Below, one piece after another: positions 1 to 64,000 of a DNA stretch of 64,000 nucleotides (its first letter is position 1; each line of letters starts with the position of its first letter). The stretch is from an uncultured Opitutaceae bacterium (GTDB lineage Bacteria > Verrucomicrobiota > Verrucomicrobiia > Opitutales > Opitutaceae), in the NCBI GenBank assembly GCA_951813085.1, contig OX638348.1, positions 1,993,627-2,057,626 on the forward strand, given 5' to 3'. The position numbers and the translations under genes are program-made. The notes below the pieces were generated by a model, which was not told the origin of the DNA, did not search any database, and worked only from the letters and a program-made list of their open reading frames with translations.

Positions 1-529
1 GCAAAGGCATTGGCGGGCTATTCTTTTTCCGAGGCATGATCGCCATGTCATTGCTGTACGGGATCCCGTAGTAGGAATCGAAGCCATGACGCGTCGGCAA
101 GTGCTCGATCTGGTCTCCCAAATGCCACTTCCCTACGTGACTCGTCGCATAGCCTTGCCATTTCAAATATTCCGGAAGCAACAGCTCGTTCGGATGCAGA
201 CCCTCCGCATAGCCGGGAAACAGCACCCAGCTCTTTCGGCTCCCATTGAACACGTCGAAGCTGACCCTGCCCGGATAGCTGCCCGTCAGCAAAGCTGCCC
301 GCGACGGCGTGCACACCGGACTCGCCGAATAGTATTCCGTAAACCGCATCCCATCTGACGCTAGCTGATCCACATGAGGCGTATCGTTCTTCTCTGACCC
401 GTAGCACCCTAGATCTCCATATCCAAGATCGTCCACATAGATCAGGACGATATTGGGCTTGCTTTCAGCAACCGCCCAGTAAGCCAGAGAAACAATTGAA
501 ACTAAGAAAGAGAAAACTGTGAATCGCAT
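1..529 (-). CDS. Sulfatase, N-terminal part (runs off the left edge)
   Basis: Secreted type I sulfatase that would hydrolyse sulfate esters, probably on sulfated polysaccharide. The start ATG lies at 529-527, followed by a signal peptide of about 21 residues. Residues 33-34 are the metal-binding Asp-Asp of the alkaline-phosphatase fold. Residues 73-77 read CTPSR, the C-x-P-x-R signature whose Cys is converted to formylglycine, so this is the Cys type that needs a maturase. Lys134 and His136 in GKWHLG are the usual sulfate-binding pair. Only 176 codons are visible of a family usually 450-550 residues long. The LamG lipoprotein gene lies 114 bases upstream on the same strand and may be co-transcribed. 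The specific substrate cannot be told from this part. Confidence 0.93.
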   Translation of the reverse strand, partial: MRFTVFSFLVSIVSLAYWAVAESKPNIVLIYVDDLGYGDLGCYGSEKNDTPHVDQLASDGMRFTEYYSASPVCTPSRAALLTGSYPGRVSFDVFNGSRKSWVLFPGYAEGLHPNELLLPEYLKWQGYATSHVGKWHLGDQIEHLPTRHGFDSYYGIPYSNDMAIMPRKKNSPPMPL

Positions 530-643
530 ACCCGAATCATCGAACTCTTACGCAATACATCAAGCCTGGTTTCGCGCTAAGAGCACGGATGAGATCAAGC
601 TACAGTCCCTATCGACACGTTTCAGACGAGCATTCACTCCCCA

Positions 644-1531
644 CTACCCACTCTTCAAAACTTCAAATCCGTCTCCACCCAACGTATACAGGTATTCAAT
701 TTCACCAGACGATAGCGCCCGATCATAGCATGAGAGCTCATCAATATCGCCTACAAAGTTTACTCCCAATCGGATTTGAGCCGTTGCCAGGTCCCATGAA
801 TAGCGCTGCTCCCAGTCTTCGACGCTTCCTTGTGGCTTCCCGTCGACATAGAGCGTTGCCACCGCATCCGTTCCCGGATTGTTGAAGCCTTCGATCGTAA
901 TGACGACATGCGTCCAACGATCGCGGGCAAACGTCGCCTCTCCTGCCGTGACCATGGGTCTTTGTTCAACGGGAAACTCAACCAACCTGCGGTTTTCCGG
1001 ATTCCATATCGCCTTATCCGGAAACGCTCCCATACGAAATTGCCGTCCCTCTTCCCTATCGAAGTCTACCCATATGCCGGCATCCAAGGCAGAACGCGAC
1101 GTAAGCTGTATCGGATCCGTGAATCCTGGACGAAGATCTTCTAGCGGCGCTAGTCGCAACCAAAACGAAACCGTACCGCTCCAACTCTCTTCCCCATAAG
1201 GGAAGTTCCCCTCGAGCTTATAAAACGCACGTGTCCCGCTGACTCCCTCCGGAGTTAGGAACGATAGACATTGTCCGAAGTTGCCACCCGAAGCCTTGAA
1301 CCAAACCTCTTCCGGCAATTCCTCCCGCGTATTCAGTTCAGGCTTCGAAGCGACAAGCGTATAGAGCTTTCGGTCTCCACTCGCAAAGTCGGCATCCGCG
1401 CTCTTGTCAAACGTTGCGTAGAACGTCAGCGCTTCACGAAGGGAATCAGGACCGCTAGAAGACGAGCACGCGACCAATAGTAGCGCAACCGCAATAGGAA
1501 CTCGCTTCAGCAGGGGTATGACGATATCCAT
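644..1531 (-). CDS. LamG/concanavalin A-like lipoprotein
   Basis: Predicted outer-membrane or periplasmic lipoprotein of 295 residues. The N-terminus has a basic n-region, a hydrophobic stretch and a lipobox ending LLVAC at residues 18-22, so Cys22 would be lipidated. The rest resembles a LamG/concanavalin A jelly-roll: it opens with a phrase of the type TFYATFDKS, has a central strand block with RDRWTHVVITIEG near residue 200, and closes with GDIDELSCYDRALSSGEIEYLY, the usual final strand of this fold in Verrucomicrobia and Planctomycetes. Such domains bind carbohydrate or surface ligands. It precedes the sulfatase on the same strand, which suggests shared use in polysaccharide handling. The binding target is unknown. 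Confidence 0.75.
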   Translation of the reverse strand: MDIVIPLLKRVPIAVALLLVACSSSSGPDSLREALTFYATFDKSADADFASGDRKLYTLVASKPELNTREELPEEVWFKASGGNFGQCLSFLTPEGVSGTRAFYKLEGNFPYGEESWSGTVSFWLRLAPLEDLRPGFTDPIQLTSRSALDAGIWVDFDREEGRQFRMGAFPDKAIWNPENRRLVEFPVEQRPMVTAGEATFARDRWTHVVITIEGFNNPGTDAVATLYVDGKPQGSVEDWEQRYSWDLATAQIRLGVNFVGDIDELSCYDRALSSGEIEYLYTLGGDGFEVLKSG

Positions 1532-1586
1532 GCATTAAACTAGCAGATAAAATTCCCTAAACACAATACTAGTGCGCAAATCACTT

Positions 1587-1812
1587 TCACTGCCGCATGC
1601 GCTTGCGTACTGCATTCGAATACAAGACTACAGGAACGATAACCAGCGCAGCGAGAGCGCCCAATACGAGAACAGCGTTCTGATTCACAGCAGCGAGATT
1701 TGTGATTTCTGCTGCGGTTTCCGTATTCGCTTGATTCGCGATCGAGATAGGCCCAACCGCAGCTTCCTTCGCGATAGAGAAACCTCCGCTAAAGGCGCAT
1801 TCCCAACCTAGG
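1587..1812 (-). other. Out-of-frame C-terminal tail of the sigma-factor gene
   Basis: This stretch is open in a different frame from the sigma gene that ends at 1789. Its translation continues that protein's theme: GWECAFSGG, then SIAKEAAVGPISIANQANTE, then a hydrophobic segment (about LVLGALAALVIVPVV) and a basic end RKRMRQ. In sigma proteins of this type the glycine-rich repeat is normally followed by phrases of the kind SIAxxxAxGxIAIAxxANT, then a last membrane helix. I therefore read this as the true C-terminus, displaced by a one-base change near 1800-1815 (one extra base in the given sequence would explain it). A separate start inside the sigma gene is possible but less likely. Confidence 0.6.
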
Positions 1813-3201
1813 GAAGACATTGACGAAATAGGCATTGAAGCCGATCGCGGAGGCACCCATGGCGAGAAATCCGATTCCTACTGTACCCAATCCGGCAATA
1901 CCGAATCCGACAGCTCCAACCGAGATCAATCCTATCGAAATGATGCCAACGCTCACGGGAGCCACTGCAAATCCACCCCAGGCAAACAAGAATCCGTAAG
2001 CTATCTCGCCGGCCGCTACCCAACCTACAGCTGGTCGCTCCCCTCTCTCGGAGCGCCCAAACTTGAAGTGAAACAGGGGCACGCCCAGAATGGTCCAAGA
2101 ACTGCGGTATTCCCGTTTCTTGGAACCCGGTTGATCTATTGACGCAGTAAACAAGTCAGGTCGACGAACGCGCTCGGAAGCTCTTAGCTCACGCGTTCGC
2201 TTGAACATTCGAATGGACAGCAAAGCGTAGCTAACAACGAATGCAACTACAAGTAACTGGGAGGCGATAGCGATGTACCCTGAAAGTTCATACCATTCTA
2301 AAGCGAGGTATTTCAATCCAAACATGCTGGCAACCCACACAGCAGCGATAGACAGAAAAAGAGCGACCGTTTTCACGACGTTACGCCGCTCACGCTGCGT
2401 ACGGGATTGATCGAAACTCGCTCGCAGCGCGAACGCCGTGCTTATCAATCCAGACACGGACGCTAAGAAAGTCACAATCGGCGCCCACTTCAACCAGGAA
2501 CCTGCTTTGGCCGCAGCTGCGCCAATAGTAGCCGCTTTTGCGGGAGGTGAGAGCGTCGCCACAGCAGCAAGTACCCCCATTGTGAATACAGTACTTGGCG
2601 CGCTCTTAGCTAGCGCATCCTCTACAAAAGTCATCATGCGCTCCTGCAGCATCTTTCGTCCACGCGACAGACGTTGTTTCACGGCGTCCTCCGACAGATC
2701 CAATTCACTGGCAACATGCTCGATGGAGCGGTGCTCTCGATAGTAGAGCACCAAGGGTTCGCGATAGGTTTCAGGAACTTTTTCTAACGTATCCCACAAA
2801 AGGGCCTGCTCTTCTTCTTTCATCGTTACTTCTTCAGTGGGTTTTGCTTGAGACTCCTCACAAGCGGCTTCATCTAGCTCTTCCGCATTTCTAATTGGTT
2901 GCCGGGCCTCCTTGCGCCGATAGTGGCTAAGCTTGAATCGTAAAATTCCGCATAGCCATGATTTCAATTTTTCCGGTTCCTTCAGATTCCCTAGCATTTT
3001 CCAGCCCTCGATAAAGGCTTCCTGAGCAACATCCTCGCTCGCAGCCAGATTTCCTATAGAAGCGTAGGCGAGCGAGCAAAGCAGACGTTGATAACGAGTG
3101 ACGATTTTTCCATACGCCTCTTGGTCGCCCTTAAGCGATGCGATGACCAACGAGGCGTCGCTGGCATCTAAGTAAACGAGTCTTTTCTTGAATAAGTTCA
3201 T
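1789..3201 (-). CDS. ECF-type sigma factor fused to a membrane domain
   Basis: A 470-residue protein with RNA polymerase sigma region 2 at about residues 15-100 (phrases such as EDVAQEAFIEGW and LKSWLCGILRFKL) and region 4 at about 133-190 (LEKVPETYREPLVLYY, then an HTH ending DAVKQRLSRGRKMLQ). Unlike a normal ECF sigma of about 180-200 residues it continues with several hydrophobic helices (about 205-255, 275-335) and a C-terminal run of G/A/I/S-rich short repeats near residues 410-455. The tail probably anchors the sigma factor in the membrane and may act as its own anti-sigma. The last codons after FVNVFP look shifted: see the tail at 1587-1812. What signal it senses is unknown. Confidence 0.85.
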   Translation of the reverse strand: MNLFKKRLVYLDASDASLVIASLKGDQEAYGKIVTRYQRLLCSLAYASIGNLAASEDVAQEAFIEGWKMLGNLKEPEKLKSWLCGILRFKLSHYRRKEARQPIRNAEELDEAACEESQAKPTEEVTMKEEEQALLWDTLEKVPETYREPLVLYYREHRSIEHVASELDLSEDAVKQRLSRGRKMLQERMMTFVEDALAKSAPSTVFTMGVLAAVATLSPPAKAATIGAAAAKAGSWLKWAPIVTFLASVSGLISTAFALRASFDQSRTQRERRNVVKTVALFLSIAAVWVASMFGLKYLALEWYELSGYIAIASQLLVVAFVVSYALLSIRMFKRTRELRASERVRRPDLFTASIDQPGSKKREYRSSWTILGVPLFHFKFGRSERGERPAVGWVAAGEIAYGFLFAWGGFAVAPVSVGIISIGLISVGAVGFGIAGLGTVGIGFLAMGASAIGFNAYFVNVFPRLGMRL

Positions 3202-3315
3202 AAGCGGTACTCATAAAGTGCCCACTTATTGAGGAAAGGTGACAGGCTTTTTTCCTGTAGCCGATCGATTCTCCTATCTATCAACAATTTGCCGCATCGG
3301 GCCAACGAAAAACGT

Positions 3316-3999
3316 TCACCCCTCACCCCTCTTCAAGACAGCCACATGCCGATCGATGGACTTTCCAGGAGTCGGTAGCTCGCGGGAAATTTCGTTGGCT
3401 TTCGTGACGAGCAGTTCACCGCCTTGATTCTTGATCGCGTCGATAGCCTGCGTGTGTTCGCGATCGAAATAGCTCGTGATAATGAGTCGGCCATTGGGCA
3501 ATAGCTTTTCCAAGGCATTGCGGTAGATCTCTTCCCAAGTCCTCTTCCCGTTCCACAGATTCTGGTGACGCATGAATATGACATCGAAAGCTCCCGGAAG
3601 CTCCCGATAGTCCCTTAGCTTGGTAGCGTCGCCTCGAATGAACTCGAAATCCGCATCCGGGTCATTTTCGAACCGAGCGCTCGCATCAGCGATCTCCCGG
3701 TCCCTAACATCGAAACCGACAAACCTCATATTTCGCCCATCGCCGGCTCCACTTTCCTTTCCACCGAAAAAACGAGCGAGCGTCTTCGCCTCATCGCACG
3801 CGCCACAGGCTAGATCAAGCAATTGCACATCTTCCCCGCCAACAATCTTGCGCTGCAGCTCCGCATCCGATTGCGCAACCTGAGCCAACATCTCCTCGAG
3901 ACGCCGCATATCTCCTTCAATATACCGCTGATGGGTAGAATGGTCCATATAGGCGCAAACTAGAGACCCATCGTTCCCCTTAGCGAACCCAAAAAGCAT
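3316..3999 (-). CDS. Class I SAM-dependent methyltransferase
   Basis: A 227-residue Rossmann-type methyltransferase. Motif I is visible as LLDLACGACDEAKTLA near residues 60-75, the acidic end of beta-2 in VGFDVRD near 95, and the motif IV region as FDVIFMRHQN near 138. The phrase LLPNGRLIITSYFDREH near 168 matches the beta-5 strand of the fold. Nothing identifies the methyl acceptor. The gene stands alone between the sigma gene and a membrane protein, all on the minus strand with gaps of more than 40 bases. The substrate is unknown. Confidence 0.75.
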   Translation of the reverse strand: MLFGFAKGNDGSLVCAYMDHSTHQRYIEGDMRRLEEMLAQVAQSDAELQRKIVGGEDVQLLDLACGACDEAKTLARFFGGKESGAGDGRNMRFVGFDVRDREIADASARFENDPDADFEFIRGDATKLRDYRELPGAFDVIFMRHQNLWNGKRTWEEIYRNALEKLLPNGRLIITSYFDREHTQAIDAIKNQGGELLVTKANEISRELPTPGKSIDRHVAVLKRGEG

Positions 4000-4041
4000 C
4001 GATTGGAAATCAGTGACACGAACAACGTTCGTGGCTCTCAG

Positions 4042-4722
4042 CTACTCGCCCTTCAAACCTGCGACTAGATCGTAGAATTCCTCAGCGCTATGCCATGAAA
4101 CGTTTCCCCCAAGGTATGCAATATGCCCTCCTTTCCCTCCCCAGCAATCGGGACTGCAATACGCCAGAATAGTATCGCGGGGATCCATCATAGATCGATT
4201 CGGAATAAAGGTATAGCCAGACCATTGATCGACTTTGGACAATTCCCCGGGCTGCGATTTCGAGCAAGGTAATTGAAATGTATTCGGATCGTCGATATGT
4301 TCCGTCAATTGCTGAAGCGTTGACGGAAATGTCTCCTCATTGATCGCAGCATGTAGAAGAGAGGCATTGACGATCTGCCTTAGGTTGTTGATGCATTTCG
4401 TTTGCTGTGCTACTAAGCGCAACTGCCCTATAGGTGGTGCAATTATAGCTATGAAAACCATTCCAATTGTTAGCCAGCCGTAACCAATGCACAACCCTGC
4501 TATCGCGAAGCCTTTACCCTGAAACGCCCCATTCGAATTCTTGATTCGACTTAGGCCCGCGTGGCCCAAAACAATCGCCAGCGCCCATAAGGCGACCACC
4601 AACAATAAATATTGGGCGGATTCAAAGAAGAACCACGTAATCATCGTTGGGAAAGCAGCTACCGCAGAGATGAGACTTCCTACAGCCAGCGGATTCCTAC
4701 GAGGAGGGGTTGGGCGATCCAT
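4042..4722 (-). CDS. DUF4190-type membrane protein with a pilin-like periplasmic part
   Basis: I start it at the ATG at 4722 (MDRPTPPRRNPLAV); an in-frame TTG at 4758 adds only 12 residues. The N-terminal part has a proline-rich cytoplasmic tip, then three or four hydrophobic helices with the layout of DUF4190 (LAVGSLISAV, then AIVLGHAGLSRIKNS, then GKGFAIAGLCIGYGWL). After the last helix the phrase CINNLRQIVNASLLHAAINEE resembles the region just behind the helix of type II pseudopilins of Planctomycetes and Verrucomicrobia (NNLRQ-type). The C-terminus (YCSPDCWGGKGGHIAYLGGNVSW) also matches the H-X9-DG-like end of such proteins. It may be an envelope protein that borrows a pseudopilin module. 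Function unknown. Confidence 0.6.
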   Translation of the reverse strand: MDRPTPPRRNPLAVGSLISAVAAFPTMITWFFFESAQYLLLVVALWALAIVLGHAGLSRIKNSNGAFQGKGFAIAGLCIGYGWLTIGMVFIAIIAPPIGQLRLVAQQTKCINNLRQIVNASLLHAAINEETFPSTLQQLTEHIDDPNTFQLPCSKSQPGELSKVDQWSGYTFIPNRSMMDPRDTILAYCSPDCWGGKGGHIAYLGGNVSWHSAEEFYDLVAGLKGE

Positions 4723-4827
4723 GTCTCCGATAAAAGGCCAAAATCCGCTTTCGTTCAAGCTCCGTTCGCTCTTCTCTCTCCGACCATTCCGCTCGACAGG
4801 GTGCCCAATGAACGACTAACTTAAGCT

Positions 4828-6117
4828 ATGAGCCCCAAGGAACCCCTTTCACGAAGAGCGTTCGTCGCCAAAGCCGCAGTCGCATTCCCTATGATAGCCG
4901 CGAGCGGCACGCTGGCAGTCAATGGACGAACCGGAGCGAACGACCGCATCGTCACGGGACATATCGGCGTCGGCGGCAAAGGGACCGGTCACCTAAAGAG
5001 CATTCCCGACAACGTCGGAGCGATCTGCGATGTGGATACTCTTCACGCCAGGAAAGCCGCCTCTCTTTTCGATCGACCCCTACCCATATTCTCGGACTAC
5101 CGAAGGCTGCTGGAGCGCAAGGACATCGATGCAGTCGTCATCGCTTCGCCCGACCATTGGCATGCTTTGATGATGATCGACGCCTGCGCAGCTGGCAAGG
5201 ATGTCTATGTCGAGAAACCTGCTTGCAAGACAATCGAAGAAGGACGCGCAATGGTGAATGCCGCCAAGCGTTACAAGCGCGTGGTTCAAGTAGGTTCTCA
5301 AGGGCGCCACCATCCTGCAGCCGCTGTACTCAGAAAATTCCTACAGGAGGGAAATATCGGGCAAGTCAACCGCGTCGAGTGCTGGCACAATGACAATCCT
5401 GTCGGAGGCGATCCCTCCGCCAATGCAACACCCCCATCTAATTTGGATTGGAACCTGTGGCTAGGACCCGCTGCGGGGCGGGTCTACAATCCAGACTATT
5501 GCCATCGAAACTTTCGATGGATGCTGGATCTCGGCGGGGGCCAAATACGCGACCGCGGCGCCCATGTTTTCAACCTTATTTCCTGGATACTGAATCTAGA
5601 CCGAACGGGTCCCTCTCACATTGAAGCCAGCGGTCAGATTCCGGAAAGTGGGCTTTGGAATTGCCCTACGAATTTCGAGGTCACTTACACATTCGACCGT
5701 CCCGAACTCACCGTGCACTGGGCGCAGCCAGGCAACCGCGCCGCGGATTTCGAATTCGGAGCCGTCTATCACGGCGCCAAAGGGAAAACGATCGTACGCG
5801 GTGGCGATGGGCGCGTGTTTCCCGATGAGCAAGTCGTGGAATTCGCCAAAGCCAACGACATGCCCTATGCCCTACCCAAAGGCGTTCCCGCTCATAAGTA
5901 CAATCTCGAGAATTGGCTCGACTGCATTAGATCGCGCAAGGAACCTGTCATGGATATCGAATCTGGCCACCGTGTAGCCAGTATGTGCATACTGGCGAAC
6001 CTCGCCTACCGCCTCGAACGCCCCGTTTCATGGAATCCAAAGTCCGAGCGTTTCAACCGAGATACCGCCGCCAACTTGCTTCTCGGCAGCCCAGGGCGCG
6101 GCGAGTGGCAAATTTAG
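4828..6117 (+). CDS. Gfo/Idh/MocA family oxidoreductase, Tat-exported
   Basis: A 429-residue NAD(P)-binding oxidoreductase probably exported by the Tat system: the N-terminus has SRRAFVAKAAVAFP, a twin-arginine motif with a hydrophobic stretch. The Rossmann domain follows (VTGHIGVGGKGTGHL near residue 43), with VIASPDHWHALMMIDA near 105 and the family signature VEKPAC near 128, where Lys and the nearby residues contact cofactor and substrate. A central phrase RWMLDLGGGQIRDRGAHVFNLI near 230 is typical of the large Planctomycete/Verrucomicrobial branch with bacterial-type C-terminal domain. These enzymes usually oxidise sugars or sugar acids in the periplasm. The substrate is not known. It is transcribed away from the neighbouring minus-strand genes. 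Confidence 0.88.
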   Translation: MSPKEPLSRRAFVAKAAVAFPMIAASGTLAVNGRTGANDRIVTGHIGVGGKGTGHLKSIPDNVGAICDVDTLHARKAASLFDRPLPIFSDYRRLLERKDIDAVVIASPDHWHALMMIDACAAGKDVYVEKPACKTIEEGRAMVNAAKRYKRVVQVGSQGRHHPAAAVLRKFLQEGNIGQVNRVECWHNDNPVGGDPSANATPPSNLDWNLWLGPAAGRVYNPDYCHRNFRWMLDLGGGQIRDRGAHVFNLISWILNLDRTGPSHIEASGQIPESGLWNCPTNFEVTYTFDRPELTVHWAQPGNRAADFEFGAVYHGAKGKTIVRGGDGRVFPDEQVVEFAKANDMPYALPKGVPAHKYNLENWLDCIRSRKEPVMDIESGHRVASMCILANLAYRLERPVSWNPKSERFNRDTAANLLLGSPGRGEWQI

Positions 6118-6152
6118 ATTGATTCCGAAAACTGCAGGCAAACATTCCCAAT

Positions 6153-7454
6153 TTACGCTGCTTTGATTGGTTCGTAAAAGCGGTCATCTGGTGAATCGTC
6201 TTCCTCCTGACTATCGACAGGCGCTTCACGCCAATCATGATTGAATTTTCGTAGCAGCGATCGGGCTTTCGCGTTCCCATCGACCGCAAGGCCTTTAAGG
6301 TACTTGAGGGCGGTTACAGCCTTATCGGATTCAGGGGCGTTCTCTAGATAATATTCCGAAAGCCAAATATGCGCTTTGGTCAGCCTCAATTCTGATGCTC
6401 TCGTCATCAATCGAAGGGCTTCATTTTGGTCTTTCTCCACTTCAATACCATCCGCATATGCCAAGGCTAAGTCGTATGCCCCAAACGGATTTCCCGATTG
6501 CGCAGCTTTTTCGAGCCACTCAATCCACTGCTTGGGATTCGCCTTCGTCCCAACACCATCGCGGTAGCACATTGCAATTCTGTAAGCGCACTTCCCATAC
6601 AGACCGTAATCAGAATCATAACGCCTGACGACCTTCATAAAGAGCTTGAATGCTTGCGACCTATTCTCCTCACCCAAAGATCCATCTTGATAGTGGCGCG
6701 CCAATTCATAATTGCCCTCGCCCATGCTTCTCTTGGTGATTCGGCGATACAATTTTATCGCCTCATCCGGATTGTAGCCAACCCAACCCGGTGTCGCCAT
6801 CAGATCGGCTAGGACTAAGTATACGCTCAGTGTTTTGGTCGATAGTTCAACATTTGGAAACCCAAGCGTCTCAAGATATCGATCCGCCCACATTTTCGCC
6901 TTCAATCTGCTTTTCGGCACTCCATGCCCTCTATAGAATCTTAGAGCCATCGAAGCCATAGAATCCGCGTATCCCGTTTCCGCCGCGCGCTCAATCCAGT
7001 ACGATTCCTCCTCTGTATTTATCTCAACGCCGTCCCCTTCCCTATAGATACGAGAAAGTTCGAATATTGCGGGCAAATCAGACAATTCCGCAGCTTTAGT
7101 ATAGTATTCGATTGCGAGTTCCGGATCCTTCTCAACCTTCGAGCCTTCAATGTAAGCGCTTCCGAGATTTCTCATAGCAACGGCCGAACCCCCTTCTGCC
7201 GCGCCTTCCCATAGAGAGATTGCCTCGATCGCCCGGTCAGCGTAATTTTCTTTGTCGAAGAAAATGATGCCCAAGTTATTCATTGCATCTATATTACCCT
7301 GCGCCGCGCTAAGCTCATAATACTCTACAGAGCGTTTCTCATCCCACTCTACGCAATATCCAATATCATGCATATATCCCAATAGAAACCGAGCCTCAGC
7401 ATCATCGCCATCTGCTGCCTGGCCCAACCATTCAATAGCCTGATCGCAATTCAC
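6153..7454 (-). CDS. Sel1-repeat protein, C-terminal part of a split gene
   Basis: A 433-residue alpha-solenoid protein built of Sel1-like repeats (pattern A-x-x-x-L-G-x-x-Y-x-x-G, with phrases such as AMRNLGSAYIEGS, ARHYQDGSLG and AYDLALAYADGI). It has no signal peptide of its own, and its first repeat is incomplete. The sequence just ahead of its ATG, read in this frame, is LGIGTNVNCDQAIEWL, which completes a repeat that begins in the preceding gene. I therefore regard it as the second half of the gene at 7463-8887, separated by a one-base shift in a run of six A (7473-7478). Sel1 proteins serve as protein-binding scaffolds; no partner is evident. Confidence 0.75.
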   Translation of the reverse strand: MNCDQAIEWLGQAADGDDAEARFLLGYMHDIGYCVEWDEKRSVEYYELSAAQGNIDAMNNLGIIFFDKENYADRAIEAISLWEGAAEGGSAVAMRNLGSAYIEGSKVEKDPELAIEYYTKAAELSDLPAIFELSRIYREGDGVEINTEEESYWIERAAETGYADSMASMALRFYRGHGVPKSRLKAKMWADRYLETLGFPNVELSTKTLSVYLVLADLMATPGWVGYNPDEAIKLYRRITKRSMGEGNYELARHYQDGSLGEENRSQAFKLFMKVVRRYDSDYGLYGKCAYRIAMCYRDGVGTKANPKQWIEWLEKAAQSGNPFGAYDLALAYADGIEVEKDQNEALRLMTRASELRLTKAHIWLSEYYLENAPESDKAVTALKYLKGLAVDGNAKARSLLRKFNHDWREAPVDSQEEDDSPDDRFYEPIKAA

Positions 7455-7462
7455 ATTCGTCC

Positions 7463-8887
7463 CTATACCGAGAAAAAATACCTTCTCCCAACCGTCGCCA
7501 TCGCTTGAATACTTCCCTTCTGGGCGGCATCCATATAACCTCGAAACAGCTTCTTTTGATTCGTTTCTCGAGCGATTCCGATCCCGTGCTCTCGGCGAAA
7601 CTCAAAACTGTAGAGAGCTCGGGGATCTTCCGCTGCTAAACCTGCGAGGCAAATACCTAAGAATTCGCTCTCCGACATAATTTTCGGCTCAAGGTCGCCG
7701 TCGAGAACTGCGGCCGCGGCGTATAGCCCCGAATTTTTCGCTTTCTCGAAAAGGGATCGCGCCAATGTCTCGTCACGCTCTGCTCCTTCGCCAATCTGCA
7801 ATAGCGCCGCCCGATTGAAAGCCGCAATTCGAGAACTCGCATTGGTGGTTTGTTCCAGCAGCTCGAGCGCCTTTTGGCGATCCGCTGGGACCTCTACTCC
7901 TCGCGCATACAGCAAGCCCAACTCAATTTGAGCAAATAGGTACCCTCCCTCGGCAGCAATGGACAGCAACTCGACGATCGACTCAATCGGTACTTCACGT
8001 TCGGAGGGAAGCTGTTTCAGCCACAATTTAGAGAGCCCATAAATACTCGCATATATTTGTTGGTATAGAGCATTGTTCATCGCCTCCGACTCACGCTTAA
8101 TGTCCTCAGAAACAACCGCATCGACGCCTTCGATGAAAATCTGGTCAACGGTCCTTCTCAAACTGTCCGACATAATCAAGTGGTAGTCGTCTAAATACTT
8201 CTTCGTCAACTCGAGGTCGCGCTCCAACAAGTTGCCCTTCGCGCGTTCGAGAGCGAGAAACAAGGTCGCATTCGGACTCCCACCGCGCGACGCCACGGTC
8301 ATCAACTCAACGATTTCCGAGTCGTTCGAAGCATCGCCGCTCACTTCGCGATCCCCCATGAGCATTGAGGCCAGGAAATACGAAGATTCTGCGCGAATAG
8401 ACCGTTGCATCCTGAAATCCTGGACCCTGATCTGCGGTTCCTCTCCCGGATACACCAATTCTTGAAAGAGTCGTTTCGCGCCGCTTCGATCCTGCTCTAC
8501 TCCATCACCCGTCAATTTCGCAATCGCAAGATTGTACATAGCGGCCCTATATCCTTGCAGCGCGGACTCTTCGAACCACTTGACAGCGATTGAACGATTA
8601 CGGCGGACTCCTTGACCCTGCGCATAAAGCAAAGCTAAAGAATATTGCGCTTCAGGCATTCCCGCCTTTGCCACCTTCTTTAAGAGAGCGGCCGCTTTCC
8701 TAAACCCTTGACGATTGGGCTGCGACGACACGATCTCCATGGCTTCTTCATAGAGCCCTTCTTGGTCTATTTCATCGTAAAGCTCCTCCGAGGCATTCGA
8801 TGCTCCAATAGCCGCGTTGATCACGCACGCCGCCGCAAAGAGCGTCTCTTTTCGAGCAAAAGAAAAGAGGTTTGAATTCCACAGCAT
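7463..8887 (-). CDS. Secreted Sel1-repeat protein, N-terminal part of a split gene
   Basis: A 474-residue protein with a likely N-terminal signal sequence or anchor (LFAAACVINAAIGASNA) followed by Sel1 repeats: PEAQYSLALLYAQGQGVRRN near residue 80 and AQIELGLLYARGVEVPAD near 305 are clear copies. It stops abruptly with VGRRYFFSV in the middle of a repeat. One extra T on the coding strand at the U-run (coding strand T TTT TTC) would carry translation into the downstream 433-residue frame, giving a protein of about 910 residues. Possible explanations are a homopolymer sequencing error, a true mutation, or -1 ribosomal frameshifting, because the site matches the slippery pattern X XXY YYZ in the right register. 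Function unknown. Confidence 0.75.
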   Translation of the reverse strand: MLWNSNLFSFARKETLFAAACVINAAIGASNASEELYDEIDQEGLYEEAMEIVSSQPNRQGFRKAAALLKKVAKAGMPEAQYSLALLYAQGQGVRRNRSIAVKWFEESALQGYRAAMYNLAIAKLTGDGVEQDRSGAKRLFQELVYPGEEPQIRVQDFRMQRSIRAESSYFLASMLMGDREVSGDASNDSEIVELMTVASRGGSPNATLFLALERAKGNLLERDLELTKKYLDDYHLIMSDSLRRTVDQIFIEGVDAVVSEDIKRESEAMNNALYQQIYASIYGLSKLWLKQLPSEREVPIESIVELLSIAAEGGYLFAQIELGLLYARGVEVPADRQKALELLEQTTNASSRIAAFNRAALLQIGEGAERDETLARSLFEKAKNSGLYAAAAVLDGDLEPKIMSESEFLGICLAGLAAEDPRALYSFEFRREHGIGIARETNQKKLFRGYMDAAQKGSIQAMATVGRRYFFSV

Positions 8888-9285
8888 GCTAATAACCTAA
8901 AACTGCAGTATTCGGATTCAAGAAAATCCAGTCGGAGGTCGACCAGTGGGCTCAATCAAGGTATTGGCAAAGCAACCCATTTCGCAATGCCTAGCTTGCT
9001 ACTCTCTATTCTAATTCTCCCATGAAGTTCCTATGAGTCTCCTTTCGTCCGCATTGCCTTCCCGAAACGAGTATAATTTCGTATTCGATACTTTGCGACG
9101 CGTTCAAAATCGACTAAAGCGGGAGATCAACTTCCAACGCTGAATCCGCTTAGCTATCTACAATTCACCCTATCCAATGTTAATTCTTGGTCAAAGTCAC
9201 TGAATGTGCGGACAACTTGATGGCATTAGCTATAACTATGCTGATTCTCCGCGACTAGTTAGATAGCCCGAACCGCTATTATCCC
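8888..9285. other. Intergenic stretch of about 400 bases
   Basis: It separates the divergent Sel1 gene and the broken kinase gene. It is somewhat AT-rich and must hold the promoters of both. I found no convincing paired -35/-10 boxes, no tRNA-like fold and no open frame with family features. Confidence 0.5.
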
Positions 9286-10037
9286 ATGCAATACCCATCA
9301 TCTGAGAGTTTTCGGATTCTAGAAAATCTTGAGGATTCATACATATCCCTCGACGATTCCTTCGATCCCCTTTGGTTTAATGCTACCGCGCAATCCCTTT
9401 GCGAAGATTCAATCGAGGATCCTAATTACAAAGGCATTATTAAAGAGCTCGGGCGTGAGCTGCATGATCTCAAGGAAACGAGCGGCGAACGATCAAAGGT
9501 CTGCAAATACAGCCAGGGAAACCGAGAGTGATTTGTCGAATCGACAAGCGGGTCGACATCAACGGATGCATATCTCCTGATTGGCCGAAATGTGACTCGC
9601 CTTCAGCGAGAGCTTCAGAAAACGAAATCCCACCTCAAGCACCTCTCAACCATCATCAACCCTGAGCCATCTTGCGTTAAGACGATTGGTAGAGATGGTG
9701 AGCTGATTGACATGAACCCAGCGGGTTTGCATCTGATTGATGCTCCAAATCTAGATTCGGTAAAGGGCGTGTCAGTGTACGAACATCATGGAGGGTGAAT
9801 CGCTTGAAAAATTCAAAGCGTTCAACGATTGAGTATTTAAAGGAGAGTCCGGTTCACTGGATTTCGAGATTACCAGCTTGAAGGGCGAAAAACGGCACAT
9901 GCGAACTTACGCGTCCCCGTTGAGGAACCAGCAAGGGGAAGTCGTCATGCACGTCGCCGTGACCAACGACGTCACCGAAGAAATCGAAAAGACGCAACGA
10001 CTTAGAGAGAGCATGGATAGGGCGCAGGCTGCCTGCT

Positions 10038-10865
10038 ATGGCCAAAGGACAGTTTCTAGCCAATATGAGCCATGAAATTAGAACCCCAATGAACGGGGTC
10101 TTGGGCTTGTCCGACCTTCTGCTCGACACACCGCTCAATGACGATCAGCGAAAATTCGCCGAGGGAGTACACTCTTCGGCAAACAGCCTTCTCAAATTGA
10201 TAGACGACATCCTGGACTTTTCCAAAATTCAGGCCGGCAAACTTGAGCTGAACCCTCGACCTTCTAGCCTTAGAATCGAGATGGCTTCAATAAAACAGAT
10301 TTTCGCCAATCAGGCGGAAGCCAAAGGCCTCGATCTCCTACTTGAGATCTCGCCCCGAGTTCCCAACTCTCTCGTCATCGATCCTGATCGGTTTAAGCAG
10401 ATCGTGATGAACCTTCTCGGAAATGCCCTCAAGTTTACCGATAAAGGCCAAATAGGGGCCAAGATGGACTTTGATGAACAGGCATCTTCCGAATCCGCGA
10501 ATCTTGTATTGGAAGTATACGATACTGGCATTGGAATTTCGGATGAGAGCAAAGTAAGGATCTTCGAATCCTTCACCCAGGGCGATGCCGGATTCAATCG
10601 CGACTATGGAGGGACCGGATTAGGGCTGAGCATTTCGAACCAGCTGATTGAGCTGATGAATGGAGATTTGCAAATGGATAGCCAGATCGGACAAGGAACT
10701 TCATTCCGAATTACGATTCCGATAAAATCTTCCCATGACCCCAGTGATTCGTCGCACGCTCCGCAGACTTCTTCGCTCGATCCGCAAGAAGGACGTAATT
10801 CCCTCTCTATTCTCCTAGCGGAGGACAACCAACTGAACCAAACCTTATGCCTTACGTGTGCTTGA
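10038..10865 (+). pseudogene. Kinase core fragment (HisKA-HATPase_c) of the disrupted hybrid kinase
   Basis: The longest open piece, 275 codons. The H box is FLANMSHEIRTPMNG with the phospho-accepting His at residue 12 of this fragment. The N box FKQIVMNLLGNALKFTD, the G1 box DTGIGIS, the F box (FESFTQ) and the G2 box GGTGLGLSI are all complete. It ends by entering a receiver domain (LSILLAEDNQLNQT) and then meets a stop through a frameshift. Without the upstream PAS domains and dimerisation linker it is unlikely to be regulated normally, but the motifs themselves are intact. Confidence 0.85.
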
Positions 10866-11187
10866 AAAAGCAGGACATCGAGTCAACCTCGTGGAGAATG
10901 GCATGGAAGCCATCTCGGCAATAAAGAACAATTCGTTCGATGTCGTGCTGATGGACATACAAATGCCCGTCGTCGATGGGGAGCAGGCTACACGAGAGAT
11001 TCGAAAGATCGACAGATTCGAAAATTTGCCTATCGCCGCTATCACCGCAAATGCGATGAGCGATGCGAAAGACCGATTTCTTGACATTGGCATGAACTCA
11101 GTTCTCAGCAAGCCCTTCTCGAAAACGGAGCTCCTCGAACTGGTGGATCACCTCGGAGGAGGACCCGACGAACCCGGGCGGTCTTGA
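10858..11187 (+). pseudogene. Receiver-domain fragment of the disrupted hybrid kinase
   Basis: 109 codons covering most of a response-regulator receiver. The phospho-acceptor Asp is in VVLMDIQMPVVDG (residue 33 here); the conserved Thr/Ala position is in AAITANAMSD and the Lys in LSKPFSKTEL. The missing acidic pair lies in the upstream fragment (LLAEDNQ), so the domain is complete only if the frameshift near 10845 is repaired. There is no output domain after it; the gene ends at 11187. Confidence 0.8.
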
Positions 11188-11375
11188 AACATAGAGGCTA
11201 TCGTCAAATAAAGGCATGGGGGTACGACCTGCATCATTCAAAAGCAATTTTTGAGTACGGCCTAACCCCTGCTTCCAAAGATGGTAATAGGTGTTTGAAA
11301 AAAGGCCCATAATTAAAAGCTGGAGTTCTTTACCGGATAAAATTGGCTCGTGAGCAGAATCACTTGCCCAATCCC

Positions 11376-11951
11376 ATGAACCTCCTCTCGCATGCTCTGC
11401 TTTCTCGAAACGAGGATGACGATGTTCTCACCGTCAACGTTCTCTGGGACTTCTTCCGAAAGGACCTGTGACAGGATACCAGGGCATTCGTCCAACGAGG
11501 CGCGGCTATCCACCGGGCAATAGATAGGGAAACCGATACGTCTGATGAATTCAAGCTGGGGCTTGCGCTCGTATCCGAAAAACGCGAATACGTGTCCGGA
11601 GTGGTGGTCGACATCGCGCTTGACTATGCCTTATCCCGGGATTGGCGCTACTATTTCACAGAAGACCGATTCGAGCTATTCGACCAACTCTATAACCGCA
11701 TGGAGCGGGCCGCTCCCTCGATCGGCGAACGAGCGGTTACCTTCGTGGGCAGCATGCGGGCCCGAAACTGGTTCAAGTCCTATGGCGAGTTCGACGGGAT
11801 CCAACGTGTCTTCAATCGACTCGCCACGCGTAACCGGTTTCTCAACTCAATCATCGGGGCCGAGACGGAAGTTGAAAATTGCATAGATCAATATACGCAG
11901 ATCATGCGTAAACTGTATCCAAAAGTTGAAGGCGAATTGCTCAAATTATAG
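11376..11951 (+). pseudogene. Acyl carrier protein phosphodiesterase-like gene with in-frame TGA
   Basis: 192 codons from ATG 11376 to the stop at 11951, the normal length of the AcpH/DUF479 family, which removes phosphopantetheine from acyl carrier protein. The start MNLLSHALLS, the middle IHRAIDRETD and the block GVVVDIALDYALSRDW line up with the family pattern (NxLAHxxLS, HRxID, VDVxxDHFLAxxW). TGA at 11469-11471 interrupts it after FFRKDL, where homologues read on towards the IHRAID block. Several residues are off consensus, for example Tyr in place of the His of the DHFLA motif and Trp in place of Gly in the GDFVKG region, which supports real decay rather than a single sequencing error. 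No recoding signal was seen. Confidence 0.7.
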
Positions 11952-12000
11952 AGCAGACGGACTACCAACAATTATTCATTGATGCGTCATAAAAACAGAA

Positions 12001-12018
12001 TGCCCTGAAAACAGGGCA
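12001..12018. terminator. Short perfect hairpin after the acpH-like gene
   Basis: A 7-bp perfect stem TGCCCTG/CAGGGCA with an AAAA loop, 49 bases past the acpH-like stop. On the plus strand it is followed by A-rich DNA, not a T run. On the minus strand the sequence after it has a short T tract. It may be a weak terminator, direction uncertain. Confidence 0.35.
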
Positions 12019-12075
12019 AATTCATCGCTAACCTTCTTGCAATTAGGTAGATAGATCTACTGGAAGTTTTCCATA

Positions 12076-12609
12076 ATGCTACCCCACGCAAAAGAAACTG
12101 ATTGCCCCTTGTCTCAAATGATCCGCTCCGAGCTTTCTTCGGCAGCCGATTTTGAAGAGCTCGTCGAAAAGTCCTTAACTTGCATTGGCAAGATGGTACC
12201 TTGCAGGCGACTTGCCTGGATTGAATGGGATAGCATATTCGATACGGCTAAGCAGCTGAAGGTTGCTCCTGGATACAGCGCAAATGGGAGCCGTGAAACG
12301 CTAAACAATACCCAAACTTGGAAAAGCTACCTTCCCGTATATACGTTCATTTGGAACTGGGAGGCCACAAATCCGATTAGAAGACGGTCCTACTTGACCG
12401 CGACTCCCTCCCATCAAGTCGCGTACCGGTTTGCTTCTATCGAATCCACCGATCTTATTCTATCGCTCGAACGGAACAGTTCACGTTTTACCGAAGACGA
12501 GATGCATGGGTTGAAAACTGCCGGCAATGTAATCACTCCTTTAGCCAATGATTTCCACGACCGTGGATTGGCTGTTCTGCGTACATCCGAAATAGAGGCG
12601 TCGGCTTGA
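12076..12609 (+). CDS. GAF-like sensor domain protein lacking an output domain
   Basis: A 177-residue soluble protein. Its layout (helix with FEELVEKSLTCIGKMVPCRRLAWIEW, then YLPVYTFIWNWEATNPIRRRSYLTATPSHQV, then LILSLERNSSRFTEDEMHGLKTA) resembles the N-terminal GAF-like sensing domain of LuxR-type regulators, where the phrase about ERxxxDFTExDR precedes the final helix. The DNA-binding HTH domain that should follow is absent: only 63 bases lie between its stop and glgB. It is either a truncated regulator belonging to the decayed neighbourhood or a stand-alone ligand-binding domain. The ligand is unknown. Confidence 0.5.
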   Translation: MLPHAKETDCPLSQMIRSELSSAADFEELVEKSLTCIGKMVPCRRLAWIEWDSIFDTAKQLKVAPGYSANGSRETLNNTQTWKSYLPVYTFIWNWEATNPIRRRSYLTATPSHQVAYRFASIESTDLILSLERNSSRFTEDEMHGLKTAGNVITPLANDFHDRGLAVLRTSEIEASA

Positions 12610-12672
12610 TCAAGGGCCGAACCGAAAACTGGATTCATCGATCAGAGAATCTGCTAGCGAGCGATAGAAATT

Positions 12673-14880
12673 CTAACGTTCGAGCTTGAAAATCATCGTG
12701 GTGCAAGGAGGAAGGGTAAATTCCGCTGATTGCTCCAGATCGTCGAAGGGTTGAGGGTCCGATGAGACCCCCGCTCCATTTCCAGAATCGCTACCTCCGT
12801 AGAATTTGGAATTCGTATTCAAAATTTCCCTCCAATAGCCAGCTTTTGGAAGACCAATGCGATAATGGGTACGCCCCACTGGCGTAAAGTGGGCGACGAC
12901 CAGCACTTGATTATGCCCATCCGGCGCTGTACGCGTATAGCTGATCACTCCCGCTTCGGAATCCCAGCAAGCGATCCAGCGAAAACTGCTCTCATCAAAA
13001 TCCGTTTCCGCCAGCGCCGGCTCGCTCTTGTAAAGCGCATTCAAATCCCGGACTAGCGCAGCGATGCCCGAATGATCCTTGTATTCATTCAAGTGCCACT
13101 GAAGGGCCGTCGCATAGTTCCATTCCTCGGACTGCCCGAATTCGCTGCCCATAAATAGAAGTTTCTTTCCGGGATAGGCCCACATATGCCCATAGAGGGC
13201 TCGAAGCGTTTGCGACTTCTCAGGGATAGAGCCCCCCATTTTCAGAAGCATCGACTGCTTTCCGTGCGTCACTTCGTCATGGGAAAAGACCGTCATGAAG
13301 TTCTCCGCGTATTGGTACAGCATGCCGAACGTAAGATCGCCATGATGGAATTTGCGATGGATCGGGTCCTTCTCGAAATACTTAAGGTTATCATGCATCC
13401 ACCCCATGTTCCATTTGATGTCGAACCCGAGGCCCCCTTCTTCCGGCGACTTAGTGACGCCCGCAAAGGAAGTCGACTCCTCCGCAATCATCAAGACACC
13501 CGGGTGATACTGATGCACCAGGCTATTGGCCTCTTTCAAAAAAGCAATGGCCTCCAGGTTCTCATTGCCGCCATACTGATTCGGAATCCACTCCCCCTCT
13601 TCTCGCGAATAGTCTAGATATAGCATGGACGCGACCGCATCGACCCGCAGGCCATCGATGTGAAAGTACTCCAGCCAAGCCAAGGCGTTGGATACTAGAA
13701 AGCACTTCACTTCGTGCCGGCCGTAGTTGAAAATCAATGTTCCCCAATCCTGATGAGCGCCTAGCCTAGGATCCTCGTGCTCATACAAATGCGTTCCATC
13801 GAAAGTCGCCAATGCGAATGTATCGCGAGGAAAATGAGCCGGAACCCAATCTACTATCACTCCAATTCCCCGTTGGTGCAAGTGATCGATGAACGCTTTG
13901 AAATCATCTGGGGAACCAAATCGCTGGGTAGGCGCAAAGTAGCCTGTAACTTGATACCCCCAGCTTCCATCGAAGGGATGCTCCGCGATCGGCATCAGCT
14001 CAACATGGGTAAAGCCATGATCCAACACATAGTCCCCGAGCTCGACCGCTAGCTCTGCGTAGGTCAGGTGACGGCCATCCTCTTCCCAGCGGCGTTTCCA
14101 AGAACCCAAGTGCACCTCGTACACCGACATAGGCTTGTTTAGCTGCTGACGCTCCTGACGAGAGTCCAGCCAAACTTGATCTCCCCATTCGTATCGAGCA
14201 TGGTCATACACGATAGAGGCATTGTTAGGAGGCGCTTCAAAGTAGCTCCCGTACGGGTCGGTTTTCAGAAAGAGGCCATCCCCTTTCCCAACCAGCTCGT
14301 ACTTGTACATTTCCCCCGCTTTCAGACCCGGTATGAACAACTCCCAAACACCGCTCGATCCGAGCATGCGCATGGGATGGTAGCGACCGTCCCAACGATT
14401 GAAGCTCCCTACCACTGATACACGCGTAGCGTTCGGGGCCCACACCGCGAAACTGACGCCGAGTACGCCATCCACTACCCGCGGCCGCGATCCCAGCTTC
14501 TCGAAAATTCGATGCTCGTTTCCTTGATTGAACAAATAAAGGTCGGATTCGCCGATCGTAGGGAGAAAGGAGTAGGGATCGTAGAATTGCCGGATCTCGA
14601 GATCCTCGGTTTCGACGCGAATTCGGTACTTGAACACTTCATCGCGATCCTCGATGACGCCTTCGAAAAATCCGTCGTCGCTGAGTCGTTCCAAGGGATA
14701 GCGCGGCCCATCTTTCGAATCGATGTCTACAATTTCGCAGCTTCGAGCATCGCTTACGAAAACCCTCACCACGACAGCTGATTTCTTCTTAACCGTAACG
14801 ACATGCATACCGAGCAAGCCGTGCGGCGTATTCGCCCGAGCGTTTCTCAGAGATTCAAGGTCTTTCTTGGCGATCAACAT
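12673..14880 (-). CDS. glgB: 1,4-alpha-glucan branching enzyme
   Basis: Glycogen branching enzyme (GH13), which cuts alpha-1,4 glucan and re-attaches the piece by an alpha-1,6 bond. It is 735 residues long, normal for the long bacterial form. It has two N-terminal CBM48-like modules ([20 protein letters not shown] near residue 168 is the second), then the barrel with [19 protein letters not shown] near 295. The catalytic nucleophile is the Asp in [15 protein letters not shown] near 403, the acid/base Glu lies in LMIAEEST near 456, and [11 protein letters not shown] near 524 holds the transition-state Asp. The gene is alone, with no other glycogen gene in the window, and is convergent with the sensor-domain gene. 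Confidence 0.97.
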
Positions 14881-15040
14881 GGTAGGTGGCTTACAACTGG
14901 CAACTCCGATGACGCTCCAAGACTACTGACTCAAGGCTAAAAGACGCAAGGACAGGAGTTTATTTCCTCCTCGACGCAACCTATCCAAAATGCGGCGTTC
15001 CAATGAATTCTCACCAAATTAACAGCCTTGCATCGTAAAG

Positions 15041-17266
15041 ATGCGCCCTCTAGAGCTTCACGAAAACATGGCTAGATTCCCGAATCTCCCGCTCAGCCGA
15101 TTCAGCATCGCCTGCATCGCATTCCTCTCGGTCCTTTTCCAATCGCGATCCCAGGATCAAGGATTCGAGGCGACACTGAGCACGCCAGTCACATTCGACA
15201 CGAATACGGGAGACCTCGTCGCCACCGAAAACGCATCTCTCACCTATGGGGATTGGCTCGTTTCCGCAGACGAGATCCGGCTCAATCGCCAGACCAATCG
15301 TGCCCTAGCCATCGGAAACGTCGTCTTCACCCGCGGGGACATCCGCCTAGTTGCGGATTCGCTCGACTATCGCCTCCAGGAACAACAGGCCCGCATCGAG
15401 AATTTCCGAGTCGGCAATGGCAAGTACTTCGTTTCCGGAAGCCTTCTGGAAGGTAACCCAGACGACTTTCGCTTCCGAGACATCATCTTTCATCCGGGCG
15501 AACCGGGCACCTACCTATTCAAGGCTCGGGCTAACGAAATTGCCCTCATCGACCAGAACGAAATCCAAGGCGAGCGGCTCTCGTTCAAGCTAGGCGTCGT
15601 CCCCTTCTTCATTATTCCAAACGTATCTCAACCCATCGATGCGGAACGGAACATCTTCAAGGCGAACCTCGACTATTCGGGGCACATCGGTGGAGCCATC
15701 GGCGGCGAAGTTCGCGTGCCCATAAACTCTAATTTTCGAGCCGGAGCCAATCTAGCCATCACGACGCAAAGAGGCATACTCGCTGGACCCGCTTTCGAGT
15801 ACAACTTTGGCGAAGACGATTACACGAGTTTCGGCTCTTTCACCTCTGGGTACATTGACGACTCAGCCAAAGAAATCGTCCCCAATCTCATTACAGGCAA
15901 CCCGATCGACGACGAACGCTTTTTCGCAGAGTGGCAACATAGCCAAAACTGGGGTGATCGGGGAGCCATCAACGCCTATGGAAGATGGTGGTCGGACTCA
16001 GAGGTGACGCGCGAGTTCTTCGAGGACTCCTTCGACACGATGCAGGATCCCGACACCTATATCGAGGCCAACTATAGCGCCGACAATTGGCAGGCCACGC
16101 TATTCTCTCGGGTCAGCCCCAATCATTTCCAAGCATTCACCGAACGCCTTCCCGAACTAAGGTTCGATCTGTTTCCTACCACACTGGCAAAAGGCCTTAC
16201 CCATAGCGGCAGCCTCTCGTTTGCCAAGCTACGCAATGACAACCTAAGCGCACTCCCCATTGAATCCGAAGCGGATAGAGCGGATGCGTATTACGGTTTT
16301 AGATACACGCGCCCTCTTAGAAACGGAGTAAGCCTAACAACGAAAGCTGGCGTCAAGGCGATACACTACTTCGACAATGTTGTCGGCATGGAAGCTAGCG
16401 ATTTCAATCTTTCGTCCCCCTTTCGCATCGCCCCTCTTACGATATTCGACGACTATACCCACCTGTTCCCGCGACCCAACATAAAGGAAGGCACACGCGG
16501 ATACGGCGATCTCGGATTCGATCTGAAATTCACTGCGCATCGAGAAATTGACTACACAAACGAAACTTGGAACATCGATGGGATTCGCCATATCTTCGAG
16601 CCCGTTGTTTCCTACCGATTCTCTCCAGACCTAGACAGCAATTCCGCAAATGCAGTCCACGACATGCCCGTAATCTCGAACTACCTGACTCCAATAGACA
16701 TCGAAGATAGACGGGATATCGACACGATTGGCGAGCACCACATCACGCGCCTGGAACTTCGCAACCGAATCCAGACCAGAGACAAGGAATACGGCTCCCG
16801 AGACTTGGTTCGATTCGACTTCGCCGTCGACTACTTGGTCGACGACTACGATCAAGGGGCGGACTTTTCCGATTTCGTATCCGATATCGAAATCACCCCA
16901 GCAAACTGGCTCGAAATCGACTTGTTCTCTCGTTACGAACTAGAGAGCAGTGAAACCCGCGAGATCAATACCAGCATCGCTATCACCGATCCGGGCTATT
17001 GGAAATGGGGATTCGGAAACCACTTTCTACGCAGCGCCATCGAGCAGTACTTCATATTTGGAGAGTATAACTTGAATGAGAATTTCAAGGTCTACGCCGT
17101 CGCGAAATTCGACGAAAAATCCGACACCTTCTACGAGCAACGAGTTGGATTCATGCAGCGGGCTCTAGAGAAATATGGGATCAAGTACGAGCTGCGCGTA
17201 TTCGAAGGAAATCGGCGGGAGAGCGATTTCGGCATTCGAATCGGTATTGATCTTTTCGACGAGTAA
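15041..17266 (+). CDS. lptD: LPS-assembly protein LptD-like outer membrane protein
   Basis: A 741-residue outer-membrane protein of the LptD family, which inserts lipopolysaccharide into the outer leaflet with LptE. An N-terminal signal sequence (a start at ATG 15068 would suit it better than 15041) is followed by an OstA/LptA-type beta-jellyroll: ASLTYGDWLVSADEIRLNRQ, AIGNVVFTRGDIRLVADSLDY and GERLSFKLGVVPFFIIP. The remainder is rich in alternating polar and aromatic strands typical of a beta-barrel. The Cys pairs that form disulfides in Escherichia coli LptD are not obvious, as in many non-proteobacterial members. It is monocistronic here, with the rsmB-like gene 40 bases or more downstream. 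Family assignment is firm; direct LPS function is inferred. Confidence 0.85.
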   Translation: MRPLELHENMARFPNLPLSRFSIACIAFLSVLFQSRSQDQGFEATLSTPVTFDTNTGDLVATENASLTYGDWLVSADEIRLNRQTNRALAIGNVVFTRGDIRLVADSLDYRLQEQQARIENFRVGNGKYFVSGSLLEGNPDDFRFRDIIFHPGEPGTYLFKARANEIALIDQNEIQGERLSFKLGVVPFFIIPNVSQPIDAERNIFKANLDYSGHIGGAIGGEVRVPINSNFRAGANLAITTQRGILAGPAFEYNFGEDDYTSFGSFTSGYIDDSAKEIVPNLITGNPIDDERFFAEWQHSQNWGDRGAINAYGRWWSDSEVTREFFEDSFDTMQDPDTYIEANYSADNWQATLFSRVSPNHFQAFTERLPELRFDLFPTTLAKGLTHSGSLSFAKLRNDNLSALPIESEADRADAYYGFRYTRPLRNGVSLTTKAGVKAIHYFDNVVGMEASDFNLSSPFRIAPLTIFDDYTHLFPRPNIKEGTRGYGDLGFDLKFTAHREIDYTNETWNIDGIRHIFEPVVSYRFSPDLDSNSANAVHDMPVISNYLTPIDIEDRRDIDTIGEHHITRLELRNRIQTRDKEYGSRDLVRFDFAVDYLVDDYDQGADFSDFVSDIEITPANWLEIDLFSRYELESSETREINTSIAITDPGYWKWGFGNHFLRSAIEQYFIFGEYNLNENFKVYAVAKFDEKSDTFYEQRVGFMQRALEKYGIKYELRVFEGNRRESDFGIRIGIDLFDE

Positions 17267-17513
17267 GCCTCTGCCCGCGGACGCTCGAAGTGCGATGGAA
17301 AACTAGGACTACATCCACCGACGGTCCCGGAATAGGCGGCGTATTCTCATCGAGCTCCTGCAATCAATCGACCCGCTCCTTGAGCCTCAAAAGAATTTCC
17401 CCAGCGAGCTCAATCGCCTTTTCAGGGAGAATCGTCGATTCGGATCGCGCGACCGCCGGCTGTATCGGGAATTAATATACACCTACCTTCGCTTCCTGCC
17501 TTGGATCCGAAAG

Positions 17514-18491
17514 TTGAGGGACGACGATGAAAAACGAGTAGAAGCGATCCTTCAGCTCGCTAGCCAATCCGCTGACATCGCAGCCATGAGAGAAGATTCA
17601 ATGGACTTCCAGGCAGACGACCCCCTGGAGTCGCTCGTCCCCTCCTGGTTCGCTGCCCACCTTACAAGCGAGTGGACCGCCGAAGACTATCGAACCCTTC
17701 TCTCCCGTCCCCCGCTTTGGATTCGCTCTCAGCGCAGCAGCCCAAAGTCTGTCGCTGAACAGCTTACCCGCGAGCTCGGTCTAGAACCCCAAGCCGTGGT
17801 CGCATCCCAAGTGATGCCGCACGCCATAAGCTGCCCAACAGATTCGCCCGTACATACCGCGCCGAGCTACCAAAGCGGCCAATTCGAGATCCAAGATATA
17901 AGCTCGCAGTCTCTGCTGGAGCTGGTCTACCCCACTCCGAAGGGTCATTGGCTTGACGCTTGCGCCGGCGCAGGGGGAAAGACGCTCCAGCTCGCGGCTT
18001 TGCTAGGATCACAGGGATCCGTGACCGCCTACGACCCCCGGTCCAGCGCCCTCGCCGAATTAGCGAAACGCGCGCGGCGAGCGCAGCTCTCGAATATCGA
18101 GATTGAAACGCGCAAACCTGAACAAGTCCTGTTCGATGGCATTCTAGTGGACGCCCCTTGCTCCGGTTCCGGAACCTGGCGGCGACACCCTTACTTGATG
18201 CGCCAAACTACGGAAGCGTCAGTTTTCGAAGCCGCTCAGCTCCAGGCGGAGCTTCTGGATACCTATGCCCCCCTAGTCGCGATTGGTGGAACGCTCGTAT
18301 ACAGCACCTGTTCCCTGAGTCGCCACGAAAACGAAGGAATCGTGTCAGATTTTCTGGATTCCCATTCCGAATTCGCCTGGCAGCCGCTCGCGTCCCGATT
18401 CGGCCTTTCCGATTCCGGAAACGGCATCACAGTAACTCCGCGGATATTCGACGGAGACGGACTTTTCGTCGCCTCGTTCAAGCGACAATAG
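17514..18491 (+). CDS. RsmB-like 16S rRNA m5C methyltransferase
   Basis: A SAM-dependent cytosine-C5 RNA methyltransferase of the RsmB/NOP2/Sun family. Motif I is WLDACAGAGGKTLQLAA near residue 143; the motif IV catalytic region is ILVDAPCSGSGTWRRHP near 211, where the PC Cys releases product; the motif VI nucleophile is the Cys in LVYSTCSLSRHENE near 263. The start shown is a TTG. Upstream DNA in the same frame, from 17307, encodes a good NusB-like helical domain (LIELLQSIDPLLEPQ, FGSRDRRLYRELIYTYLRFLPW), so the true protein is about 65 residues longer. No ATG, GTG or TTG exists there, except an ATG at 17295 cut off by TAG at 17304. First gene of the scpA operon. Confidence 0.85.
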   Translation: MRDDDEKRVEAILQLASQSADIAAMREDSMDFQADDPLESLVPSWFAAHLTSEWTAEDYRTLLSRPPLWIRSQRSSPKSVAEQLTRELGLEPQAVVASQVMPHAISCPTDSPVHTAPSYQSGQFEIQDISSQSLLELVYPTPKGHWLDACAGAGGKTLQLAALLGSQGSVTAYDPRSSALAELAKRARRAQLSNIEIETRKPEQVLFDGILVDAPCSGSGTWRRHPYLMRQTTEASVFEAAQLQAELLDTYAPLVAIGGTLVYSTCSLSRHENEGIVSDFLDSHSEFAWQPLASRFGLSDSGNGITVTPRIFDGDGLFVASFKRQ

Positions 18492-18583
18492 GCAAAGCGG
18501 GTCACCTCGAATCTGCTACCGACTTATTCACAATGGCGCTTTTGTCATTGCCAGGGACAGCCTAAGGAAACTGAACTCTTCCC

Positions 18584-19384
18584 GTGGTCGCAGAAATTGA
18601 TCCCAGAATAAAGCTATCCGTCTTCGAAGGTCCCCTCGACCTGCTTCTCTTTCTCATACGGAAGCACGAAATCGATATCTACGACATACCCATCGAGCTC
18701 GTGCTCGACCAGTACTTGGATGTGATCAATGGGATGCAGGAAGTGAAACTCGAAATCGCAGGAGACTTCTTTGTCATGGCAGCGACGCTTATGGAGATAA
18801 AGAGCCGTCTCCTCCTTCCCAAGCAGCAGCGCTCCTCGTCTGAAGAGGATGACGACGAAGATCTCGATCCTCGATGGGAGCTCGTTCATCAGCTTCTGGA
18901 GTACAAGAAATTCAAGGAAGCAGCGGACACCCTCGATACCTTGTCAGACCATGCCGCCCTACGGCTAACCCGCGACTACGATTCCGTAAACAAGACGGAA
19001 GGAGGGACCCGCCCTTTGAAGCCCGAAGACAAGATTTCGGTCTGGAACTCCTACAACATTGTCCTGCGACGCCTTTCCGAAAAGCTTGTACTGGGCGAAA
19101 TTCAGGATGACTCCCTCACGGTGGTCGACCAAATGGAGATGCTAATCGAGAAAGTAAATCGGGAGCCCACCTTCGAGTTTTCATCGCTTTTCCCGGAAAA
19201 ATGCAGCCTTAAAGTGCTGATAGTCACATTTATCGCTATTCTCGAGCTCGTCCGCCTCAGGCGCCTGTCAATAACGCAAAACAGCTCCTTTTCGGACTTC
19301 ATCGTAGACCGCGTAGGCGAGCCATCCGACAGCGGTGCAGAGGATTCGCCCGAAGAAAAGGAGCTTGAAACCCACTCCGTTTGA
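18584..19384 (+). CDS. scpA: Segregation and condensation protein A
   Basis: The kleisin subunit of the bacterial SMC condensin, which bridges SMC heads and binds ScpB. It is 266 residues long with the family opening KLSVFEGPLDLLLFLIRKHEIDIYDIPI near residues 10-38 (the SMC neck-binding helix bundle) and the end VTFIAILELVRLRRLSITQN near 213-232 (winged helix that contacts the SMC cap). An acidic linker EEDDDEDLD near 86 is typical. Translation starts at GTG. It lies 92 bases after the rsmB-like gene. No scpB or smc is in the window. The stop TGA is in frame with the next small gene, 15 bases on. Confidence 0.95.
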   Translation: MVAEIDPRIKLSVFEGPLDLLLFLIRKHEIDIYDIPIELVLDQYLDVINGMQEVKLEIAGDFFVMAATLMEIKSRLLLPKQQRSSSEEDDDEDLDPRWELVHQLLEYKKFKEAADTLDTLSDHAALRLTRDYDSVNKTEGGTRPLKPEDKISVWNSYNIVLRRLSEKLVLGEIQDDSLTVVDQMEMLIEKVNREPTFEFSSLFPEKCSLKVLIVTFIAILELVRLRRLSITQNSSFSDFIVDRVGEPSDSGAEDSPEEKELETHSV

Positions 19385-19399
19385 CGCAGGTTTGGCCCT

Positions 19400-19645
19400 G
19401 TGCAAAACGAAAATGAACCACGAGCCCACTTGCTAGGCTTGGGCCTAGACAATGAGGACGGCCACAAACGCATCACCCAATCGGAGGAATTTTCCATCGT
19501 CGGCGGTTCGGAAGAAACGCACGGCCGGATGACGGAAACCGTGATAAAGACGTTCGAGGATATCAAGAACGTGGGAAAATCGCTTTCAACGATTGAGCCG
19601 AATCATCTCTCCGACTTGATTCAAAAGAATTCACCGGCTCAGTAG
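19400..19645 (+). CDS. Small protein of unknown function in the scpA operon
   Basis: 81 residues, GTG start, no signal peptide or membrane helix. It is rich in charged and polar residues, with a phrase HLLGLGLDNEDGHKRIT and a second block GGSEETHGRMTETVIKTFEDIK that looks like a designed helix. I do not recognise a named family, though a protein of this kind behind scpA feels familiar in this phylum. It is in the same frame as scpA, separated only by TGA and 15 bases, so rare readthrough would fuse the two. It is probably translated by coupling. Confidence 0.65.
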   Translation: MQNENEPRAHLLGLGLDNEDGHKRITQSEEFSIVGGSEETHGRMTETVIKTFEDIKNVGKSLSTIEPNHLSDLIQKNSPAQ

Positions 19646-19675
19646 CAGCCCGCCACCGCTATTTCAAAACGCACT

Positions 19676-19945
19676 ATGACGCGGTCTCAAACCAGCTCCG
19701 ATGGTCCAGCGGATCGGGCCAAGCTTGCGCTTCAGAAAAACGATCCTGAAGAGACGCTTATTGTGGAAACGCCTGAGGATGACTCGGAAGTGGTCCTCTC
19801 CAGCAAATCCGATGGCAGTTCATTGACATTGCTGGAGGAGTACTCCATCAGGGAATCCAATAGCGGAAAATGGAATGCGCTTTTCGCATTTGTCTGCGCA
19901 GCCATTTCAATCACTTTCGCGTTAATGATATTCAAAACGCTATAA
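19676..19945 (+). CDS. Small tail-anchored membrane protein of unknown function
   Basis: 89 residues. About 60 polar, acidic residues (EETLIVETPEDDSEVVLSS) are followed by a single C-terminal hydrophobic helix (WNALFAFVCAAISITFALMIF) and a two- or three-residue tail, so it should be anchored with its N-terminus in the cytoplasm. It sits 4 bases before trxA and 30 bases after the preceding small gene, so it belongs to the rsmB-like/scpA/trxA operon. I recognise no family. Confidence 0.6.
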   Translation: MTRSQTSSDGPADRAKLALQKNDPEETLIVETPEDDSEVVLSSKSDGSSLTLLEEYSIRESNSGKWNALFAFVCAAISITFALMIFKTL

Positions 19946-19949
19946 TCCT

Positions 19950-20273
19950 ATGGCAGCTATCATCACACTCAACGAACAAAATTTCAAAGACACGATCAAC
20001 TCTGCTGAAGTACCCGTACTCGTCGATTTCTGGGCGCCCTGGTGCGGACCGTGCAAGGCGGTCGCTCCGATTTTGGAGGAACTTTCGGGAGAGCTCGACG
20101 GCAAGGTCCAAATCTCGAAAGTCAATGTCGACGAGAACAGCGCTATCGCAGCCGAATTCAATATTCGCGCGATTCCTACTCTGCTTCTCTTCAAAGGAGG
20201 CGAGCTTGCGGACCAATTCGTAGGCATGGTCGGAAAAGACGACCTGAAAGCGAAGCTCGAGGCTCACGCCTAA
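19950..20273 (+). CDS. trxA: Thioredoxin
   Basis: A 107-residue thioredoxin, the general cytoplasmic disulfide reductant. The active site WAPWCGPCKAVAP lies at residues 29-41 with Cys33 and Cys36; the buried Asp in VLVDFWAP and the cis-proline in RAIPTLLLFKGG are present. It is full-length. Last gene of the operon, ended by a strong terminator at 20303-20332. Confidence 0.97.
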   Translation: MAAIITLNEQNFKDTINSAEVPVLVDFWAPWCGPCKAVAPILEELSGELDGKVQISKVNVDENSAIAAEFNIRAIPTLLLFKGGELADQFVGMVGKDDLKAKLEAHA

Positions 20274-20302
20274 AGCGCGAACGCAATCGCAATTCATTTC
20301 AG

Positions 20303-20332
20303 AAAAGCCTTCCCTGTTGGGGAGGCTTTTTT
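20303..20332 (+). terminator. Rho-independent terminator of trxA
   Basis: A 12-bp stem (AAAAGCCTTCCC with GGGGAGGCTTTT, one wobble) closed by a four-base loop, with the T run at the end of the stem. It sits 29 bases past the trxA stop and also just beyond the end of the opposing menA gene. Confidence 0.85.
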
Positions 20333-20351
20333 CGTCTACAAAGCCGCACCG

Positions 20352-21227
20352 CTACGAAACCGCAATCCCGATCGCCAACAAGACGCTGAATACCAGCAGC
20401 AAGCGCGCAGACCGCCCCAGCAATCCATTCAGGGCCTCTCCTTCCGTATGGCGCAGCTCAACAATGAGACGAGTCCCTATCGGCACGGTTAAAAGGGCCA
20501 GTCCCGCCCAATAAGACTGAGTTACACCGATATAAATGCTAATGCTCAAATAGGCCACAAGCAGCTGCAATCCATATTGAGCTCGAGCCATTTTCCGGCC
20601 GAATCGGACCACGAGCGTACGCTTCCCGGCGAGCCCGTCCGTTTCTTCGTCGCGATAATTGTTTACCACAAGTATGTTGTTCGCCAGCAGCCCCAACGGA
20701 AGCCCCAACAGTATTACCGCGTAGCTCACATTGCCCAAGATAACATAGTAAGTACCTACTGTTGCGACTAATCCGAAGAATACGATTACAAACACGTCAC
20801 CAAGTCCATGATACGCGAGTGGATAGGGTCCTCCCGTATAAGCGTATCCAAAAACGATAGCCAACACCCCCACGACAAGCATCTCGCTCCCACGGTAGCT
20901 CACCATGGTCAATCCAACCAAGAAAGCGATGGCGAACAACCCGATGGATACGCCAAGCATCGATCTCGGTTTTATCTTTCCGCTCGATACCAGTCTTTCC
21001 GGCCCTACTCTTTCACCAGTATCCGCTCCTCGGATAAAATCGAAATAATCGTTGGCCATATTTGTCGCAATCTGCACCAGCAATGCAAATATCAGGCAAA
21101 TGAATACAGGCCACGATTCTATGCCGCTTTGACGCGCCGCCTCCGAGGCGCCGACTAGAACGGGAGCAACTGCGGCGGGAAGCGTTTTTGGCCGCGCTGC
21201 GGCAATCCAACTATTGAAGGGGGCCAT
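20352..21227 (-). CDS. menA: 1,4-dihydroxy-2-naphthoate polyprenyltransferase
   Basis: UbiA-superfamily integral membrane prenyltransferase that attaches the polyprenyl chain to dihydroxynaphthoate in menaquinone synthesis. I start it at the ATG at 21227 (MAPFNSWIAAARPKTLPAAV), the typical MenA opening; a longer frame begins 14 codons earlier. The two Asp-rich motifs are NMANDYFDFIRGADTGER near residue 56 and NNYRDEETDGLAGKRTL near 185, both needed to bind the Mg-prenyl diphosphate. Eight or nine hydrophobic helices can be traced. It implies that this organism respires with menaquinone. No other men gene lies near. Confidence 0.93.
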   Translation of the reverse strand: MAPFNSWIAAARPKTLPAAVAPVLVGASEAARQSGIESWPVFICLIFALLVQIATNMANDYFDFIRGADTGERVGPERLVSSGKIKPRSMLGVSIGLFAIAFLVGLTMVSYRGSEMLVVGVLAIVFGYAYTGGPYPLAYHGLGDVFVIVFFGLVATVGTYYVILGNVSYAVILLGLPLGLLANNILVVNNYRDEETDGLAGKRTLVVRFGRKMARAQYGLQLLVAYLSISIYIGVTQSYWAGLALLTVPIGTRLIVELRHTEGEALNGLLGRSARLLLVFSVLLAIGIAVS

Positions 21228-21355
21228 AGTTAAAATCAGCAATGAGGACGAACGACCATTGCGGTCCAAGGAAAGCGATTCGAACGCCCTAGCGGAAGCT
21301 AAAAACGCGCTTCCACGGGATGGCTCAATCTATGGAGGTCCGCGAAAGCGGGGAT

Positions 21356-22699
21356 TCAGCGCGAAACGCGTCGCGCTTCCAAGTAATAGCGTTTCTCGTC
21401 CGCCTCGCCCATAGAAAAGGTTTTCCGAGGGAGGGCTCCATCGAGCACGACGGTTTTGAACAGGGCGCTTTTGCCAATCACCGGTAGAAAGAAACCGATA
21501 TTTCCCGGTTTCTCCCCCAGCTCGACAACAACGCCCTCCCCATGGATATAGTCCACCGTGGAACCATTGCTCTGAGCATAGTCATTGATAAACGCTTGCA
21601 GATTACCCACCTCCAAGTTCCGCTTCGGATCGCTGATGCGAATCAATCCGTAACCGGACTCGCTCACGTAGATCACGCGGTGCTCGCTCTCCGACGGGCT
21701 CAATTTCGCCAATCGATCCTTCGCTGCGCCGAGACTTTCGAAGGTCTCTACAGCTACCGATGATCCTTCGGCATCGAAGAAGGCGTTGAGCTTCGCCATC
21801 AAGTCCGTCTCGTCGATATCGAAAACCACGCGATGTATCGGCTCGAATTCAAGTCCTCCATCATGGACGTTCATCAACTCAACAAGCGCGTAGCGAGCTG
21901 GGTGGTCCATAAGCGACGAAGGGTCGTCCGCCTCTGCCTTCAAGCTCTCCCAAATGTTTTTGGCCGTCGCCAAAGAGTGGTTTCCGTCGCCCATCGCGAA
22001 GAGCAAGACTCCCTTTCCGGATACGCCGTATTTAGCGTCGAATACCGACTGCTCGCTCAAGGCCTGTAAGCCGGCAACTACGCCTTCGATATCTCCGGGG
22101 TCGCTCACTCGCCACCCTTTAAGATGACCCCCGCCACTGTTGAGCTCGAAATCGTATACCTCAGGCAGCGATTTCTCGAAAAGCGGCTCGATCACGGAGC
22201 GGTCAGGATCATCGATGAGCACCATGATGTGAGGGAGCTCGATTTTCGCGTTCTTGCGTATCTTAACGCGCGGAGGCAAACGGTCCTCGATGGTTCCTTC
22301 CGTCGCGCGAATCAGGCTCTGCGATCCTGGCTTGTAGTCGTATTTCTCGAGGTCGAGCGAAACGATCAGGCCCTTTCGAGAAGCCACGTGGCTCGTTCGG
22401 CGGTCCAAGGCTACGAAGCCGGGTCCCTGGTCCTCCAGGATCCCCTCTTCCAAGTAGGAATCCATCGCAGCGTTGATCGTTGCGATACGCTCCTCTGCAT
22501 CGCCATCTTCCAGATAAACCTCAGGAAATACTGCATTCAACGTCGATGGGCTGTCTGCCACCTCAGATTTCACATTTTCCCAATACTCTGGCTGCGACGT
22601 GTACTGGTCGCATGCCACCACCGCCCATTTCGTCAGATCCACTCCTACGCGAGGAAGCAGGATGTTCGGTATGCCGAGACCAATGCTTTCTTTATCCAT
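21356..22699 (-). CDS. DUF1015 family protein
   Basis: A 447-residue cytoplasmic protein of the DUF1015 family, uncharacterised but widespread and often near serA/serC. Family features are the opening GIPNILLPRVGVDLTKWAVVACDQYTSQ, the central GVLLFAMGDGNHSLATAKNIWE near residue 225 (a histidine-containing, ParB/sulfiredoxin-like motif) and MNVHDGGLEFEPIHRVVFD near 270. It precedes no serine gene here. It is downstream of rpmE on the same strand with a gap of about 147 bases. The activity is not known. Confidence 0.88.
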   Translation of the reverse strand: MDKESIGLGIPNILLPRVGVDLTKWAVVACDQYTSQPEYWENVKSEVADSPSTLNAVFPEVYLEDGDAEERIATINAAMDSYLEEGILEDQGPGFVALDRRTSHVASRKGLIVSLDLEKYDYKPGSQSLIRATEGTIEDRLPPRVKIRKNAKIELPHIMVLIDDPDRSVIEPLFEKSLPEVYDFELNSGGGHLKGWRVSDPGDIEGVVAGLQALSEQSVFDAKYGVSGKGVLLFAMGDGNHSLATAKNIWESLKAEADDPSSLMDHPARYALVELMNVHDGGLEFEPIHRVVFDIDETDLMAKLNAFFDAEGSSVAVETFESLGAAKDRLAKLSPSESEHRVIYVSESGYGLIRISDPKRNLEVGNLQAFINDYAQSNGSTVDYIHGEGVVVELGEKPGNIGFFLPVIGKSALFKTVVLDGALPRKTFSMGEADEKRYYLEARRVSR

Positions 22700-22845
22700 G
22701 ATTTGCCCTGAATTGACTGATGCAGAACGTAAAAAAGGGCAAAGTGAGCGATAGGTAACTCAATTTGCCCAATAAATTTCGATCGATTGACCTCTCGCGA
22801 TGCTTAACGGGAAGTCGCGATGAGCTTGCGCGTGAAAGCGTGGCT

Positions 22846-23094
22846 CTAAGACCGACGGCGTCGGAACTTGTTTTGAAACTTCTCGACGCGACCTGCCGTG
22901 TCGACGAAGCGCTTTTCGCCCGTGTAAACCGGATGCGAATCCATGGTGATGTCGCGAATAACTTTCACGTACTCGACGCCATCGATGGTTTCGGTCTGTC
23001 CCGTCTTGATCGTCGAATAGGACAGGAACTTCTTGCCGGTCGATACGTCGATGAACGCGGTCGGGTGATAATCGGGATGAATGCCTTGTTTCAC
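22846..23094 (-). CDS. rpmE2: 50S ribosomal protein L31 type B
   Basis: 82 residues. It begins MKQGIHPDYHPTAFIDVSTG and contains DSHPVYTGEKRFVDTAGRVEKF, the normal L31 pattern, with a basic tail. The zinc-binding CxxC of type A L31 is absent, so this is the zinc-independent B form. It lies 19 bases behind rpmJ on the same strand; pairing of L36 and L31 genes is common. Confidence 0.97.
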   Translation of the reverse strand: MKQGIHPDYHPTAFIDVSTGKKFLSYSTIKTGQTETIDGVEYVKVIRDITMDSHPVYTGEKRFVDTAGRVEKFQNKFRRRRS

Positions 23095-23113
23095 GGTCCT
23101 AATAAAATCGGTA

Positions 23114-23239
23114 TTAACCCTGGCGCGCTTTGAAGCGTGGGTTCGTTTTGCAAATCACGTAGAGACATCCCTTGCGACGTACCACTTGGCAGTTGGGATG
23201 ACGCGTCTTTGCGGACTTTAGTGATGAGACAACTTTCAT
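23114..23239 (-). CDS. rpmJ: 50S ribosomal protein L36
   Basis: 41 residues encoded from ATG 23239 to TAA 23114. The sequence starts [20 protein letters not shown], continues [21 protein letters not shown], and so has the L36 layout: the conserved Cys, RRxGxxYVICKxNPRFKxRQG end. It lacks the complete CCHC zinc set and therefore matches the C-minus (type B) form, like its partner L31. It is the first gene of a two-gene ribosomal operon with rpmE2. Confidence 0.95.
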
Positions 23240-23251
23240 AAGGGGCGATAA

Positions 23252-23278
23252 AAGATACGTCGCCTCGCCCCCTGTCAA
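23252..23278 (-). promoter_or_regulatory. Putative promoter of rpmJ-rpmE2
   Basis: On the minus strand a perfect TTGACA lies at 23278-23273 and a TATCTT at 23257-23252, separated by 15 bases. The implied start of transcription is only a few bases before the rpmJ ATG at 23239, so the leader would be very short. The spacer is shorter than ideal, hence moderate confidence. Confidence 0.4.
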
Positions 23279-23326
23279 TAACACTTTCGTCAAAATTCGA
23301 GAATTCGGGCCCCTCTTGGCTAGGGA

Positions 23327-23890
23327 CTAATTCACTTCTGGACGCTCCGGCGCCATCGACATCAAGCCCAGCTCGAGATTGATATTGATAATGACGTGAC
23401 GCCACAGTTCGTCGCCTTCCAATTGCGACAGCGCGAAACAATCCATCTCCGAAACGATCCAGGCATCGTCCGAGAGCTCGCTTTCAAGCTGCCCCTTCCC
23501 CCAACCCGCATAGCCCCGAAATGCCCGGATTTTTAAGCGAGGATCTTCCTCCACGCGCTGCTTGGCCATGGCGGGATCCAATCCGAAAAACAGCCGAAAC
23601 TCGCCCGAATGAGGATCTGAATTCCACGCAGCCAAAATCACTTGGTCCGTCGATACCGGACCTCCAATGTACAGCGGTACATCGCCTAGGCCGAATTCGC
23701 TGAAAGAGGGATCCACTTCATTCAGGTTCAAGCCTGCTGACTTGTTCACCACGACGCCAATTGACCCCTCTTCCTCATGGTTGGCCATCAGGACGACGCT
23801 GCGAACGAAATTAGGATCCTTCAAATGAGGGTGGGCCAGCATCAAGGATCCAGTAATCTCACTGTTCTCGTCTCTACTATCGTCTAACAT
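23327..23890 (-). CDS. YqgE/AlgH family protein
   Basis: A protein of 187 residues from ATG 23890. The opening ITGSLMLAHPHLKDPNFVRSVVLMANHEEEGSIGVVVNK is the family hallmark (GxLLIAxPxLxDPxFxRSVVLLxxHxxxGAxGxVLN). A second block PLYIGGPVSTDQVILA near residue 75 and GYAGWGKGQLESEL near 130 also fit. The family is compact and of unknown biochemical role; AlgH was named for alginate regulation in Pseudomonas but that role is not general. It faces away from the Nif3-like gene. Confidence 0.92.
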   Translation of the reverse strand: MLDDSRDENSEITGSLMLAHPHLKDPNFVRSVVLMANHEEEGSIGVVVNKSAGLNLNEVDPSFSEFGLGDVPLYIGGPVSTDQVILAAWNSDPHSGEFRLFFGLDPAMAKQRVEEDPRLKIRAFRGYAGWGKGQLESELSDDAWIVSEMDCFALSQLEGDELWRHVIININLELGLMSMAPERPEVN

Positions 23891-23984
23891 CGTCCGGCAC
23901 AAACGCACGCAATCATCGCTAAAAGTTCAACATCAGATTGGGTAAAAGATCGACTATTGGCAATCTGCCAAAAATATTTCTGCC

Positions 23985-24740
23985 ATGGCTCAGCTTGAGG
24001 ATATCGTTTCATTCTGCGACACGCGCGCCCGCACTCACGAAATAGTCGATTTCCGCGAGGCGCTCAATGGCTTGCAATTCGCCAACAATGGCACCGTATT
24101 GAAAATCGGCGCCGCAGTCGATTCGGGTTCAATTCCCTTCCAGAGAGCCATAGACGCAGGAATTGAGCTGCTTATCGTGCATCATGGCATGTTCTGGAAC
24201 GGATCCCGTCGCATCGTGGGAACCGAATACGACAAGTACAAAGCCCTCATTGACGGCAACCTAGCCGTATACGCCTGCCACCTCCCGTTGGACGCCCACC
24301 CGGAAATCGGGAACGCCGCCTGCCTCGCTCAGAAAATTGGAGCGCCCCAATCGGGCACGTTCCTGCCATACGAAGGGACCGATCTAGGACTGGTATGCAG
24401 CTGGGAGTGCGACCGATCCAGCCTTCGCGAGGTCCTCGAAGACGCGTTTGGGACGGGAATATCGTCAATCGAATTCGGATCTGACAACCCGAACAAGATT
24501 TGCATCGTCACCGGCAGCGGCAACAGCGTGGTCGACCATGTGAAGGCGACCGGGGCTGACACGCTTATCACGGGCGAGCTCAAGCAGCACTTCTACACGA
24601 TCGCGCAGGAAGAAGGCCTCAACCTGTACGTGTGCGGACACTATGCGACGGAAACGTTCGGCGTAGACGCGCTCGCGAAGGAAGCAGCAGCGAAATTCGA
24701 CCTGCCCTACCAGTTCATCGCTACCGATTGCCCGCTTTAA
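23985..24740 (+). CDS. Nif3-like dinuclear metal centre protein
   Basis: A 251-residue protein of the NIF3/YbgI family, which forms a hexameric ring with a two-metal site; it has been linked to GTP cyclohydrolase-like reactions but its role is unsettled. The metal ligands are visible in LIVHHGMFWNG near residue 66 (His-His), CHLPLDAHPEIGN near 97 and the C-terminal GHYATETFGVDAL near 222 (His and Glu). The signature LQFANNGTVLKIGAAVD is also typical. It stands just ahead of aroQ on the same strand, 83 bases apart. Confidence 0.9.
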   Translation: MAQLEDIVSFCDTRARTHEIVDFREALNGLQFANNGTVLKIGAAVDSGSIPFQRAIDAGIELLIVHHGMFWNGSRRIVGTEYDKYKALIDGNLAVYACHLPLDAHPEIGNAACLAQKIGAPQSGTFLPYEGTDLGLVCSWECDRSSLREVLEDAFGTGISSIEFGSDNPNKICIVTGSGNSVVDHVKATGADTLITGELKQHFYTIAQEEGLNLYVCGHYATETFGVDALAKEAAAKFDLPYQFIATDCPL

Positions 24741-24823
24741 AAGCCTTTCGAAAAGAACGCTCCGAATAGTGTCAGTCGGGATTAATCGTGCAATTCACAC
24801 GCAACCCATTAACAACTAGGCGC

Positions 24824-25249
24824 ATGAAAAATATCGCAGTCCTAAATGGTCCCAACCTCGATCGCCTCGGCAAGCGGGATCCAGAGATTTACGGCTCGCA
24901 GACATTGTCCGATCTGGAGACGGGGCTTCGCGACGTATTCCCAAGTGTCGCCTTCGAGTTCTACCAATCGAATCACGAAGGCGCTTTGGTCGATAAGATC
25001 TCGGAGCTCGCTGAAGGAAGCTGCGACGGAATCGTGTTCAATCCCGGCGCCTACTCGCATACAAGCATCGCCCTTCGCGACGCGATCACGGGTTCTAAGA
25101 TTCCAACGATCGAAGTGCACATCAGCAATATTCATGGGCGCGAACGATTTCGTCATCATTCCCATACGGGCGCGGTTTCAAAAGGAGTCATCGCTGGACT
25201 CGGGCTGGCCGGCTACCACTTCGCAACGCAGGCGCTCACCGGCGATTAA
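24824..25249 (+). CDS. aroQ: 3-dehydroquinate dehydratase, type II
   Basis: Shikimate-pathway enzyme that dehydrates 3-dehydroquinate to 3-dehydroshikimate; type II enzymes are dodecamers. The chosen start is ATG 24824, giving 141 residues and the canonical opening KNIAVLNGPNLDRLGKRDPEIYGSQTL. The active-site Tyr is in IYGSQ, the Asn in VFNPGAYSHTSIALRDAI and the His in VHISNIHGRERFRHHS. A hairpin terminator follows at 25282-25305. Confidence 0.95.
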   Translation: MKNIAVLNGPNLDRLGKRDPEIYGSQTLSDLETGLRDVFPSVAFEFYQSNHEGALVDKISELAEGSCDGIVFNPGAYSHTSIALRDAITGSKIPTIEVHISNIHGRERFRHHSHTGAVSKGVIAGLGLAGYHFATQALTGD

Positions 25250-25281
25250 TCGCAGCGCCGCTACCCGTTTCGCCAAAAGAT

Positions 25282-25308
25282 AAGGGCGGCTTTTTTGCCG
25301 CCCTTTGA
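25282..25308 (+). terminator. Hairpin terminator after aroQ
   Basis: A perfect 9-bp stem AAGGGCGGC/GCCGCCCTT enclosing six T, followed by TTG. It sits 32 bases behind aroQ. The T run is in the loop rather than after the stem, so it is slightly atypical, but the stem is strong. Confidence 0.7.
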
Positions 25309-25310
25309 CG

Positions 25311-25905
25311 CTATCATCCCTTGGACATTCGTGAGAACAGCGCTAGGCATCGCGCCTAAAAATCTTATAACTACAAGCTAGCGAATCGGGCTTTGAGGTC
25401 AATACTCAAGCGACCAAAAAAGGGCGAAACAACCCCCTATTCAATCGATTATAAGAGGTCCTGATGACATCATTCAAAGCGGTAAAACACGCCTAATAAT
25501 TGGCCCAATAAAAAAATAAATTATTAGCCGAATTCTAGGAAGCCGCAATGCGCTGTTCGTCCTATCGCTTCCCTCAGAAACGAGAAAGACCCGGCGGTCC
25601 CACATCCGCCGGGCCAAGCAACGACTCAGTTTTGGAACTAAAGTCAAATTGTGCTTCTCGCTTTCCCTGAAATTTATCGTCGGAATCTTTCGATCTCGAC
25701 TGCGCCCAAAGTTTATCAGTTTCGATCAAAGAAAAACAATCCGTGATGCATACCGAATTTTTCGCGGATTTCCGCAAAATGCATGCGTGATTCACTCCAT
25801 TTTCCGCGAATCCGGTAAATAACTTGCGAAGACCAATGCATAGGGGTCGCATTCGGCGCATTTAGAGTGGACAGGGCTCCCGAAAAACCTACAAATCCAC
25901 CCGTT
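25311..25905. other. Long intergenic stretch with inverted repeats
   Basis: About 600 bases between aroQ and a small membrane protein gene. It holds an AT-rich inverted repeat with arms GCCTAATAATT (25491-25501) and AATTATTAGCC (25519-25529), and a strong GC hairpin at 25590-25613. An open frame of 95 codons on the minus strand (25574-25861) has no recognisable family and its end is the translated hairpin, so I do not call it a gene. A non-coding RNA is possible. Confidence 0.4.
25590..25613 (-). terminator. GC-rich hairpin with a minus-strand T/C tail
   Basis: A perfect 8-bp stem CCCGGCGG/CCGCCGGG with an 8-base loop. Read on the minus strand it is followed by TCTTTCTCGTTTC, which looks like a terminator tail, but there is no annotated minus-strand gene directly upstream. 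It may end an unannotated transcript from the 25.6-25.9 kb region. Confidence 0.4.
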
Positions 25906-26163
25906 ATGTCAAAAGTAGATAGCGGTTACAAAGTCACGACCAAGTCGACGGTCATCGATGCAGCGATTACGGTCGTCGTCTGGTATCTTTTCACGATCTG
26001 GTTCAAGCCGCATGTCATGTCGTACGAACCCGGCACTGTATTCTTCTGGGCAGGCTTTACCGCCCTCCCTGCCGCTGGTACTTTCTGGCTCTGCTTGCAA
26101 ATGTACAAGGTAACGCTCGCGCACCAACGCAAGAAAGAGCGCGAGCAAAAGAGCGACGACTAG
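25906..26163 (+). CDS. Small inner-membrane protein with two helices
   Basis: 85 residues from ATG 25906 (an upstream GTG at 25867 would add 13). Two hydrophobic segments, VIDAAITVVVWYLFTIWF and PGTVFFWAGFTALPAAGTFWLCLQ, form a hairpin, followed by a strongly charged cytoplasmic tail (HQRKKEREQKSDD). The fold is not one I can name. Its stop overlaps the end of the convergent rnhB gene by four bases. Confidence 0.7.
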   Translation: MSKVDSGYKVTTKSTVIDAAITVVVWYLFTIWFKPHVMSYEPGTVFFWAGFTALPAAGTFWLCLQMYKVTLAHQRKKEREQKSDD

Positions 26164-26930
26164 GCGGTTTCGCTAAAGCCGAATTCCACCTGAGCATCCT
26201 CGCATTCGGTATCGAGGATCTTCCTGAGAAATAGCGGGCGATGGATGGGCGTTGGGCCCACTTCCTTGATCGCCTCCCGATGCAATGGAGTCGCGTAACC
26301 CTTGCTAGACGCGAAATCGTAGCGCGGGTATTCGCAATCCAATGCCATCATCGCTCGATCGCGCGCAACCTTGGCAACGATCGACGCCATCGCGATGCAC
26401 AACGAGCGGGAATCGCCCTTTACGAATGCCTCATGCGGATACCTGAGCCGCTTCATCGGCTTCCCATCCACGAATATCGGCCATTCCGACAGCGTCCTCC
26501 TAGGCGATTCCGTATCTGCCCCAATATCCGCGAATAGCGGGTCGGGCTCGTGCGGGGCGATGCGAGCGCTTTCGAAGACCTGCTCGACGGCTCGGCGCAT
26601 CGCTTCCTGGGTTGCACCAAGTATATTGAGATCCTCGATCTCTTCGACACTGCCCCACCCCACGCCAATCCAGAGCAATCCAGAGCGCTCGAACTTGCGA
26701 AATTTCTCATACAAAGCTTCTCGTTCCTCCTTGCTCAGCAACTTGGAGTCGTTGACGCGAGAGGCATTGCGGCGACACCATTCGGTATCATAGAATTCGC
26801 TACACGCTCCGACTGCTGCAGCTACCACGGGTCCTGCCAAGGCGCCTCGACCGGCTTCATCGATACCGATTAAACCTGAACGTCCCTTCAGACGCGCTCG
26901 ATCGAATGCCCTTAGCCGCACAGACTTCAT
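26160..26930 (-). CDS. rnhB: Ribonuclease HII
   Basis: Removes single ribonucleotides and RNA from DNA-RNA hybrids. 256 residues. The catalytic motif is GLIGIDEAGRGALAGPVVAAAV near residues 20-42, giving the first Asp-Glu pair; the later acidic site falls in the region of YPHEAFVKGDSRSLCIAMASIVAKVARDRAMMALD near 160-197, where KGDSRS and SIVAKVARD match the family. The HII GRG motif is present. It lies next to rnhC, 68 bases apart on the same strand, so the cell carries two RNase H enzymes of type 2. Confidence 0.95.
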   Translation of the reverse strand: MKSVRLRAFDRARLKGRSGLIGIDEAGRGALAGPVVAAAVGACSEFYDTEWCRRNASRVNDSKLLSKEEREALYEKFRKFERSGLLWIGVGWGSVEEIEDLNILGATQEAMRRAVEQVFESARIAPHEPDPLFADIGADTESPRRTLSEWPIFVDGKPMKRLRYPHEAFVKGDSRSLCIAMASIVAKVARDRAMMALDCEYPRYDFASSKGYATPLHREAIKEVGPTPIHRPLFLRKILDTECEDAQVEFGFSETA

Positions 26931-26997
26931 CCGAATCTCCGACGTGCCCGACTATCCATGCGAGCGATACGTTCTCCTATTTCGATCGAGCAAACAG

Positions 26998-28071
26998 TCA
27001 TTTGCGCCACTCCTTCTTCTCCGGAGGCGCCTTCAAGGGGAGCTTGTCCAAGAGCCCTGCATCCGAAACGACCTCGTAAGCCGTTCGAAAGTGAAGCTTG
27101 GCGAACTCGCAGAACGACTCTGGACCAAATCGTTCCAGAATCTGGCCCGCTTGCGCTTTCACTTCCTTGCTCGCTCCTTTCTTCAACGTCTCCCCAAAAC
27201 GCTTGGACAAGCTCGCCATGTAGCGAACATATTCAGCGCGGGCCACAACGGAGGCGGCCGCGACGACTGGATCCTCTTCCGCCTTAGTTTGCATGCGAAG
27301 GTCGAAATCTGAATCCTTGAAATAACGTCCCACCAAGTCTTGCTTGCTGAACTGGTCCAGCATTCCCCACGGAGCCCGCTTCCGCTTCAAAGCAGCGGTC
27401 AGGCTCTTTGAATGCAACCAAGCGAGCAGCAAGTTCAAATTGGCCTTGGGCTTGCCCATCAGCTCATTGTACTTGCGCATTCCGCAAAAGCAGGTCTCCA
27501 CCGAAATTCCCTTCGTCTCGCGAATAATCTTATCCAATTTCAGGATACGGCTGTCAGTGATTTTCTTGGAGTCTCGAATGCCTTCCTTCACCCATTCATC
27601 GATCTGAGGCTTGTCCGCGACCACGCATGCGGTGATCACAGGGCCGAACAGATCTCCCTTTCCACTCTCGTCCATACCCGCGTGCAGTTCGAACCATTCA
27701 GGATGGTAGATCTCGTCGTATCCGAATCGCGGCTCGACCAGAATTTCTGGCTCCAGAGTATTGATCACGAAATCCTCCATTTCCTTCCCTTGCACGACCA
27801 GCTTGCCGCTGTTGTAGCCGACCACATTCACCTTGTTGCCCTTGAAAGCGAATCGGGCGTACTCCACCTCGTAAGCTTCCCAGCTCTTCATCTCGCAAAC
27901 GAGCTCGAGCTTCTCCATTTGCTCACCCGTCAGCTTGTTGGTGTAGAGGGTTTTTTTCTTCGGTTCTTCCGGCAGATCGATTTTCTTTTTGCGTTTGGCC
28001 AAGGTGATACAAACGCTATTCTCCCCTTTGGCCCAATCAACCAAAATAAAAACCGGCTCACTCGCCCGCAA
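26998..28071 (-). CDS. rnhC: Ribonuclease HIII
   Basis: 357 residues from the most distant ATG; a TTG at 28002 (MAKRKKKIDLPEEPKKKT) would give a more typical N-terminus. The N-terminal third is the TBP-like substrate-binding domain (YARFAFKGNKVNVVGYNSGKLVVQG near residue 72). The catalytic domain begins HAGMDESGKGDLFGPVITACVV near 132, the DEG-K pattern that separates HIII from HII, and ends with VAAASVVARAEYVRYM near 270. It is transcribed ahead of rnhB. Its 5' end overlaps the 5' end of the opposite mutY gene, so each promoter lies inside the other gene. Confidence 0.93.
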   Translation of the reverse strand: MRASEPVFILVDWAKGENSVCITLAKRKKKIDLPEEPKKKTLYTNKLTGEQMEKLELVCEMKSWEAYEVEYARFAFKGNKVNVVGYNSGKLVVQGKEMEDFVINTLEPEILVEPRFGYDEIYHPEWFELHAGMDESGKGDLFGPVITACVVADKPQIDEWVKEGIRDSKKITDSRILKLDKIIRETKGISVETCFCGMRKYNELMGKPKANLNLLLAWLHSKSLTAALKRKRAPWGMLDQFSKQDLVGRYFKDSDFDLRMQTKAEEDPVVAAASVVARAEYVRYMASLSKRFGETLKKGASKEVKAQAGQILERFGPESFCEFAKLHFRTAYEVVSDAGLLDKLPLKAPPEKKEWRK

Positions 28072-29077
28072 AGCGGCTCCCTTCCAAGCTCAGCTGATTG
28101 GGTGGTATGACGCCCACGCCCGCGAACTGCCCTGGCGTAGTCAACCCAGTCTCTATAAGACGGTCGTTTCGGAGTTCATGCTCCAGCAAACCCAGGTCAA
28201 AACCGTCCTTCCCTACTTTGAACGTTGGCTGAACGACTACCCCGATTTCCCCAGTCTCGCCGCCGCGAGCGAAGACCAAGTCCTAAAATCCTGGGAAGGG
28301 CTCGGCTACTACTCGCGCGCCCGCAATCTTCACAAGCTCGCCCAAATCCTCGCCAATCTCGACTCCGTTCCAACCCAGGCGAAACAGTGGCTGGCCTTCC
28401 CTGGCATCGGCCCGTACGCCGCGGCTGCGGTTTGCAGTATCGCGTTCGACGACGCCAGCGCGGTCGTCGACGGGAACGTCGTCCGTATCCTCGCTCGGCT
28501 GATTGCCGACGAAACCGCCTACAAGTCCAGCGCCGACGCAGCCAAGGCCTACCAGGAGTTGGCCGGCCAACTGCTCAACACCGAGCGTCCGGGCGACCAC
28601 AACCAAGCCATGATGGAGCTGGGGGCAACCGTGTGCCACAAGCAGAACCCCCAGTGCCTCCTTTGCCCGGTGAACGATCTTTGCCAAGGGCGAGCCGCTG
28701 GAATCGAGTCCTCCCTCCCTCGGCTCGCCAAAACGAAGTTCGAGAAAAAGACCGTCGACCGGGCCTGGATTCGGCGAAAAGGGAAAGTGCTCCTCTACAA
28801 AATACCTGCGTCCGCCAGCCGCATGAGCGGCCTGCACGAGATCCCATCGCTCGAGTCGCTCCAAATCACGCCGCGTTCCGAGCCGCCGCTCATCGAACGG
28901 AAGCGATCGATCACCAAATACCGGATAACTGAGCGTTTCTTTCGAATCGATTCCAGCCAGCTGCCTACTGAGCCTCTCGGCGACGCCTTCCACTGGATCT
29001 CCCCCCGCTCAATCGACGCGCTCCCCTTCTCTGGGCCCCACCGCAAGTGGATCTCGGAATTGCTGAGCGAGCATTGA
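27989..29077 (+). CDS. mutY: A/G-specific adenine DNA glycosylase
   Basis: Removes adenine mispaired with 8-oxoguanine. The start is unclear: TTG 27989, GTG 28004 and TTG 28028 are in frame and no ATG precedes AAPFQAQLIGWYDAHARELPWR. The catalytic domain has SEFMLQQTQVKTVLPYFERWL near residue 62 (with the helix-turn-helix), the HhH motif LAFPGIGPYAAAAVCSIAF near 130 with the catalytic Asp in AVVDGNVVRIL, and the 4Fe-4S ligands in VCHKQNPQCLLCPVNDLCQG near 212 (Cys-x6-Cys-x2-Cys-x5-Cys). A C-terminal NUDIX-like recognition domain is short. The 5' end overlaps rnhC on the other strand. Confidence 0.93.
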   Translation: MRLAKVIQTLFSPLAQSTKIKTGSLARKAAPFQAQLIGWYDAHARELPWRSQPSLYKTVVSEFMLQQTQVKTVLPYFERWLNDYPDFPSLAAASEDQVLKSWEGLGYYSRARNLHKLAQILANLDSVPTQAKQWLAFPGIGPYAAAAVCSIAFDDASAVVDGNVVRILARLIADETAYKSSADAAKAYQELAGQLLNTERPGDHNQAMMELGATVCHKQNPQCLLCPVNDLCQGRAAGIESSLPRLAKTKFEKKTVDRAWIRRKGKVLLYKIPASASRMSGLHEIPSLESLQITPRSEPPLIERKRSITKYRITERFFRIDSSQLPTEPLGDAFHWISPRSIDALPFSGPHRKWISELLSEH

Positions 29078-29094
29078 GAAATATCATGCAGAAC

Positions 29095-29200
29095 GTAGGG
29101 GCGTCGCGAGCAACGACCCTACTCATCAGACCGTTGGGTGATCAAACCTACCTCTCCCGCAGGGAGAGATCCTGGCCCCGCGAAGACGGGGATCCAGCCG
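29095..29200. repeat. Cluster of three REP-like hairpins
   Basis: Three adjoining palindromes in the mutY-rpsU gap. First, GTAGGGGCGT with ACGACCCTAC (29095-29122, one mismatch). Second, CTCTCCC GCA GGGAGAG (29152-29168). Third, CCCCG CGAAGA CGGGG (29176-29191) embedded in GGATC context. All three types are familiar from dispersed extragenic palindromes in bacterial genomes, which suggests a hotspot for such elements. Confidence 0.5.
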
Positions 29201-29238
29201 CGACCTTGTCGGGGCGATGTTCAAAAACTTCCAGGCAC

Positions 29239-29268
29239 AAAAAAACTCCCTCGCGCAGCGAGAGAGTT
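29239..29268 (-). terminator. Rho-independent terminator of rpsU
   Basis: On the minus strand an 11-bp stem AACTCTCTCGC/GCGAGGGAGTT with a three-base loop is followed by seven T. It begins 31 bases past the rpsU stop. One of the clearest terminators in the window. Confidence 0.88.
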
Positions 29269-29299
29269 CAGAAAATTGTGTCTTGCTAGCCGAGAAGGA

Positions 29300-29497
29300 C
29301 TAGTTGTCCCACTTGTGGCGCAGCATATTGTTGAATGCGGCTACCTTGTTGCGGCGACGTTTCGTAGCCGATGGCTTTTCGAAATAACGATTGCCGCGTA
29401 CGTCCTTGATGACGCCTTCACGGTCGAGCTTCTTCTTGAGTCGACGTAGCGCTCGTTCTACGGGCTCGCCCTTGCGGATTTTAACTTCAATTGCCAT
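29300..29497 (-). CDS. rpsU: 30S ribosomal protein S21
   Basis: 65 residues, opening [20 protein letters not shown] and followed by basic helices ([22 protein letters not shown], then TKRRRNKVA). This is the normal S21, which sits beside the anti-Shine-Dalgarno region of 16S rRNA. It is monocistronic with a strong terminator behind it. Confidence 0.97.
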
Positions 29498-29590
29498 GTG
29501 TTTTCAGAGAAAGACGCGTAAAAAGACGCCTATTACTCCCTTCGTCAACTGTTTTCTGGGAGCAGAAGATCGATTTGGATTCCTGAGCTC

Positions 29591-31162
29591 CTAGTTGAAG
29601 GTAAGGCTAGGCACAGTTATAGTGGAGCAGTGCAGAAATCCCATGTCGGACACCATGGAATCGCAATTGACCCAGTGAATCTTCGCATCCGGCCAAGCGC
29701 TTCGATAAGCCGACTCCGTTTTCGTTTCCCATCGCTTGAGCGCTGCCGCTTCCTCTTGATCGCTAGAGGTAAAGCGCGGCACTAGGAACGCCCGCCTTCC
29801 GTCATTCGAATGGAGGAAGACGCTATTGATATAGGATCGGTATCGAGCTACGGATTCTGCATACAGGTCAATGACCGTTTCCAAAGGCATTTGGCCATAG
29901 CTTCGCAGCAAGCGGTCAAAGCTCTCGTCGGTCTGCAAGCTGGCGCCCGGCGTTTCCGCTCGAATCACTCGCAAGACCTGCTTCTCGAGCTCCACGAGCT
30001 CACCCGTTGTCATTGATTCAAGTGTTTCGGCAGACCGCAATTCGCGTTCCAAAGCCACTACTTTCACGAACTCCTGCTTCGACTTAGCGACGATGTCGCT
30101 TCGGCTTGAATGCAGAATTGGCGGCATCGGGGCCTTGATGATTCGATAGTCGGGAAAATGCTTTCTCAAGTACCGTTCGTTCTTCTCCAATACCGATCTG
30201 ACCTTCCGATTCATTTCAACTTGATACGGATTTACTTCGGGCTCCAGCGGTTCCTGATATTCCGGGACAAGGAGAGTCTTGAAATCGAGAAACTTTAGGA
30301 TCATATCCAGATGCCTCACCGTCGCCCCTGGGAGCGCCTCAAGCACATGTAGCTTTTTGGCTCCAAAGTAACGCTGGAACAACGACTCTAGCTCCCCCTT
30401 GTTACCACCATTGCGAGCGAGTGTTTGAGTAGATACGAATATGTTGCCGTCTCCGTCGCTCACGAAATCGCCTCCATCCATGGATACCGGCGGCCGTACG
30501 ATATCCACGGTAGAATCAAAGTCCGTCTGCAACGTCGCCACCACATAGGCGGGCATCGCATCTCCTTGGAGCGTTAGGAATTCCCGATGCGGATCATCCG
30601 CATGCAAAGCAGTCCCCTCCAAACCCTGGAAGAGATTACGATAGACGAAGTCAAACGCCACAAGCTGCTTGTCCCTCCCTATCCCGAAAATAGGGCCGTA
30701 GTCCCGAGTCCACCTCATCAATGTTCTGGAATCTATAAAGTGAGTACGCTCCAAAATCGCGACGCCTTGAGGATGCTGATTGATCAGCGACAGAAAGTAC
30801 GCGAACGCTCGATTGTGCTCATGCTCGCAGAATACGTAGATATCCACGTAGCGATGAGCGAACTCCAAAACGTTGAGATGATAACGGGCAAAGTCCGCAT
30901 TGCCCATTGCCTCAGGGAACGAAACGCCAATGACAAGCGCTTGCTGCGGCTCCCACTCGTTGGCCAGTCAATCAAGCTTAACCGGGGGCGTGTACCGAAA
31001 AAAGGATTCTGCGTTTGGCGCATCATTTGCCCGTCCTATCGGAGTACTCTCAAGGCGGGAGTCGAACACGCGTTCGCCGTTGATCAGGAGCAGGACGCCA
31101 GCGGCCCCAAATAGGCTGAGCGCTGGCCACCATCGAAGATAGGGACGGAAATGCAGATTCAT
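29591..31162 (-). pseudogene. Peptidylarginine/agmatine deiminase-like protein split by an in-frame TGA
   Basis: Guanidino-modifying amidinotransferase fold of the porphyromonas-type peptidylarginine deiminase and agmatine deiminase group. From ATG 31162 a 64-codon start holds a membrane anchor or signal (WPALSLFGAAGVLLLI) and ends ...TPPVKLD at TGA 30968-30970. The same frame goes on with LANEWEPQQALVIG, the normal opening of this family, and stays open for 458 codons to 29591. The substrate Asp is in MRWTRDYGPIFGI, the catalytic His in VRHLDMILKFLD and the nucleophilic Cys in MGFLHCSTITVP near the end. The part after the TGA could only start internally, at ATG 30907, losing EWEPQ. Apart from this codon the gene looks intact. 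Confidence 0.8.
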
Positions 31163-31533
31163 GAAATTCCGAAACGATGATCAGCGCTGAACGTTTCTTT
31201 GTGACCGAGTCTAGATTATGTAGGTATTGATAGATTGTTTGGCGAGGGGGCGTTCCGCAATCTGCGTAGTCAACGCAAACACAACGAAACTCCACACTTC
31301 ACTCGAAACGATAGATGACGAAACCGTCGTCTGGTTACGCGAAAAATGCACGGAATCGTATTTATCAACAGCAGGGACCAGAATTGGTGAAGGCTTATTG
31401 GGCCAGGTCGCCATCCGAATCTCTGCCCAGAGTACTTCTTGTGAACAAGATGGCAACAAGCCGCGAACAGCTTGGGAATAAATCCGCGCTTCTTTGCTTT
31501 GAATTGATGGGGAACCTGTTTTGACTGTTCCCA
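31163..31533. other. Intergenic stretch of about 370 bases before dnaE
   Basis: Contains short open frames on both strands with no family features and equal plausibility. A weak hairpin is near 31509-31527. It should hold the dnaE promoter and the promoter of the divergent deiminase-like gene. I see nothing else. Confidence 0.45.
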
Positions 31534-34500
31534 ATGTCCGCTTCCGGTCCATTCGTTCATCTCCACAACCATACGCACTACTCGCTACTCGATGGTTGCG
31601 CGAAGCCTGCTCGAGCCGCTGCCCGGGCCAAGGAGCTCGGCATGCCTGCCTTGGCCATGACTGACCACGGCAACCTTTTCGGCGCTATTGACTTCTATCT
31701 ATCCTGCAAGAAGGCGGAGATCAATCCACTGATCGGTTGCGAACTCTACTACGTCAACGACCACAAGCAATCGGAGCGACCGCGACGCGAGCGAAAGCGA
31801 ACCGACGATATTGGCGATATCCCCGAAGACTACGTTCCATCGCCAGAAGACTTCCCCAAGTATCAGATCCATCACAAAGGGGTCATCGCGAAGGACTTCG
31901 AAGGCTACCAGAATTTGTGCAAGCTCGTTTCCGATGCCCACATCAACGGCGTTTACTACAAGCCGCGCACGGATATCGAAAAACTCGCCCAGCACTCGAA
32001 AGGCCTCATAGGCCTAAGCGGGTGCATCAACGGTGTTGCCGCCCAGTATCTGATATATGGAGACGAAGCGAGTGCACGGCGCGTAACAGCGGATTTCGTC
32101 GATATTTTCGGAAAAGAGAACTACTTCATCGAGCTCCAAGATCATGGAATGCCCGTGCAAAAGAGGATTATTCCAGGGCTGATCAATCTCGCTAAGGAAT
32201 TTGATCTTAAAATCATCTGCGCCAACGATTCTCACTACGTCTACAAGGAAGATGCAGAACCGCACGATGCGCTGCTTTGTATCCAAACCGGTAAGATAAT
32301 ATCCGATCCGAATCGGATGAAATACCCTTCTCAGGAATTCTACATGAAAAGTCGTGAGGAGATGTTCGAGATATTCAAGGAAGTCCCTGAGTCGCTAGAC
32401 AACACCGTGCACGTCTCCGAGATGTGCAACTTGGAAATTCCCTTTGGCGAGAATCACTACCCCGTTTTCGAAACCCCTCCCGAACTTAAGTCGTTCAAGG
32501 AAGATCCGGATGCGTTCGATCGGATTCTCGACATTTACGAGCGCGAAAAAAACAAGGTCAATCAACAGGATTGCAAGGACGAGGTCTGCAAGCTATCCAA
32601 GGAAGAACGGACTGATCTCAAGTCGAACGGAACCCTGCTGCTCGAGCTATGCAAACGCGGGCTTCTCGATCGCTATGGAGTCGACTACGACAAGCGCGAC
32701 GACTACCAACCGAAGGAGGGGCAACGGGAGGATTTCGCCGAATTCCTTTGCGAGCAACTCGACTACCAAATCGCGATCATCTCCGGTACCGGGTTCATCG
32801 ACTACTTTCTCATTGTTTGGGACTTTATCAACTTCGCTCGCGGAAAGAAGATACCTGTCGGGCCCGGACGGGGTTCAGGCGCCGGCTGCATCGTCGCCTA
32901 CGTCTTGAAGATCACCGACATCGATCCGCTTCGCTTCGGACTGCTTTTCGAACGAATGCTCAATCTCGAACGCGTATCCCCGCCAGACTTCGATATCGAT
33001 TTCTGCATGCGCCGCAGGGAAGACGTGCTTAATTTCGTTCGCGGAAAGTACGGCGCGGACAGCGTCGCCAATATCATTACCTACGGAACGTTCGGAGCGA
33101 AAATGGTGATTCGCGACATGGCTCGGGTCAACGACGTCCCCTTCGCAGAAGCGGACAAGCTAGCGAAAATGATCCCTGACGAGCTTAACATCTCGCTCGA
33201 ATCCTCTGTCGAAAAATCGAAGGAGCTTCGCGAAGAGATGCGGCGCAATCCCGTCGCGAACAAGATCGTCGAGCAGGGCAAGGTGATCGAAGGCATGGTT
33301 CGCAATACAGGCAAGCACGCCTGCGGCATCATTATCGGCGATCAACCCATCCATAATCTGGTACCCGTCACCCTTCAGGAAGGCGATCTCACCACGCAAT
33401 ACGCGAAAGGACCGGCAGAAGATCTCGGCCTTCTGAAGATGGACTTTCTTGGGCTCAAAACGCTCACCGTAATTTCCGATGCCGAAACCAGCGTCAGGCG
33501 ACTCCCAGGAATGGAGGACTTCGACATCGAGAAAATAACCTTGGAGGACGAGAACACCTACGAGCTGCTCAACCAAGGAAAGACGATTGGCGTATTTCAG
33601 CTGGAATCCACTGGCATGCAGTCGCTTTGCAAGCAAATCGGCTTGTCAGCTTTCGAAGAGATTATCGCGCTCGTGGCCCTATACCGCCCGGGACCGATGC
33701 AATTCATTCCGCAGTTTATACGAGGGAAGAAAGATGCTAGCACCGTCGAAATTCCCCATCCCCTCTTGAAAGACCTGGTGAGCGAGACCTACGGAGTCAT
33801 GGTCTACCAGGAGCAAGTAATGGAGGCGGCCCGTATCATAGCAGGCTATACGCTCGGGGGAGCGGATATTCTGCGACGCACTATGGGCAAGAAGATCGCT
33901 TCGGTAATGGAAGCGCAAAAAGAGGTATTCGTCGAAGGCGCCGAACGAACGCACGGAATGAGCCGAAAGATGGCGCTCGGTATATTTTCGATTCTCGAAA
34001 AATTCGCCGCATACGGATTCAACAAGTCCCACTCCGCCGCATACGCTATGCTCTCCTACCGAACAGCGTATTTGAAAGCGAACTACCCGGTGGAATTCAT
34101 GGCGGCAATCCTCTCAAGCGAGCAAGGAAATGCGGACAAGGTCGCTCACTTCATCGATGAAGCCAGCGCCATGGACATTCGAGTGCTCTCACCAGACATC
34201 AATACTTCTCGCCAGTCCTTCACTCCTGTTATCGGGGACCCAGAAGATGCGGCTGAAGGACGGTCTGGATCGATTCGCTTCGGTCTCGGAGCAATCAAGG
34301 GAGTGGGCGATGCCGCTGCGATCAAGATAATCGCTGAACGCGAAGAGAACGGACCCTTCGAGAGTTTCGACGAGTTTCTGGAGCGAATGGACTCGAAAGC
34401 CGTCAATCGGCGCGTGCTCGAATGCCTCGTAAAAACCGGAGCCTTCGACTTCTCGCTCGAGCCTCGCGGCGCTATTTTCCATCGGCTCGAAGAAGCGATG

Positions 34501-35316
34501 AACTACGCGGCGGCCCGCCAACGCGATCGCGAAGCGGGGCAAAATTCGTTTTTCGACATGCTTGAGGATGAAGACGCGAACACCTCCTCCAACGCAAATG
34601 GCTCGCGGAAAATTGACATGAGCAAGCAGTTCCCTAAGCACGATATGCTTACCTACGAAAAAGAGCTTCTCGGATTTTACGTCTCTGGCCATCCATTGGA
34701 TGATTACAAGGGAATCGCTGAAGCGCTGACGAATTTCGATATCGAAAAGATGGATGCGTTGGGCGATCGCATCGAATTTCAAATCTGCGGAGTGGCATCA
34801 GGCGTCACGAAGAAGCTGTCGCGACGCGATAACCGCCCCTGGGCATTCTTTAATCTTGGTACTCGGAAAGGCACCATCCTCCTCAACTGCTACGCAGATG
34901 CCTTCGATGAATACGGGAGCCACCTGGAAAACGAGAAATTGGTCCTCGTCAAAGGCAGCGTTTTTCGAAACGAGGAAGGTGTCCGTCTTAGCGTATCCGA
35001 AATCTACCCTCTAGAATCGAGCATGCCTGATCAAATCAAGCATGTTACGTGGGTACTTAACCCGGAAGCGGAAACAGAGCAGTTTTTCTACAAATATCGG
35101 GAAGCTCTCGACTCCACCCGTGGCAATACTACGAGCGATATTGCATTTCAAGTTAGTGGAGACGCGATCACGGCAGCCCCAACTGCTTCTTCGCTACGTT
35201 GGAAAGTCAACACCGACCAGTGGGTCGAACTCCGAAGCCATCCAGCTGTCATTGGCTGCGTGATACAAACCGCGCCCGTTCAGCTTAAGAAACGGGAGCG
35301 ACGGTGGCGCCGCTAG
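31534..35316 (+). CDS. dnaE: DNA polymerase III alpha subunit
   Basis: The replicative polymerase subunit, 1260 residues. The PHP domain opens with [19 protein letters not shown] and continues [17 protein letters not shown]. The polymerase palm has [17 protein letters not shown] near residue 450 and the catalytic acidic pair in [20 protein letters not shown] near 487. The thumb/fingers region [18 protein letters not shown] near 716 is well kept. Helix-hairpin-helix and OB domains follow to the end. Full length, DnaE1 type. It stands alone and is convergent with the AsmA-like gene downstream. Confidence 0.98.
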
Positions 35317-35330
35317 CGCGCGCTGCCCAG

Positions 35331-36065
35331 CTATTCCTCTTTATCAATTGTTTCCTTCAAGCCTTTGAGGGTGGCGCCGCCAACATTTTTCAATTGGTCG
35401 CCCACGACTTTACCGGACTTTCCAACTGAGGATACGATTCCTTGGTTGATGGCTTGAAAAACGAGTTTCATCGATTCGCCAAACGAAGTTCCTTCGTCTT
35501 CGGCTCCAATTCCCGTCAGCTCAATATCCGGCAATGGCACCATCAAAGCCTGGCCGCCCAGCAACTTATTGGATACCTTTACTTTGCCCCCGGTAATGCG
35601 TAGCAGGTCGATCTGAACATTCTTCGATGAGCCGCTATCTTCCTCAACTGACTCGCTCTCGCCCGTGTAGGCTTCAATATTCGACAGGATTGTTCCGATA
35701 TTGCTCTTCTGCAGCCCAATTCCAGTTTCCAAAATAAACTCAGGCCCTTCGATAATAATCTCGTTTATCACGATCTTGTCAGAAATCACGGACATCGGCT
35801 CGAGTTTCATGCTGAATCCGTCCAACTTGATGGAGTGAGGGGTGCTGAACCCTTCTGGATTCCCTACTACCAGCCCAGAAATCGATCCGGTCCCAGAAAA
35901 TGCGGACAGTTCCACGGCATCGAGCGTAATCGGCGTCTGGGTCACTTCCGGCCCGAAGGTCTCTACTCCCGCCTTAATGCCAGTTCCTAGCAATTGAGAG
36001 AATACCAGGAGCAGGACCGCTCCAATTACGACGAAAATTCCAAGGATCGTGATGAGTTTCTTCAT
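35331..36065 (-). CDS. AsmA-like envelope protein
   Basis: 244 residues with one N-terminal membrane helix (KKLITILGIFVVIGAVLLLVFS), then a beta-rich periplasmic part. Phrases such as GSISGLVVGNPEGFSTPHSIKLDGFSMKLEP and IVINEIIIEGPEFILETG match the repeating strands of AsmA/DUF748-type proteins, which may bridge inner and outer membranes in lipid transport. It is much shorter than AsmA itself, so it may be a truncated relative. Its transport role is an inference only. Confidence 0.65.
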   Translation of the reverse strand: MKKLITILGIFVVIGAVLLLVFSQLLGTGIKAGVETFGPEVTQTPITLDAVELSAFSGTGSISGLVVGNPEGFSTPHSIKLDGFSMKLEPMSVISDKIVINEIIIEGPEFILETGIGLQKSNIGTILSNIEAYTGESESVEEDSGSSKNVQIDLLRITGGKVKVSNKLLGGQALMVPLPDIELTGIGAEDEGTSFGESMKLVFQAINQGIVSSVGKSGKVVGDQLKNVGGATLKGLKETIDKEE

Positions 36066-36164
36066 GGGGTGGCAGGGTAAATATTGGAAGGGATATTACA
36101 TACTATTTACCATCGCGCCATAAAAAACGACTGGAAGCGGAGGATTCCGCGTTGGACGCCTTGA

Positions 36165-36737
36165 TTACTTTGAAGCAGTCACCAACTGTCCTTGATAGTA
36201 CTGATATTCAGTAGGAAGCAGCGTCGACCGAATTTCATCCATTCCAGAGAAAACATGTAGCTGCTCCGGCATCTCGTAATTGAGTTTCAGGTACACGTTC
36301 AGCATTTTCGGCTCACCCGCTTTCAAGTTCCCCAGGGAGCGGAGAATGTAAGACTTCTTGCCGTAGCTATCGAATCCAATCGAAGCGTAGCAGTCGACCA
36401 TGTCTCGGTCAGGAATGAGTCGGCAAACGAGAATGTACCAGCTCCTGGAATCCTTAAACTTGAGTACTCCCCCGTGATTTTCGACCCCGTCACGATCATT
36501 CTTGAGAATCTCAATTTCAACGAAGCCTTCACCGAATTGATCTGCTTTCGCGAGCACGGCATCTTTCGCGTTCCCTTTTACCAAGCTATCTCCTGTAAAG
36601 CACAGCGGCACCCCGCCTTTCACCGATGCCACCGGAAGATAGTCATCTCCAAATTGGCAGTAAAATAGGCTTTGAGCGGGCAACTGGCAGGCTGACGCCA
36701 ATACCAGGATCGCCCAATAGCGTTGAGGGATACGCAT
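36165..36737 (-). CDS. Secreted protein of unknown function
   Basis: 190 residues with an N-terminal signal peptide (about 21 residues, ILVLASACQLPAQS). The mature part has beta-strand-like stretches (LFYCQFGDDYLPV, GGVLKFKDSRSWYILVCRLIP, MLNVYLKLNYEMPEQLHVF) reminiscent of a jelly roll, but no motif that I can name. It is isolated on the minus strand between the AsmA-like gene and the SDR gene. Confidence 0.65.
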   Translation of the reverse strand: MRIPQRYWAILVLASACQLPAQSLFYCQFGDDYLPVASVKGGVPLCFTGDSLVKGNAKDAVLAKADQFGEGFVEIEILKNDRDGVENHGGVLKFKDSRSWYILVCRLIPDRDMVDCYASIGFDSYGKKSYILRSLGNLKAGEPKMLNVYLKLNYEMPEQLHVFSGMDEIRSTLLPTEYQYYQGQLVTASK

Positions 36738-36971
36738 GGCGGGGGAAGCTCTATGTGAAGGGTATAGAGCGGGAATCGGTCGCGAGTCCGCTCATGTGAA
36801 ACATTTTGGTGACAATACCCTTTTTTACAAGCCTTCTTACCTGCGATTTACGTCACAAAGAGGGCTTTGCAGGCGCCCGCCCAACAAGCTGGATTTCAAA
36901 GAATAGAGCATTGCCTATACCGGCGCTCTTCTTAGAGTTCGAACATCGAGCGGCAAGGCGCTCCCTATTCG

Positions 36972-37836
36972 ATGGCTCAAAGTACGATTGTATTAATTAC
37001 CGGTTGCAGCTCCGGCATCGGCAGAGAGTTGCTTTCGCTCTTTAACTGCAACCCGTTTAAGATCGTTGCCACCACCTTGCCGCATTCGATCGGCGCCCTT
37101 GAAGGTGACCCAATCTTAGGGAGCAACCGTATTTGGATTCGTCGCTTGGATGTGACCGACTATGCTAAGGCGTCCCGAATCGTTCGCGACACTGAGGAAA
37201 CGTGGGGCCCCATCGGATATCCTCATTAACAATGCGGGTGTATCCTACAGATCCGTCGTTGAAGATATGTCGGTAGAAGACGAGCAGACTCAGCTCCAAA
37301 TCAATTACCTAGGAGCCATGCATCTCATTCGTGAATGCCTTCCTGCGATGAGGGAGCGCCGGTCCGGACGCATCATCAACGTATCCTCGGTAAGTGGCAT
37401 GATGGCTATGCCGACAATGGCTTCCTACTCCGCATCCAAATTCGCTCTCGAAGGCGCCAGCGAATCGCTCTGGTACGAGCTGAAGCCTTGGAATATCCAT
37501 ACCACTCTCGTTCGTCCCGGCTTCATCAATTCTTTGGCATTCCGCAAAGTGCTGTACTCGAAAAAGCGTCAGGCCCAAGACGGCCCTTCGCCCTACGACG
37601 CTCACTACGAAAATATGACAACCTTCGTCGAATCGATCATGCAACGATCTCCCTGTACCTCCGAAAGTGTTGCCAAGGCCATCTTCAAAGTAGCTCGAAT
37701 GAAGCGACCTCCGCTACGACTGCCCGGAACGACGGACGCTCGCATCTTCTATTTCGTTCGCCGAATCTTGCCACGGGCCTTGTACCACGCCCTACTTTAT
37801 CGCTTTCTACCGGGAATTCGCCAATGGGGAAAATAA
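36972..37836 (+). pseudogene. Short-chain dehydrogenase/reductase with a one-base frameshift
   Basis: The first 85 codons from ATG 36972 give the cofactor-binding start VLITGCSSGIGRELLSL and the acidic RRLDVTDYAKA, then run into a stop after TWGPIGYPH. In the second frame the protein resumes as DILINNAGVSY, MSVEDEQTQLQINYLGAMHLI, GRIINVSSVSGMMA and the catalytic YSASKFALEGASE, and ends at 37836. Deleting one base where the sequence reads ATCGGATATC (near 37217) restores TWGPIDILINNAGV. All catalytic residues (Asn, Ser, Tyr, Lys) are intact. The fold is a classical SDR; the substrate is unknown. It overlaps the DoxX-like gene by 13 bases. Confidence 0.8.
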
Positions 37837-38294
37837 AGCCAATCAGCTCCGATTTCGCAGATCTCGCCTTTCGAATACTTTTCTGCCTCATCTTTATCGC
37901 CCTAGGAGGCGAGCATGTCTTCAAGGACGACCTGATTCAAAGGCTCATGCCTGTATGGGTCCCCTTCCCCAAATTAGTCTCTCTCGCTTGCGGACTCGTG
38001 CTGCTTTCAGGCGGCGCCTTGATCGCTCTCGGATACAAGCTGCGCTTCGCCGCCATTCTCCTCGGATCATTCCTAGTGGTAGTCACAGCGCTTGTCCATG
38101 GACCCGCCCTCGCCAATGCGCCCGATTTCATAGGTCCCGAGAACGAGTGGCTGTGGCAGATACTCCAGCGTAGCAACTACGTTAAGAACATCTGCCTACT
38201 CGGGGTGTGCTTGCTTCTACTGAATTACACTCCTGGGAAATGGAGTCTCCACGCAATCATCGAGCGGCGGGAATCAGGAGACGCGAGTGATTAA
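37824..38294 (+). CDS. DoxX-like membrane protein
   Basis: 156 residues from ATG 37824, overlapping the SDR stop by 13 bases, so translational coupling is likely. Four hydrophobic helices are visible: LAFRILFCLIFIALGGEHVF, LVSLACGLVLLSGGALIALG, RFAAILLGSFLVVVTALVHG and NICLLGVCLLLLN. The order and the phrase GGALIALGYKLRFAAILL suit the DoxX/DoxD family, linked in some bacteria to quinone-dependent or antioxidant functions. The role here is not known. Confidence 0.75.
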   Translation: MGKIKPISSDFADLAFRILFCLIFIALGGEHVFKDDLIQRLMPVWVPFPKLVSLACGLVLLSGGALIALGYKLRFAAILLGSFLVVVTALVHGPALANAPDFIGPENEWLWQILQRSNYVKNICLLGVCLLLLNYTPGKWSLHAIIERRESGDASD

Positions 38295-38436
38295 ACGATT
38301 TATGTAAATGTATCCATAAATTGGATCGTAAATACTTTCTAAATGCGCGTCTCCTAGCGTCTCCCGGGGAACCTCGTGGAGTTTTTCGCTTTCCATCCGA
38401 ATTCAAATAGCCAACTAGTGGCGAAAGTTTTTGCGT

Positions 38437-38494
38437 CGGAAGGGAACCTTTCCGTCCGTAGCGAAACTAAATCATAGCCCTGTTTTTCGGGGCT
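38437..38494 (+). promoter_or_regulatory. Two consecutive hairpins in the leader of the porin gene
   Basis: The first is CGGAAGGG-AA-CCTTTCCG (38437-38454); the second is AGCCCTG-TTTTT-CGGGGCT (38476-38494), 7 bp with one wobble. They lie 40-100 bases before the porin gene and may stabilise or attenuate its mRNA, or end the upstream transcript. There is no clear T run after the second stem, so I do not call it a terminator. Confidence 0.4.
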
Positions 38495-38537
38495 CTATCA
38501 AACTAACCAAACTACAAACAAGAATATCCTGGCCTTA

Positions 38538-39212
38538 TTGGCTATGGGTCTAGCCTTCGGCTTGCCCGAATCCAAGGCTCAAGATCTAACCGTTGATACA
38601 AGCTTCGCTTACGAATCCGAGTACGTCTTTCGCGGCGTCCAGCTCGCAACCGAAAGCTTTCAACCCACAATCGAATTCGGATACGACAACGCCTATCTCG
38701 GTCTCTGGACAAACCAGCCGATCGAGGACGGCTCAGCCGACGAAATCGACTATTACGCGGGATACAAATTCGCCACCAGCGATTTGCTTTCCGTAGATAT
38801 CGGAGCCACGGTGTATCACTATCCGGATACACCTGGAGACAATGATACGCTTGAATCGTTCGTAGGCGTAGCGTTTGACACGATCGCTTCACCTGAAGTC
38901 TACGCATTCTATGACTACGATCTGGAATCGTTTACCTTCGAGGCGTCGATCGGGCACACCTTCGTCATGAGCGAAAACAGTCAGCTGGAGCTAGGGCTCT
39001 CGATCGGCTACGTTTCGCTTGACGATGCGACTATCGTCGCCAGCCCCACGGAATACTACTACTATGGCGCGTCAGCGGATTGGGTCTATACCCTTTCCGA
39101 TACGGCGAATCTCGTGATTGGAATTCGTGGATCCGGGAACGATGAGAACCTTGGTCCGGGTGGACGCGAAGCCAATCTCCGGGGAGGACTTAGCTTCAAC
39201 GCTGGATTTTAG
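38538..39212 (+). CDS. TorF-family putative porin
   Basis: 224 residues. The mature part starts QDLTVDTSFAYESEYVFRGVQLA, the hallmark of the TorF (Gcw_chp) outer-membrane family, followed by strands with EIDYYAGYKFATSDLLSVDIGATVYHYP and an aromatic C-terminus ending AGF. The start shown is TTG 38538, which gives a poor signal peptide. Upstream, the same frame encodes NKNILALLAMGLAFGLPESKAQ, an excellent signal sequence, yet no ATG, GTG or TTG precedes it. The true start is therefore uncertain. A terminator follows. Confidence 0.8.
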   Translation: MAMGLAFGLPESKAQDLTVDTSFAYESEYVFRGVQLATESFQPTIEFGYDNAYLGLWTNQPIEDGSADEIDYYAGYKFATSDLLSVDIGATVYHYPDTPGDNDTLESFVGVAFDTIASPEVYAFYDYDLESFTFEASIGHTFVMSENSQLELGLSIGYVSLDDATIVASPTEYYYYGASADWVYTLSDTANLVIGIRGSGNDENLGPGGREANLRGGLSFNAGF

Positions 39213-39243
39213 CCAAACGCCCAGGGCAATCTATACTAAAGCG

Positions 39244-39276
39244 CAAGGCTCGCGGATCCAATTCGCGGGCCTTGTT
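39244..39276 (+). terminator. Hairpin terminator of the porin gene
   Basis: An 11-bp stem CAAGGCTCGCG/CGCGGGCCTTG with one wobble and a nine-base loop, then TTG. It lies 31 bases past the porin stop, next to the end of the opposing HAD gene. Confidence 0.65.
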
Positions 39277-39288
39277 GCGTTATGCGGG

Positions 39289-39924
39289 CTAAAGAGCCGC
39301 TTCTGCTGCGGGACGCCGTTTCCACCAAAGCGAGGCGACCGAGTCGTCATCGAAAAGGATGGCATCGATTCCCAAGCGACTCGCAGCGCTGACGTTCTCT
39401 CGCTTGTCATCGAAATATACCGCATCCGCCGCTTCGCACTCATGCTGCTTAAGAACGAACTCGAACACGCGAGGCTCGGGTTTCCGCATTCCAATTTCAT
39501 TGGATAGATAAACCTTGTCGAAGGATACCAGGAGTTCCTGGTACAGTTCTTGCCAGGCCTCAACGTGCGTTGCATTGGTGTTGGAAAGGGCCACCACGGT
39601 AATGCCCGCTTCCTTCATCAGCTTGATCGTCTTCAGAGTTGGCTGAATGATCTCCCCAAACATTGAATTCCAGCCTTCTTTCCACTCCTCGAAATCGAGG
39701 GAGAGCTCATTGAGCATGCAAAAGTACTCGGCGTACGAACGGCCTGACATCGTTCCGCGTTCGTAATCCTCATACTGGTCGTCGAGCGGAAAATCGCGTG
39801 AAACCGAACCTGGCCGGATGCCCGACATATCCTCCCATTCCAGATAGCACCGTTCCAGATGTGTCCGGAAACAAACTTGTCCAAGGTCAAAAATTGCAAG
39901 TTTAAGGTCGTTATTCATTTTCAA
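39289..39924 (-). CDS. HAD-superfamily hydrolase
   Basis: 211 residues with the haloacid dehalogenase layout of the YihX/epoxide hydrolase branch. Motif I is LAIFDLGQVCFRTHLE near residue 9, but the second Asp of DxDx is replaced by Gly (FDLGQ), common in that branch. Motif II is VVALSNTNATHVEA, motif III the Lys in GMRKPEPRVFEFVLKQ, motif IV YFDDKRENVSAASRLG. A helical cap of type C1 lies between motifs I and II. Substrates are small phosphorylated metabolites; none can be named. Confidence 0.87.
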   Translation of the reverse strand: MKMNNDLKLAIFDLGQVCFRTHLERCYLEWEDMSGIRPGSVSRDFPLDDQYEDYERGTMSGRSYAEYFCMLNELSLDFEEWKEGWNSMFGEIIQPTLKTIKLMKEAGITVVALSNTNATHVEAWQELYQELLVSFDKVYLSNEIGMRKPEPRVFEFVLKQHECEAADAVYFDDKRENVSAASRLGIDAILFDDDSVASLWWKRRPAAEAAL

Positions 39925-40061
39925 TGGTCATTCGCAAGGAACTGATCTTTATTTTTTAGGTATTTACCCTATGTGCTCTTGCAGGAAGTTAGCAGTCGCT
40001 TTCGTTCCATACGGCACCCCCGTTCAATTCCTAATTGAAACTTGGCGAAAGGCGCAATTGT

Positions 40062-40673
40062 TCACAATTCCTGCGCAAACGAACTCAGCCAATCCGTAAA
40101 AGCCCTCATTGCCCGGCCTCGGTGGCTAATAGCGGCCTTCTCCTCGGGAGCCATTTCAGCCGTGGTTCGATTGCGTCCTATAGGCTTGAAAACGGGGTCG
40201 TACCCGAAGCCATTTTGGCCTCTACGTTCTCTCAAGATCTCTCCTTCAATTTCTCCCTCGAACACGGCTTCCTGACCTGTGGCGGAAACCGCAGCCAGGC
40301 GACACACGAATCGACCTCCTCGCTGGCCGTCTGGCACTGTCTCCATTTCCGATATCAACTTAACGAGATTAGCCTCGTCGCTCGCGCCCTCACCCGCATA
40401 ACGGGCGGAATACACTCCAGGGGCTCCATCGAAGGCATCGATGCAGATGCCGCTGTCGTCCGCCAGCGCGATTCCATCCTCCGGCAACCGTTCCGCCAAG
40501 GCCCTCGCCTTCTTGAGCGCGTTTCCAGTAAACGTATCTTGATCCTCAACGACTGGAGGCATGCCTCCTAGCGTATCCGCTCCATGGACTTCGTATCCGA
40601 GACCAGCGTCCTCGAGCATGCTCTCAAGCTCGACAATCTTGTGAGCGTTAGTCGTTGCTAAATACAGTTTCAT
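40062..40673 (-). CDS. rdgB: Non-canonical purine NTP pyrophosphatase
   Basis: Hydrolyses dITP and XTP to keep deaminated purines out of nucleic acids. 203 residues, opening MKLYLATTNAHKIVELESML with the family SxNxxK-like nucleotide site as ATTNAHK. Further motifs are TFTGNALKKARALAE, ALADDSGICIDAFDGAPGVYSARYAG (catalytic Asp and SARYAG), and RRGQNGFGYDPVFKP at the C-terminal half, followed by SHRGRAM. It overlaps the end of ribD by 26 bases on the same strand, so the two are co-transcribed. Confidence 0.95.
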   Translation of the reverse strand: MKLYLATTNAHKIVELESMLEDAGLGYEVHGADTLGGMPPVVEDQDTFTGNALKKARALAERLPEDGIALADDSGICIDAFDGAPGVYSARYAGEGASDEANLVKLISEMETVPDGQRGGRFVCRLAAVSATGQEAVFEGEIEGEILRERRGQNGFGYDPVFKPIGRNRTTAEMAPEEKAAISHRGRAMRAFTDWLSSFAQEL

Positions 40674-41814
40674 CCACGTCCGAGCGTGATGGATACGAAA
40701 GATACCCTCTCATTAGCTGATCATCCCCAAAGGTTTCGGTACAAACGCGCTCAAGCCGCAGGGCGTGGGACAATTTCTCGATGCGCATACCTCGATAAAC
40801 AGGCTTAGCCTTGTCATCACCCAACAGAATCGGAGCTCGATAGTTAAAATGGTAGTCCAGTTCCCGCATGTGAAGCAGCTCGCTGGTCAGTTTGCTGCCG
40901 CCTTCAAAATAGATGCCGTTGATCCCTACGTCGTAGCACTTTTTCCGAAACTCCGGAAAAGGCACTTTCATATTGGATGCAGGCAAGACCCATACATTGA
41001 CTCCTTCGGTTTCAAGCCGTCGTATGTATCCCGTTCCTGCGGCATCGGTTGTGACAACAATCGTGTTGTCCCTGAAGTCATCGGTATAGATCGACGGCAG
41101 AAATCGCTCCATCGCCGTTCTAAGCAGTCCATCGATCACGAACCGAACGCCGCACCATTCTTCCTCTCCGTCGATTCGGCTCGTTAAGCGGGGATCGTCT
41201 TCTATCAAAGTTCCGGCACCCACGCCGATCGCTGGAAATAGCCGCCTCCATCGCATGACATCCTGACGCGCTTGCTCGCCGGTAATCCACTTTGACTCCC
41301 CGGTTCTGCAAGCGATCTTTCCATCGAGCGTCGTGGCTGACTTCGCAGCCAGGATTGGCGTTTTGTGGTTGATCCAATGATTGAAAACCAGATTCAGGTC
41401 CTCGCAGTCCTCGATCAGGATGCGGCGCTCCACTTCCAGGCCCGCCTCCTTCAGGGCATCGCTCCCTTTGTTCTCCTGCTCTACCACTGGATCGCTGGCT
41501 CCGATAAGAACGCGTTTCACTCCAGAGTCGATGATCGAGCGTACTCCCGATTCTAGCCGATTCGAAGAAGGGCCCGGCTCCATCGTCAAAAACAAGCTCG
41601 CTTGGGCCGACGGTTTTCGGCCGAGCGATTCAAGCAACCGAGCTTCAGGGCAACGGGACCCGGGACGATCGATATAAGCGCTCGCGACAACTTTGCCCCC
41701 CTCTACCAATACCGCTCCGATCATTGGTTGCGGATGCGTCTCCCCCCATCCTTTTTTTGCCTCGTCGAGCGCGGCGCGCATAAAGAACTCTTTCTCGGAT
41801 TGGTTCATGGGCAT
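40648..41814 (-). CDS. ribD: RibD-like protein with a degenerate deaminase half
   Basis: Bifunctional layout of riboflavin synthesis: an N-terminal pyrimidine deaminase domain and a C-terminal reductase domain, 388 residues. The reductase half looks normal (PILAAKSATTLDGKIACRTGESKWITG near residue 154 and INGIYFEGGSKLTSELL near 305). The deaminase half does not: the His-Ala-Glu zinc motif reads C-P-E (residues 55-57) and the P-C-x-H-x-G-R-T-P-P-C motif reads EPGPSSNRLES (79-89), so both zinc cysteines are gone. Either the deaminase step is done elsewhere or the site uses other ligands. It is upstream of rdgB in an operon. No FMN riboswitch was noticed ahead of it. Confidence 0.88.
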   Translation of the reverse strand: MPMNQSEKEFFMRAALDEAKKGWGETHPQPMIGAVLVEGGKVVASAYIDRPGSRCPEARLLESLGRKPSAQASLFLTMEPGPSSNRLESGVRSIIDSGVKRVLIGASDPVVEQENKGSDALKEAGLEVERRILIEDCEDLNLVFNHWINHKTPILAAKSATTLDGKIACRTGESKWITGEQARQDVMRWRRLFPAIGVGAGTLIEDDPRLTSRIDGEEEWCGVRFVIDGLLRTAMERFLPSIYTDDFRDNTIVVTTDAAGTGYIRRLETEGVNVWVLPASNMKVPFPEFRKKCYDVGINGIYFEGGSKLTSELLHMRELDYHFNYRAPILLGDDKAKPVYRGMRIEKLSHALRLERVCTETFGDDQLMRGYLSYPSRSDVDETVFSND

Positions 41815-41899
41815 TCGTAACGCGCTCGATTAGAACAGTTTTCCTCTAGCATACAATCCCCAAAAATCGCGCTGCCATTGAAGCGGTATTTCGCGGAGG

Positions 41900-42541
41900 C
41901 TACCGCATACTAACGAACGGATTCGTGTCCATCTCTTGCCCTACGATGGTCTCCGGACCGTGACCGGGGTAGACGACCGTATTGCGATCCAGTGTATATA
42001 TCTGCTCGCGAATCGAGCGCTCCAGGGTTTGGAAATCGCCACTGGGGAGATCGGTCCTGCCGATGCTGCCAGAGAACAAGGCATCTCCGACGAAAGCGGA
42101 GTGAAACGACTTGAAATAGAATAGTATATTGCCTGGGCAGTGCCCTGGCACATGCCGCACTTCCGCGGAATCGCCGATGATATCGATTTTATCTCCCTGC
42201 TCGACCCAGTGATCAATCACGACCGGTTCCAGAGTCATATCAAGAGGATAGGCGTAAGAACGCATCGTCTCCGGCGTTTCGTAGAAAACCTGGTCGTCGC
42301 GGTGCCCATATACCGGATAGCCCAGTTTCTGAATACGCGCTGCATCCCCAATATGGTCATAGTGCCCATGAGTCAGGAACAGCGCTTTTAGCGAGCACCC
42401 ATTTTCCGCTAGCGCAGGGGCAACATCGTCCCATACGAAATGCGGGGCATCGACTAGTACCGCCTCCTTGCGTTCTAGATCAGAAACCAAAAAGGCATTC
42501 GTCTGAATGTATCCGGATGGAAATGCGCGAATTTCTGGCAT
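41900..42541 (-). CDS. Metallo-beta-lactamase fold hydrolase
   Basis: 213 residues from ATG 42541 (MPEIRAFPSGYIQTNAFLV); a longer frame starts 25 codons earlier without family support. The dinuclear site is built by LFLTHGHYDHIGDAARIQ (H-x-H-x-D-H), VRHVPGHCPGNILFYF (third His) and AFVGDALFSGSIGRTDLP (bridging Asp), and VVYPGHGPETIVGQE gives the last His. The order and the DLPSGD phrase match glyoxalase II-like hydrolases of the YcbL type. It would hydrolyse a thioester; the substrate is not known. It reads away from leuB. Confidence 0.9.
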   Translation of the reverse strand: MPEIRAFPSGYIQTNAFLVSDLERKEAVLVDAPHFVWDDVAPALAENGCSLKALFLTHGHYDHIGDAARIQKLGYPVYGHRDDQVFYETPETMRSYAYPLDMTLEPVVIDHWVEQGDKIDIIGDSAEVRHVPGHCPGNILFYFKSFHSAFVGDALFSGSIGRTDLPSGDFQTLERSIREQIYTLDRNTVVYPGHGPETIVGQEMDTNPFVSMR

Positions 42542-42753
42542 TCTTGATGCATTGCCCGCTCCGATGAGCGAGGCAACGCAAATCAACTCAGATCGGCTTC
42601 CAACGAGTACATCCACTGTAATCGGCAGTATTCTAGCTCGCGCCTGAGCAGGTGAGATTCAGCCTGAAATCAGAACGATTCTCTAACATCCATGGCTCTT
42701 AGGTCAGTTTGCGCTTTAAATAGGGAATGTTTTGCCCTGAATTCCCCAGACAC

Positions 42754-43851
42754 ATGCAAACGCTAAAATTCGCAGTTCTTCCCGGAGACGGGATTGGTCC
42801 GGAAGTAATGAAAGTCGCCATCGACGCTCTCAAGGCAGCCACTGGCCCCGCTGGCATCGCTCTCGAATACGAAGAGGCCGACGTGGGCGGAATCGCTATC
42901 GACAACCATGGGGCAGCCTTGCCAGAGGCAACCGTCGCCCTATGCGAGAAAGCGGATGCGATCCTGTTCGGCTCCGTTGGCGGACCCAAATGGGAGAACT
43001 TGCCCCCCGCAGAGCAACCGGAACGAGCCGCGCTTCTTCCGATACGCAAGCATTTCTCGCTTTTTGCGAACCTACGTCCTGGGCTTCTTTACAAAGAGCT
43101 GACCGATGCCTCGCCACTTAAAACCGAGCGTATCCCTGATGGCATAGACATCGTATGCGTGCGCGAACTCACGGGCGGAATCTACTTTGGACCAAAAGAA
43201 ACGCAAACGCTCGAGGACGGGGACGTACAAGCCAGCGACACCATGGTCTACAAGCGCAGCGAGATCGAGCGTATCCTAGACGTCGCCATCGCTTCCGCAA
43301 AAGCTCGATCTGGCAAGATATGCTCGGTAGACAAGGCCAACGTTCTCACGACATCGGTCCTTTGGCGCAAAACCGCGACCGAGTACATCGCTGACAAAGC
43401 GCCAGAACTCGAGCTTAGCCACATGTATGTAGACAACGCCGCGATGCAAATGGCGCGCGATCCGAATCAGTTCGACGTGCTGGTGACCGAGAACATGTTC
43501 GGCGACATCCTATCGGACGAAATAGGCATCGTATGCGGCAGTCTCGGAATGCTGTCCTCCGCTAGTCTCGGAACACAGAACAATCAGCATGGGCATCCAT
43601 TTGGCCTCTATGAGCCATCCGGTGGGACCGCTCCCGACATCGCAGGACAAGGCATCGCCAATCCTTGCGCGCAGATCCTCAGTTCCGCCCTGATGCTCCG
43701 ATACAGCTTCGGGCTCAATGACGTCTCCGAAAAGATAGAAGCAGCCGTAAAGAAGGCTGTGATGGATGACATTCGCACCGGCGACATCGCTTTCGGAAAA
43801 CCCGCAGTCAGCACAAGCGAAATGGGAGAGGCCATTAAAGAACGATTGTAG
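42754..43851 (+). CDS. leuB: 3-isopropylmalate dehydrogenase
   Basis: Third step of leucine synthesis, NAD-dependent oxidative decarboxylation. I start at ATG 42754 (MQTLKFAVLPGDGIGPEVM) rather than nine codons earlier. 365 residues. Typical blocks are ILFGSVGGPKWENLP near residue 72, LRPGLLYKELTD, VRELTGGIYFGPKE near 142 (substrate-binding region), and the cofactor/metal site VTENMFGDILSDEIGIVCGSLGMLSSASLG near 245-275, then EPSGGTAPDIAGQGIANPCAQIL. The stop TAG at 43849-43851 shares its last G with the left repeat of the GxxExxY unit. Confidence 0.95.
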   Translation: MQTLKFAVLPGDGIGPEVMKVAIDALKAATGPAGIALEYEEADVGGIAIDNHGAALPEATVALCEKADAILFGSVGGPKWENLPPAEQPERAALLPIRKHFSLFANLRPGLLYKELTDASPLKTERIPDGIDIVCVRELTGGIYFGPKETQTLEDGDVQASDTMVYKRSEIERILDVAIASAKARSGKICSVDKANVLTTSVLWRKTATEYIADKAPELELSHMYVDNAAMQMARDPNQFDVLVTENMFGDILSDEIGIVCGSLGMLSSASLGTQNNQHGHPFGLYEPSGGTAPDIAGQGIANPCAQILSSALMLRYSFGLNDVSEKIEAAVKKAVMDDIRTGDIAFGKPAVSTSEMGEAIKERL

Positions 43852-43882
43852 GAACCACGGATGCACACAGATAATCACGGAT
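43851..43882 (+). repeat. Left inverted repeat of the GxxExxY unit
   Basis: 32 bases made of GGAACCACGGAT followed by two 10-base steps (GCACACAGAT, AATCACGGAT) that are variants of a CACGGAT core. The first 13 bases are a perfect inverted copy of 44294-44306. The ATG of the enclosed gene (43861) lies inside it. Confidence 0.8.
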
Positions 43883-44274
43883 TTTCTGGCCAATACAGCG
43901 AGCTGACGAGTGAGATTCTAGGTTCCGCATTCGAAGTACTAAACACGCTTGGAACAGGTCTCCTCGAGAAGCCCTACGGAAACGCATTGGCGATTGAACT
44001 CGAGTCCAGAGGAGTCATGGTCGATCAACAGCGACAATTTCCGGTCCTATATAAGCGCCAACAAGTCGGACTATACAGACCTGACCTTATAGCGGATAGA
44101 AAGGTCCTGATAGATACTAAGATCATTGATAAGATTACAAATATTGAACGCGCTCAGATGCTTAACTACCTAAGAGTATCCAAACTTGAGATTGGCCTTA
44201 TCTTAAACTTCAAATACTCAAAGCTCGAATACGAGCGCTTCATACTAAACAATTGGGGCATTCCTAAATTTTAG
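43861..44274 (+). CDS. GxxExxY (PD-(D/E)XK-like) protein
   Basis: A 137-residue small protein of the GxxExxY family, related to PD-(D/E)XK nucleases. The name motif is visible as LGTGLLEKPYGNAL near residue 36, where the spaced Gly, Glu and Tyr stand, preceded by ILGSAFEVLN. The putative nuclease core is YRPDLIADRKVLIDTKIID near 73, giving Asp and, after a short strand, D-x-K (a variant of the usual E-x-K). The end YLRVSKLEIGLILNFKYSKLEYERFI is typical. The first seven residues (MHTDNHG) are encoded by the left repeat. The function is unknown; the fold suggests DNA or RNA cleavage. Confidence 0.9.
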   Translation: MHTDNHGFSGQYSELTSEILGSAFEVLNTLGTGLLEKPYGNALAIELESRGVMVDQQRQFPVLYKRQQVGLYRPDLIADRKVLIDTKIIDKITNIERAQMLNYLRVSKLEIGLILNFKYSKLEYERFILNNWGIPKF

Positions 44275-44306
44275 ATCCGTGTCCATCCGTGTCCATCCGT
44301 GGTTCC
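44275..44306 (+). repeat. Right inverted repeat of the GxxExxY unit
   Basis: 32 bases directly behind the gene stop (TAG 44272-44274): two perfect copies of ATCCGTGTCC and then ATCCGTGGTTCC. It is the reversed counterpart of 43851-43882; the outer 13 bases pair perfectly. The alaS ATG follows four bases later, so this repeat forms the alaS leader and no usual ribosome-binding site is seen there. Confidence 0.8.
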
Positions 44307-44310
44307 AAAC

Positions 44311-47223
44311 ATGACCTCTAACGAAATCCGCCAGTCCTTTCTCGACTTCTTCGAGTTCAAGCAGCATTCGATCGTTCCTTCGGCGTCACTCATGCCGGAT
44401 GCGCCAAACCTGCTGTTCACGAATGCAGGCATGAATCAATTCGTCCCCTACTTCCTGGGCGATCGAGAGCCACCGTATCCACGAGCCGCCGACACGCAAA
44501 AGTGCATCCGAGCAGGGGGAAAGCACAACGACCTGGAAGATGTAGGTCTCGATACCTATCATCACACGTTTTTCGAAATGCTCGGAAACTGGTCATTCGG
44601 CGACTACTTCAAGCAGGAAGCGATCGAATGGGCCTGGGAACTCATCACCGAAGTATGGAAGTTCCCCAAGGAACGCCTCTACGCATCGGTTTACAAGCCA
44701 GGTGATGGCGATCCCGCTGAATTCGATCACGAAGCCTACGATTTCTGGAAAGCCGTTTTCGAAAAAGCAGGGCTCGATCCGGAAACGCACATCGTCTACG
44801 GCAACAAAGCGGACAATTTCTGGATGATGGGCGATACGGGCCCTTGCGGTCCGTGCTCCGAACTCCATGTAGACCTAACTCCAGAGGGCGATACTCGAGG
44901 GAAACTGGTCAACGCGGATTCCCCCTACTGCATCGAGATTTGGAATCTTGTCTTTATCCAGTTCAACGCCACTCCTGATGGAGACCTCGTCCCGCTCAAG
45001 TCGAGGCACGTGGATACGGGAATGGGATTCGAGCGGGTCGCCGGAATTATGGCGACTTCGAAAAACTTCACCGACTTCTCCGCGCCGCCTAGCAACTACA
45101 ATTCCGACCTCTTTACATCAATATTCGAGAAACTGGAATCGCTGTCAGGGCACGCCTATCAACGTACCTTGCCCGAAGATCTCGACAACATAAGCGAAAC
45201 CGAAATGAAGGACGTGATCTTTCGCGTCCTCGCCGACCATGCGCGATGCCTATCCTGCTCGATCGCAGATGGGATTCTTCCCGGCAACGAAGGGCGTAAC
45301 TATGTCCTACGACGCATTCTTCGGCGCGCCGTTATGTACGGCCGGAAAATCGGCCTGGAAAAGGGATTTTTCGCCGGGCTCGTGCCTACCGTTGCGGAGA
45401 AGCTCGGTCCTGTCTTTCTCGAACTGGATAAGCAGAAGGAGGTAGTCCAGAGAATCATTGAATCAGAGGAAGATTCCTTTGGGCGAACCCTCGACCGCGG
45501 TATACAGCTATTTGAGAAAATCGCCGATTATTTAGAATTTGTGCACAGCTCGCTCATTTTTACTCAAAATCAAATTAGCAAGTTTGGACCTGACAACGAA
45601 ACAACTACACTCACCGCATTGGCCGCAGCCCTCGATTCCGGCCCACCTTTGAGTTTAGTATCTGGCCACAACAAAAAAGCGGATACTTCTATAAAACAAT
45701 TATTTAATCATTGTGGTACCAATTTCGAAGGCCAAATTGAGCTAGTAACAAACACAAATGCAGCCTCTATTCTTTCGATTCCTGGCCCATCTGCGTTTGA
45801 GCTCTACGACACTTACGGCTTTCCCATAGACCTCACCCAATTACTTGCCAAGCAGCGGGGAATATCAGTCGACATCGAAGGCTTCGAATCTGAAATGGAA
45901 AAGCAGCGCGAACGCGCCCGTGCTTCCCAAAAGAAATCCGATATCCTCGTTTCCGAAGGCGAATCTGCCGAAGCCACCATCTTTACTGGTTACGATCAAA
46001 TTGAAATCGAAGCCGAAGTTCTGGAGGTACGGCACTCTCAAAAAGGTGAGAAGTACCTGATTTTTGACACATCACCATTTTACGCAGAAATGGGAGGGCA
46101 AGTTGGTGACACTGGGAGAGTTAGATTTGACGGACAAGAATTCAATGTGGTTGATACAACGAAAGATTCTTCAGGACGCATCCTTCATCAAGTAGTACCG
46201 ATCGAAGGTCCAGATCACGAGGCAGGAGGCACCTCCGACTTCAAAGGCAAAGTAGCTACTCTCTCTGTCAGCCAAGCTCGTCGCAAGAATATCGAACGGC
46301 ATCACTCAGCTACGCACGTATTGCATTGGGCCCTACGCGAGGTTTTAGGCTCCCATGTGCGGCAAGCGGGTTCCTATGTTGATGACAAGCGACTCCGCTT
46401 CGACTTCTCGCATTTTGAAGGCATTCCCTCAGACCAAATCGCGGAAATCGAGTCTCTTTGCAATGAACGCTTGCTAGAAAATAGCCCATGTCGCTGGTAC
46501 GAAACGCCTTTCGACCAGAAGCCTGAGGACGTGATCGCCTTTTTTGGCGACAAGTACGGGGATACCGTACGAGTTGTCGATATCGGGGGCTTTTCCAAGG
46601 AACTCTGCGGCGGTACCCATGTACGAGCAACCGGAGAAATTGGCCTGCTTCACATAGCGTCTGAATCCGCCATATCCGCCGGAACGAGACGTATCGAAGC
46701 CATTGTAGGCCCTATCGCGAACGACTATTTCAAAGACCTGGATAATACCCTGTCGCAATTGGCGAATAGCCTTTCCGTTCCTGCTTCCGATATCGTAAAA
46801 CGAGTCGATTCCCTAATCGCTAGGATATCGAAACTTGAAAAGCAGCTTAAAGCGTTTCAGCAGAAAGCAGCAGGCAATATCGCTGACGATCTCGCGAGCA
46901 ATGCATCCGTTAAGGATAGTCTAAAGCTTGTCGCCTCAGTCGTAGACGCTGACAATCCCAATGCGCTTCGCCAGCTCGGGGCGAATGTCCACGGCAAATT
47001 GGGAGAAGGAGTCGTGGTTCTCGGGAGCGCGATCAATGGGAAAGCGAGCCTTGTCGCCTTTTCGTCTCCCGAAGCGATCGCCGCTGGCCACAAAGCGGGC
47101 GACATCATTCGCTCCCTTACAAGCCTGTTGGATGGAAAAGGGGGCGGCAAACCCGATTTCGCCATGGGTGGCGGGGCAAACGTGGCAAAACTAAAAGAGA
47201 CGGTCGAAGGCTTCACGATCTAG
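44311..47223 (+). CDS. alaS: Alanyl-tRNA synthetase with an internal insertion
   Basis: 970 residues from ATG 44311, about 90 longer than usual. The class II core is normal (RQSFLDFFEFKQHSIVPSASL at the start, FFEMLGNWSFGDYFKQEAIEWAWELI near 89, GMGFERVAGIMA near 240). The editing domain has HHSATHVLHWALREVLG near 663 and CGGTHVRATGEIGL near 767 for zinc. Between RTLDRGIQLFEKIADYLEF and SAFELYDTYGFPIDLTQ, at residues of about 405-492, lies an extra AT-rich segment where most bacterial enzymes have only a short loop. Its C-terminal C-Ala end is normal. Its leader is the right repeat of the GxxExxY unit. Confidence 0.96.
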   Translation: MTSNEIRQSFLDFFEFKQHSIVPSASLMPDAPNLLFTNAGMNQFVPYFLGDREPPYPRAADTQKCIRAGGKHNDLEDVGLDTYHHTFFEMLGNWSFGDYFKQEAIEWAWELITEVWKFPKERLYASVYKPGDGDPAEFDHEAYDFWKAVFEKAGLDPETHIVYGNKADNFWMMGDTGPCGPCSELHVDLTPEGDTRGKLVNADSPYCIEIWNLVFIQFNATPDGDLVPLKSRHVDTGMGFERVAGIMATSKNFTDFSAPPSNYNSDLFTSIFEKLESLSGHAYQRTLPEDLDNISETEMKDVIFRVLADHARCLSCSIADGILPGNEGRNYVLRRILRRAVMYGRKIGLEKGFFAGLVPTVAEKLGPVFLELDKQKEVVQRIIESEEDSFGRTLDRGIQLFEKIADYLEFVHSSLIFTQNQISKFGPDNETTTLTALAAALDSGPPLSLVSGHNKKADTSIKQLFNHCGTNFEGQIELVTNTNAASILSIPGPSAFELYDTYGFPIDLTQLLAKQRGISVDIEGFESEMEKQRERARASQKKSDILVSEGESAEATIFTGYDQIEIEAEVLEVRHSQKGEKYLIFDTSPFYAEMGGQVGDTGRVRFDGQEFNVVDTTKDSSGRILHQVVPIEGPDHEAGGTSDFKGKVATLSVSQARRKNIERHHSATHVLHWALREVLGSHVRQAGSYVDDKRLRFDFSHFEGIPSDQIAEIESLCNERLLENSPCRWYETPFDQKPEDVIAFFGDKYGDTVRVVDIGGFSKELCGGTHVRATGEIGLLHIASESAISAGTRRIEAIVGPIANDYFKDLDNTLSQLANSLSVPASDIVKRVDSLIARISKLEKQLKAFQQKAAGNIADDLASNASVKDSLKLVASVVDADNPNALRQLGANVHGKLGEGVVVLGSAINGKASLVAFSSPEAIAAGHKAGDIIRSLTSLLDGKGGGKPDFAMGGGANVAKLKETVEGFTI

Positions 47224-47330
47224 ATCCGATCCGACCTGATCACCTATAAGCGGCTTCTTTCTATCCGCTAAGCGAATGCATTTGCGCTAATACCTGACAG
47301 CGAGCAATCGATTAACGCGTTCAGGTTTGC

Positions 47331-47870
47331 CTAGCCTTCCCGCGATCCCTGCTTCCTGAGACTTGTGGGAACGAAACTCTTCGCCAAGAAATCAATAGCT
47401 CCTTGGGCATCTCCAATGACGTATTCAATCTCTTGATCCAGCGGATTTTTCCAATCGCTATTGTTGGCAAGCAGCTTTGTATTCGCAAATAAGTTACCTT
47501 CTTCAACGGCAGGATTATCAGCGACTATAGGTGCACCTTCCTGGTTAGAAGTACCAACCCATTGGCAGGCCACTGCAATCGTAATGCACGCCGCGATTCC
47601 GATTGAAATTTCCTTCCAGGCCGTACTCTTCGGCGCTTCGGGTCGCTCCTTGTCATCCAAGCAAGCAATGATTCGCTCCGCTAGGTAGGGATTTGGCTTA
47701 ACCGGGTTCCATTCGGGTGCATCTCGCAGCGATCGCGTCAACTCTCTCTCATCATCGAGATCCAATCCCAAAGAGATGTCCTTGTCGCAAGCGCGTTCAA
47801 TCCACCGGGGCATGGGCTTGTCAATCGATTCATACCAACGGGCCAAAAAAAGTATAATTCGTTTTTTCAT
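47331..47870 (-). CDS. Putative anti-sigma factor with one membrane helix
   Basis: 179 residues. The ATG at 47870 follows GAAGGA by a good distance; a GTG one codon earlier is also possible. An N-terminal cytoplasmic part (with a CxxxI-type helix MPRWIERACDKDISLGLDLDDER) is followed by one helix (ISIGIAACITIAVACQW) and a periplasmic tail. The gene lies immediately behind a sigma factor gene, 4 bases apart, which is the normal place for an anti-sigma factor. No zinc-binding HxxxCxxC motif was seen, so the binding mode is uncertain. Confidence 0.65.
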   Translation of the reverse strand: MKKRIILFLARWYESIDKPMPRWIERACDKDISLGLDLDDERELTRSLRDAPEWNPVKPNPYLAERIIACLDDKERPEAPKSTAWKEISIGIAACITIAVACQWVGTSNQEGAPIVADNPAVEEGNLFANTKLLANNSDWKNPLDQEIEYVIGDAQGAIDFLAKSFVPTSLRKQGSREG

Positions 47871-47874
47871 CACG

Positions 47875-48420
47875 TTATCCTTCTCGTTTGTGCAATTTCT
47901 TCAGCTGATTCCGCGCTCGGAACAGCAGTATTTTAATGTTCGACTGCGACTTGTTCATGACCTGGGCGATCTCCACGATCGAAAGGTCTTCGATGTACTT
48001 TAGAGCCAACACCTCGCGATAGTCCTTTTTCAATGACTTCGCAGACTCCCAGACGGAGTTCCGCGTATCCGATTGTTCTGCAGCTCCATCCGGACGAATG
48101 CTGGTATCGGCGATATCGAACTCCATGGGCTCGGTCTGGCGAGCGCTTCTATAGTGATTGTATACAGTGCGTCGCCCTATGGTGAACAACCAGGAAGCGA
48201 ACGCGTATTTGCTATCGTAGCGATGGAAGTTCTTGAAGGCGCGTACGAAGGTATCCTGCGTTAAATCTTCCGCATCTTGCCGATTGCGCGTGTACCGATA
48301 AATAAAGTTATAGAGCTTAGCATGGTGCTGCTGAACGAGCAAAGCGAAAGGGGTCTTGCTATCCGCCGCTTCTTCGCGGCTTGAGGCATCATCCCCAAAC
48401 GCTTCCAATGATTCAGACAT
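47875..48420 (-). CDS. ECF sigma factor
   Basis: 181 residues from ATG 48420. Region 2 has ALLVQQHHAKLYNFIYRYTRNRQDAEDLTQDTFVRAFKNFHRYD and FASWLFTIGRRTVYNHYRS; region 4 has SLKKDYREVLALKYIEDLSIVEIAQVMNKSQSNIKILLFRARNQLKK. This is a normal extracytoplasmic-function sigma factor. It is the middle gene of a unit: a secreted protein gene is 34 bases upstream and the anti-sigma gene follows. Regulation by the downstream membrane protein is expected. Confidence 0.93.
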   Translation of the reverse strand: MSESLEAFGDDASSREEAADSKTPFALLVQQHHAKLYNFIYRYTRNRQDAEDLTQDTFVRAFKNFHRYDSKYAFASWLFTIGRRTVYNHYRSARQTEPMEFDIADTSIRPDGAAEQSDTRNSVWESAKSLKKDYREVLALKYIEDLSIVEIAQVMNKSQSNIKILLFRARNQLKKLHKREG

Positions 48421-48453
48421 TGCTATAACTCCTGAGTGCACGTCAGTCGCTTC

Positions 48454-49419
48454 CTAGATTTTGTTGTCCTCACTCTTCTTGTCATCAAAAGCATCCTCTG
48501 CTTCCGCGGCAAGCGTCGACAATATATTTATCAATCCACTCACTGGATATTCCAAATTGATCGAGACATGTCGGTCGGCCTCCTCAACCGCTAGATTGTT
48601 CATGAGCGTATCCAAACGTTCGTCACCAATCTCCGCGAATGATGCTAAAGCGACCATCCCTTGGATTATGCGCGACAATTGGCTCGAAACATCCGGATCC
48701 GGCGTGAGCAAGGCGAGATTAGCGAGAAACATATCTCCGCGCTCTCCGAACGCTATCTGTCCTCCCTGAGCCTTTTGCAGCACTCTCGCTTGCGCGGGCA
48801 TATCGCCCAGCTTATCGAATCCCTCTGCGGTCGCTAGAAAAAAGAACCCTGGATCGTCCTTAACAAGCAGTCTTGAATCGGTATCCGTCAGATTGTCTGA
48901 GCGGCCATTGATTACGCTTTGAACTTTTTCGATCTGATCATAGGACTTGCTCGAAACCCAGACGTCATCCCTCAAGAATGACGCATAGAGCTCATTGCCA
49001 ATCAGGTAGGTATCGATATCCTTGTCCTCAAGACGCTTGATTCCTGTTTTCCCATCCGTTTCCAGCTCGGCAGTTGCAATATAGCCATCGATAATAGAAC
49101 GAGCTCGGTTTCCCGTCTTGACGATAAGAACGCTGTTTTCTTCCGGATTTTCGGTCAGGCTGGTTCCGAATGCAGTCAACGAGTGGATTTCTTGAGCCAC
49201 AAGATCGATATCGACCGATATCGGCGTATCGTTGTTCTTAGCGATCTCTTCCTTTAGGATACCCATGGCATAATCGCCGAGGGCCGACTCGGTAAATGCT
49301 TCAAGATCGATGTGAGCCAACCATTGAGCATCTCCGGAAACGCTTGATTTATCTAAGGGAGCCGCCCAATTGGCAGATCCGATGACTAGCGCTGTAATTG
49401 TATAAATAATATTCTTCAT
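48454..49419 (-). CDS. Secreted protein of unknown function, first gene of the sigma unit
   Basis: 321 residues from ATG 49419 with a signal peptide (MKNIIYTITALVIGSANWA). The mature part has repeating alpha/beta-like phrases (WLAHIDLEAFTESALGDYAMGIL, VSSKSYDQIEKVQSVINGRSD, FFFLATAEGFDKLGDMPAQARVLQ) and an acidic C-terminus. It resembles other uncharacterised secreted proteins of this phylum that start with a serum-like folded core, but I cannot name a family. Being at the head of the sigma/anti-sigma operon, it may be the output or the sensor of that system. Confidence 0.65.
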   Translation of the reverse strand: MKNIIYTITALVIGSANWAAPLDKSSVSGDAQWLAHIDLEAFTESALGDYAMGILKEEIAKNNDTPISVDIDLVAQEIHSLTAFGTSLTENPEENSVLIVKTGNRARSIIDGYIATAELETDGKTGIKRLEDKDIDTYLIGNELYASFLRDDVWVSSKSYDQIEKVQSVINGRSDNLTDTDSRLLVKDDPGFFFLATAEGFDKLGDMPAQARVLQKAQGGQIAFGERGDMFLANLALLTPDPDVSSQLSRIIQGMVALASFAEIGDERLDTLMNNLAVEEADRHVSINLEYPVSGLINILSTLAAEAEDAFDDKKSEDNKI

Positions 49420-49614
49420 AATCTGTATCCTTTTCCCTGCCCCCAATACACCTCTACGCCGGGAGGGGTTACAGAAAGTGAATGATTTCCTGAATTATTG
49501 CGCTTACGAAGGAGGGCAGTAGCGGCAATCTAACCGGCGAAGCGAGCAATCCGGAATCAAACCTTGAGCCCCCTCTAGGCCAATTGGCCCAATCAAAACG
49601 GGGACTGCGATTCC

Positions 49615-50721
49615 CTATCCACTCGCATCCTGATCCGCGATGCGCCCTCGAACGTCCTTCAAAGTCCATTCGCCAGACAAGTATTCGGTCGGGTAGATGG
49701 GTTCACCGTTAAGGCGCTTCTGCTCGATTTCAGCGATCACTTGTCTCATCGCGTCGAGGCGCTCTTGCGACGCGCGATCGAAATTTCCGTTTCGATCCGC
49801 CAGCGCTTCCGCCCAATAGTCTGGATAGCCCGAAATATCGATCCCTGACGCAGCCAATGCATAAAGGGCCAGCAAATCCGATTCGATGAGGAACCCGGCC
49901 TTGTGGGCATTGCGCCCTATGCTGCTGAAAACTCCCCCAACGCCAACGCCGGACATCGCAGCCGCCATATCCAGCACACCGCCAATGAACTCATTTTGGC
50001 CCTTCATTCGGGCATGCTTCATCACGTTTTGCACCAAAGCGAAGGCGCAAACGTAATCTAGCTCCTCCTCTTCTAGCGATTCGGCGTTTTCCAATGAAAA
50101 TACCAAGCTTCTTCCCGTCGCATAGGGGGCGACATCGTTGTGGAATGGCGTGACGACTACATTGTAGCTAACGGATCGCTCCGCCTCTACTTCGAGAGCG
50201 ATCTCCTCTCCATTGCGCTCCACCACTAGGTAGTTCGGCTCTTCCAACAGCCAAAGCTTCCTGAGCTTCTCCGTAACAAAGGTGGTAGCTGCTTCGCCCC
50301 GAGGAACCTTTCTACCATTGATACGAATCAGCTGATCCCCCAGCAGCAATCCCGCCTCATCGGCTGGTGATCCTTCGAAAATGTAGCGGACCGAAACGAA
50401 ATTTCCCATACCGCTCATTACGACCGCTTCGCGTAAATCGAACGGATAGAAATTCTCGGCAGCGAATATCGCGCCGGAATACCCACCGCTCTCCGATTCA
50501 TTGAAATCGACCACGCTGGGCCCAATGCCATGCAGGGCCTCATAGCATGATTCCTCCACGGATTGGATGCGTTCGAGATAACGCTTCTTCAAAGCAAGTT
50601 CCTCCTGCTTCCGCGCCGCTTTCTCTGCCTCGGAAAGCCGTGTCGTTTCGCAACCTCCAAAAAGGATTAGTCCGCACAGAGCGAACAAAACGCATAGGTT
50701 CCTCCTCACACGCATCAACAT
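49615..50721 (-). CDS. PDZ-domain lipoprotein with a degenerate M48-like peptidase part
   Basis: 368 residues. The N-terminus has a lipobox ending LFGGC near residues 20-24, so it should be a lipoprotein. A PDZ domain is at about residues 100-170 (EGSPADEAGLLLGDQLIRINGRKV). The C-terminal half keeps the shape of an M48-type metallopeptidase: a helix where HExxH should be (EEELDYVCAFALVQNVMKHARMKG near 225) and the later ESDLLALYALAASGIDISGYPDYWAEAL, which normally reads E-x-x-A-D. The zinc motif HExxH is lost, so it is probably a non-catalytic relative, for example a chaperone or regulator. Confidence 0.6.
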   Translation of the reverse strand: MLMRVRRNLCVLFALCGLILFGGCETTRLSEAEKAARKQEELALKKRYLERIQSVEESCYEALHGIGPSVVDFNESESGGYSGAIFAAENFYPFDLREAVVMSGMGNFVSVRYIFEGSPADEAGLLLGDQLIRINGRKVPRGEAATTFVTEKLRKLWLLEEPNYLVVERNGEEIALEVEAERSVSYNVVVTPFHNDVAPYATGRSLVFSLENAESLEEEELDYVCAFALVQNVMKHARMKGQNEFIGGVLDMAAAMSGVGVGGVFSSIGRNAHKAGFLIESDLLALYALAASGIDISGYPDYWAEALADRNGNFDRASQERLDAMRQVIAEIEQKRLNGEPIYPTEYLSGEWTLKDVRGRIADQDASG

Positions 50722-50993
50722 GCTCAGTCCTGAGCAGAATTCAATGAGGAATCATCAGCCTTCCACCGATTGGGAGGTTCTACCCATCGCTCTAGGCGAT
50801 AATCCCCATTCGCACGAAAATTAACGGTGGTTTTAAGCGAAAACCAGGCGATTTCCGCCCTTGTTTAAGCGACAAACCCACAAGTCGATACCCATCTAGT
50901 GAGATTTTCTCCACTGAATTTCAGTCTTTCTGCAGCCCGAAACGCCGCAATCGCCTTTCCTTCCTTATCACCGCTGCGACAGCGTCTCCAGAA

Positions 50994-51830
50994 GTGTGGA
51001 TAGGAATGACCAAAGGCGAACTCTACGATACGCTGGGAGTTCCCGATTCAAGCCTAGTCGCTGGGCCCAAGGAGGTCCATCAATACCCGGATGGCAAGCG
51101 CGTGAATATCGTCAATGGCCGTGTCGTTGGTCTAGCCGGGTTTCCAGAGGATGGGATCGCCGCTCCCCGATCGTCCAGCGATAAGGAGCTTCCCAAAGCC
51201 TCAACGGCCTACACAAGGGCTCAAGAGCCCAAGAAGACTCACCGCCCATTCGTAGACTTCGACGCTGTGAAAGAAGGTCGATCCGAGTCATTCACCCTCA
51301 AAGGAGCCGAAAGCGACGCCGCGATCGCCTCAACTTGGGAGGAATTTCTCAATTCCGACAAGGCTCCCACCTTCTTCATTCTTGGAGGAGGGGTTATCGC
51401 CTGCGCGGTTATCTGGATGATCGTCGCGGCAATCAATCATAGACGAGCGGCTAGGATAGCCGCCAATCCAATCGGCAAGGCGGATTCCGAACTCCCCCCT
51501 TTCCTAAAGTCGACGCCCATCGAAAAGTACTCGTTGCTAGATCCACGAGGCGATACCTCGGAACTGCGAGAGGAACGCCTGGCCATGAGAGACGATCCCA
51601 ATAGCATGGGATTGTCCATACGTGGTCCCATCTACCAAGACTACGATCCCTACGGTCCCAGAACGCAATTAGTCGGAAACATAAACGCCCCTCAATCAAA
51701 CCCCGCATACGCCGCAGCGAAAAGCCAATCGAGAAAGCCGGCTCGGAGGCGCAATACGGCTTCGGACATCAAAACGGAAGCCGAACGGGAATCGCAAAAA
51801 GAGTCGTCTCTCAAGCTGAAGTCCCAATAA
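50994..51830 (+). CDS. Membrane protein of unknown function with a lipoprotein-like N-domain
   Basis: 278 residues from GTG 50994. The start VWIGMTKGELYDTLGVPDSSLVAGPKEVHQYPDGKRVNIVNGRVV resembles the SmpA/OmlA fold (GMTKxEVxxxLGxPxS). A linker leads to one hydrophobic helix (TFFILGGGVIACAVIWMIVAA near residue 125) and a basic, proline- and serine-rich C-terminal tail. Upstream in frame the codons RRNRLSFLITAATASPE look like the end of a signal sequence, but no start codon exists there, so the real start may be further back. Function unknown. Confidence 0.6.
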   Translation: MWIGMTKGELYDTLGVPDSSLVAGPKEVHQYPDGKRVNIVNGRVVGLAGFPEDGIAAPRSSSDKELPKASTAYTRAQEPKKTHRPFVDFDAVKEGRSESFTLKGAESDAAIASTWEEFLNSDKAPTFFILGGGVIACAVIWMIVAAINHRRAARIAANPIGKADSELPPFLKSTPIEKYSLLDPRGDTSELREERLAMRDDPNSMGLSIRGPIYQDYDPYGPRTQLVGNINAPQSNPAYAAAKSQSRKPARRRNTASDIKTEAERESQKESSLKLKSQ

Positions 51831-51928
51831 GCCACACCGAGCATCGCTTGCTCAATTCAGGCTGGGGTATTGAACCAATCCAATCTTGCCCTCGCTTGGG
51901 AGAGCAAGTTAGACGGTAGCCTACAAAA

Positions 51929-53353
51929 ATGAAGGCTCACTTGGTTTCCACACTCTTCTTGCTTCTTACGTTTCAAGCCGACCTGACGCGGCCGCTCGAC
52001 GCCGATGAAGCTCCCAAGCGCATTCTCTTTATTGCTGGAGAACCAAGCCATGGATGGAACAAGCACGAATTCCCAGCCGGCTGCGAGCTATTGGCTAAGT
52101 GCCTCAACGAAAGCGGCCTAAACCTCGAAGCCAGCGTACAACTAGGCTGGCCCGAGGATGCCGATGCAATAAACGAGGCGGATACCATCGTCATCTATTC
52201 CGATGGCAACGAAGACCACGTCGCTCTCGGCAAAGAATTGATCCTCGAAGAGCTGTACGGGCAAGGAACCCACTTCGCCATCCTCCACTACGCCCTCGAA
52301 CCAGGAGAGCCCAAACTCGAAGCTTTTCTCCACAAATCCATTGGCGCCTATTTCCAAGTCGACTACTCCGTCAATCCCGTCTGGACACTTGAAAACCCAG
52401 AACTGAGCGACCATCCCGTTAACCGAGGCATTTCCAAATTCCAACTCGAAGACGAATGGTACTACCACCTTCGCTTCCCCCCGCCTCTAGGCGCCACGCC
52501 GCTTCTCAAAACCGTTCCGCCGGTTGATTCACTTGGCGAAGACGGTCCCCGTTCCGGAAATCCCAATGTGCGCGAGGCCCTTGCTAAGGGCATTGCGCAA
52601 ACCCTCGCCTGGACCAAGACCGGAGAAAACGGGCAACGCGGATTCGGTTTCACCGGCGGTCACTTCCACTACAATTGGAACGACGAGAATTTCCGCAAAC
52701 TCGTCCTCAATGGCATCGCATGGATCGCCGGATTCGACATACCGGAGAATGGTATCCAATCTAAGATTACACCTATTGTCGTACATCAATCTATCGAGCA
52801 CGCTATCGCCCTGGGCGATGCCGAAGACCTGCAACGCTACCTCGCAAACGACCCAGAACTACTCAATAAACCAGGACGAGGAAGCTACACCCCCCTCCAC
52901 CAATCCATTCTGCGCAAAAAAACGGAACTCGTAACCATCCTCCTAGCGCTCGGTGCCGATCCAAACGTAACGACAAAGAGCAAGCAAACCGCCCTCCACG
53001 TGGCTATCAGCCGCAGTGACATCGAAGCCAGCAAAGCGACCATTGCCGCCGGAGCCGATCGCGCGCTTCGCGACGGCGACGGCTGGACGCCCCTCCATCT
53101 CGCAGCCGCGAAAAACAAGCTAGAGCTCGCCGCCCTCCTCCTCGATAGCGGAGCCGATATCACTCTCCTGAGCGATGCCGGCGGCACTCCCTTGCACGAA
53201 GCATCCGTATCCGGAAGCCCGGAACTCGTGCAACTGCTCCTCGACCGCGGGGCTGACCCAAGCGTCGTGTCTAAAACTGGCAAAACCGCACTCGACCACG
53301 CGATCGAATTCAAGAACGACCCCGTCGCGGAAATCCTCCGCAACGCCCATTAA
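51929..53353 (+). CDS. Secreted ThuA-domain protein with C-terminal ankyrin repeats
   Basis: 474 residues. After a signal peptide (about 20 residues, STLFLLLTFQA) comes a ThuA-like glutamine-amidotransferase fold: PKRILFIAGEPSHGWNKHEFPAGCELLAKCL near residue 30, DTIVIYSDGNEDH near 95, THFAILHYALEPGEP near 117, and GFGFTGGHFHYNWNDENFRKLVLNGIAWIAG near 236. ThuA proteins are linked to sugar use and often sit beside DUF1080 and Gfo/Idh proteins. From about residue 280 the protein has at least four ankyrin repeats (TPLHQSILRKKTELVTILLALGADPN and following). The fusion is unusual. The reaction is unknown. topB follows 10 bases later. Confidence 0.85.
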   Translation: MKAHLVSTLFLLLTFQADLTRPLDADEAPKRILFIAGEPSHGWNKHEFPAGCELLAKCLNESGLNLEASVQLGWPEDADAINEADTIVIYSDGNEDHVALGKELILEELYGQGTHFAILHYALEPGEPKLEAFLHKSIGAYFQVDYSVNPVWTLENPELSDHPVNRGISKFQLEDEWYYHLRFPPPLGATPLLKTVPPVDSLGEDGPRSGNPNVREALAKGIAQTLAWTKTGENGQRGFGFTGGHFHYNWNDENFRKLVLNGIAWIAGFDIPENGIQSKITPIVVHQSIEHAIALGDAEDLQRYLANDPELLNKPGRGSYTPLHQSILRKKTELVTILLALGADPNVTTKSKQTALHVAISRSDIEASKATIAAGADRALRDGDGWTPLHLAAAKNKLELAALLLDSGADITLLSDAGGTPLHEASVSGSPELVQLLLDRGADPSVVSKTGKTALDHAIEFKNDPVAEILRNAH

Positions 53354-53363
53354 GACGGCGCGG

Positions 53364-55715
53364 ATGAAAGTCGTTCTCGCCGAAAAACCTTCTGTCGCTC
53401 GGGATATCGCCCAATTCCTAAAGGCGACGACGCGCAAGGAAGGCTACCTTGAGGGCAATGGCTGGGCAATTACTTGGGCCTTCGGCCACCTAGTGGAACT
53501 CAGGGAACCAGAGGAATACAAGCCGGAGTGGAAGTCCTGGAGACTGGATACGCTTCCTATGATACCAGATACCTTCCAGCTTCGGGCCCGCTCTGAAAAG
53601 TCCGTACAGGATCAGCTGAATACGATCGTATCGCTCTTCAAGAAAGCGGATGAAATCGTCTGCGCTACGGATGCGGGAAGGGAGGGGGAATTGATATTTC
53701 GATACATCCAGGCCTGGGCCCAATGCGAACAAAAGCCGTTCAAGCGTCTCTGGATCAGCTCGCTCACTAAAGAGTCGATTGCCAAAGGGTTCGAGAGCCT
53801 CGCCGATGGCCACTCGTACGACCCGCTCTACCACGCAGCAAAGTGCCGTTCCGAAGCGGACTGGATCGTAGGGCTGAACGCGACTCGATTCTTTACCGTC
53901 GAGTATGGCAAACGAAAGCTGCTCATGAGTATCGGCCGCGTGCAAACGCCCATCCTAGCGATGATCGTTCGTCGCGACCAAGATATCGAGAATTTCGATT
54001 CCAGCGACTTTTGGGAAATCCATACCCTCTCTCAAGGCGCCACATTCAAGCATACCCATGGGAAGTTCAAATCGTTGGAAGAGGCCGAATCCATACGAGA
54101 CAAGATTGATGGCAAAGAACTCGTAATCGAATCAGTCGACAAGAAGAACGAGAACGCCAACCCACCACTACTGTACGACCTCACCGAATTGCAACGCGAC
54201 TTGAACAATCGATTCGGATTCACCGCGGACCAAACGCTTCGGATTGCCCAGAACCTGTACGAAAACAAGCATATCACGTATCCTAGGACCGATAGCCGAT
54301 ACCTGACATCGGACATGAAGCCTACCATCGCTCCTTTGCTGGAAAAGTTTCGCCCATTTCGCGAAAAGGAAATCGGGGCGCTCGATCTAGAGAACCTAAA
54401 GTTCCACAAGCGGATCGTGGACGACAAGAAAGTATCCGACCACCACGCCATTATTCCAACCAACGTCCTCCCCTCAAAACTTACCGGGGATGAAAAAACG
54501 CTCTACAATGCCGTCCTTATTCGATTCATTTCGGTATTCTATCCACCTTGTATTAAAGCGGTAACTACAGTTCTCGCAACGTCTGAAAGTGAACCCTTCA
54601 AGGCTAGGGGAACGATATTGGTAGACCCTGGCTGGCAAGCGCTATACCCGGCTGACAATAAAACCGCCAATCCGAAGAAAAAAGGCCCAAAGAAAGATCC
54701 TGCCCAAGAGCAGTCGCTTCCGGATTTCCAAGCTGGAGAGCGCTGCCTGCACACGCCCAAAATAGAAAAGTTCAAGACTTCTCCTCCGAAGCGATTCACC
54801 GAAGCGAGCCTTCTGCAGCTAATGGAAACCGCAGGGAAGATCGTTGAAGACGAGGAACTCAAGGAGGCGCTGAAGGATAAGGGAGTCGGGACGCCCGCTA
54901 CCCGGGCATCGATCATCGAAGTGCTCATCCAGCGCGAGTACGTCGAGCGGAAGCGAAAGAGCCTTGTTAGCACGGCTCGGGGAAGGCAGGTCATCGCCCT
55001 AGTGCAAGACGAGCGCCTAAAATCTCCCGAACTCACTGGAGATTGGGAATTCAGGCTAAAGCGCATGGAACGCGGCGACTACGATCCCAAAGCCTTCATG
55101 TCCGAAGTGGAAGCTTACACTAAGGAGATTTTGACCTCTACTTCAGAAAGCACGATCAATCTCAAGAATCTGGGACCTTGCCCCCTTTGCGCGGCGCCGG
55201 TGATTCGCGGTAAAACGGGTTACGGATGCTCCCAATGGCGCGATGGGTGCGCGTTTACCGTCAAGGAAGACTCTTTCGGTACTGCAATCGCTCCAACGTT
55301 GATGCGCGAGCTGCTTCTCAACAAGCGAAGCCTGACCGCTCATGGAATAGAAAACGACGGCGAAAGAGCATTGGCTATCCTGACGATAGAGAAAACAGGA
55401 GCGCTGGGATACGAAATCGTTGTTCCCTCAGCAGAGACCAATTCCGATCGAATCGCTATCGGCGCTTGCCCATCATGCGGTGGAACACTGCACGAAGGGC
55501 CCAAAAGCTTTGGGTGCTCGAACTGGCGCGATGGCTGCAGATTCGCGATCTGGAAGACCATCGCAAAGCGGGACATTTCCATTGAAATTGCCAGAGAGCT
55601 AATCGAGCGCGGTAAAACTGGCCTCATCGAAGGCTTCACATCCAAAGCAGGGAAACCGTTCTCGGCGAAGCTTGGAATCGTCAATGGAGAGGTCAAATTC
55701 CTGTTTGAAAATTGA
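53364..55715 (+). CDS. topB: DNA topoisomerase III (type IA)
   Basis: 783 residues from ATG 53364, immediately behind the ThuA gene. The TOPRIM domain opens MKVVLAEKPSVARDIAQFLKA and has DAGREGELIFRYIQAW near residue 103. The catalytic Tyr is in HITYPRTDSRYLTSD near 305, the second signature in GVGTPATRASIIEVLIQREYV near 508. At the C-terminus there are two zinc-finger-like units, CPLCAAPVIRGKTGYGCSQW near 606 and CPSCGGTLHEGPKSFGCSNW near 702. The length and fingers resemble the TopB form used in decatenation. No obvious defect. Confidence 0.95.
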   Translation: MKVVLAEKPSVARDIAQFLKATTRKEGYLEGNGWAITWAFGHLVELREPEEYKPEWKSWRLDTLPMIPDTFQLRARSEKSVQDQLNTIVSLFKKADEIVCATDAGREGELIFRYIQAWAQCEQKPFKRLWISSLTKESIAKGFESLADGHSYDPLYHAAKCRSEADWIVGLNATRFFTVEYGKRKLLMSIGRVQTPILAMIVRRDQDIENFDSSDFWEIHTLSQGATFKHTHGKFKSLEEAESIRDKIDGKELVIESVDKKNENANPPLLYDLTELQRDLNNRFGFTADQTLRIAQNLYENKHITYPRTDSRYLTSDMKPTIAPLLEKFRPFREKEIGALDLENLKFHKRIVDDKKVSDHHAIIPTNVLPSKLTGDEKTLYNAVLIRFISVFYPPCIKAVTTVLATSESEPFKARGTILVDPGWQALYPADNKTANPKKKGPKKDPAQEQSLPDFQAGERCLHTPKIEKFKTSPPKRFTEASLLQLMETAGKIVEDEELKEALKDKGVGTPATRASIIEVLIQREYVERKRKSLVSTARGRQVIALVQDERLKSPELTGDWEFRLKRMERGDYDPKAFMSEVEAYTKEILTSTSESTINLKNLGPCPLCAAPVIRGKTGYGCSQWRDGCAFTVKEDSFGTAIAPTLMRELLLNKRSLTAHGIENDGERALAILTIEKTGALGYEIVVPSAETNSDRIAIGACPSCGGTLHEGPKSFGCSNWRDGCRFAIWKTIAKRDISIEIARELIERGKTGLIEGFTSKAGKPFSAKLGIVNGEVKFLFEN

Positions 55716-55860
55716 ACAATACCTAGGTCAAACGTTCTATCCTTAGAGGCAAATCCTTACAAGACCAAGCTTGTCAGAAGCCAGAATTAATCGCACTATT
55801 CAATCGCCGAAATCGACGCCAACAGGCTGTAAAATCCAAGCTGAACCTTTTTCCAATAAC

Positions 55861-57660
55861 ATGATCATCACACGAAAATTCGGATCGCTTATCCGCGGTA
55901 AATCAACCCCCTTTCAAATCGTCTCTGCATCGATACTGGGTATGCTGATCGGATTCACGCCCGGATTCCAGCAAGCTCCAGGACTCATCGTGTTCTGGGC
56001 GCTTTGCTTACTCATATTAAATGCCAACCTATTCCTTGCGGGACTCATGGGCCTGCTCGGCAAGCTGCTGCTCATAGTCACGATCCCAGTAGCGTTCTCG
56101 ATCGGCCGCTTCCTGCTCGAAGGACCCACCAGCGGCTTGTTCTCCGCGCTGGCAAACGGGCCAATCACCGCCTATTTCGGCCTCGACTACTACGTCGTTC
56201 CCGGTGGGCAAGCGATGGGATTGCTGATCGGCGGCGCCATAGGCTTCTACTTAACGAAGCTTCTCGGCGCCTATCGTCGCAAGATGGTCAGCCTCGAGGG
56301 CAATTCCGAACGTCTTGATAAATGGTCTTCAAAGGGATGGGTCAAAGCGTTGAAGTTCATTTTCCTTGGGTCCGGAAAAGGGAAAAAGAGCTACGAGGAG
56401 CTTCTTTCAAAGAAATGGGGAAATCCGATTCGCATCCCAGGGGCCATCTTCGCAATCGTCGTGATCGGGCTAGGATATGTCGGTCTGAGGAGCTTGAGCG
56501 ATCCGTTGATCACTGCCGCCATCAAGGATGGTCTCGAAAACGCCAATGGAGCGACCGTTGACCTGAAGAATGCTCATTTGGATCTAGAATCAGGCAGACT
56601 GGAAATTGATGGCCTCGCGATGGCGGATCCCGAAAACCTAGATACCAATCTCTTCGCCAGCGATCGAATCGTCGCGGACATTAGCGCGGCAGATATCCTG
56701 AAGCGACGGTTTTCAATCGATAGCCTCGTTTTTGAAAACGCTAGCGCTGGACTGGCGCGCGAGTCCAAGGCCGCGCACGTTGGAAGGAGGGCAAACACCG
56801 ACAAGAAACCTCCCATACAGATTCCAGATTACGAGGATTTGGGGAGCGTTCTGGAAGATGCCCCAGAATTCAAGGAACGTCTCGCGCAAATTAAGAAATG
56901 GCTGGAAGCGCTCGGCGGGGAAAGCGAGTCCGGTGAAAAGAAGATCAGCCTAAAAGAATCGCTCGCCAGCAGAATTCAATCCCTAGGATACACCAATGTT
57001 TCCAAAAAGGACCTAATTGAAGGCAGCCCCACAGTCTGGATACAAAACCTTGTAGCAACTGAAGTAAAGACGCAATACCTCGAAGGAGTCACTCTTTCCA
57101 TTGTTGCAGACGATTTATCTTCCCATCCCAATCTCGTGGATACAGATCCTCGATTGAAGATCACCTCCTCTGATGGCGCCCTTGACGCAAGTATTTCGCT
57201 GGGAGCCGCGGCCGGCAGAGCAGACAACCAAATTGAGATGAGCCTAAAAGGCCTTTCGGTCGACGCTCTCGCATCCAAGATTAAGAGCGATGGGTCGGCG
57301 CCATTGAGTGGAGGCACCATGGCTCTCGCCGTTTCAGGCAAGATTAGCGGCATTGATTCCGATTTGAAGATAACGCCTACATTCAAGGGATCCACTCTTT
57401 CAGTAGGCGGCAGTCAGGTACCGGCTGACAATCTTTCGCTCCCTCTCTTCCTGCGCGGTCCCATCGACAATCCAAGCGTCAAGCTGGACTCCAAAGCAAT
57501 GACCAACGCAATCGCTCAAGCAGGGAAGAAAGAGCTGATCAATCGGGCGGCAGAAAAACTAGGCATAGACGCTACGGATTCCGGTGAGGGCGAAGGATTG
57601 GAGGACACAGCCAAGAAGCTGCTGGGAGGTTTTCTAAAGAAAAAGTCAGACGGGGAGTAG
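55861..57660 (+). CDS. TIGR03546/TIGR03545-like fused envelope protein
   Basis: 599 residues from ATG 55861. The first 150 residues are multi-pass (STPFQIVSASILGMLIGFTPGFQQAPGLIVFWALCLLI, then AGLMGLLGKLLLIVTIPVAFSIGRFLLEG) and resemble the TIGR03546 family. After a short linker comes another helix (IPGAIFAIVVIGLGYVGLRSL) and a long AsmA-like beta region that resembles TIGR03545 (ANGATVDLKNAHLDLESGRLEIDGLAMADPENL). In other outer-membrane bacteria the two families are neighbouring genes; here they are one protein. The role is unknown, possibly lipid or envelope traffic. The gene ends 4 bases before the next start. Confidence 0.6.
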   Translation: MIITRKFGSLIRGKSTPFQIVSASILGMLIGFTPGFQQAPGLIVFWALCLLILNANLFLAGLMGLLGKLLLIVTIPVAFSIGRFLLEGPTSGLFSALANGPITAYFGLDYYVVPGGQAMGLLIGGAIGFYLTKLLGAYRRKMVSLEGNSERLDKWSSKGWVKALKFIFLGSGKGKKSYEELLSKKWGNPIRIPGAIFAIVVIGLGYVGLRSLSDPLITAAIKDGLENANGATVDLKNAHLDLESGRLEIDGLAMADPENLDTNLFASDRIVADISAADILKRRFSIDSLVFENASAGLARESKAAHVGRRANTDKKPPIQIPDYEDLGSVLEDAPEFKERLAQIKKWLEALGGESESGEKKISLKESLASRIQSLGYTNVSKKDLIEGSPTVWIQNLVATEVKTQYLEGVTLSIVADDLSSHPNLVDTDPRLKITSSDGALDASISLGAAAGRADNQIEMSLKGLSVDALASKIKSDGSAPLSGGTMALAVSGKISGIDSDLKITPTFKGSTLSVGGSQVPADNLSLPLFLRGPIDNPSVKLDSKAMTNAIAQAGKKELINRAAEKLGIDATDSGEGEGLEDTAKKLLGGFLKKKSDGE

Positions 57661-57664
57661 CCCA

Positions 57665-58534
57665 ATAAAATCAAAGACCCCCATCCCGGAATTCGCCGAT
57701 TTTCGCCTAGCGGCCATTGTTCCCACGTACAACAGGGGTCAATCGCTTCATCGCTGTCTCCAATCCATCTATCGCCAATCCCAGGTCCCAGACGAAGTGA
57801 TTGTCGTCGACGATGGCTCCACTGACGGATCGACGGATGGGCTGACCGATGCATTCCCCGGTATCCAAGTCTTCAGGCAAGACAACCAGGGCGTTAGCGC
57901 CGCTCGCAATGCGGGTATCCAGTTAGCGCGGTCGGAATGGATCGCATTCTTGGATTCGGACGACGTTTGGCTTGAACGAAAATGCGAACGGCAGATCCAT
58001 GCCCTGATTAGATCGCCCGACCATCGCATCTGCCACAGCCAAGAAAAGTGGATTTACAGAAGCGTTGAAAAACCCGTGCCCAGCGCGTACCAAAAGAAGG
58101 GCGGCTGGATCTTTTTGGACTGCCTACCACGCTGCGCTCTATCCCCATCAACAGTGGTAATTCACAAGAACGTATTTGGAGAGGTAGGCTATTTCGATGA
58201 GTCGTTGCCAGCTTGCGAAGACTACGACCTCTGGCTTCGCGTCGCTTCTAAATTCCCCGCTTTGCTTGTGGACGAACCACTCATTGAAAAACATGGGGGG
58301 CATGACGACCAGCTATCGAACCAACGAGGGCTTGATGCCTTCAGGATTCAAGCTCTTCAGAAAGTATTGTCGGAGTCCGAATTGAATCCTGAATACAGAT
58401 TTCATGCAATCGCTACGCTCCAATCGAAATGCGCCATTGTCGCCAAGGGGGCGAAAAAAAGAGGGGCTTTCGACGAGTCCAAACGATTCCTCGATATCGC
58501 TGCTAGATATGAGTCACCGAGGCGAATGAAATAG
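57665..58534 (+). CDS. Glycosyltransferase family 2, unusual AUA start
   Basis: 289 residues if the ATA at 57665 is used. It sits 7 bases after a strong GGGGAG in the end of the preceding gene, and 4 bases beyond its stop. The N-terminus then reads KSKTPIPEFADFRLAAIVPTYNRGQSLHRCLQSI, the usual GT-A opening, followed by VIVVDDGSTDGS and NQGVSAARNAGI and the metal-binding DSDD in EWIAFLDSDDVW near residue 96. Without this start the first ordinary start is GTG 57797, which would delete the first strand. The sugar donor and acceptor are not known. Confidence 0.85.
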   Translation: MKSKTPIPEFADFRLAAIVPTYNRGQSLHRCLQSIYRQSQVPDEVIVVDDGSTDGSTDGLTDAFPGIQVFRQDNQGVSAARNAGIQLARSEWIAFLDSDDVWLERKCERQIHALIRSPDHRICHSQEKWIYRSVEKPVPSAYQKKGGWIFLDCLPRCALSPSTVVIHKNVFGEVGYFDESLPACEDYDLWLRVASKFPALLVDEPLIEKHGGHDDQLSNQRGLDAFRIQALQKVLSESELNPEYRFHAIATLQSKCAIVAKGAKKRGAFDESKRFLDIAARYESPRRMK

Positions 58535-58565
58535 CCTACTAGAGGATATCGACCCTACTATCCCC

Positions 58566-59189
58566 TCAAAGCTCCGTAATCTCAATATTCCGATACCAAG
58601 CCTCCATGGGTCCACCACTATGTACTTGGAGAGCAATGACGCCTGTTCTCTCGATAGAGTCATCCTCTTCTACGTAGTCTACGGTTTTCATTCCATTCAA
58701 CCATAACTGAATGCGAGATCCTTCCGCGCGAATCACGTATTCGTTCCAATCCTGGTCGTTGACCACAGCCATTACCTCCTCGAGATTCGGGCCCGCCAAT
58801 ACTTTCCTTCGCCGAGATTCATCGTAGAGCGCCCCCCAGTACTTTCCGCCCATATCCGCTTGGTAGCCGATCACTTCATGGTGATCCGGTATGCGCTTCG
58901 TGCGGAATTGGACCCCTGCGTTCACCTTCTCCCCAATCATCTTGAATTGGAGCCGCAGCTCGAAATCGCCAAACACCGACTTCGTGCTCAAGAACTGATT
59001 CTTAGGAATGGAGGCATTCAAGGTCCCGGCGACGATTGATCCGTCTTCAATCCGAAACGACTCCATTGGACCTTCCCAACCATCGAAGCTGGTGCCGTCA
59101 AATAGAGCGATATCTTGGTTCGGGTTGGAACAGCCGACTAAAAGAAGCAGCAATGGCAAGGAACCTAGGTGGGACTTATACGAGATCAT
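58566..59189 (-). CDS. DUF1080 lipoprotein (3-keto-disaccharide hydrolase-like)
   Basis: 207 residues from ATG 59189 with a lipobox ending LLVGC near residue 20. The body follows the DUF1080 pattern: IALFDGTSFDGWEGPMESFRIEDGSIVAG near 30, QFLSTKSVFGDFELRLQFKMIG, VNAGVQFRTKRIPDHHEVIGYQADMGGKYWGALYDESRRRKVLA, NEYVIRAEGSRIQLWLNGMKTVDYVEEDD and TGVIALQVHSGGPMEAWYRNIEI. These proteins carry a concanavalin-like fold, and some act on 3-keto glycosides. It is convergent with the glycosyltransferase. Confidence 0.92.
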   Translation of the reverse strand: MISYKSHLGSLPLLLLLVGCSNPNQDIALFDGTSFDGWEGPMESFRIEDGSIVAGTLNASIPKNQFLSTKSVFGDFELRLQFKMIGEKVNAGVQFRTKRIPDHHEVIGYQADMGGKYWGALYDESRRRKVLAGPNLEEVMAVVNDQDWNEYVIRAEGSRIQLWLNGMKTVDYVEEDDSIERTGVIALQVHSGGPMEAWYRNIEITEL

Positions 59190-59279
59190 AGCTCCTACTC
59201 TAGAGACTAAAAACGACAGAGCCAGCCCAATTATCAAGCGAGCGCATTCCCCCATTCGCCTCTATCGTTCCCTCCTGCA

Positions 59280-59609
59280 ATGCAAGAAATGTGGCAACAG
59301 CTGGTGGGGTGGTTTTTCGGTCTCGGCGCAAAATATGGCGTAGATCCGATCATCTTCGGCAGCATCTATGTCGGGGCCATTCCTCTATTCACCCTCTCGG
59401 TGGCCTGGCTCGTTAAAGCCAAACGAGCCGGTCGCCCGATCGTCTGGCCGGTCGTATCGACCGGATTCTGGTTTATCTCGTCATACCTCTACCTATTCGT
59501 CGCCGGAGAGAACATTCCTTGGTGGGTCTACTTCATCGTGATCGCCCTTCTGGCCTACGGAGCGTACGCTAGTTATCGAAAGATTCAAAGCAGGCTCGAA
59601 GACGCCTAG
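59280..59609 (+). CDS. Membrane protein of unknown function
   Basis: 109 residues. Three hydrophobic segments are seen: IFGSIYVGAIPLFTLSVAWLV, WPVVSTGFWFISSYLYLFVAG and WWVYFIVIALLAYGAYASY, with a basic loop KAKRAGRPIV between the first two. The C-terminus is charged. It resembles small DUF-type inner-membrane proteins, but I cannot name the family. Starts at ATG 59280, divergent from the DUF1080 gene. Confidence 0.7.
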   Translation: MQEMWQQLVGWFFGLGAKYGVDPIIFGSIYVGAIPLFTLSVAWLVKAKRAGRPIVWPVVSTGFWFISSYLYLFVAGENIPWWVYFIVIALLAYGAYASYRKIQSRLEDA

Positions 59610-59760
59610 AGGATCCTTCCTGCGGAGGGAACTTGCGCTTCGTAGCCGGATCTAAGGGGTCATGAGTGGATTGACTCCTAGGCTAAAGTCGTCGTTAAAT
59701 CCCGACGAATAGACAGCGCCGGGACGAGTCCTAAACTCCTCAACTTACGGAATACTTCCT

Positions 59761-60302
59761 ATGAAAATCGCCATAAAGCTCCTCGCCCTACTTTTCCTAA
59801 TTCAAGCGCCCTACACGTTTGCGGCTCGAAAGATCGTTCTCGATGCCCGAATCGAAGAGGCCGTCGCCGAGTTTTACGATAAGTCGATGGCTGGCAAGAA
59901 ACTCGCCCAGAAGGCGAAAGGAATGCTGGTGTTCCCCACCGTGGGGAAGCCGGTCTCGGAATTGGCGGCGAATATGGCGAAGGGGCATTGATCATCAATG
60001 GCAAGACCGAGCAGTACTACGCCACCGCAGCAGCGTCGTTCGGCTTGCAAATCGGTGTCCAAAGCAAGCGGCAGATTATTCTATTCATGGAGAAGGCGGA
60101 TCTCGACAGCTTCCGCAAGAGCGAAGGCTGGGAATTCGGTGTCGATGGGAGCGTGGCGATCGCAACGCTCGGAGCGGGAGGAGAAATTGACACGAAAACG
60201 CTCAATCAACCCGTGATCGGCTTTATTTTCGGCAACAAAGGATTGATGGCTAATTTGTCGCTCGAGGGGACTAAGCTCACGAAGATCGACAAGAAGAAGT
60301 AA
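59761..60302 (+). pseudogene. SYLF-domain lipid-binding protein with a frameshift
   Basis: A secreted SYLF (Ysc84/DUF500-type) protein of about 180 residues. The first 76 codons give a signal peptide (MKIAIKLLALLFLIQAPYTFA) and KLAQKAKGMLVFPTV. The second frame gives EAGLGIGGEYGEGALIINGKT (in place of the usual KGGFxxGGxxGxGxL) and then YYATAAASFGLQIGVQSKRQIILFM and GVDGSVAIATLGAGGEIDT. A G run at 59943-59946 has four G; five would join the frames and give GEAGLGIGGEYG. The single change and otherwise full match suggest either a sequencing error or a very recent loss. Binds lipids in other members. Confidence 0.8.
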
Positions 60303-60398
60303 CCTAAGCTAGCTTGCGCCGTTTTGAAAGCGCATCCAATCGATGGATACGCATCGTTTCGTCTCTTGGACAGGAACAAGTGAACCAGCTATCCAACG

Positions 60399-62183
60399 TT
60401 AGCCACCTTCACTCTCCAGTTTCTCGCTTTGAATTCCCTTTGCGATAAGCCAGAAAATTGCGGCCGCAAACGCGATCACCACCAAAGTCCCGATATTCAG
60501 CCCCAGCCCAGTCAACAGGACCAATCCAACTCCCCCAGCGAATAGCGCGTAGCCCATCATTGGCAGCAGCGTTTTTCGAATCACGCTCCCTTCTCTTCCT
60601 AGGAGCCCGACTGTCGCCGAAGCAAATACGACGTTGTGGACGCAAATCATATTGCCCGCTGCGCCCCCTACCGCTTGCAGCGCCACCACCACATGCTCGG
60701 CAACCCCTATTTTTTGCGCCATGCTGAACTGGAAAAAGGAAAAGAGCATGTTGCTAATGGTATTGCTACCCGCGATGAACGCTCCGATTCCTCCTACGGT
60801 GGGCGCAACCAAAGGCCACAATGACCCGAACAAAGCGGATATTCCATCCGCTAGGACAATCGGCATCTGGGAAAGGCTTTCGGACTTAGAGTTGATAAAG
60901 ACCTGCACCATCGGAACCGCAAACACGAGGGCGCTCGCAGCTCCGAGCAAAGTCGCTCCCGACTCGCTCAAGGACTGCTTAATTTGCGATCCCTTCATTT
61001 TGAAGATCCCATAGCACAATACCACTGTTACTAGAAATATGAACCCGGGTAGATAGAGCGGCTGAGACTTGGTTGAAATGCCGCTCCCGAATATATTCGC
61101 CCATCCTAGCGTCATTGCATCGGAGGTGATGAGCGATTTGATGGGTTGAATCGTTCGAGTGAGCACCAGTAGGCAAGCCACGATCAAATAGGGCGACCAC
61201 GCTTTAAACAAATGGGCTCCCGATACGGATCCACCGGTGTCATGGGCATCGATTTGCAACTCGCCACTCCATTCAGCTTCCCAGTTTTCCTTGTCAGGAA
61301 AATCCCAATTGCGCTTGGGTTGGAATAAGCCCTTACGTGTCGCGGGAACTACAATACAGAGCCCTATCAACGCTCCGAGGAGACTAGGAAATTCAGGCCC
61401 AAGCAGGCGCGCTAATATGTTTGACGGCACCGTAAATGCTAGACCCGCGAAAAGAGCGTATTTCCAAATCGCTAGTCCCTCAGCAAACGATCGATTCTTC
61501 CCAAAGAACTTCGTCATAATCGCCACCATTATCAATGGCACGAACGTCCCGACTATTCCATGAATCGTGGCTACGGTTACGCCTATCAGATTTAGGTACC
61601 CCTCATAGGTTAGGCCCAGGGATTGAGCAGCGGCCATCGCTTCGGGCTGTCCTGCCAATCCGGTATTGACACCCACAAGAATCGGAGTGCCCACAGCCCC
61701 GAACGATACCGGTACGCTTTGAATGATCAAGGCCACTACCACAGCAGCCATAGCCGGGAATCCAATTGCGACTAGCAATGGGGCCGCAATTGCTGCCGGC
61801 GCTCCAAATCCTGCTGCGCCTTCAATGAAGGATCCAAACAACCACGCGATGATTACCGCTTGAACGCGTCGATCCGGGGATATGTCTACAAATCCCTGCC
61901 GAATCGCGTGAATGTCGCCGCACGCTTTCAGCGTATTCAACAGCAGTATCGCCCCGAAGACTATAAAAAGCAGGTTTAAAGCAGTCACCAGTCCATGAAT
62001 ACTGGCTGCAGCAATTTGATTGCCCGGAGTATTCCAAACAAAAAGAGCGATCGCAACCGTAGCCAAGTAAGCAATTGGCATGGCCTTCTTGGCGGGCCAC
62101 CGAAGGATCACTAGCAAGAGCATTACGATCGCTATTGGGGCAAGGGCGATCAGAGCCAATGCAGTCAGAGGGAGGTCAGACAT
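60399..62183 (-). CDS. lctP: L-lactate permease
   Basis: A 594-residue inner-membrane transporter of the LctP family (proton-coupled L-lactate uptake). I start at ATG 62183 ([22 protein letters not shown]). About 13 to 14 hydrophobic helices are visible. Typical signatures are [27 protein letters not shown] near residue 110, [12 protein letters not shown] near 165 and [22 protein letters not shown] near 470. A soluble loop follows the seventh helix. No lactate dehydrogenase is beside it in this window. Confidence 0.93.
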
Positions 62184-62337
62184 GGGAACTTGGGGTTGGG
62201 AGGATTTAGAAAGGAAGCGGCCGAGTTCTGTGGAGGTATCGGCCGCTAATGCTCCCAAGCCTAAGCCCTTTTACGGTAGCGGTCAAGCGAGGTAGTGCAC
62301 GGAGCGTCGCTCCGAAGGCTAGTATCGCCTTATGCGC

Positions 62338-63219
62338 CTAGCCTGTCTTGCGGGCCTTGTTTAGAGCCGCATCCATTTTCTGGAAGTCGTCGACCGAAAG
62401 GGCTTTGAGAGCCTTGGAAGTACTCATAGCGATTTCCTGGCCATTGCTGTCGTAGAGGTGGAACGCAAAGTCCGCATCCCGAAGCGAGAATTCGTTAAAC
62501 GAGAAGCGAAGCCTCATCTTAAAGATCTCATCCTTGCTCATGTCTCCAAGGTATTTCGCACGACCCACTTTAGTCCTTCCCTTCGCTTCGCCCGAGTTGG
62601 GATCAATCACCGTGTAAGCAACCGCGAGTACGCAATAAGCGCCCTTTATATCCGTCTCCGGCAACATTTCTCCCTTTATAGTCACCGTATCCGCTACGCC
62701 AGCGTGCCCATACGCATCATTGTCGAAATTGATGGCGGTTTCTTCCTGCAATGCTTCATTATCTTGCTCAAATTGCTCCACGCTCATGGGAGAATTGATG
62801 CCGCCACCGATAGAATCCGTAGCGCCGGTACGGACATCGCTGATTGCGGCCTCCGCTTGGGCGTCAGCAAACTGAGCGTCCGCGATCGCATCGCTCGCTC
62901 GCTTGAGATTCGCCATCGATGTCGTTCCAAGATCGATGGCTAATACGTCTACGAATCGGTCCGTAACGCTCATACGAGCTTTGACACGGCATGGGGCCTG
63001 AATAGAAACCTTGCGCGTCTTCGTACCGGCATCGACTGTGATCTTCTTCTTGTCCATGCTCACGATCGGGAAATAAGCTTTCCCAGTGAGAGCGCTAGGA
63101 TTGCAGCCTTGGAATAAAAAACCGCCAACGTCTCCTTGGGCTGATAACGATTGAGAAAACGCGCCTAGGCAAAGCGCAGATACGGCAGAAAGAATTCGAG
63201 AGCAACAGAGTGATTTCAT
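62338..63219 (-). CDS. Secreted protein of unknown function, paralogue A
   Basis: 293 residues. The signal peptide ends near residue 28 (SALCLGAFSQSLSAQ). The mature part starts with GFLFQGCNPSALTGKAYFPIVSMDKKKITVDAG, then a helical, acidic middle (SDAIADAQFADAQAEAAISD) and a C-terminal beta part with VTIKGEMLPETDIKGAYCVLAVAYT and RTKVGRAKYLGDMSKDEIFKMRL. The upstream gene at 63325-64000 carries the same blocks, so they form a tandem pair. I know of no named family. About 105 bases separate them. Confidence 0.7.
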   Translation of the reverse strand: MKSLCCSRILSAVSALCLGAFSQSLSAQGDVGGFLFQGCNPSALTGKAYFPIVSMDKKKITVDAGTKTRKVSIQAPCRVKARMSVTDRFVDVLAIDLGTTSMANLKRASDAIADAQFADAQAEAAISDVRTGATDSIGGGINSPMSVEQFEQDNEALQEETAINFDNDAYGHAGVADTVTIKGEMLPETDIKGAYCVLAVAYTVIDPNSGEAKGRTKVGRAKYLGDMSKDEIFKMRLRFSFNEFSLRDADFAFHLYDSNGQEIAMSTSKALKALSVDDFQKMDAALNKARKTG

Positions 63220-63324
63220 TGGGATAGGTGTTTAGTATGATCTAGGAGCGAGCGCTGACTCCTGGTTGAACGTGAAAAGTGCGCCTTAGCTGAAGTCACG
63301 CTGCAAATGCTTAACGAAATCAGG

Positions 63325-64000
63325 TTAGCCTTCTCGCTCCAAGCTCGTCTTGGCGGAAAGTTCCTTGAATGTGGCTACCTCTTGAGGCGTCAGCGGCTTC
63401 AGTCCTCTCGAGTTGCTCAAAGCGACTTGTTCGCCATCTTGGGTGAAGAGATGAAATTCGAATTCGGCGGTTTCTGCATTGAACTCGCCAACCGCAATCC
63501 GGGTTTGAATCGAAACGAGCTCTTCCTGCTGCAAATCACCGATGTATTTCGCGCGGGCAAACCGTACGCGCCCTAGAAGCTCGCCAGATTCGATGTCCAT
63601 TGAATCGTGGTTAACCACGATCACGCAATAAGCGCCGGGTATGTCCGTTTCAGGAATCATCGTTCCCTTCACATGGACGGAGTCCGCTAACTCATCTACT
63701 TCGAATGCGCCGACGTCCAAACCATCCTGCATGCTGTCCTGGAAATCTTGGTTATCCTGCTGAACATCTTCGATCTGTCCCATGATCGACTGATCCGATG
63801 CGCTCAAGTCTCCATCGGTTTCAGTTCCTTCGAGTTGCCCGCTAAGCATTGCGACCTCAATCTCGCTTTGAAATTGCGCGTAATGCATGTCCGAGACCAC
63901 TTGCGCCTGGCGCTGCATATTGGCCATGGACGATGTGCTAAATTTGATTTCCAGGATGTCCGCGTATCGCTCCGAAAGCACAAGCTCAGGACGCGTCCTC
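63325..64000 (-). CDS. Secreted protein of unknown function, paralogue B (runs off the right edge)
   Basis: At least 224 codons to the right edge; the N-terminus is outside the window. The start of the visible part (RTRPELVLSERYADILEIKFSTSSMANMQRQAQVVSDM) lines up with the middle of paralogue A. Then VHVKGTMIPETDIPGAYCVIVVNHDSMDIESGELLGRVRFARAKYIGDLQQEELVSIQTRI repeats the block of A with about half of the residues the same. A glutamine- and aspartate-rich linker (DVQQDNQDFQDSMQD) replaces the linker of A. It is the first gene of the tandem pair in transcription order. Confidence 0.7.
   Translation of the reverse strand, partial: RTRPELVLSERYADILEIKFSTSSMANMQRQAQVVSDMHYAQFQSEIEVAMLSGQLEGTETDGDLSASDQSIMGQIEDVQQDNQDFQDSMQDGLDVGAFEVDELADSVHVKGTMIPETDIPGAYCVIVVNHDSMDIESGELLGRVRFARAKYIGDLQQEELVSIQTRIAVGEFNAETAEFEFHLFTQDGEQVALSNSRGLKPLTPQEVATFKELSAKTSLEREG

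Follow-up and report, generated by a model that had tools for sequence, protein, structure and literature searches.

The leuB–alaS unit and its protein

The window analysed here, a stretch of 64,000 nucleotides from an uncultured Opitutaceae bacterium (contig OX638348.1), contains a small gene lodged between two forward-strand neighbours. NCBIfam profiles agree with the first-pass annotation, made from the letters alone, in identifying the upstream neighbour as leuB (42754–43851; TIGR00169, 455.1 bits against a cut-off of 353.2) and the downstream one as alaS (44311–47223; TIGR00344, 836.1 bits against 457.05). The enclosed GxxExxY gene (43861–44274, forward strand) encodes a protein of 137 aa and is bounded by two arms of 32 nt each, separated by 392 nt. 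The left end (43851–43882, forward strand) consists of GGAAC followed by the units CACGGAT, CACAGAT and CACGGAT at 43856, 43866 and 43876, and the right end (44275–44306, reverse strand) is an inverted copy of it with CACGGAT at 44275, 44285 and 44295, each end being composed of three 7-letter units in 10-base steps. The ends read GGAACCACGGAT... and carry no GTAG or CGTC tag on the palindrome. The arms are 84% complementary (27 of 32 positions, aligned without gaps) and their outer 13 positions match perfectly. The alignment score of 19.5 was reached by none of 2000 dinucleotide-shuffled flank pairs (maximum 15), which bears out the earlier description of imperfect inverted repeats with 13 perfect outer bases.

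The left arm begins on the final base of the leuB stop codon (TAG, 43849–43851), and the same arm overlaps the GxxExxY start codon (ATG, 43861). The stop of the gene ends at 44274, directly before the right arm, and the ATG of alaS (44311) lies 4 nt past that arm. The coordinates thus uphold what had been noted of the junctions, namely a left repeat that shares the end of leuB and contains the start of the enclosed gene, and a right repeat immediately behind its stop. There is no clear target-site duplication at 43851/44306, the gene-free relatives being too diverged for an exact empty-site junction.

The window ORF matched TIGR04256 with 123.7 bits (curated cut-off 35) and PF13366 (PDDEXK_3) with 116.7 bits (cut-off 22). 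In a profile search at E values of up to 1, PF13366 was the only match, and no DDE, HUH or RAYT transposase and no S23 protein was found. The GxxExxY motif corresponds to G33-LL-E36-KP-Y39, of which G33 and E36 are invariant and Y39 nearly so in an alignment of 49 rows. The predicted PD-(D/E)XK residues are E36, D75, D85-x-K87 and Q99-x3-Y103, and the conserved D...(D/E)xK of the fold is present. QxxxY is a motif of the RecB/Cas4-like branch of PD-(D/E)XK nucleases; in 17 rows Y103 is invariant and Q99 nearly so, Q99 falling outside the 90% list of the 49 rows. Profiles, conservation, D85-x-K87 and fold together point to a PD-(D/E)XK nuclease, as predicted earlier. Two other GxxExxY proteins (L128 and L377) seemingly lack the catalytic lysine, with EAN and DTT replacing E/D-x-K, and keep matched ends, and at L170 in genome G015 two GxxExxY matches share an open frame of 277 codons. 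The family is very common, with at least 8000 profile matches, all at E < 0.001. A repeat-like N-terminus, scored with a loose pattern of our own making, recurs in 62 of 240 fetched homologues, compared with 0 of 240 at residues 61–72; a start encoded by the repeat, which the first-pass annotation proposed to look for in GxxExxY genes elsewhere, is thus seen again by this pattern.

Matched ends and their words around other GxxExxY genes

Flanks of GxxExxY genes were compared in a set of 57 genomes, the window's own included. The 125 genes came from 124 loci, which were those among the matches listed plus stronger others chosen by place, fragments being left out; 116 distinct genes were kept once identical domains and flanks shorter than 150 nt had been dropped. 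The best inverted match between upstream and downstream flanks had a median score of 18.75, compared with 8.5 for flanks of different genes. A score of at least 15 was attained by 81 of the 116 genes and by 2.3% of mismatched control pairs, and a score of at least 20 by 52 genes and 0.7% of control pairs, the control tail being raised by pairs of genes of the same word class. Around leuB, used as a control gene at 28 of 30 loci, one of the 28 scored at least 15. Matched inverted ends are therefore present at other GxxExxY loci, and together with the gene-free leuB–alaS gaps and the course of the word on the protein tree (see below) they sustain the view of gene and repeats as a single unit. 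The outcome named beforehand as refuting, with repeats missing at other GxxExxY loci and no empty site among relatives, was not observed. The remaining 35 genes scored below 15 and several clades have other units or hairpin-like repeats.

The window's genome contains seven GxxExxY genes. Four have matched inverted ends scoring at least 15, with units that are all different: CACGGAT in the window, CACGAAA at L003, CGC(A/T)GAG at L001 and CACAAAA at L007. The exact outer 13-mer consequently does not serve as a mark of the family, since the word varies from element to element. The other three genes (L002, L004 and L005) score 12–13 and lie within other hairpin-like repeats. They belong with L079, L105, L107, L109 and L112 to one GxxExxY clade, several members of which are flanked by REP-like GC-rich hairpins, not word arrays.

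Under an imposed unit pattern, C[A/G]CN[A/G]AN spaced 8–12 bp by rule, at least two units were present at both ends in 51 of the 116 elements. In these, one word is mostly common to both ends and words differ among elements: agreement at letters 2, 4, 5 and 7 was 0.88, 0.71, 0.93 and 0.90 between ends and 0.92, 0.72, 0.93 and 0.90 within one end, compared with 0.49, 0.41, 0.52 and 0.37 between elements. Other GxxExxY clades possess other units, for example GCCAGGAA or AACGGAG. The spacing of units is 8–11 bp in relatives and nearly always equal at both ends. Thirty strict triples had equal spacing lengths between ends in 28 and 29 cases, and identical spacers in 16 and 8 (shuffle means 2.4 and 0.9; maximum for spacer 1, 8). 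The 10-bp phase that had been taken to place the copies on one face of the DNA holds for the window ends and fails as a rule, since units are 8–11 bp apart at GxxExxY ends and 7 bp apart at S23 ends.

Altogether 22 words could be assigned among 66 of the 116 elements. On a protein tree of 116 rows, built by a quick method with 46 of 113 inner branches open, letter 7 required 7 changes compared with 23–33 in 300 shuffles, and letter 4 required 15 compared with 19–29. Letters 2 and 5 hardly follow the tree, their counts (17 changes with a minimum of 17, and 15 with a minimum of 15) being at the shuffle edge. Letters 7 and 4 are thus largely set by the protein clade, and the purine at positions 2 and 5 varies across elements and agrees inside each of them. 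The latter pattern would suggest copying or conversion between units, or rapid co-evolution. That the word follows the protein tree is expected if the protein reads the word, and joint inheritance of gene and ends gives the same result.

The leuB–alaS and atpA–atpG gaps in relatives

Matches to leuB were obtained in 31 of the 38 genomes searched, and 30 leuB loci were read. GxxExxY sequence lies behind leuB in 15, and in 14 of these, the window's genome included, alaS follows (none was seen in G014). At five loci (G017, G024, G025, G034 and G035) leuB is directly followed by alaS without GxxExxY, so empty sites, proposed as a point of comparison in the first-pass annotation, do exist among relatives; by eye, a stretch in the empty gap of G034 resembles a right end. 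Ten of the 30 loci showed no alaS within the stretch read. The relatives' gaps examined yielded neither an exact empty-site junction nor a target duplication. Behind leuB of G031 (L065), in a stretch read that contains no GxxExxY, array ends of CACAGAG, CGCAAAG and CACGGAT are clustered like stacked scars.

Intact fillings of the gap occupy separate places on the protein tree: the window's unit groups with those of G005 and G009, another group comprises G004, G007, G018 and G022, and G012 and G014 lie in the large clade, at a distance from one another. The gap words are CACGGAT (G000, the window's genome, and G005), CGCGAAT (G009), CACAGAT (G018 and G022), CACGAAT (G002 and G004), CGCAGAT (G001 and G007) and CACGGAG (G012); the two ends of the G009 unit are identical over 35 nt. 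The tree of the gap units conflicts with that of leuB on G002, G004 and G018. Differences of word at this gap may reflect either change by descent or replacement of the unit.

Another account would be a static pair of regulatory or terminator hairpins around an old resident gene, vertically inherited and not mobile, and GxxExxY sequence in the gap of 14 genomes, with decayed copies in G003, G006 and G010, is what it would lead one to expect. However, proteins of separate clades occupy the gap, the gene is missing in five relatives, the end word varies by species at this same position, and mini-copies with a related core lie at six places in genome G289. These observations disfavour the static reading, which we regard as highly improbable.

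At atpA–atpG, 18 of 22 loci were read. The gap holds a GxxExxY unit in the window's genome (L003) and in G009, and one from another clade, with 11-bp spacing, in G032. In G003 and G001 it holds instead an S23-like gene with matched ends of its own, in both cases outside rRNA: the G003 gene (L417:1113–1540) matches 23S_rRNA_IVP (PF05635) with 64.8 bits, and the frame in G001 (L420) is shorter than this copy. A possible remnant is seen in G008, and 12 loci have no gene there. In a wider set of S23 loci (TIGR02436, 30 among the matches listed, L455 with an internal stop), 17 of 30 had matched inverted ends scoring at least 15 (2.5% of control pairs) and 12 of 30 scored at least 18 (0.8%); all five loci scanned matched PF05635. 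The S23 units have a sharp period of 7 bp (autocorrelation 0.73 at lag 7), compared with a peak at 9–10 for GxxExxY ends (0.40 and 0.38; control stretches 0.32 and 0.26). Since the unrelated S23 gene shares the end architecture, with its 7-bp period, it would appear that the ends, not the nuclease, define the class of element. One S23 protein touches the bAvd model, under its cut-off.

S23 is the ORF of 23S rRNA intervening sequences, according to the accessible part of PMC4990558, and its presence with the same layout in intergenic gaps lends some support to an element acting at the RNA level like those sequences. The ends would pair in the leuB–alaS transcript and the unit would be excised by RNase III, harmlessly so between co-transcribed essential genes. 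The window transcript does fold with its ends paired (z −4.05; −3.40 as DNA), and in the 30 strict GxxExxY triples the match between the ends extends to the spacers, as pairing would need. If RNA pairing were selected, however, G-U should outnumber A-C mismatches between the ends, and the sense-strand counts in 80 of the 116 elements run in the opposite direction (73 G-U against 96 A-C, p = 0.09). Gene-less array pairs, moreover, have little-matched spacers while their outer dinucleotide is matched (see below). The RNA-level explanation is therefore disfavoured, and we hold it to be improbable.

Gene-less arrays, the proposed element and known systems

The strict CACGGAT triple was found in at least 114 stretches from species genomes, under titles that include Acidobacteria, Planctomycetes, Verrucomicrobia, Kiritimatiellae, Lentisphaerae, Cloacimonadota, Nitrospirae, Bacteroidota and Proteobacteria, and in 48 stretches from viral contigs. 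A GxxExxY gene is present in only four of 162 array-selected loci and lies inside an array pair in three of the four, which include a Nitrospirae contig (L201) and a Gemmatimonadaceae contig (L290); many of these loci are array pairs facing each other across short loops. The 48 viral stretches (L291–L338) gave no GxxExxY match at E 1e-4; one 37-kb viral contig has the triple seven times over its pieces (L291, L305 and L337). A census of 238 loci (the 162 together with loci chosen by gene or array, overlaps counted twice) revealed 102 matched adjacent array pairs, 77 of them less than 250 bp apart. Of the 21 pairs spaced 250–2500 bp, all except L274 contain GxxExxY, a count biased by the 18 pairs that come from gene-chosen loci. 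For 39 pairs with a triple on each side the word was fixed by the search, so that its match carries no weight; the outer dinucleotide is the same on both sides in 33 of them (shuffle mean 18.3, maximum 28) and the spacers agree in 12 and 5, little above chance (means 6.1 and 3.9; maxima 14 and 12).

In genome G289, array pairs were read at seven different places, six of which have a related core, 78–93% identical where the alignment lies inside the unit; the likeness of the seventh (L472) is mainly in its ends. In G071, 141 arrays were counted by one pattern alone, and the stretches L482–L486 of this genome are packed with inverted arrays of several words and periods, of CACGAAG, ACGGAGA, GTCCTATA, CCAATCAG and TTTTCTG types. 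The window's own genome has seven class-agnostic arrays, the two window ends among them, and 41 loose CACGGAT hits; of seven hits read outside the window one was array-like, a solitary CACGGAT-type array, AACCACGGATTTCACGGATGAACACGGAGAGAGGTT, at L012:1501–1517 (G000:C1:1983751).

Of the 2466 class-agnostic arrays counted across 288 genomes of the phylum, 2406 fall in the 163 genomes with GxxExxY and 60 in the other 125. At least five arrays are found in 85 of the 163 compared with 4 of the 125 (Fisher odds ratio 33, p = 7e-22, kinship uncorrected); 33 of the former have the gene and no array of the pattern, and 22 of the latter have arrays without the gene. Within genus g89, G076 alone has GxxExxY and contains 24 arrays, and the 19 other genomes have 0 or 1. 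Ten genomes with ends scoring at least 15 were used for comparing dispersed words with the ends of the resident gene: the two agree in G071 and G119, agree partly in G076 and G135, and disagree in G072, G200, G230, G236, G289 and G318. Long word lists underlie this comparison for G071, G200 and G289, and the other seven genomes contribute two array loci each, one of which is sometimes the gene's own end.

GxxExxY and S23 could also be passengers, the word arrays being a repeat system in their own right that spreads through another enzyme or through replication slippage and template switching and carries the small genes inside along. What keeps this explanation alive is that S23 shares the layout and that the word match is loose; the layout is common to two unrelated genes, many array pairs are gene-less, dispersed words in the sampled genomes are mostly unlike the resident gene's ends, and the inverted arrays in the G071 stretches show several further words and periods. 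Arrays are nevertheless rare where GxxExxY is absent, letters 7 and 4 track the protein tree, and nearly all the more widely spaced pairs contain the gene, though most lie in gene-chosen loci. We consider passengers possible and rather unlikely.

We give about even chances to the reading of the unit at 43851–44306 as a copy of a small and widespread mobile element, with a nuclease that would recognise the element's own word at both ends. This reading is supported by the word shared between both ends, a word predicted by the protein tree, separate clades in the same gaps, gaps that are empty in other relatives, gene-less pairs in many phyla and arrays that occur almost only in GxxExxY genomes. 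Against it, dispersed words mostly mismatch the resident ends, which makes a different mobiliser possible; GxxExxY is scarce among the array-selected loci; an unrelated gene has the same layout; and there are the 35 genes below the threshold, the clades with other units or hairpin-like repeats, the two seemingly lysine-less proteins and the few dispersed arrays in the window's own genome. The failure to find an exact empty-site junction or a target duplication, the kinship-uncorrected co-occurrence and the weak tie of letters 2 and 5 to the protein tree also count against it. From the sequence comparisons we infer that the unit may be mobile and that its protein may bind and cut the ends. A multimer of the small RecB/Cas4-like nuclease would bind the repeated units at both ends and bring these together; it might process the DNA, possibly in the form of a folded single strand, and the unit would then enter intergenic gaps by copying or by relocation. 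Gene-less pairs would be mobilised in trans, much as RAYT transposases are believed to mobilise REPINs, and the element could be selfish or domesticated.

The window unit was compared with three known classes. Unlike a classical insertion sequence it has no DDE or HUH transposase, the ORF matching PF13366 alone; no clear target duplication of the insertion sequence or MITE kind is seen at its borders, the relatives being too diverged for an exact junction. REPtrons, as outlined in the available text of PMC3733652, likewise combine one small nuclease gene with inverted repeats on either side, and have gene-less doublets in intergenic gaps. Their enzyme, however, is a tyrosine (HUH) transposase and not a predicted PD-(D/E)XK nuclease, their REPs are single palindromes tagged GTAG or CGTC and not short-word arrays, and here the word differs among elements of one genome; neither a RAYT transposase nor a GTAG/CGTC tag is present in the window unit. 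Gene-less doublets, a REPIN trait, are abundant in other genomes, the window's own having the seven class-agnostic arrays.

The intervening sequences of 23S rRNA are excised by RNase III, and their origin and mobility are called unclear in what is accessible of PMC4990558. As described there they resemble the window unit in size (about 430–460 nt), single small ORF, terminal inverted repeats of about 28–32 bp and scattered occurrence, and S23 genes outside rRNA show the same array layout. Unlike them, the window unit lies between the protein genes leuB and alaS, not in a 23S rRNA helix, and encodes a predicted nuclease and no S23, and the ends of its relatives have no G-U excess.

We tentatively, and with considerable doubt, propose 'password elements' as a new class of bacterial mobile DNA: both ends would be inverted tandem arrays of a short word that changes in concert in all copies of an element, and unrelated small genes, a PD-(D/E)XK nuclease with a period of 8–11 bp and S23 with one of 7 bp, would each read the spacing and the constant letters of the ends around them. 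Copies lacking a gene would form a major part of intergenic repeats in many uncultured phyla, and 23S rRNA intervening sequences would be a branch that landed in rRNA genes. For GxxExxY, a very common family of unknown function, the shared end layout and readable word suggest a testable job, to bind and cut the cognate word, and the shared architecture suggests the same for S23. If this is true, a large group of intergenic repeats would be explained, and the REPIN-like systems would gain one with an unrelated nuclease at its core.

In the literature searched, which excluded subscription papers and preprints, we found no description of the word-coded inverted-array layout and no mention of TIGR04256; GxxExxY turned up in two papers, and the tested words in one paper of unrelated content. 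Two described systems come close in part. For Thiomargarita, MITEs have been proposed for PD-(D/E)XK_2 (YhgA-type) elements, according to the portion of PMC4853749 at hand; these too are gene-less inverted-repeat units linked to a PD-(D/E)XK protein, but of another family, with 19-bp inverted repeats inside 10-bp direct repeats and no word arrays found in that portion. The TAACTGA heptamers of Beggiatoaceae and others are likewise intergenic short-word arrays, often at start codons and sporadic across distant groups, although the parts of PMC4679880 consulted describe a single word, arranged as direct repeats except for one inverted set, and no common trend among the genes that follow. Compared by description, the heptamers share their 7-bp period with the S23 ends.
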